21,786 nucleotides of DNA, taken from positions 1 through 21,786 of IMG/VR virus record IMGVR_UViG_3300010341_000003; one strand, 5' to 3'. Below are positions 1-21,786 of the stretch, piece after piece. The notes under the pieces were generated by a model. That model worked only from the letters and a program-made list of their open reading frames with translations, did no database searches and was not told the DNA's origin. The position numbers and the translations under genes are program-made. The stretch's first letter is position 1. The number at the start of each line of letters is the position of its first letter. This stretch comes from a virus.

Positions 1-1248
1 GATTCCTCCAGAAAAAGTCGTGCCGGAAACCGTCTCTGGAAAAGCTAGGCTGGCTCCTGCCGTTCCCCATTGCATCACCGCCGTAGTGCCGGAGACGCTG
101 GCAATTTGAAGTACCGCGTTCGCGGTCCCAATCGTCGTAGGCAGCACCATCAGATATGCGGTCCCGGATGTTCCCGTGGTAAAGCCAACACCTGAACCAA
201 CCGATTGCGCGGTCCCGAATCCTAAATTGATCAGCCCAGCCAGCGAACTGGTAACACCAATCCCGCTTGTGCCTGAATACAGAAGCTGCGAACCGCTATC
301 GGTCAACAGGGAATTGGCGAGTAGACCGCCCGTGCTCGCTACCGGGACATACGTCGCGGTCAGTCCAGCATCGGTCAGGCTGGTGTTGGCCGTGATGACC
401 GTGCCTGTGATCGCCGCCGGGGTCGTGCCTCCGATTGCACCCGGACTGGGCAGCGAGGATGTCGAGTTGCCGAGCGCTACCGATGCGCCCGCAATCGTAA
501 TCGACGAGTTCGCAAGCTCCGCATTCGTGAGGGAGCCGGATGGGAACGTTTGCGTAGCCGTATACGTATTCGCGTTACCGAGATTGATGTCAAGCGTGGT
601 ATTGGTCGAGCTGCCGCCCACGCTCAGGGAACTGTTCGGGGACGTGATCGTGTCACCGCTGCCCCCTGACCCGCAGGCCGAGCCGGTACCGCTGACGACG
701 CCAGACGTGTTGACGGTCAGGCACTGGGTTGATCCCGTGATCGACGATAGAGTGACCGTGCTGGATGCAGACAGGGTTGTGAACGCGCCCGTGGATGGGG
801 TTGTGCCGCCGATCGGCCCCGGAGACGGTAACGCGGTTGTGGACGAGCCAAGAGATACGGACGTACCGGCGATCGTAATCGCCGAGTTGGCGAGACCGGC
901 GTTCGTGAGCGCGCCGCTGATCGCGTACTGGACGTTCGAGCCTGACGGGTTGGACGCGACAATGGTAATCCCGTCCACTGCCGATCCACTGCGAAAGTTT
1001 ACCGGGCTCGCGAGGTTGCTGCCGCCGTTGACCGTAATATTGATCGCGCCCGATCCCGAGCACGATCCCCAAGTCCACTTGCCAACACCGGAGCCGGTCG
1101 ATATGAAACATTGGCCCGTGCCCGTAGGACCGGGGATGCCGCCGCCTCCACCGCCGCCACCCTGCTGGGCGAACGCGGACGGGATCGTGAGCGGGACCGG
1201 GCACAATACCAAGGTGAGGATCGCGATTGCCAGTTTGTCGAGCTTCAT
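1..1248 (-). CDS. Tail-fibre-like secreted repeat protein (3' end outside window)
   Basis: The frame is open from an ATG at 1248 to the window edge (416 codons, no stop). Translation gives a clear Sec signal peptide (residues 1 to about 27, starting MKLDKLAIAILTL and ending SAFA before QQ), then a run of glycines and a short collagen-like IPGPTGTG stretch. The rest is Ser/Thr/Gly/Asn-rich and beta-prone. Two copies of a roughly 37-residue unit are visible: about residues 113-149 (LTNAGLANSAITIAGTSVSL onward) and about 239-275 (LTNAELANSSITIAGASVAL onward), both ending in PSPG.IGGTTP. Such repeats are common in phage fibre shafts and adhesins. It is the last gene of the late structural run, 9 bases after its upstream neighbour. 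A signal peptide is unusual for a virion fibre, so a surface-displayed or secreted adhesin is possible. The fibre-like nature is well supported; the role is inferred. Confidence 0.75.
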   Translation of the reverse strand, partial: MKLDKLAIAILTLVLCPVPLTIPSAFAQQGGGGGGGGIPGPTGTGQCFISTGSGVGKWTWGSCSGSGAINITVNGGSNLASPVNFRSGSAVDGITIVASNPSGSNVQYAISGALTNAGLANSAITIAGTSVSLGSSTTALPSPGPIGGTTPSTGAFTTLSASSTVTLSSITGSTQCLTVNTSGVVSGTGSACGSGGSGDTITSPNSSLSVGGSSTNTTLDINLGNANTYTATQTFPSGSLTNAELANSSITIAGASVALGNSTSSLPSPGAIGGTTPAAITGTVITANTSLTDAGLTATYVPVASTGGLLANSLLTDSGSQLLYSGTSGIGVTSSLAGLINLGFGTAQSVGSGVGFTTGTSGTAYLMVLPTTIGTANAVLQIASVSGTTAVMQWGTAGASLAFPETVSGTTFSGGI

Positions 1249-1257
1249 GTTCGAGCC

Positions 1258-1896
1258 TCACGCTACGTTAATCGAAACGCAATAAAGGTCCTCAGCGGTA
1301 CCCAGCACATACAATTCCGAGAGGTCGAACGGATTTCCAGCTGAGGTCATGGATGTGTCGTAAAAGTATGGCTGCACATCACTGGCAACGATCCCCAGTT
1401 TGTAATATCGCCAGAGTGTCGCGGTCATGCCCTGCTTATTGCCCAGATACAGGAACGGCCCCGTCGCCCCATCCTCCAGGTCGATCAGATAGTTGTTCAG
1501 CATCTGCTTCGGGATGATGTACGATCCGGTGCCGATCGCGCCCGCGACATGAGGATATTCGGTAAACGGATACGCGATCCCGTTCGATGTCGTAGTCGTC
1601 TTCGGGCCGAGCGTGACCGTGTTGCCGGATATGGTTGCGATCCTGACGGCCTCGCCATGAACCCCGCCCGCGTTTGTGTTCGACGGATCGACAAGCCAAG
1701 CCTCTTCACCGGGCGCGAAGATTTGCAAGGCGTCGTCACCGGACGATTGTGCGGTGCCAAGGGTAAGTGTCAGCGGAGCACCGGATGGATTGGCGAAACC
1801 ATTAACCGGCGATACCGCGGTCACCCAGGAACCGAACATGGGCTGGGGAACGGTTGAGGATGCGATCTCAAATAAACCGGAAGTGCGGAATGCCAT
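1258..1896 (-). CDS. Virion-associated protein of unknown function
   Basis: A 212-residue frame starts at an ATG with an AGGGGG ribosome site about ten bases upstream. I do not recognise a named family. The N-terminal half is beta-rich (for example GNTVTLGPKTTTT) with the residue mix of phage structural proteins. The middle has YIIPKQMLNNYLIDLEDG, and there is no signal peptide or membrane segment. It sits between a basic-acidic hypothetical protein and the fibre-like gene, so a minor tail or baseplate-type role is plausible. That is inferred from position alone. Confidence 0.7.
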   Translation of the reverse strand: MAFRTSGLFEIASSTVPQPMFGSWVTAVSPVNGFANPSGAPLTLTLGTAQSSGDDALQIFAPGEEAWLVDPSNTNAGGVHGEAVRIATISGNTVTLGPKTTTTSNGIAYPFTEYPHVAGAIGTGSYIIPKQMLNNYLIDLEDGATGPFLYLGNKQGMTATLWRYYKLGIVASDVQPYFYDTSMTSAGNPFDLSELYVLGTAEDLYCVSINVA

Positions 1897-1902
1897 AGTC
1901 GA

Positions 1903-2274
1903 TTACCCCCTGCTCCAGCGCCCGCCAGCAACGGTCGGGCATGGCGCGTTTGCGTATCCGTCGCGATCCGCCTGCTCGGTCTTCTGGACACGGGCGTTCG
2001 TGACTGGGCGAACCTTGAGATAGTTCATGTTCTCGTGGCCGTTCTTGACCACGTCCAGTTTCCTGTCTTCGACCGTGCCCTTTTTCCAGTCATACACTTT
2101 CGTGGTACGGAGCGAGGCAGACTCGACAAAATCGTTCAGCGCGAGGGAATTCACCTGCGGGTGGACCGACTCGCCATCGCGGATCGTACCCGCGCAGCCA
2201 TCGCGCCTGTGCGTGTGCTTGTAAACCTGTTCGTGATTGACTCCGCCCGTTATCGTTGATCTGACTTTGCCCAT
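1903..2274 (-). CDS. Small hypothetical protein with repeated ribosome sites upstream
   Basis: The 123-residue protein has no recognised domain. It is polar, with His/Lys/Arg-rich patches (HEQVYKHTHRRDGC near the N terminus) and few hydrophobic stretches, so it is probably soluble. Its start is well set: on the minus strand the preceding bases contain four tandem copies of the 7-mer AAGGATA, which place an AAGGA motif nine bases from the ATG. The gene begins 27 bases after the stop of the zinc-ribbon gene and ends 6 bases before the next gene, so it belongs to the structural operon. Its function is unknown. Confidence 0.65.
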   Translation of the reverse strand: MGKVRSTITGGVNHEQVYKHTHRRDGCAGTIRDGESVHPQVNSLALNDFVESASLRTTKVYDWKKGTVEDRKLDVVKNGHENMNYLKVRPVTNARVQKTEQADRDGYANAPCPTVAGGRWSRG

Positions 2275-2280
2275 GATCGG

Positions 2281-2308
2281 TTATCCTTTATCCTTTATCC
2301 TTTATCCT
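2281..2308. repeat. Tandem repeat 4 x 7 bp (TTATCCT)
   Basis: Four perfect head-to-tail copies of TTATCCT. Read on the minus strand they give four consecutive AAGGATA units. The array covers the stop codon of the zinc-ribbon gene (TAA at 2302-2304) and supplies the Shine-Dalgarno sequence of the gene starting at 2274. Confidence 0.95.
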
Positions 2309-2802
2309 TTCAGTGTTCGGCTTGCGTTCGGGTGATTCGCCAGTGTCTCGTTTGCGCTCATGACCGCTCCCGCTGACACATCCCTGTGCGACTCGGGCCG
2401 CTTGCGCGCGTTCGGATCGCGGTTGAACTTCCACTTATAATCGCGTGCTATATTTCCCGCATCTTTTTCGTGCTGAGGCGGTTCCTTCTCCAGACCCCAA
2501 CTGGCCGCGTGTACGAACCCATATCGTTTCTCAGCCGCACGCAGTTCACGTTCTGAGTTTACCGTAATTGGCTTACCATCGTCTCCGCGAATATGTTGGA
2601 GAGTCAGACCAGCAAACGGATTCTGCGCCTGCCCATGCTTGATCTCGAACCGTCTCGCTGCCATCTGGAAATGAGGCACGGATATCAGTTGCTCGGTATC
2701 TTCGGAACCGCATTCGGGACAGGGTCGAGGCGCGGTAAACGACAGCACGACAATCTCGAATGTCGTTCCGCAATCCCGGCAACGCTCGTCATAGCACGGC
2801 AA
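2302..2802 (-). CDS. FmdB-type zinc-ribbon protein, TTG start
   Basis: From a TTG at 2802 the protein is 166 residues and begins MPCYDERCRDCGTTFE. This matches the FmdB-type zinc ribbon (usually M-P-x-Y-x-x-x-C-x-x-C-G). The four zinc ligands are C8, C11, C28 and C31 (CxxC - 16 residues - CxxC), within the first 35 residues. The rest is polar, with PFAGLTLQHI and a Lys/Arg-rich tail. I chose the TTG because GGAGG lies six bases upstream and the family motif starts exactly there; a longer reading to an ATG at 2967 would run into the divergent endonuclease gene. FmdB-like ribbons are thought to be regulatory or DNA/metal-binding; the partner is unknown. Small zinc-ribbon proteins of this kind also occur inside phage structural operons. 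Confidence 0.8.
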   Translation of the reverse strand: MPCYDERCRDCGTTFEIVVLSFTAPRPCPECGSEDTEQLISVPHFQMAARRFEIKHGQAQNPFAGLTLQHIRGDDGKPITVNSERELRAAEKRYGFVHAASWGLEKEPPQHEKDAGNIARDYKWKFNRDPNARKRPESHRDVSAGAVMSANETLANHPNASRTLKG

Positions 2803-2816
2803 AGCACGCCTCCATC

Positions 2817-2825
2817 TGGTACAAT
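2817..2825 (+). promoter_or_regulatory. Extended -10 promoter for the plus-strand endonuclease
   Basis: TGGTACAAT matches an extended -10 element (TGn + TACAAT). The predicted start of transcription is near 2832. No good -35 is present (CGGCAA at 2797-2802 matches 2 of 6), as is tolerated with an extended -10. It lies immediately upstream of the minus-strand zinc-ribbon gene, on the opposite strand. Confidence 0.5.
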
Positions 2826-2831
2826 GATTGC

Positions 2832-2848
2832 GTGCAGCCTGACTGCAC
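2832..2848 (+). other. Six-bp hairpin at the predicted 5' end of the endonuclease mRNA
   Basis: GTGCAG and CTGCAC pair around a CCTGA loop. If transcription starts near 2832 as the promoter predicts, the hairpin sits at the very 5' end, where it could protect the transcript. The stem is read from the sequence; the role is inferred. Confidence 0.45.
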
Positions 2849-2869
2849 AATCTCTGTTGCGGAGAGACT

Positions 2870-3637
2870 ATGCCTTCGAAGAAACGAAGTGCCAAGCTGC
2901 TGTCCCATTCTATCAACAACCGTTTGAAGTGTCCTACATGTGGCGAGCCAAAAGGCCAAAAGGCCAAATTGTGTTGGAAGTGTTACAACAAGTCGCGCCA
3001 CCCGACTGAATATTTTTATGACCGAACGGGTAGAAAGTACGATTGGTGTCCTACTTGTGGAACGATAAAAACTTTCGGCTGCCAGCACTGCCAAAAGTGT
3101 GCGTTCGTCCGAACTCATGTCAAGGTCTCGACCAGAGTCTTTTACCGTAAGGGAAGACCGTTGCGATGGATCGGGCTCACCCGAAACTACAAGGTTGCTG
3201 TTGACGCTCATCGCTATAAAGAGTTGTCCAGCTTCAACTGGTTTACGCTGCTCACCAACAGAAGGCTTGTATACGCCGTGCGCTGGGAACGGCGAAACGG
3301 GAAGAAAACTCTTATCTCTATGCACCAGCAAGTCGTGGGTGAGAGCAAGAATTTTGTAGATCACATTGATCACGATACCCTGAACAACATGAGATACAAC
3401 CTTCGCCGCGCTAGTCCAACGCAAAGTATCTGGAACAGGAGACGTTCGAAGCGCAATACTTCCGGGTATATTGGCGTATCGTGGTGTGCAGCAAGACACT
3501 ACTGGACCTCGTCTATAGTGGTGAATGGCAAATCGAGATGGCTCGGAACATACCATGACAAAATAAAGGCGGCAAAGGCTTTCGATGCTGCTGCCAAAAA
3601 GTATCGTGGTGAATTCGCGCATCTCAATTTCCCTTAG
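2870..3637 (+). CDS. HNH homing endonuclease with AP2 domain, opposite strand
   Basis: The 255-residue protein has two N-terminal Cys clusters (C21/C24/C35/C38 and C60/C63 with C71/C74/C77) that look like zinc-binding modules. An HNH nuclease core follows at about 150-180 (MHQQVVG, then DHIDHDTLNNMRYNLR). An AP2-like DNA-binding domain occupies about 198-254 (SGYIGVSW, then WLGTYHDKIKAAKAFDAAA). This is the standard layout of phage HNH/AP2 homing endonucleases, which cut DNA at unoccupied sites and spread. GGAG five bases before the ATG sets the start. It is the only plus-strand gene in the window, is visibly more AT-rich than its neighbours, and its TAG shares two bases with the stop of the convergent gene ending at 3634. 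The gene looks intact, and an extended -10 promoter lies upstream. Confidence 0.9.
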   Translation: MPSKKRSAKLLSHSINNRLKCPTCGEPKGQKAKLCWKCYNKSRHPTEYFYDRTGRKYDWCPTCGTIKTFGCQHCQKCAFVRTHVKVSTRVFYRKGRPLRWIGLTRNYKVAVDAHRYKELSSFNWFTLLTNRRLVYAVRWERRNGKKTLISMHQQVVGESKNFVDHIDHDTLNNMRYNLRRASPTQSIWNRRRSKRNTSGYIGVSWCAARHYWTSSIVVNGKSRWLGTYHDKIKAAKAFDAAAKKYRGEFAHLNFP

Positions 3638-4668
3638 TAATCCCAATTGCTGTTCCACGCTCCGACGGGGCTCATTGCAGCAAGAAATCCACCGCCGCCC
3701 GATCCTAGATAGGCGCCAGAATTCCAATCCACCATCGCAGTGGGCATCATCTCAGCCCACGTTTCGATGTTCTGCCTAAACAATCCCTCATCCACCTCCA
3801 TCGTATGCTGCAATTCGGATTCAAACATACCCGTGAACCGCTTTGACATCTCCAGCGCCAAGTTCTCCGAGTAATTAGGATTTCCTTTCGGTTTATAAAG
3901 CAAAACTTCCGCAATCGCGCCAAGCTCGATTATGTCCCCACGAATGAATGCCGGAAGGTTGTCGAGATCATTGACCAAGTTACTCGGTTGTGCCCATCCG
4001 ATGTAGGGGTACGCTTGCTGATTGCTTGGCACAGGCCACAACTCACAGGAAAACTGGCCTGATGCCGATGGCACGGAACCGGCCACGCAATAAGGAAACA
4101 GCATTTGTAAACGAGACGGATCCCAGTTCTCCAATAGCGACTGGGTTACGTGGGCCATCCTGAACATCATTTGGATGTTCTTGACGGAATAAAAACCGCG
4201 AAGATTACTGAACTGATATAGATACTGAGTGATATAGTAGCCCGTAGACAGTTGCGTCGGCATCCCCCAAGGAAGTTCAAGCTGGAGATGGGTGGCGTCG
4301 ATGAAAGCCGTAATCGTATAGATCGGCGAAGTGAAGCCCAGCCGCAATTGCTGATTAACGAGCGACGGCGTGAATGCGGTGCCGGTTCCCACCACCACGT
4401 TCGATCCATAGGTGAGCGACACAGTGCCCGTGTTGTAGATTCCCGGCGCAATAATATTGCCTTTGACCATCAAGCCATACCAGCGCCCCGAGCGCCTATC
4501 GTATACGCGTCGGACAATATCGTTACAGACGTTCTGCACAACAGACGCGGACACGCTCGGATTCCAGCCATTCACACGGCCCACTAGCTGCCCAAAATTC
4601 ATTTGGGAGGTGATCGGCTGGATCGCCGTGTTCTGTCCGACTTGTTGTGGTATTGACGACACTAGCAA
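3634..4668 (-). CDS. Probable neck or tail structural protein
   Basis: A 344-residue protein without signal peptide. Residues about 80-140 hold a beta-rich stretch (TGTVSLTYGSNVVVGTGTAF) of a kind seen in many phage head-tail and tail proteins. Around it are long helical regions with many aromatic residues (SVKNIQMMFRMAHVTQSLLENW; ALEMSKRFTGMFESELQH). The C terminus is glycine-rich. The frame can start at TTG 4668 (AAGGGA four bases upstream) or GTG 4662; neither is strong, so the N terminus is uncertain by two residues. It is the first gene after a hairpin terminator and the last before an inserted endonuclease. Position between capsid-type and fibre-type genes fits a head-tail connector or tail-tube accessory protein. 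No specific family is claimed. Confidence 0.7.
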   Translation of the reverse strand: MLVSSIPQQVGQNTAIQPITSQMNFGQLVGRVNGWNPSVSASVVQNVCNDIVRRVYDRRSGRWYGLMVKGNIIAPGIYNTGTVSLTYGSNVVVGTGTAFTPSLVNQQLRLGFTSPIYTITAFIDATHLQLELPWGMPTQLSTGYYITQYLYQFSNLRGFYSVKNIQMMFRMAHVTQSLLENWDPSRLQMLFPYCVAGSVPSASGQFSCELWPVPSNQQAYPYIGWAQPSNLVNDLDNLPAFIRGDIIELGAIAEVLLYKPKGNPNYSENLALEMSKRFTGMFESELQHTMEVDEGLFRQNIETWAEMMPTAMVDWNSGAYLGSGGGGFLAAMSPVGAWNSNWDY

Positions 4669-4713
4669 GCCATCCCTTCAGCAGTCGGAATCCAAGTACC
4701 CCTTAACCATAAA

Positions 4714-4737
4714 GGCCAGACCGATTAAAGTCTGGCC
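4714..4737 (-). terminator. Hairpin terminator after the head-gene run
   Basis: GGCCAGAC and GTCTGGCC form a perfect 8-bp stem with an 8-base loop. On the minus strand the stem is followed by TTTATGG, a short U-tract. It lies between the gene ending at 4777 and the gene starting at 4668, so it would stop or attenuate head-gene transcription. The short U-tract suggests partial termination. Confidence 0.65.
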
Positions 4738-4776
4738 CCTATGATGGCGTTGGCGACGAGTAAAGTCTCTAGAAGC

Positions 4777-5160
4777 CTATTGTCCCTGCACAGTTAGTAA
4801 CCAAGAAGTTCCGGAAAGGTTCCCGCCGCTCGCGACCTGCGCCTGCGTTGACAGCACCACGACATAAAACAGTATCGTCGAGTACCCCTCGAATCCGGCA
4901 CCGGTCGTGACCCCGCCAATCTGCGCAATTGCCAGTGTCGGGTACACGATGTACGCCTGCGCGGTCGCGTTGCAGCCGCTGATCCAAGCCGACTGGATAC
5001 CGTACGTCGGGTTCAGACGTAACGCTAAACTGGAAATCGAATATCCGCCGGTAACATAGTCGTTGGTTCCGGGCGCAATGACAAAGGTGTCCTGCCAGAC
5101 GCCGGGACCGAGCGCGATACGCGCGCCCTGTACGCCGGGAATCGGATTTGCTAGCGCCAT
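4777..5160 (-). CDS. Small virion-like protein of unknown function
   Basis: 127 residues, starting at an ATG with AAAGGAG seven bases upstream. The protein is beta-rich and small-residue-rich (for example SISSLALRLNPTYG and TLAIAQIGGVTTGAGF), with no signal peptide or charged tail. It begins MAL like the two genes upstream of it. It follows the capsid gene and the 225-residue protein and is the last gene before the terminator. A head decoration, head-completion or minor capsid role is plausible from position and composition, but no family motif is recognised. Confidence 0.7.
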   Translation of the reverse strand: MALANPIPGVQGARIALGPGVWQDTFVIAPGTNDYVTGGYSISSLALRLNPTYGIQSAWISGCNATAQAYIVYPTLAIAQIGGVTTGAGFEGYSTILFYVVVLSTQAQVASGGNLSGTSWLLTVQGQ

Positions 5161-5208
5161 GTTCAGTCTCCTTTAAGCGTTGTACTGCTAAGCGTCGTCG
5201 CGCTCGTC

Positions 5209-5886
5209 TTAGAACAATGGCAGCGTGGCGATCACGTCAAAATAGCTGGTCGAGGTCGCCGTGGACCAGACGTATCCGCATCCGCGATGAGGCTGAGCGG
5301 TACCGTCCGCGATGCCCGTGACTTCATAGTCGCCCGTCTGATACAGGAAGTTCCCCTGAGCGGCTGCGCCCGAGCCCGTGTTGCAATAGGCTTGCGGTAC
5401 GAAACCCTGTACGGCAATCCAGACATAGCTGCCAGCGCCACCGTTATACAGAATGGTGCCGGATACTGCCGAGCCCACGCCAACACCGGCGACTGAACCC
5501 GTGTTTGGCAACAGCCAGCCGGCGGTGTAGACGGCGTTCGATCCCACATAGGCGTCCGCGAAGTGTGGACTGACGGTCGTGAACGAATCGTCCACGTACA
5601 CGACCGGAGCCGGACCGGCGACCATGGTTACCGACTGGCTGCCCTTCAAGAGTACGTACTTGAGCCATGTCCCAGCCGCGTACCCGCCCGGAGGAGTCGC
5701 CGAGGATATGGCCAGGTTACCGCCGTTCGCCGGAGCGTTCGTGAAATAGAGAGCGCCCAGCGGGTTGTAAGCTCCGTTCGGGAATGGCGTCTGTATCGTG
5801 GTGCCGTAGGGATCGGCAGTGCCATAAGGACCGTAACCGGCCTTCAGATTCGAGGTAATAGACGGGAACTCAAGTGTCAGTGCCAT
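5209..5886 (-). CDS. Virion-like protein directly downstream of the capsid gene
   Basis: A 225-residue protein, Gly/Ala/Ser/Tyr-rich and beta-prone throughout, without membrane segments. The N terminus is MALTLEFPSITSNLKAGYG. The segment PAPVVYVDDSFTTVSPHFAD and the C-terminal YFDVIATLPLF stand out, but I recognise no family. The start is supported by CGGAG eight bases before the ATG. Its leader is nearly the same as the capsid gene leader and contains a perfect 14-bp tandem duplication that doubles the ribosome site. It is probably a decoration or minor head protein needed in high copy; the strong leader and position support this, the sequence alone does not. Confidence 0.7.
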   Translation of the reverse strand: MALTLEFPSITSNLKAGYGPYGTADPYGTTIQTPFPNGAYNPLGALYFTNAPANGGNLAISSATPPGGYAAGTWLKYVLLKGSQSVTMVAGPAPVVYVDDSFTTVSPHFADAYVGSNAVYTAGWLLPNTGSVAGVGVGSAVSGTILYNGGAGSYVWIAVQGFVPQAYCNTGSGAAAQGNFLYQTGDYEVTGIADGTAQPHRGCGYVWSTATSTSYFDVIATLPLF

Positions 5887-5913
5887 GTGCGTTTCTCCGT
5901 GTGCGTTTCTCCG
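5886..5913. repeat. Tandem duplication 2 x 14 bp covering a ribosome site
   Basis: TGTGCGTTTCTCCG occurs twice head to tail with no mismatch. Each copy carries CGGAG on the minus strand, so the gene starting at 5886 has two consecutive Shine-Dalgarno sequences. Confidence 0.95.
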
Positions 5914-5932
5914 TTACCGCAAAACCAAAAAT

Positions 5933-5959
5933 CGTTAATCGTAACCGTTAACCGTTTAC
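5933..5959. repeat. Degenerate CGTTAAC-type short repeats
   Basis: Four successive imperfect units (CGTTAAT, CGTAAC, CGTTAAC, CGTTTAC) lie in the 108-base gap after the capsid gene. The gap holds no other feature apart from the ribosome leader. I found no stable hairpin here. Confidence 0.5.
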
Positions 5960-5994
5960 AGCAACCATACAACCACACAGCCGTACATCGATCT

Positions 5995-6984
5995 TTACTG
6001 TGCCGCTTGCAGGATGAATCCCAGCCGGGGCGCGGTCACGACAATGTTGCCGCCGAACAGACTCTGTCCCGCCATATCGACCGAGTTCGGCAACTCTTTG
6101 AAGCCCGTGAAGCCAAAGGCGAATTTCGGGTCCTCGGACACATAGGCATCGATGAAATCCGTGTTCATGCCGAAGATCGTTCCCGATGGGCAGTACTGAT
6201 CGACAACGACCGACATGCCGTTGAACTTGAAACTGGTGAATCCGGCGCTCTGAAGTTCAGGATCGGTCGCGGTCGTGCGCTGCATCGGCAGCATCTTCGC
6301 CCAGAAACTGTTGTAGATCGACTGGGTGGTGGCGATGAAGTTCGGCTGGTCGGGACCAAAGGTCGCCTGGCCATAGGCGACTTGAAGCTGTTGCAAACTG
6401 AACGGCCAGTTCACCGGCGATCCGGCGGTACCGTTGTTGAACCAGTAGCCGTTGATTCCGGTTGACGCCCCGACTCCGACTGCGGACCGGGTGATGCCGC
6501 CGTACGACGGATAGTTGCTGCCGTCGTCGTATCCGGCCAGGATGCCGTCCAGCGCGATGAGCGGAGTCACGGTCCCTTGCCCGTCCGCGAAGAACTGAGT
6601 GATCAGGGTTTGCGCGAGCGCCTGCTCGGCATTCACTACTTTTGGCTCCAGATAATTCATGATCGCAGCGTAACCGCGGTTGAGGACAAAGTCGGTGCCG
6701 CGAACGGTGACGTTGGCGTAGGAAAATTTCACGTTGAACGTCATGGCCGTCTGGGTCTGGATGTAGGAGATGTCGAACACTCCGCCCGGAGGGAACGGAC
6801 CGGCTTTCAGCGGCGCGTACGAAAACGGCACCTGGATTTGCGTGCCGCCAGGGAAGGGCTTGGCCATCGAGCCGCCTTTCCAGACCTTGACGAAGGTGGG
6901 GCTGACACGAAAATAATTGTCGATAAAGTCTTGCGAAATGTACTGCGTGGTTACGGCAGTAATGTCATTGATCGTTAATGCCAT
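5995..6984 (-). CDS. Major capsid protein
   Basis: A 329-residue protein with the look of an HK97-fold major capsid protein from uncultured tailed phages: an N-terminal helix (YISQDFIDNYF), a beta-rich middle, and a late segment MSVVVDQYCPSGTIFGMNTD that resembles the conserved P-domain strand region (V.D..cP.G..y.ln). The C-terminal strand is NIVVTAPRLGFILQA. There is no obvious N-terminal delta-domain or cleavage site, fitting a separate scaffold protein encoded just upstream. A strong AAGGAG lies eight to nine bases before the ATG, suiting very high expression. It forms the icosahedral shell. The call rests on overall pattern and gene order (portal, scaffold, capsid), not on a search. Confidence 0.85.
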   Translation of the reverse strand: MALTINDITAVTTQYISQDFIDNYFRVSPTFVKVWKGGSMAKPFPGGTQIQVPFSYAPLKAGPFPPGGVFDISYIQTQTAMTFNVKFSYANVTVRGTDFVLNRGYAAIMNYLEPKVVNAEQALAQTLITQFFADGQGTVTPLIALDGILAGYDDGSNYPSYGGITRSAVGVGASTGINGYWFNNGTAGSPVNWPFSLQQLQVAYGQATFGPDQPNFIATTQSIYNSFWAKMLPMQRTTATDPELQSAGFTSFKFNGMSVVVDQYCPSGTIFGMNTDFIDAYVSEDPKFAFGFTGFKELPNSVDMAGQSLFGGNIVVTAPRLGFILQAAQ

Positions 6985-7008
6985 GAGCGTTTCTCCTTAC
7001 CGCAAAAC
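6985..7008 (-). promoter_or_regulatory. Capsid-gene ribosome leader, copied at 5887-5925
   Basis: The 24 bases before the capsid ATG match the leader of the next gene (5887-5925) at 23 positions with one indel, once the extra 14-bp copy there is removed. Both carry GGAG at the same distance and start MALT proteins. The similarity stops at the start codons. Confidence 0.75.
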
Positions 7009-7034
7009 TTGGTGCTGTCTACAACTCAAACCGT

Positions 7035-7065
7035 GTTACTGAACGTTACTGCACTGTTACTGAAC
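7035..7065. repeat. Three 10-bp repeats (GTTACTGAAC type) over the scaffold-gene stop
   Basis: GTTACTGAAC, GTTACTGCAC and GTTACTGAAC follow each other with one extra base before the third. The array covers the TAA of the scaffold-like gene (7057-7059) and lies in the 72-base gap before the capsid gene. Confidence 0.85.
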
Positions 7066-7860
7066 TGTGGCTCCGTCCCGGCCCTGATCCCGCTTCGCCA
7101 ATTCCGCAATCGCCCGCTCCAGACTCGATCCTTCCTGAGTCTTCTGCGCGGCCCGCTGCTTGGCCAGAACCTGCATGGCTGGCGATAACGCGACCGATGT
7201 CGTCTGACCGGGAACCGTGGCCGCAGACAGTTTCTGTTTGACCTGCTCATCAACTTTCTTGTTCACGATCGCGTCCTGCATCTTGGCCGACACGTCCGGC
7301 ATGGCCAGATACGCCTTCTCGACATCCGGATAGGTGGTCCCGAGTTTCTTCTGATCGTCGATGAACTTGCCTACTTTTTCAAGATCGAGGTCCTCGCCGA
7401 ATGTGGCCCTGTGCAGGTTCTCGATCTTCATGGTCAGGTGCGCGTCCTGAATTGCCTGCGTACGGAGCTGGCGCCCGAGTTCAGGTAGCTTGTCGAGAGT
7501 CACGACGTTCTTGAAATTCGTCTCCATGGTCGATTTCAGGCCGTTGAGCGCGTCAAGAATAGCCTTGCTGTCGGATGCCGGAGCAGGTGCCGCAACCACT
7601 GGAGCAGGTGCCGCTGATGCCGTGCTAGGAACTGCCGGAGTATGAACTGCTGCCACAACGGGAGCCACAACCGGAACGGGCTCGATCACAGATACTGGCT
7701 CTCCAGTCTCGACGCCTTTATAAATCCCGAACAAGTCCGTCATGAACTTGTCCTCGGCGATCAGTCTCGGATTCGCGGTCAGTGTCGCCTGAACCGCCGT
7801 CTTGATCTCCGGCTTGTCGTTCAACAGGTCGAGTAATAGTTCGTACGCCGACTTTGCCAT
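7057..7860 (-). CDS. Probable capsid scaffolding protein
   Basis: A 267-residue, mostly helical, highly charged protein. Residues about 1-55 are helical. Residues about 56-97 form a long Pro/Ala/Val linker (for example APVVAAVHTPAVPSTASAAP). From about 98 on it is helical and coiled-coil-like (LGRQLRTQAIQDAHLTMKIE; VDEQVKQKLSAATV), ending in a charged, basic region near residues 240-260. An extended helical body with a disordered linker and charged C terminus is typical of phage scaffolding proteins, which guide shell assembly and then leave the prohead. Its place directly before the capsid gene is the classical one. GAGGAG lies eleven bases before the ATG. I see no protease motif. The call is by composition and position. 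Confidence 0.7.
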   Translation of the reverse strand: MAKSAYELLLDLLNDKPEIKTAVQATLTANPRLIAEDKFMTDLFGIYKGVETGEPVSVIEPVPVVAPVVAAVHTPAVPSTASAAPAPVVAAPAPASDSKAILDALNGLKSTMETNFKNVVTLDKLPELGRQLRTQAIQDAHLTMKIENLHRATFGEDLDLEKVGKFIDDQKKLGTTYPDVEKAYLAMPDVSAKMQDAIVNKKVDEQVKQKLSAATVPGQTTSVALSPAMQVLAKQRAAQKTQEGSSLERAIAELAKRDQGRDGATVQ

Positions 7861-7890
7861 AAAGTTATCGTCTCCTCGTCACGCCAATTT

Positions 7891-8274
7891 TTACGCCATT
7901 GCTCCGGGTGCGCCAACACCCGCTCCTGCTCCACCAGCCATTGGCGGCTCTGTTGCCATCCCGCCACTGCCTGCCTCGCCCGTTGCCGGTGCCGCTGCCG
8001 GTCCAGGTTTCGTGCTCACTCCCTTGATCTTGTCCAGATACTTCTTGGCCTGATCGACCATGGACTGAATCATGGCCTTGCCGTCGGGATCGGTCTCCTG
8101 CTTGTCGAGCTTCGCGAAGACTTCGAGCAGGGTTTCGATCTGCTTGACTTTCTCGCCCTGCTGACCGGCAGGCGTAGACGAACCCGGTTCTGGTTTCTTC
8201 CCGTCCATGCCAGCCGCTGCCGAGTAGAAACTGGGCGCGGGAGGCGATCCGGATTTGGGCTTGTCTGCGGGCAT
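7891..8274 (-). CDS. Small Pro/Gly/Ala-rich hypothetical protein
   Basis: 127 residues. The ends are disordered and low in complexity (Pro/Ser/Gly at the start, GGAGAGVGAPGAMA at the end). The middle (about 42-88, EKVKQIETLLEVFAKLDKQE onward) is helical and conserved-looking. This helix between flexible tails recalls small virion-assembly or head-interior proteins, but no family is recognised. The ATG at 8274 lacks a good ribosome site. It lies 30 bases upstream of the scaffold gene, as part of the head module. Confidence 0.6.
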   Translation of the reverse strand: MPADKPKSGSPPAPSFYSAAAGMDGKKPEPGSSTPAGQQGEKVKQIETLLEVFAKLDKQETDPDGKAMIQSMVDQAKKYLDKIKGVSTKPGPAAAPATGEAGSGGMATEPPMAGGAGAGVGAPGAMA

Positions 8275-8304
8275 GACTGATCACGATTCCGGCTGCGATC
8301 CCGG

Positions 8305-8523
8305 TTACGGCTTGATCTTGCCTTTCTCGTTCTGGAAGCCCTTCGGATACCCGGTCTTCGAATCGACACTGACCGGGGCCGGTGGCCATACCGAATCGTG
8401 AACCGTGTGACCGAACTTGTGATACTTGCCGCCAGCCACGGCTACGCTACCCGGCGCACCCCCAAACGATTCTTCACGGCTCTTTTTCATGCCGCCAGTT
8501 GCGACCTCTTTGTTTTTCGCCAC
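8305..8523 (-). CDS. Small hypothetical protein, GTG start
   Basis: 72 residues, basic, with many Gly/Lys and a central HKFGHTVHDSVWPPAPV. The start is GTG with TAGGAG six bases upstream, which fixes it. The upstream leader contains a 9-bp tandem duplication (8542-8559). It sits between the tiny basic peptide and the helical hypothetical in the head module. No family recognised. Confidence 0.6.
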   Translation of the reverse strand: MAKNKEVATGGMKKSREESFGGAPGSVAVAGGKYHKFGHTVHDSVWPPAPVSVDSKTGYPKGFQNEKGKIKP

Positions 8524-8541
8524 AGCGAACTCCTATTCAGG

Positions 8542-8559
8542 ATCACTACCATCACTACC
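8542..8559. repeat. Tandem duplication 2 x 9 bp (ATCACTACC)
   Basis: Two perfect adjacent copies in the leader of the gene starting at 8523, about ten bases upstream of its ribosome site. Confidence 0.9.
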
Positions 8560-8583
8560 GCTTTACTGTTTTGGACTCAATGA

Positions 8584-8612
8584 ACCGGGACTTGATGTGA
8601 TCGCATCCCGGT
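8584..8612 (-). other. Hairpin downstream of the tiny basic gene
   Basis: ACCGGGA and TCCCGGT pair over 7 bp with a 15-base loop, 37 bases after the stop of the 19-residue gene. There is no U-tract on either side, so it is more likely an mRNA-stability or processing element than a terminator. Confidence 0.5.
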
Positions 8613-8648
8613 CTGTGGAATTTCGTGCGGTGACTTGGAAAGCGTCTA

Positions 8649-8708
8649 TTACCGCTTTCCCTTGCGTCCGCCGTGACGTTTCTTGCCGCGTCCACGCTTG
8701 CGTGCCAT
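8649..8708 (-). CDS. 19-residue arginine/lysine-rich peptide
   Basis: A very short frame, MARKRGRGKKRHGGRKGKR, starts at an ATG with a near-perfect AAAGGAG eight bases upstream and ends in TAA. Eleven of 19 residues are Arg or Lys, one is His and four are Gly, so it should bind nucleic acid or an acidic surface. It lies in the 389-base interval between the portal gene and the 72-residue gene, with a hairpin on each side. The ribosome site is one of the strongest in the window, which argues that it is translated. A protamine-like or DNA-packaging accessory role is conceivable but is pure inference. The alternative is that only the leader matters and the peptide does not. Confidence 0.6.
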   Translation of the reverse strand: MARKRGRGKKRHGGRKGKR

Positions 8709-8778
8709 GAGCAGGTCTCCTTTCAGTCGAATGGTGTTTGATCGCTACTTACTCGGTTAACCCCAGCGCGGCAAATTG

Positions 8779-8809
8779 TCTGTCGTGCTGATGTCTTCCT
8801 GACGACAGA
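8779..8809 (-). other. Hairpin between portal and tiny basic gene
   Basis: TCTGTCGT and ACGACAGA form a perfect 8-bp stem with a 15-base loop, about 70 bases upstream of the tiny gene start. No U-tract follows. The 204-base gap that contains it holds no other convincing gene or promoter. Confidence 0.5.
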
Positions 8810-8912
8810 GAAACACACATTCGACATTAGTTCAAACGAGTGGCCCCATAAGGTGCCTTAGGAGTAACTACTGGAGATTTTTAGGAATTGACTTTTAGAC
8901 GAACGAGACCGA

Positions 8913-10808
8913 TCACTTTTTGCTCTTAGCCGCGCCCTTGCCCTGTGCCGCAGCCGCAGCGGCAGCAACGATGATCTTGATCCGGGCTTCGGCGAGCAAC
9001 TCTTTCTGGTTCTCGTCAAAGTTGAAGTTAGGCTTCAATATGCGGAACAGATTCCGGTCGGACAATTTTCCAAGTTTGCTGAGCGCGAGCGCGACCTGCT
9101 TCTCCTGCTCACGTTGCGATTCCAGTATCGTCCCGCGACTGCAAGTACCCGCGAATTTGCGCACGAACTGTTCCGGCGCGATCCCCGTGGGAATTCCGGA
9201 AGCGTAGATGGGAGTGAAATCCGAACTTGAGAATCCCGCAGTGCCGAGGATATTAACTCTGTGCGCGACGGAATAAAACTGAAGCATGTTCGCGATCACC
9301 ATCGACCCGCCTTCTTCGGCAAACGATGCCAGTGCGCGGCTCTTGACGCGGATCGGCAGCGAGCGGCTGTTGAGGATCGTATCGAGCGAATCCGATCCCG
9401 GCACCTGCTTTTTGCTCATCGCCTGCTGGATCGCGGACGAGCCGCTGTTCATGTCCAGTTCGCGGTCAACCCGATCCACGAACTGCTGGGCCGCGGCAAT
9501 CGGAAACTCGGCCTTTTTCATGTACTCGGGGGGCTTGGGCGCGTTATTGTTGTACTTGATCTTTCCGCCCGCGGCCCCGGCGTCGAGCGCGTCCCAGTCC
9601 GCGGCGGGCATCGCGCCCTTCGGACCGACCAGTGTCGGTTCAATGACCGCATCAAGGTAGTCCTGCATTCCGCCCAGCACGCGGTTGATGATCATGTTCA
9701 TCTGCATCCACGGGCGAACGCTGCTGTTTCCGGCCATTTTCCAGGGCACGCGCAACGGTCTGTATACAGGGAACGGTTTTTTCGCGTGCCAGTACGGATT
9801 CGGCTGGTCTTCGAGCACGCATCCGCCAGCGGTAACGATCAGGCGGCCGCGGGGATATAACGGTTCGCCGGGCTCAACGCGATACGCCCAATTGACGCGA
9901 GGCTGACCGCTCGGGTCTGCGGGGCCGACGGTCACTGTCCGGCTGGTGTCGTTCTTAGCCGCGTCGTTCAGCCAGAATTCGCGCTTGAGCGCCAATGGGT
10001 AGGGGTTGTCGTCCGCGGACGTGTTCCGCTTGATGCCGAGCGAGCGGCGTAACGTTTCAGGCAGGTTCGCCCACTGCGCCTGCCCGAACCCTGATGGGCG
10101 GTTGAATTGGCCCTGTAACGCTCCGCCGTTAAAGTCGGCATCGCACTCGACACGGTTCGCGGTCGGGCCAAAATCTCGAATAAGCGATGCTTTGGACACG
10201 ACAGGGAAATAGATGATGCACTCGGCGTCCTGGGGATTGGTCCCGGCTCCGATCGTCGCCCACTGCCACGGCGCGATCGGCACCATGTCGCAGTCGCCCA
10301 TGCCGCCATTCAGTTTCGAGTTCCACTGGATCTTGGCAGGCCCGGTCGTAAGGATACCGTACAGGATCACGTCGTACTGTTTGGTTTCGTAATCGTGTTT
10401 CTGGACCCAATGCGTGATCAGCGAGTTCAGCATTTTTTCGTAATCGCTGAATTCGTTCAGGTGGTCCCACATCTTGACTTGAAAATCAATCGCCAGATCG
10501 GTCAGGAGTCCGACGCCGTCCCAGAACAGGCGCTCGGATTTCGGCAGAATCGGACGGTTGCGGCCGCGGCGTGCGCCCGGTCCCCACATGCGCCCGTCGA
10601 GCGCGTCCAGTGCCCGGAATGTGGATTTAGTCTGGTCGGTGAAGGATTTGTCCTGGGTCGCGATGTCGAACAGCTTGTCGGTCCATTGGCAAATTTCGGA
10701 TTCCAGCTGATGAGCTTTCTCTTCGGACAGGCCAGCGGGGGACGGAGGCAGTTCACCGACGGCAGAGGACTGACTGTAGTCGGGAAGAGATAGGGACGAG
10801 GATGCCAT
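8913..10808 (-). CDS. Portal protein
   Basis: A 631-residue protein with portal architecture: a helical, acidic N terminus (EEKAHQLESEICQWTDKLFD), a long alpha/beta body, aromatic stretches such as IAPWQWATIGAGTNPQDAEC, and a Gln/Asn-rich segment MQMNMIINRVLGGMQDYLDA typical of portal stems. It ends in an eight-Ala run followed by a Lys-rich tail, like the crown region of other portals. The dodecameric ring is the DNA entry channel and docks the terminase. Gene order (TerL upstream, scaffold and capsid downstream) supports the call. The ATG directly follows an in-frame TGA, so the N terminus cannot be longer, yet no ribosome site is visible. A strong hairpin lies 29 bases upstream. Low, controlled expression would fit a 12-copy protein. 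Confidence 0.85.
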   Translation of the reverse strand: MASSSLSLPDYSQSSAVGELPPSPAGLSEEKAHQLESEICQWTDKLFDIATQDKSFTDQTKSTFRALDALDGRMWGPGARRGRNRPILPKSERLFWDGVGLLTDLAIDFQVKMWDHLNEFSDYEKMLNSLITHWVQKHDYETKQYDVILYGILTTGPAKIQWNSKLNGGMGDCDMVPIAPWQWATIGAGTNPQDAECIIYFPVVSKASLIRDFGPTANRVECDADFNGGALQGQFNRPSGFGQAQWANLPETLRRSLGIKRNTSADDNPYPLALKREFWLNDAAKNDTSRTVTVGPADPSGQPRVNWAYRVEPGEPLYPRGRLIVTAGGCVLEDQPNPYWHAKKPFPVYRPLRVPWKMAGNSSVRPWMQMNMIINRVLGGMQDYLDAVIEPTLVGPKGAMPAADWDALDAGAAGGKIKYNNNAPKPPEYMKKAEFPIAAAQQFVDRVDRELDMNSGSSAIQQAMSKKQVPGSDSLDTILNSRSLPIRVKSRALASFAEEGGSMVIANMLQFYSVAHRVNILGTAGFSSSDFTPIYASGIPTGIAPEQFVRKFAGTCSRGTILESQREQEKQVALALSKLGKLSDRNLFRILKPNFNFDENQKELLAEARIKIIVAAAAAAAQGKGAAKSKK

Positions 10809-10836
10809 TCAGGAACAAGATACCACACAATGCAAG

Positions 10837-10875
10837 TGCGGCGGGAACGCCAACCGCTGAGGCACCCCCGCCGCA
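10837..10875 (-). other. GC-rich hairpin before the portal gene
   Basis: TGCGGCGGG and CCCGCCGCA pair over 9 bp around a 21-base loop. It fills most of the 70-base gap between the stop at 10879 and the portal start at 10808. No U-tract follows on either strand, so a simple terminator is unlikely; attenuation or RNA processing are options. Confidence 0.6.
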
Positions 10876-10878
10876 AAC

Positions 10879-11145
10879 TTAGATACTGTCTTTGTCAGTC
10901 GGTATCAGATCGACGTACATGAACTGACCGGGACGCAGCTTGTCGAATGCGGCTGTGTTGCTAACCGTCATTGATAAGCTGGCACATGGTGTCCATTTGG
11001 ACCATTGGGCATTGGCCGAACCTTCTTTGCTGCTGTATACGGCACTCAATGCAAGCTCTTGCTGGTAGGGCTCGCCCTCCTGACCGTGAACGGTTTTGAC
11101 CGTGTTCACCATCATCTTCAGGCGAAGTACTGCGGTTTGTTCCAT
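10879..11145 (-). CDS. Small hypothetical protein upstream of portal
   Basis: 88 residues, starting at an ATG with AAAGGAG nine bases upstream. The pattern (KMMVNTVKTV, ELALSAVYSS, WSKWTPCASLSMTVSN, GQFMYVDLIP) suggests a small beta-barrel or beta-sandwich with alternating strands. It has no signal peptide. Similar compact beta proteins are frequent unknowns in phage genomes. The gap to the portal contains a strong hairpin. Function unknown. Confidence 0.7.
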   Translation of the reverse strand: MEQTAVLRLKMMVNTVKTVHGQEGEPYQQELALSAVYSSKEGSANAQWSKWTPCASLSMTVSNTAAFDKLRPGQFMYVDLIPTDKDSI

Positions 11146-11193
11146 TTCTGCTTTCTCCTTTCATACAACAGTCGATACTGATGCCGATGCCGA

Positions 11194-11706
11194 TTAGGCT
11201 TCCGGTGCCTGCGCCGCCGCGATCAGGCCCATGAACTTCTGAATCGTTTTATTGGACTCGTCGAGTTCGCGCTCCGTCTGCTTCGCCATCTCGACCGTAG
11301 ACAATATCTGCTGACCGTTCGTGATCCCGAGCGCGCGCAACTTGCCCGCCTGCTCGCCGGTAATCATCACGATGGAGTCGTCGGCAATCGCCGCCAGATA
11401 GGTCGCGATCGTGATCATGAAGCGATTCGCGAACTTGCGTTCTAGCCTCGCCCATACTTCGGGGTTCACCCACACCTGTTTCTTCACATCTGTGATTGTT
11501 GGCTGTTCGACGAACAGTTCGGTGGCGGGTACCATGTCCGAATTCATCAGCTGATCCAGCGTGAAAGGACCGTGGCCAAAACCGCACCGGATTGCCCCAG
11601 TACCATCACGCGTAAGCGGAGATTTGGAATTCCCCTGAGAGCGGCACACGATGCAGAACATATAGGCGAGATTGGGATCCATTTCTTTGACAAGCGTTGG
11701 CATCAT
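11194..11706 (-). CDS. Hypothetical protein with possible zinc site
   Basis: 170 residues. A possible zinc site is formed by C18, C21, C41 and H45 (CIVC then RCGFGHGPF). The rest is helical, with MITIATYLAAIADDSIVMITG at about 97-117 and a charged helical C terminus (TVEMAKQTERELDESNKTIQ), which may oligomerise. Two adjacent ATGs (11706 and 11703) are possible; AGAGG is three and six bases upstream, so the second may be preferred. The start overlaps the previous stop as ATGA, which suggests translational coupling. No family recognised. Confidence 0.65.
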   Translation of the reverse strand: MMPTLVKEMDPNLAYMFCIVCRSQGNSKSPLTRDGTGAIRCGFGHGPFTLDQLMNSDMVPATELFVEQPTITDVKKQVWVNPEVWARLERKFANRFMITIATYLAAIADDSIVMITGEQAGKLRALGITNGQQILSTVEMAKQTERELDESNKTIQKFMGLIAAAQAPEA

Positions 11707-12275
11707 CGGCCTCTCTTTCTGATCTCATTGTGACGAGTGTAAATCGCGCACAGGCGTCTGTATTCGCGCCATCGATTCAGCCGATCACGGAAATACTTTA
11801 GCCTGGATTTCGCTGTCCGAATGAGCACCATCAGTGGACGCCTTTGGATCAAGGCCAGGTTACGGGCATACTCCAACCGATGACCCGTAAATCTGTGTCC
11901 AAGAAGATGACCCCACAGCACGGCAAGGTACACAAGCCATACTTTGTAAAATTGAACATGCTCCGTCCCGCCCGATTGCAACATACGGATCATAGACCAC
12001 AACTGCGCGGTTTCTCCGAGCACTCTGCGATCCATGGCATAGAGCTCAAAAATCGGATACAGGATTTCCCTGTCATACCTGGTAAGAATGCCTGCGAAAT
12101 CGCCGGCACTATTGATCCGGTTCCACCAGACATCGAAGTGAACATATTCGTAATTCTCCGCGTCGTGACCGTATTGATCCTTAAAGTGAAACCATCCCGT
12201 GCGTGGCTTCCGCCACGCAATAATTTCCCGCTTCGATTTGTCAATCTTCGATTTGTCAATCGGTTGTTTGCTCAT
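11703..12275 (-). CDS. Basic hypothetical protein with an in-frame 5-codon duplication
   Basis: 190 residues, starting at an ATG with GAGGAG seven bases upstream. The N terminus reads MSKQPIDKSKIDKSKRE, where IDKSK is doubled by a perfect 15-bp tandem duplication. The middle is aromatic (NYEYVHFDVWWNRI) and a hydrophobic stretch VWLVYLAVLWGHLLGHRF could contact membrane. The C-terminal third is very basic (RTAKSRLKYFRDRLNRWREY). A basic tail beside packaging and portal genes might suggest nucleic-acid binding, but no known domain is visible. It overlaps the next gene by ATGA. Confidence 0.65.
   Translation of the reverse strand: MSKQPIDKSKIDKSKREIIAWRKPRTGWFHFKDQYGHDAENYEYVHFDVWWNRINSAGDFAGILTRYDREILYPIFELYAMDRRVLGETAQLWSMIRMLQSGGTEHVQFYKVWLVYLAVLWGHLLGHRFTGHRLEYARNLALIQRRPLMVLIRTAKSRLKYFRDRLNRWREYRRLCAIYTRHNEIRKRGR
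12201..12218 (-). other. GNRA-tetraloop hairpin inside a coding region
   Basis: On the minus strand GCGTGGC and GCCACGC pair perfectly around a GGAA loop, which fits the GNRA class. It lies about 58 bases after the start of the 190-residue gene. It may be chance in a coding region, but stem and loop are unusually good. Confidence 0.5.
12232..12261. repeat. Tandem duplication 2 x 15 bp at a gene start
   Basis: TTCGATTTGTCAATC occurs twice in direct succession without mismatch. It codes for the doubled IDKSK near the N terminus of the 190-residue protein. Confidence 0.95.
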
Positions 12276-12315
12276 CGTCCGTCTCCTCGTCGCTGGATTG
12301 GCCCGCCACAGGCCG

Positions 12316-12552
12316 TCAATCGGTATTCATGTACTGTGTACTGCGAACCCGGAATCTTTCGGATAAGACCCTGACGCGCTCATCGCCGCAAACAGGAGAC
12401 TCGGCATCAGTCCCATCAGTCAGTGGAGGACGACCGGTATCGGGACCCCTGAGGTTCCCCGCGCTTGATAACAGATTTTCCTTATCCTCATCCCCCACGT
12501 CTGGATATTTATTCCATTTACGTCGCCATCTACGTCGCATGCCTCTGGGCAT
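12316..12552 (-). CDS. Small protein with arginine-rich N terminus
   Basis: 78 residues, starting at an ATG with AGGAGG about ten bases upstream. The first 15 residues, MPRGMRRRWRRKWNK, carry eight Arg/Lys and two Trp, so the N terminus could bind nucleic acid or membrane. The rest is polar and acidic-to-mixed, probably disordered. It starts two bases after the upstream stop. It is a second small protein with a strong ribosome site and a basic patch, next to the 19-residue peptide at 8649. Function unknown. Confidence 0.65.
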   Translation of the reverse strand: MPRGMRRRWRRKWNKYPDVGDEDKENLLSSAGNLRGPDTGRPPLTDGTDAESPVCGDERVRVLSERFRVRSTQYMNTD

Positions 12553-12554
12553 GA

Positions 12555-12893
12555 TCAGTGTTCCTCCTTTTTATCTTTACCGCTATCACTGCCAGACCGG
12601 ACTCTATCCTCCAGCCTGCTGACGGCTTCAGTCGTATATTTTTTCACCAGATTCATCATCGTACCAGCATATTGATCGCAGCCGGGAACCGGTATCTCCG
12701 CACACGGGATCGCTATCGGTTCGGTCAATGTGGAGCCGTCGCGCAACCTGGCGGTGATCGTGGCACGCATGTGCGTGTCTCCGCCGGCCAGCGTGAACCC
12801 GGAAAATTCATCCTCTTCCCACAAGCTGGACCAGGGATCTGTGCAGCAGCATCCTCCATGATAATTCCTAATATCGGCATAAGTGAGCGTCAT
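12555..12893 (-). CDS. Hypothetical protein with a Cys triplet
   Basis: 112 residues. The N terminus has MTLTYADIRNYHGGCCCTDP, with three adjacent cysteines, followed by an acidic-aromatic patch (SSLWEEDEFSGF) and a beta-rich middle (MRATITARLRDGSTL). The C terminus is a charged helix ending KDKKEEH. GAAGGAG lies about ten bases before the ATG, inside the upstream 43-codon frame, and the two reading frames overlap as ATGA. No family recognised; metal binding by the Cys triplet is possible. Confidence 0.65.
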   Translation of the reverse strand: MTLTYADIRNYHGGCCCTDPWSSLWEEDEFSGFTLAGGDTHMRATITARLRDGSTLTEPIAIPCAEIPVPGCDQYAGTMMNLVKKYTTEAVSRLEDRVRSGSDSGKDKKEEH

Positions 12894-13021
12894 CCGTATT
12901 CGTCTCCTTCATCGCCGCCATCACTATTGTATACGGTTGCCGAATCCTGCTCCAGAATATCCGACAGATCGGGAGGCGTCAGGCTGCCTTCCTGTAATAC
13001 ATTCGTACTCCGGTTTTCCAT
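12890..13021 (-). CDS. Possible 43-residue acidic protein
   Basis: A short frame from ATG 13021 to TGA 12890, starting MENRSTNVLQEGSLTPPDLS and ending in a Gly/Asp/Glu-rich tail. An in-frame TAA lies 12 bases upstream, so no longer start exists. The ribosome site is weak. In its favour are the ATGA overlap with the next gene and its place in the only gap between the endonuclease and that gene. Against it, its first 43 bases overlap the detached end of the endonuclease. Moderately likely. Confidence 0.4.
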   Translation of the reverse strand: MENRSTNVLQEGSLTPPDLSDILEQDSATVYNSDGGDEGDEYG

Positions 13022-13137
13022 CCGTTTTTCTTACAAGACATAGTCAACATGTCCTGAACACTCCAACCCTTACGGGCACGAGTTTTCAAAGTGTTGACCG
13101 AAATGCCTGCGATCTGCGCCCACTCCCGCAGGGTTCT
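12979..13137 (-). pseudogene. Detached C-terminal repeat of the HNH endonuclease
   Basis: Directly after the TAA at 13138-13140 the same frame stays open for 52 codons. It encodes RTLREWAQIAGISVNTLKTR followed by ARKGWSVQDMLTM and a Lys-rich tail. This is a second copy of the helix-turn-helix repeat that ends the endonuclease (LTIVEWSELLGIPPGTITAR then LAKGWDTKRIL). It has no own ribosome site. It is probably the lost end of the endonuclease, expressed only by readthrough if at all. Confidence 0.7.
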
Positions 13138-13980
13138 TTATCTTCCATTCCATTCAAAAACTCGTCCCCGACCGAAATCTTTGTTCGTCAATATTCGCTT
13201 TGTGTCCCATCCTTTGGCTAGACGAGCGGTGATCGTTCCCGGTGGTATACCCAGCAACTCGGACCACTCCACGATGGTCAGTCTCTTCCCGCCCATCTTG
13301 AGAAACGTATTGCTCCTCTTGTTTCTGGCCTGCTGCTTTCGAGTTGCCCAATAGCAATTTGACGGCTTGTATCCTCTGTCGTTGTTTCTACGCTCGATCA
13401 TCAGTCCGCTTTGATAGCCATGCGACAAGGCCCATCGAATAAAATTACCGCTGTTCTGCCACTGTCTACAGACAGCGATGCCCCTGCCTCCGTAGTTGTG
13501 ATAATTGACGACGTTCGGATTACTGCATCGGCTTATCATTGCCCGCCAGATTCCATACAATCTAGTTCTTGACATACCATGAGTGCGTCTAGCCTCGGAA
13601 GCGCGAGCGCTTTGGTAACAGCCACAACTTTGTGTGTTCCCATAACGCAACGAAGCGGCCCTGACAGTGACGACCTCCCCGCAGTCGCATTGGCATTCCC
13701 ATCTAGCATACGTATGGCCGTTTACCTTCAGGTTACGTGCCCGACCGATGACCAACAGCCTACCGAATCTCTTACCTTGAATGTCTATAATTCTGGTTTT
13801 ATAGTCACATCCACAGCTTCTAGTACGGCCTCTCCTCAGGTTCCCGGTAGTCACGATTCGAGTTTTGCCGCAGTCGCATAGGCAAAGCCAAGCTCTGTGA
13901 TCCCCCCGCTTGCCCTTTTCCCTTATAACTTTCAACAACCCAAACCGCTTGCCGACCAGATCAATCTTCCTGCGACTCAT
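13138..13980 (-). CDS. HNH homing endonuclease, probably truncated by an ochre codon
   Basis: 280 residues. Two similar zinc modules lie at about 7-60 and 67-122 (each GKRFG.L.VI, then C.C.CG, then SCGC). A nuclease core follows at about 134-220, with THGMSRTRLYGIWRAMISRC, NYGGRGIAVC and IERRNNDRGYKPSNCYWATR, matching the HNH-like family common in phages. A helix-turn-helix repeat at 233-265 would add DNA contacts. The frame ends VFEWNGR-TAA, and a second repeat continues in frame, so the stop falls inside what is normally one motif (NGK.xTLxEWA). The ATG overlaps the TerL end by 20 bases, with GAGG nine bases upstream. The nuclease core is complete, so cutting may persist with altered DNA recognition. 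Confidence 0.85.
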   Translation of the reverse strand: MSRRKIDLVGKRFGLLKVIREKGKRGDHRAWLCLCDCGKTRIVTTGNLRRGRTRSCGCDYKTRIIDIQGKRFGRLLVIGRARNLKVNGHTYARWECQCDCGEVVTVRAASLRYGNTQSCGCYQSARASEARRTHGMSRTRLYGIWRAMISRCSNPNVVNYHNYGGRGIAVCRQWQNSGNFIRWALSHGYQSGLMIERRNNDRGYKPSNCYWATRKQQARNKRSNTFLKMGGKRLTIVEWSELLGIPPGTITARLAKGWDTKRILTNKDFGRGRVFEWNGR

Positions 13981-16246
13981 AGAGGCTTACCTCATCCGGT
14001 ATTTCACTGGGTATGCCATCCATTTTACCGAATTTTGCCTCTAAGTGCAAGCGAGCACGCATTGCTGAAACTGTATCCGGGTTTTCCATTTGCTCGCGAG
14101 CGCCGAATCCGTGAAGTCGGGCCAGTTCCGACTCGGCTCCGGTTCCATCCCATGCGGGGCTATAGCATGTATTGGCGCGGCTGACCTGAACGGGCACCAC
14201 TTTCCAGCCGTGCTTGACCAGGTCGATGCCGTGCTTCTTGCTCAACTGTGCGATGAGTTGATTCCCGGCCTCGGCTGTCGAGATGGGATCGGGCCTGCCG
14301 TCGATCTGGGATCGGTCGATGGCGCGGCCAAGGTGATCGTAGATGGAGAATATCTGCGGGGTTTTGGGGAGAAGGTAGGCGTGCTTGGCCCCTGACCCGA
14401 CTGAATCTCCAACACTCTCAGCATACTCCTGCCGTTTGCCGGTCTGGTATAGGGCCGCGAGTGCGATGATATTGGCCATGACCATATCGTCGGTCGAGTC
14501 CATGCCCTCGGCTTTGGTTTCGCCCTCGAACCGGCCAAAGTCCCGCATCTCCTCGATCAGATGACGATTGCGGATGACGACCGTGTGATCGAGCAGGTGT
14601 TGACTCATGCGGTTGATGGCATCGTCACGGGTCTGATGATTGGTCAACCAGTGCATGATCTGCGTCTGGGTATGCAGGCGATCCATTTTGCGCCAGCGAT
14701 AGATTGCCGGATAATCCAAGGTGACGCGCAACTCGTTGCCCGTAGTGATGCCATCGCGGGCATACTCAACAGCCACCTCGCAGGTGTGGTACCAGTAACC
14801 GAGAGCGGCGATGATGCGGGCGAAGTAAGCTGCGTTCGTCCAACCGTGCCATTCAGCCACCTGCACATTGGGCTCGTTACCATACCCGATCCTGTAGACA
14901 GAGGCATCACTGTAGTCGGAAGCCGTACCCGAGGCGACATCCGCACCCAAATAATATTCAACTTGATCGTTATCATCGGGTTCTTCCCAGACCCACAGAT
15001 GGTTGAACTGCTCGGGACGATCAAGAGTTTCCTCGGGCTTCGGCGCGTGCAAGTCAAGGATGACGTGATGTTCCGGGCTGTCACTGTATTCGATCTCGCC
15101 AATCATTATCGGTGGACGGCAGTTCTTTTGCTCCTGCTCATTGAGGCATTTACGGGGAAAGGCACAAAAACCGGAACTGATAAAGGCTTCACCCGCCGTT
15201 ATGGGGTACGATTCCAGAAATGTCTCGTCGCTGCGGGTGGCTGCAATGGTTTCGATGATCTGCTCCCGGCGCCACTTGAAAAAACCGAGCGGGATCGTAT
15301 ACGAATCCTTAGCGCGCACGTTCCGGCGCAGGGCTTTCTCATCCTCAGTGAGGACAAAGTTGTCGGACTTGTATACGGGCAGGAAGTATTTCTTCACCTT
15401 GTATACAGGGATGAACAGTGCCCGCCAGATTGATTTGCCCGCTTCCGCTGCCCGCCACAGGTTATAGAACAGGCCGGATCGACCGTAAGCGGTGGATTCG
15501 ATCACACCCAACATATCCGGAGCGTTGAGGGACGGTTTGATGTCAGCAGTCCAGACTTGAGGATCGGGCCAACGGCTGGCCTCCGAAGCCAAGATGTTCT
15601 TGATTGTGCGTCCGATGGCTACGCCTGTGGATTTCTGTGCATTCGACACCAGCAGGGTTGAACCCAGACCGGGATCGACGGATCGCTGGTATTCATCGGT
15701 GCGCTGGAAGATAACCTGCCGACCTTGCTGCTTGGACAGGTACTCGGGACGGAGCCAGAATGGGAGGTTGTGATAGGCGTCGATGATGCGCTGGTAAATC
15801 TCGCCCGAGACCGTATCGTCCTGCGCCATCACCAAGGAGAACGTGTTCGGCACAAAGATCGTGGAGTGGAAGATGCGGGCCGCATTCCAGGTTGTAGACC
15901 CGGCCTGCCGGGGTTTGAGCACGATCAAGCGGCAACATCCCTTGTTGCGCCACTCCTCTTCGATCACTTCGTGAAGTATTTCCTGATGCGACCAGAACTG
16001 ATAGAGAGTGCGGAGCTTGCCGCGCTCATCACGGATTACGTAGTAGTTCTCCATGAAGTAGCGGGTGTCGGCCATGCAGCGCTCGATCTCGCGGTCGATA
16101 AAGGCGTTCTCTTCGGAAGAGAGGAGTTCAAGGGCGCGTGGAAGGGCTTCCACGTCGGTCTTGGATTTGGATTGGGCGAGAATGAACTTCTCGTCCAAGA
16201 CTTCGAGGTAATCGTTAAGGGTGTCGTCCTTACGCGGTACTCTCAT
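13961..16246 (-). CDS. terL: Terminase large subunit
   Basis: 761 residues. It is the packaging motor, an ATPase that drives DNA into the prohead and a nuclease that cuts it. Visible motifs are Walker A at about 109-119 (VLKPRQAGSTT), the acidic ATPase motif near 219-225 (ILASEASRW), a coupling-type motif GVIESTAYG at about 247, and RNase H-type nuclease residues: GADVASG at 435-440 and DDMVMANIIAL at 586-596. The N-terminal 100 residues are helical. A C-terminal extension of about 160 residues beyond the nuclease is longer than in many terminases; it may contact the portal. The ATG at 16246 lies inside the end of the upstream endonuclease (17 bases overlap); a GGTGGAG is about 12 bases upstream. 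The 3' end overlaps the next endonuclease. The ORF looks intact. Confidence 0.93.
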   Translation of the reverse strand: MRVPRKDDTLNDYLEVLDEKFILAQSKSKTDVEALPRALELLSSEENAFIDREIERCMADTRYFMENYYVIRDERGKLRTLYQFWSHQEILHEVIEEEWRNKGCCRLIVLKPRQAGSTTWNAARIFHSTIFVPNTFSLVMAQDDTVSGEIYQRIIDAYHNLPFWLRPEYLSKQQGRQVIFQRTDEYQRSVDPGLGSTLLVSNAQKSTGVAIGRTIKNILASEASRWPDPQVWTADIKPSLNAPDMLGVIESTAYGRSGLFYNLWRAAEAGKSIWRALFIPVYKVKKYFLPVYKSDNFVLTEDEKALRRNVRAKDSYTIPLGFFKWRREQIIETIAATRSDETFLESYPITAGEAFISSGFCAFPRKCLNEQEQKNCRPPIMIGEIEYSDSPEHHVILDLHAPKPEETLDRPEQFNHLWVWEEPDDNDQVEYYLGADVASGTASDYSDASVYRIGYGNEPNVQVAEWHGWTNAAYFARIIAALGYWYHTCEVAVEYARDGITTGNELRVTLDYPAIYRWRKMDRLHTQTQIMHWLTNHQTRDDAINRMSQHLLDHTVVIRNRHLIEEMRDFGRFEGETKAEGMDSTDDMVMANIIALAALYQTGKRQEYAESVGDSVGSGAKHAYLLPKTPQIFSIYDHLGRAIDRSQIDGRPDPISTAEAGNQLIAQLSKKHGIDLVKHGWKVVPVQVSRANTCYSPAWDGTGAESELARLHGFGAREQMENPDTVSAMRARLHLEAKFGKMDGIPSEIPDEVSLYESQED

Positions 16247-16934
16247 TGCGAGTCAGTTCTCCACCGACTGTCTTGTAACGCCTGTTGTGTTGATCCACGG
16301 GAAACGATACGGCTTCTTCCGGGTTCCAGCCACGCCCGTATCTTTCTCTCGCCACCCTGTACGAAACCACTCCGTACTCCTCAACCCAATCAATTAGGCT
16401 CTTGGTCTCCCCGCAAATAGCAACCATGACAGTGTCGTGACGATTTCTCTGCTGAATCCTTTTCGTAGCCCAGTAACAATTTTCCGGACTGTACCCCAGA
16501 TCGTTGTCTGTTCTTTCTATGGTGAGATTAGGTTGGTACCCGGTGGACTCAGCCCATGCGAAAAAATCATCCGAGACCAGCCAGTCATCGCAGACGGTGA
16601 TGCCGCGCCCGCCGTATCTGGCGTAATCCTTGTTTTTCGGATTCAGGCATCGGGCCTTCATGTTGCGCCATACAAGGTACAGGGGCGAGTTCGATAGTCC
16701 GTGCCGGAGAAATTTCTTTCCGTTAAGGCGGGAAGTTTCGTGAATCAGGCAACCGCAACTTTGTGTCTGCCCTTGACGCAGCCTGATACCGGGAAGAACA
16801 AGCCGTTTCGGTTTACCAACGCCACCGTGATTGCACTCGCACAGCCACGATACGTTCCCTCTGCTATCCCTGCCCGCTTCCCTGACGACCAGCAGCCTGC
16901 CGTAACGCTTGCCCTTCATGTCCACTTTCAACAT
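16230..16934 (-). CDS. HNH homing endonuclease upstream of TerL
   Basis: 234 residues, same family as the endonuclease at 13138. It has one N-terminal zinc module (GKRYGRLLVV, then C32/C34, then C60/C62), a nuclease core at about 78-164 (HGLSNSPLYLVWRNMKARC, YGGRGITVC, IERTDNDLGYSPENCYWATK), and a C-terminal helix-turn-helix repeat at about 178-212 (KSLIDWVEEYGVVSYRVARE). The ATG at 16934 follows a sigma70-like promoter so closely that the mRNA would be almost leaderless; ATG 16919 (residue 6) is an alternative. Its 3' end overlaps the TerL start, so it sits exactly at the TerS-TerL boundary. HNH genes near terminase genes are known in phages; some small ones assist packaging, whereas this one looks like a homing type. 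Confidence 0.87.
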   Translation of the reverse strand: MLKVDMKGKRYGRLLVVREAGRDSRGNVSWLCECNHGGVGKPKRLVLPGIRLRQGQTQSCGCLIHETSRLNGKKFLRHGLSNSPLYLVWRNMKARCLNPKNKDYARYGGRGITVCDDWLVSDDFFAWAESTGYQPNLTIERTDNDLGYSPENCYWATKRIQQRNRHDTVMVAICGETKSLIDWVEEYGVVSYRVARERYGRGWNPEEAVSFPVDQHNRRYKTVGGELTRNESTA

Positions 16935-16943
16935 AGTACAAAG

Positions 16944-16972
16944 ATGATAGTGTAATCGTCAGCGGGTGTCAA
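16944..16972 (-). promoter_or_regulatory. Sigma70-like promoter before the TerL-side endonuclease
   Basis: On the minus strand TTGACA (plus 16967-16972) is followed after exactly 17 bases by TATCAT (plus 16944-16949), 11 of 12 matches to consensus. It begins 5 bases after the stop of the probable TerS gene. The predicted start of transcription is about three bases before the ATG at 16934. Confidence 0.7.
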
Positions 16973-16976
16973 CGGT

Positions 16977-17720
16977 TTATTTGGATTCCATCTCTTCGAT
17001 CTCGGCATCGGACGTGCCATCACCGAGTTCATCATCTTCCAGTTCATCCTCATCGTCGATCACATCCCCGTCCATAATCTCGTTAATCTCGTTATTCTGG
17101 CCGTCACTGAGGAATTTAACATCCCCATCCGCCAGCACCCCGCGCTTTTCGCGCACTCGCTGCTCAAAAGTCTTGACGGTCGCGGCACCATTCCCGTTGC
17201 CGGGCTGATTGTTGATACCGATATTGATTGCCGGGCCGCCGCTCTTCGGCCGTACCTGACCGATGAGACCGCCCAGGGCATCGACCGCATCCAGTGTAGT
17301 CGCCCAGTCCCGATCATACACAGGATTGCCGTCGCTATCGTACGCGCCCGTGAACCGCATGGCCCGGCGTGCGTCCCGGATATCGGCGCCGACCCCATCC
17401 GCGGCAATCATCACTTCGCTATTGACCGCCATATCTACAATGTCTGCCGAGACCATGACACGGGCGGCCTCGAAGCGTTTGATGAGCGACTCGACTTCCT
17501 CGACATCGATCTTGAATTTGGCCGCGATCCGCTCGGGCTGTTCGCCGGCGCGGGCGAGCGCCCACACTGTCTGTTCCCGGCGGGTGGAGAGGCGGCGAAG
17601 TGTGGCTGAGACCGAAGATGACTCGTTATGAGACTGGTCCGCGATCCGGTCATCGACTCGGTCATCGGTCGTTGTCGAGATCGTTGAACGTGTTGAGGGA
17701 GTCGGGGTCGAAGTCGTCAA
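16977..17720 (-). CDS. terS: Probable terminase small subunit, start uncertain
   Basis: Read from TTG 17720 this is 247 residues. After a Ser/Thr-rich N terminus a helix-turn-helix-like region lies at about 46-87 (LARAGEQPERIAAKFKIDVE), then helices (MAVNSEVMIAADGVGADIRDARRA), then a Gly/Asn stretch and a very acidic C terminus (DDEDELEDDELGDGTSDAEI). DNA-binding N terminus, oligomerising helices and placement before TerL match small terminases, which recognise the packaging site. The same frame stays open to an ATG at 18050, but that would overlap the membrane gene by more than 380 bases, lacks a ribosome site and gives a low-complexity Ser/Pro/Arg head. TTG 17720 has GGAG nearby and lies in a 12-bp tandem repeat. 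TerS identity is inferred. Confidence 0.6.
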   Translation of the reverse strand: MTTSTPTPSTRSTISTTTDDRVDDRIADQSHNESSSVSATLRRLSTRREQTVWALARAGEQPERIAAKFKIDVEEVESLIKRFEAARVMVSADIVDMAVNSEVMIAADGVGADIRDARRAMRFTGAYDSDGNPVYDRDWATTLDAVDALGGLIGQVRPKSGGPAINIGINNQPGNGNGAATVKTFEQRVREKRGVLADGDVKFLSDGQNNEINEIMDGDVIDDEDELEDDELGDGTSDAEIEEMESK

Positions 17721-18249
17721 TGGCTCCGTCGATGGCTCCGTCGGCTGTACCGGCTGTATTCGATCTGGCCTCGCGTTCGAGCGCGAGCGCGGATTCGGCT
17801 GCGGCTTTGGACCGGCTGACGAAGTGTTCGTCGGGGGCGGCGGGGGCGTAGGAGTCGGGTCCGAGACCGGACTGGCGGGCGCGGCGGATTGCGTCCTCGG
17901 AGATTTCCTGCTGGCCACCCTGCTGTCCGAGGATGATCCTGAGCGAGTTCTCGAACGCCGTGACGGTTTTTTCCGCCCGGATTGCGAACTGGGTGAGTCT
18001 GGGGATGGCTTCGAGGATTGTCGCTGCTGCTTTTTCGATGCGGTCGCCATGGATTGTGCCGATGAGCGATTTCAGTTCGGCTATCTGCGAGTCCAATTTT
18101 ACTCCAACGCCGCCGATGGTCAAGGAAAATTGCGCGATCTGGCGGCGGACGAGGATGTGGGTGTAGACGAGAGCGGCAATGGCGGCGATCAGGAGGATGG
18201 AGAAGAGCGCGGCCAGAACACTGATGACAACGACCGATAGGGTGCTCAA
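17662..18249 (-). CDS. Membrane-anchored coiled-coil protein, TTG start
   Basis: 195 residues. A single strong membrane helix at about 4-30 (VVVISVLAALFSILLIAAIA) is followed by a long helical, amphipathic region (LDSQIAELKSLIGTIHGDRI; AAATILEAIPRLTQFAIRAE) that could form a coiled coil, then a disordered acidic tail. The TTG start overlaps the upstream TGA (TTGA), with AAGGCGGGA just before it, so it is coupled to the Tat-type gene. A phage inner-membrane protein with one N-terminal anchor could be a holin-like, spanin-like or superinfection-exclusion protein; no lysis motif or endolysin gene is present to decide. The 3' end is thought to overlap the TerS start. Confidence 0.75.
   Translation of the reverse strand: MSTLSVVVISVLAALFSILLIAAIAALVYTHILVRRQIAQFSLTIGGVGVKLDSQIAELKSLIGTIHGDRIEKAAATILEAIPRLTQFAIRAEKTVTAFENSLRIILGQQGGQQEISEDAIRRARQSGLGPDSYAPAAPDEHFVSRSKAAAESALALEREARSNTAGTADGAIDGAIDDFDPDSLNTFNDLDNDR
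17720..17743. repeat. Tandem duplication 2 x 12 bp at the membrane-gene end / TerS start
   Basis: ATGGCTCCGTCG occurs twice head to tail. In the membrane-protein frame it doubles an Ala-Ile-Asp-Gly-type unit. It abuts the TTG proposed for the small terminase. Confidence 0.9.
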
Positions 18250-18764
18250 ATTCCCGCCTTCGAGCCACTTAAAAATCCCAGTTTCTTCTCAAACCGCCAG
18301 AAGTTGTCTTCTTTGTCCTTGGTCCAAGTGTTGAAGACGGGATCAAGTTCGTCCCATCCTGATTTGAACGGCGGAGGCCCTACCTTGACAATTAAGCGCT
18401 TCAATCGCTCCAGACATTCCGACTTGCACCAATCCAGCATCTCTGCCGAGGATCGACGTGTGGTCAGCATCTGATCTTCACGCAGGCCGATGTTGAATAC
18501 ACTGTTGGGAGCAAATGGGCCGCACTCCCCCGGCCACGAACTGTACAAGTGCCAATGTCCTCTGGTGGGGCTGGCATAGGCAATCCACTGACAGACTTGC
18601 ACATCAGTGTTGGGAAGACTCTTCCATCCAGTCCACTCAATGTTCCAGTCGTGGAATACGAATTGGTCGGGGCGATGGTCAATCGTTGGCATCGGTCCAG
18701 GTATCGCCAAGGCCAGCATGGGAGCACCGAAAGCTATCTTTTTGATCAGATCACGACGGTTCAT
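18246..18764 (-). CDS. Exported protein with Tat-type signal
   Basis: 172 residues. The N terminus MNRRDLIKKIAFGAPMLALA matches a twin-arginine signal: a basic region with RRDLIK (consensus RRxFLK), a moderate hydrophobic stretch and an ALA cleavage site. The mature part is aromatic and polar (HDWNIEWTGWKSLP; WIAYASPTRGHWHLYSSWPG) with three further Cys (ECGPF, DWCKSECL), and I recognise no family. The Tat route exports folded, often cofactor-bearing proteins across the inner membrane, rare for phage products. AAGGAG lies seven bases before the ATG. It overlaps the upstream zinc-finger gene and the downstream membrane gene, so the three are co-translated. Periplasmic location is inferred. Confidence 0.7.
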   Translation of the reverse strand: MNRRDLIKKIAFGAPMLALAIPGPMPTIDHRPDQFVFHDWNIEWTGWKSLPNTDVQVCQWIAYASPTRGHWHLYSSWPGECGPFAPNSVFNIGLREDQMLTTRRSSAEMLDWCKSECLERLKRLIVKVGPPPFKSGWDELDPVFNTWTKDKEDNFWRFEKKLGFLSGSKAGI

Positions 18765-18927
18765 GAACAGACTCCTTAATCGGCACCAGATAGTAGCTTT
18801 GCATATCGAGCGTAAACGGCTGCCCCCTGCTGTCCCGGCATTCCGGGCAATGGCCGGATTTGTCTAGCTTCAAATTATGCTCAAGACAGACACGGTCGTA
18901 TACAATCCTATCAGTTATCCAGTTCAT
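18751..18927 (-). CDS. 58-residue zinc-finger-like protein
   Basis: A small frame between the Cys/His gene and the Tat gene, overlapping both (17 and 14 bases). The protein has CLEH at residues 14-17 and CPEC at 27-30, a compact C-x2-H-x9-C-x2-C site that could bind one zinc ion. The rest is polar with no membrane helix. The start (ATG 18927) lacks a clear ribosome site; coupling to the upstream gene would explain this. The ordered metal motif and the packed overlaps make a real gene likely. Function unknown, possibly protein- or DNA-binding. Confidence 0.55.
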   Translation of the reverse strand: MNWITDRIVYDRVCLEHNLKLDKSGHCPECRDSRGQPFTLDMQSYYLVPIKESVHEPS

Positions 18928-19153
18928 GGATCACCAGCACTCTGCCGTCCTCCAACTGTTCGTATCCCGGCCCGCACCAGCACATGCACGCCAGTCCCAC
19001 GTTCGCGGTCGTGTCATGCCCGCGCCCGAAGTTGGGCAGGACATGGATGATTCCGTTATCGTCCGGATATGTAAACGACCAGCCTACGGACGCGGGGATG
19101 CCTATTTCTTCGCCCGGTCCGCCTGGTCCGCCCGATCTCCATTGATCGTCCAC
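18911..19153 (-). CDS. Small Cys/His phage protein, GTG start
   Basis: 80 residues. The conserved-looking part is HVLPNFGRGHD, then ACMCWCGPGYEQLEDGRVLV and IHELDN. The order H...H...C.C.P...V.H..D resembles a short family frequent in phages, often with unknown function; metal binding by the C-x-C pair and the histidines is likely. The start is GTG with AAAAGGAG eleven bases upstream; a 14-bp inverted repeat lies between them and covers the GTG. It overlaps the 3' end of the upstream secreted gene by 52 bases. It belongs to the exported-protein cluster but itself has no signal peptide. Confidence 0.6.
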   Translation of the reverse strand: MDDQWRSGGPGGPGEEIGIPASVGWSFTYPDDNGIIHVLPNFGRGHDTTANVGLACMCWCGPGYEQLEDGRVLVIHELDN

Positions 19154-19707
19154 TGGAACCAGTGCTCCTTTTCTTCGACTACATGGCTCTTGATCGTGTC
19201 GCCGTCCGCGAACTTCACATCGTCCGAACCTAGTACCCGCTCCAATTTGAAGATACCGACGAATTCCGCAGACCAGTTGTTGAGACTGGAACTTTTACCG
19301 TTTGCCGGATAGATGCACGGATAACGGCTTCCGCCCCATGACGTGCATTCTTTGGTGAGCGCAATCTTGGCGTCAGCAAGGCTGGCATACGGATGCAGTT
19401 CATACTTCCACTGGGCCGTGCCGCAACCGCCACCAGTAGTTCCCCCTGACCACTGTGCGGTTGCCGACATCCAACACCATCCGCTGCTGTCTTCCCAAGC
19501 GCGGGTGATGAGAATGTATTCGCCTTGATAGTTGTGAACGGGCTCGTTCGACGGAGGCGGAGCCGAGGACAGGCCAGTGCCGATGGTAGTACCGTTGAAA
19601 GTGATTGTGCCTGTGCCTGAACTGAGTGTGCCTGAATTTTGAGCAAGTGCCGCAACCGTAAGCAATGCCACGGCTAAGATTCGTAAAATCATTGTCACAT
19701 TTTTCAT
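19102..19707 (-). CDS. Secreted protein with Sec signal
   Basis: 201 residues. The N terminus is a Sec signal peptide (MKNVTMILRILAVALLTVAALAQ). A linker TITFNGTTIGTGL resembling fibre-type repeats follows. The mature domain has six Cys and many Trp (WCWMSATAQWSGGTTGGGC; CTSWGGSRYPCIYP), suggesting disulfides in the periplasm or outside. The C terminus is charged. AAGGAG lies eight bases before the ATG, and the start overlaps the upstream stop as ATGA. Similar to no named family I can place; a secreted effector or envelope-active protein is possible. The resemblance of its linker to the fibre-like protein at 1-1248 is short and may be chance. Confidence 0.7.
   Translation of the reverse strand: MKNVTMILRILAVALLTVAALAQNSGTLSSGTGTITFNGTTIGTGLSSAPPPSNEPVHNYQGEYILITRAWEDSSGWCWMSATAQWSGGTTGGGCGTAQWKYELHPYASLADAKIALTKECTSWGGSRYPCIYPANGKSSSLNNWSAEFVGIFKLERVLGSDDVKFADGDTIKSHVVEEKEHWFQWTINGDRADQADRAKK
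19151..19164 (-). promoter_or_regulatory. Inverted repeat between ribosome site and GTG start
   Basis: CACTGGAACCAGTG is a perfect inverted repeat (6-bp arms, two-base centre). It spans the GTG at 19153 and the spacer after AAAAGGAG. With only a two-base loop it would fold poorly, but pairing would sequester the start codon. Confidence 0.4.
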
Positions 19708-19889
19708 ATTCGATTCTCCTTATACTGATTCGTTGCTTCCGCCCGCCAGTAATCGGCTCGGTCCTGAATCTGGCGGCCCACCTTTAAGGCAGAATGGTAC
19801 GCCTTGTAGTAGAATGCCGTCCGCCGCAATGCCCAGAACAGGATCACGGTCTCGAAGCATACGATCCAGAGCAACACAGCACATTTCAT
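19704..19889 (-). CDS. Single-span membrane peptide
   Basis: 61 residues. One membrane helix at about 3-22 (CAVLLWIVCFETVILFWALR) is followed by a basic, amphipathic helix (YYKAYHSALKVGRQIQDRAD) that likely lies in the cytoplasm or periplasm. Its stop overlaps the ATG of the secreted gene. The ribosome site is weak (AGAG, ten bases away). Small one-helix proteins of this shape include holin and spanin types, but nothing in the sequence decides this. Confidence 0.6.
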   Translation of the reverse strand: MKCAVLLWIVCFETVILFWALRRTAFYYKAYHSALKVGRQIQDRADYWRAEATNQYKENRI

Positions 19890-19904
19890 AATTAGTCTCT
19901 ACTG

Positions 19905-21017
19905 CTATCGGATCAAATATTCCGTCCAGCACCGTATCCCGTTCTTCACATACGCATCAAGCGCCTGCCTGCCCGCGTGCACAGCCGCTACCTTATCATG
20001 CAGCAGCGCCACACCTCTCGAAACAATATCGGACCACTGCCACGGGTCCGCCATCCAGTTTGCCGGGCACCATTCCATGGCCCCGGACACGACGCTCGGT
20101 ACCCCCTCGGCGATCCCATCCGCGCACACGCAACAGAACGTCTCATCGAAACTCGGCGAGAACATCACGTCCATGGCCGCAATCGTTCTGCGGAACTTGG
20201 GCCATGCTTCCCAAGGTAACGTGATCAGTCTGGCGCCGGGCAGGTTGGCGAACAGTTGGGACCGCGCATCCGCCTGCTGACCGGATGGCGTGTCCGGCCA
20301 CCGTTCCTGTAACACGTACAGTTCAAGCCGGACGCCCAACTGTTTGCCCATGGCCAGTGCGGCCTCGGCCGCGATCAACTGGTTCTTCCACGGGCGGGCC
20401 TCGCCAAAGCTGCCAATCCTGACCGGATCGTAATCGGACCGCTTCGGGACCGGGTTCACGTAACTGTCGGTGTCATACAGGTTGGGCAACAGGAGTGCGT
20501 CGTGCCCGAACGCGCTTGCGATCCAGCTCGTGTACCGGGAATTGTTGCCGGCGACGAGAACATTGTGCGTGGCCATTTCCAGATCCAGCAGGTCGCGGAT
20601 GACCGTAAACGCCCCCGGATTGATGCTGACGTAGGACATGCCGCTGTGATTGAGCAGTACAAACTCCACGTCCGGCCAGCACTGGGAAAGCTGGGCAAAC
20701 ATCTTGGGATGGTGATAGCCGAGCGGCGGATTGATGATGACGTGCGTGATCGGCCGCGGGTTAGTCCAATCCTGAGATTCGAGCCTGGACATCAGATGCT
20801 CGGCATTCTTGACCGACCAGGCTTCGCAGTGGACGCCTTCCCTGCGCAGGACTTTCGTGGTATCGAGGATGATGTTGGACAGGCCAGCGTCACTGCCGGG
20901 GAGAGTAGGCTGCCAGAGGTGATAGACGAGGATGGCGTGGACGGTGGCGAGAGAGGGCGCGACCGGGTGGGGGCGGCGGGCGGACGGTTGCTCGTTCGAA
21001 AAATCGGGATATCTCAT
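19905..21017 (-). CDS. Glycosyltransferase, GT-B / GT4-like
   Basis: 370 residues. The C-terminal half has the GT4 signature: RIGSFGEARPWKNQLIAAEA at about 200-219 (the G.f...K...ll..a motif) and SPSFDETFCCVCADGIAEGV at about 287-306, an E-x7-D version of the E-x7-E donor-binding motif. The N-terminal half has Rossmann-like strands (ITHVIINPPLG; VEFVLLNHSG). Such enzymes move a sugar from a nucleotide donor to an acceptor, here perhaps a host glycan or phage protein. The ATG follows the upstream stop directly, with GAAGGA nine bases away, so it is coupled to the sulfotransferase. The gene is full length. Acceptor and donor cannot be read from sequence. Confidence 0.8.
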   Translation of the reverse strand: MRYPDFSNEQPSARRPHPVAPSLATVHAILVYHLWQPTLPGSDAGLSNIILDTTKVLRREGVHCEAWSVKNAEHLMSRLESQDWTNPRPITHVIINPPLGYHHPKMFAQLSQCWPDVEFVLLNHSGMSYVSINPGAFTVIRDLLDLEMATHNVLVAGNNSRYTSWIASAFGHDALLLPNLYDTDSYVNPVPKRSDYDPVRIGSFGEARPWKNQLIAAEAALAMGKQLGVRLELYVLQERWPDTPSGQQADARSQLFANLPGARLITLPWEAWPKFRRTIAAMDVMFSPSFDETFCCVCADGIAEGVPSVVSGAMEWCPANWMADPWQWSDIVSRGVALLHDKVAAVHAGRQALDAYVKNGIRCWTEYLIR

Positions 21018-21722
21018 TTATAGTATTCCTTCCTCGACCAGTGCCTGTCGCAGTTCCGCGGGATTCGGGACGAATTCCCAAACCTCCTGTGTACGCTGCC
21101 CGCCCGCGAACATTCGGCGATCCAGTCCCGCTATCGACCGAATCCCGAGATACGCGGCGATGCGATGCAGTGCCGTGCGGCGGATGCGGCAGTTGGCGTT
21201 CGTAATGTCCTCGAACCTGACTGTCAGGAACGCGCCGATCTCCGGTCCCAGCTTCCGCCACCGGTCCATCGCCTGCCGGTGCATATGCAGGAGATTCGGT
21301 ATATCGAGCGGACGGAGCGTGGACTTGCCGGATTTCAGGTCGGAGTATTTGGCGGCGGACGTGTCCGGGCGCCACGCCACTTTCTGGACGGCAATGTCGT
21401 AGCTGACGAGCCGGGCAAGTTCATTGCGGCGGACAAGATGAATGTGGCGATAACCGTGACGGTTGGAGGCATGGGCCAAGGCCAAGTCAACCTCTTCCGG
21501 TCCTTCTCCGTACAGGTGTTTGAGTGAGCGGCGGGTTGCGCAGAAACGGATGATCTGGACAGGACCAGCGAACTTCACCGTCCAGTTGGCGTGATCCTTG
21601 AACGGTTCGCTGATCGCGCCCAGCGCACGGGACAGGGTTGTGCTGCCGGTGCGGGCGGTGGCCCAGATGATACAGGGGCGAGGGCTACTGTTGCTGGTCA
21701 TTGATTGTATACACTCATCCAT
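21018..21722 (-). CDS. Sulfotransferase-like protein (Stf0-type)
   Basis: 234 residues. The PAPS 5'-phosphosulfate-binding loop is at about 20-34 (WATARTGSTTLSRAL). The 3'-phosphate site is at about 96-112 (LVRRNELARLVSYDIAV) with R98, R99 and S107. This order fits the Stf0-like sulfotransferase family, which moves sulfate from PAPS to sugars such as trehalose. The start is unsure: ATG 21722 directly follows a TGA and lies in an 8-bp tandem repeat, while ATG 21701 (residue 8) overlaps another frame's TGA; neither has a good ribosome site. It stands next to a glycosyltransferase, so the two may build a sulfated glycan. The substrate is unknown. Confidence 0.75.
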   Translation of the reverse strand: MDECIQSMTSNSSPRPCIIWATARTGSTTLSRALGAISEPFKDHANWTVKFAGPVQIIRFCATRRSLKHLYGEGPEEVDLALAHASNRHGYRHIHLVRRNELARLVSYDIAVQKVAWRPDTSAAKYSDLKSGKSTLRPLDIPNLLHMHRQAMDRWRKLGPEIGAFLTVRFEDITNANCRIRRTALHRIAAYLGIRSIAGLDRRMFAGGQRTQEVWEFVPNPAELRQALVEEGIL

Positions 21723-21730
21723 TCATCCAT
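21715..21730. repeat. Tandem duplication 2 x 8 bp at the sulfotransferase start
   Basis: TCATCCAT occurs twice in direct succession. It overlaps the candidate start codon at 21722 and the TGA immediately before it. Confidence 0.9.
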
Positions 21731-21786
21731 TCGTACCATGTCCGGCTGTGGATTGCCTAATAAAATTTCTGTGAATCATTCGTGAA
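21723..21786 (-). other. Window edge: possible end of an upstream gene
   Basis: A minus-strand frame entering from the edge runs for about 20 codons to TGA 21723-21725, directly before the ATG at 21722. A second frame ends in TGA overlapping ATG 21701. Too short to identify either; no promoter is seen. Confidence 0.25.

Follow-up and report, generated by a model that had tools for sequence, protein, structure and literature searches.

The window, meaning the whole stretch of 21,786 nucleotides that was analysed, belongs to a tailed dsDNA phage, judged by its predicted portal, terminase and capsid genes. Its minus strand carries, just after the portal gene, an ORF of only 19 codons that starts with an ATG at 8708 and has its stop at 8649. 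Of the 19 residues encoded, 11 are Lys or Arg. Read along this strand, the order is terminase, further genes, portal, mini-gene, 72-aa gene, 127-aa gene, 267-aa gene and major capsid gene, with a gap of 204 nt between the portal stop and the mini-gene. The features used below are as follows.

16246-13961, minus strand: terminase gene
8913..10808, minus strand: portal gene, 631 aa, upstream neighbour of the mini-gene (phrog_1216, 1.4e-6; phrog_156, 2e-4)
8776..8812, minus strand: upstream inverted repeat, arms of 11 nt at 8776-8786 and 8802-8812, 91% complementary, 15 nt between them
8717..8723, minus strand: ribosome-binding site AAAGGAG, 8 nt upstream of the mini-gene ATG
8649..8708, minus strand: polybasic mini-gene, 19 codons plus TAA, MARKRGRGKKRHGGRKGKR, net charge +11, an ORF kept in relatives
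8614..8648, minus strand: spacer from the mini-gene stop to the hairpin (alignment A3)
8583..8613, minus strand: conserved 3' RNA hairpin, 9-bp stem, 13-nt loop, no U-tract, beginning 35 nt past the stop
8305..8523, minus strand: 72-aa basic protein, GTG start, downstream neighbour of the mini-gene
7891..8274, minus strand: 127-aa protein of the head cluster, no family match
7057..7860, minus strand: 267-aa protein in scaffold position, no family match, putative role assigned from its place
5995..6984, minus strand: major capsid protein, 329 aa (phrog_9953 major head protein, 3.7e-25)
13138-13980 (minus), 16230-16934 (minus) and 2870-3637 (plus strand): three HNH endonuclease genes (PHROG E 1e-81 to 1e-31)

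The earlier note had described the 19-aa ORF with its ribosome site 8 bases before the ATG and its 11 Arg/Lys residues, and all of this is present, the strand being minus. The ORF has its own SD and ATG and ends right after the peptide, so there is no larger precursor. Its TAA is followed by a TAG in frame, and stop-codon read-through was rejected because of these tandem stops. In Pfam, the portal protein matches SU10_portal at 1.1e-5, which is under the curated cut-off of that family and therefore a weak match. Portal proteins of the family carry a His/Lys-rich C-terminal tail, such as QHPHGKK or GKGAAKSKK (L078, L094 and L101; positions 8913-8950 in the window), so that a second basic element adjoins the mini-gene.

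Relatives were gathered from IMG/VR through the portal, the capsid and the DNA pattern of the mini-ORF, and their identity to the window ranges from 78 to 40% for the portal and from 98 to 33% for the capsid. All relatives with enough flanking DNA, about 70 contigs, have an Arg/Lys-rich ORF of 12-29 codons at the same site. This ORF is placed between the portal and capsid genes, or simply upstream of the capsid where the contig starts later. In the main clades its position is fixed between the portal gene and a gene of about 55-80 aa, and this 72-aa-type gene is a conserved partner of the mini-gene cassette. A strong SD precedes the mini-ORF in nearly all relatives, with the SD of L028 lying further upstream. 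At portal loci L007, L027, L052 and L053 and at capsid locus L093 the contig ends too early for a judgement. Two other loci, L067 and L071, were missed by a stricter ORF filter, and there the ORF had been seen in an earlier comparison. Several relatives have additional sequence between the portal and the mini-gene, including an HNH gene in L016 and in phage Tunturi_1.

We then consider the ORF against chance. A fixed rule (ATG, strong SD, 12-30 aa, net charge of at least 0.44 per residue, both strands) was applied to 38 loci covering 926 kb, with one contig counted twice. It gave 34 matches, one per locus, all of them at the mini-gene site and none away from it; the remaining four loci fell just under the charge or SD threshold. 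An earlier scan of 20 lineages (546 kb) had given 18 matches, again all at this site and 0 elsewhere.

Comparison of close relatives is in agreement with coding. The window and L004 encode an identical peptide with 6 nucleotide differences, including one in the stop codon, all at third positions. Given that about 29% of random changes are synonymous, six of six has a probability of about 6e-4. Within the peptide itself this pair has 5 synonymous codon changes to 0 nonsynonymous. L090 and L105, likewise identical in peptide, differ by 12 synonymous codon changes and no nonsynonymous one. Between L128 (MARHKAARKAARKAARKAARKAAR) and L126 (MARHKKGRKATRKAARKAAR) the length changes in frame, with near-identical 3' flanks.

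An ORF of just 60 nt, whose 19 aa lie under the usual gene-calling limits, might be a chance ORF without function. The same site in about 70 contigs with 0 matches elsewhere in 926 kb, the purely synonymous divergence of identical-peptide pairs and the in-frame length changes all speak against this, and we consider chance practically excluded, as it is already refuted by the comparisons among relatives. Because the ORF occurs at the same site in all testable relatives and the fixed rule finds no match elsewhere, the mini-ORF is almost certainly, on this comparative evidence, a real protein-coding gene. The earlier note had read it as a real short gene tied to the portal and head cluster, and this holds, with the same frame after the portal in the testable relatives; relatives with a broken frame, which it named as the contrary observation, were not found among the about 70 contigs.

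Searches of family libraries gave no match in Pfam for the window peptide or for that of one relative, nor in PHROG for the peptides of three relatives, with HMM searches having little power at such length. A tblastn search with the peptide against isolate phages also gave no match, which is uninformative for so short a query.

As for the composition of the peptide, Lys accounts for 29%, Arg for 27%, Gly for 20%, Ala for 6% and His for 6% of residues, and hydrophobics are almost absent. Together Lys and Arg make up 56% of residues; the typical length is 19-23, with a full range of 12-29. The C-termini are KR, RK, SK, EK, RG, VK and similar, with no hydrophobic or aromatic end. The 39 distinct peptides from relatives with at least 54% capsid identity (16-29 aa) have net charges of 10-13, with a mean of 11.05 and sd of 0.65, the lineages being related and not independent samples. 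For 19 of these 39 the sd of the charge is 0.58, where a binomial matched in composition and lengths gives 2.58, a comparison in which relatedness is not corrected.

In a distant clade (capsid identity 33-36%) the first mini-ORF has 12-24 aa and a net charge of +6 to +11. A second basic ORF, such as MARKKGRKKASRKNTRVYRR, follows past the hairpin in this clade, without a clear SD, and L140 has three in a row. The extra mini-ORFs (L124:3164, L126:3281, L131:2165, L132:1939 and L140:3126 and 3248) come directly after the hairpin, mostly without an obvious ribosome-binding site, and end in YRR in all except L140.

These comparisons support the view that charge rather than sequence has been conserved in the peptide, which would fit nucleic-acid binding. 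The earlier note had listed DNA, RNA and the acidic scaffold or terminase tail as possible binding targets. Charge conservation is consistent with the nucleic acids in that list, and the acidic scaffold is not especially favoured, since the scaffold-position proteins have a net charge of only about -2 to -7 over 240-276 aa.

Binding to a protein was nevertheless weighed. The peptide might act in assembly by binding an acidic protein (the scaffold, the inner face of the capsid or the terminase tail), for example by seeding the procapsid near the portal. The place of the gene between the portal and the scaffold/capsid genes agrees with such a role, as does the charge of possible partners, capsid proteins being net -5 to -10 and the terminase of the window net -24 with an acidic C-terminus. 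Against this, the scaffold-position protein is mildly acidic (-3 over 267 aa), two or three different versions of the peptide exist in the distant clade, and no conserved motif for a specific interface is seen, as only charge, Gly and the length range are kept. We regard an assembly peptide of this kind as improbable.

Short cationic peptides often bind RNA or membranes, and the mini-peptide could in principle be a cationic effector that acts late in infection on the host, with its ribosomes, RNA or membranes as target. The near absence of hydrophobics is unlike membrane-active peptides, and the gene is always within the head cluster, not among early or lysis genes. This makes a host-directed effector highly improbable.

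We next describe the hairpins on the two sides of the mini-gene, which the earlier note had reported. Both are present in the window. In the window alone, tested against shuffled versions of the gap with dinucleotide content kept, p is 0.047 for the downstream stem and 0.072 for the upstream one. The downstream arms are 8605-8613 and 8583-8591, with an alternative of 7 bp and the 15-nt loop given in the earlier note. When the best stem per gap (from the mini-gene stop to the next gene) was compared with dinucleotide shuffles across lineages, the downstream stem had p<0.05 in 18/20 and then in 23/24 lineages, a total of 41/44 (Fisher 1e-20 and 4e-20). Longer-looped stems are visible in the folds of two of the three exceptions (L039 and L041). 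The upstream stem had p<0.05 in 0/20 lineages, and the upstream hairpin is probably not part of the system. Thus only the downstream half of the reported pair is conserved.

The downstream stems have 8-18 bp and are unrelated in sequence across lineages, with loops of 4 to 35 nt, and the distance from stop to stem is usually 15-50 nt. Among the window, L001/L002, L004 and L019, both partners have changed in 6 of 11 base pairs, and 91% of cells stay paired. Sliding the stem partner in alignment A3 destroys this covariation signal. Loops of the GNRA or UNCG type, a feature of one clade, occur in 20 of the 24 hairpins with 4-nt loops, the lineages being related and not independent samples, and the two types interchange between relatives. 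As these loops stabilise RNA and interchange, the element probably works as RNA, with its stability kept. In 15 loci, hardly any other tetraloop hairpin of this kind occurs in the roughly 5 kb to either side of the site. Rfam gave no match for the RNA element.

Within the spacer that leads from the stop to the hairpin, the block CGCTTTcc..AAGTCACCGCACGAAATTCC has hardly changed in the closest clade, made up of the window, L004 and L019, while the stem arms beside it have been replaced. This block is a possible extra RNA or protein site.

Some known roles for such a hairpin were tried and rejected. As an intrinsic terminator it lacks a U-tract, and the tails after the stem in other lineages likewise have no U-run. 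A programmed frameshift at the A/G-rich codons would have the stem 15-50 nt past the stop, too far from the slip site. An amino-acid-sensing attenuator does not agree with the free exchange of Lys and Arg. The earlier note had also proposed that the interval forms a separate mRNA module. Mini-gene and 3' hairpin do form a compact unit, from which the upstream hairpin is to be left out. A separate mRNA for the mini-gene is plausible, with no intrinsic terminator-like or sigma-70-like consensus near it in the window (8300-9100).

The constant company of the hairpin brings in two further readings. In the first, the peptide would be an RNA-binding regulator with a minimal arginine-rich motif, modelled on lambda N/boxB or BIV Tat/TAR, possibly acting on the downstream hairpin and regulating the message that encodes it, or else read-through towards the capsid genes. 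Practically all lineages have both the mini-gene and the hairpin, hairpins of this kind hardly occur away from the site, and the length and composition of the peptide resemble known arginine-rich RNA-binding peptides. The likeness to lambda N/boxB includes a basic peptide of about 20 residues, a nearby RNA hairpin and, in some clades, GNRA tetraloops. However, stem sequence, stem length and loop vary, and GNRA and UNCG swap among lineages with similar peptides, which leaves no recognition element in common. Unlike lambda N/boxB, the hairpin has no fixed recognition loop, the peptide, at 12-29 aa in all, lacks a further domain that could contact RNA polymerase or a Nus factor such as NusA, and the gene is not in an early regulatory region. 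We therefore find an RNA-binding regulator unlikely, if worth keeping in mind.

In the second, the ORF would act in cis as an upstream ORF, with translation of the polybasic chain before the hairpin tuning the following genes and the released peptide having no role. Polybasic nascent chains slow ribosomes, and we do see a short ORF with a strong SD and a conserved hairpin just past its stop, ahead of the capsid cluster. On the other hand, free exchange of Lys and Arg with charge held at about +11 over different lengths fits a mature polycation better, the stop-to-stem distance varies from about 15 to 50 nt, and the hairpin and the SD of the next gene are usually separate. A purely cis-acting ORF is in our view very doubtful.

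The reading we prefer, to which we give about an even chance, is that the peptide is a free-standing polycation that binds nucleic acid, is made with the head genes and acts in head assembly or packaging. Its site in the head cluster and the two or three mini-ORFs in a row in the distant clade speak for it. The peptide would be disordered, without a hydrophobic core or anchor, and would bind nucleic acid electrostatically with no sequence preference. Nonspecific binding of this kind explains why Lys and Arg exchange freely and why no hydrophobic anchor is present, and also the repeat-like forms and the Gly spacing. Judged by gene order, the peptide would act in DNA packaging or inside the filled head, with phage DNA at either stage as its most likely target. 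The peptide may then be a gene-encoded counter-ion, like adenovirus mu and microvirus J in virions. Bulk charge balance cannot be the full account, because even several hundred copies, each at +11, would offset no more than a few per cent of the charge of a 50-60 kb genome. For most tailed phages, no comparable peptide is known to take part in DNA packaging.

As for the hairpin, it may protect or process the 3' side of the short message, and the effect would be that a cistron of 12-29 codons is expressed well above the neighbouring genes of the operon. Alternatively, a hairpin so specifically paired with the mini-gene could have a regulatory role. The full picture, a family of tailed dsDNA phages that uses a protamine-like mini-peptide, kept by selection at a charge of about +11 and packaged or linked to packaging, with its dose set by an RNA hairpin, is put forward tentatively and at somewhat less than even chance. 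We know of no precedent in tailed phages for a packaged protamine-like mini-peptide.

In terms of known systems, adenovirus mu is a 19-residue basic peptide present at 100-300 copies per virion that helps condense the genome (PMC7998265). The mini-peptide shares its length of about 19 residues, its strongly basic character and its encoding among structural genes. Mu is cut from a 79-aa precursor by the viral protease, whereas the mini-peptide, known here from sequence, is encoded directly and without a precursor. We know of no relationship between the two and expect none, as adenoviruses belong to another virus realm.

The microvirus protein J/VP8 binds the packaged ssDNA, guides it and stays with it, and has a hydrophobic coat-binding end (PMC11281519). 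An analogue of the mini-gene, it is also a small Arg/Lys-rich phage gene in a structural set. The C-terminal hydrophobic anchor of J/VP8 is buried in the coat protein, while the mini-peptides have no such end, and J/VP8 works with ssDNA in T=1 capsids, in contrast to the tailed dsDNA phage considered here.

For the hairpin, intra-operon stem-loops set transcript stoichiometry in the cip-cel operon (PMC4423207). Both cases have a stable hairpin 3' of one cistron in a structural operon; the phage hairpin differs in being paired with a single gene of 12-29 codons, and its evidence is that of sequence comparison. Finally, general surveys have predicted small phage genes by the thousand (review PMC11323111), and the mini-gene family may be present, unnamed, in their lists.

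Among isolate phages, the portal search found no relative, and no isolate of the mini-gene family is in the phage collection; capsid and terminase searches found only remote relatives. Portal and terminase searches of 84,980 species genomes for hosts confirmed no relative, and a PDB sequence search with capsid and portal gave nothing significant. Of the isolates, the Tunturiibacter phages Tunturi_1/2 (PMC11924767) come nearest in capsid and portal similarity. With the Tunturi_1 portal as query, IMG/VR gave no relatives.

The capsid proteins of Tunturi_1/2 and of Stenotrophomonas phage BUCT555 are distantly related to those of the family. BUCT555 has a small basic gene after the portal (phrog_16759, 52 aa), and Tunturi_1/2 have a Lys-rich ORF of 22 aa between the portal position and the scaffold/capsid genes. 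Their sequences differ from the mini-gene, being larger or having several Glu, and they are no more than putative homologues; in Tunturi the gap of 17 nt also leaves no room for an equivalent hairpin. The Tunturi ORF, MAKESKKEMKKEELKKKKSGKK, is an unannotated Lys/Glu ORF with AGGAGG (L030:5144-5212 in Tunturi_1, L062:868-936 in Tunturi_2). It is identical in both phages, while the upstream DNA differs, with an HNH gene in one and other sequence in its counterpart. Judged by eye, a promoter-like TTGCAG-17-TATATG lies just upstream.

Taken for the phages themselves, the mini-gene is present throughout a large uncultivated family. It shows that a head cluster can have universal members at a fixed position that are just 12-20 codons long, and that these can stay below gene-calling limits and unmatched in the family libraries tried (PHROG and Pfam, with Rfam for the RNA element). 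If the reading is true, the polycation mini-gene, down to 12 residues, would be among the smallest conserved head-cluster genes of phages. A peptide with conserved charge and a tolerant sequence is a clean test case for selection on disordered polycations, and the constant pairing of mini-gene and stable RNA hairpin offers a way to test how a phage operon may control stoichiometry. With this family, the use or packaging of protamine-like peptides by tailed phages becomes directly testable.
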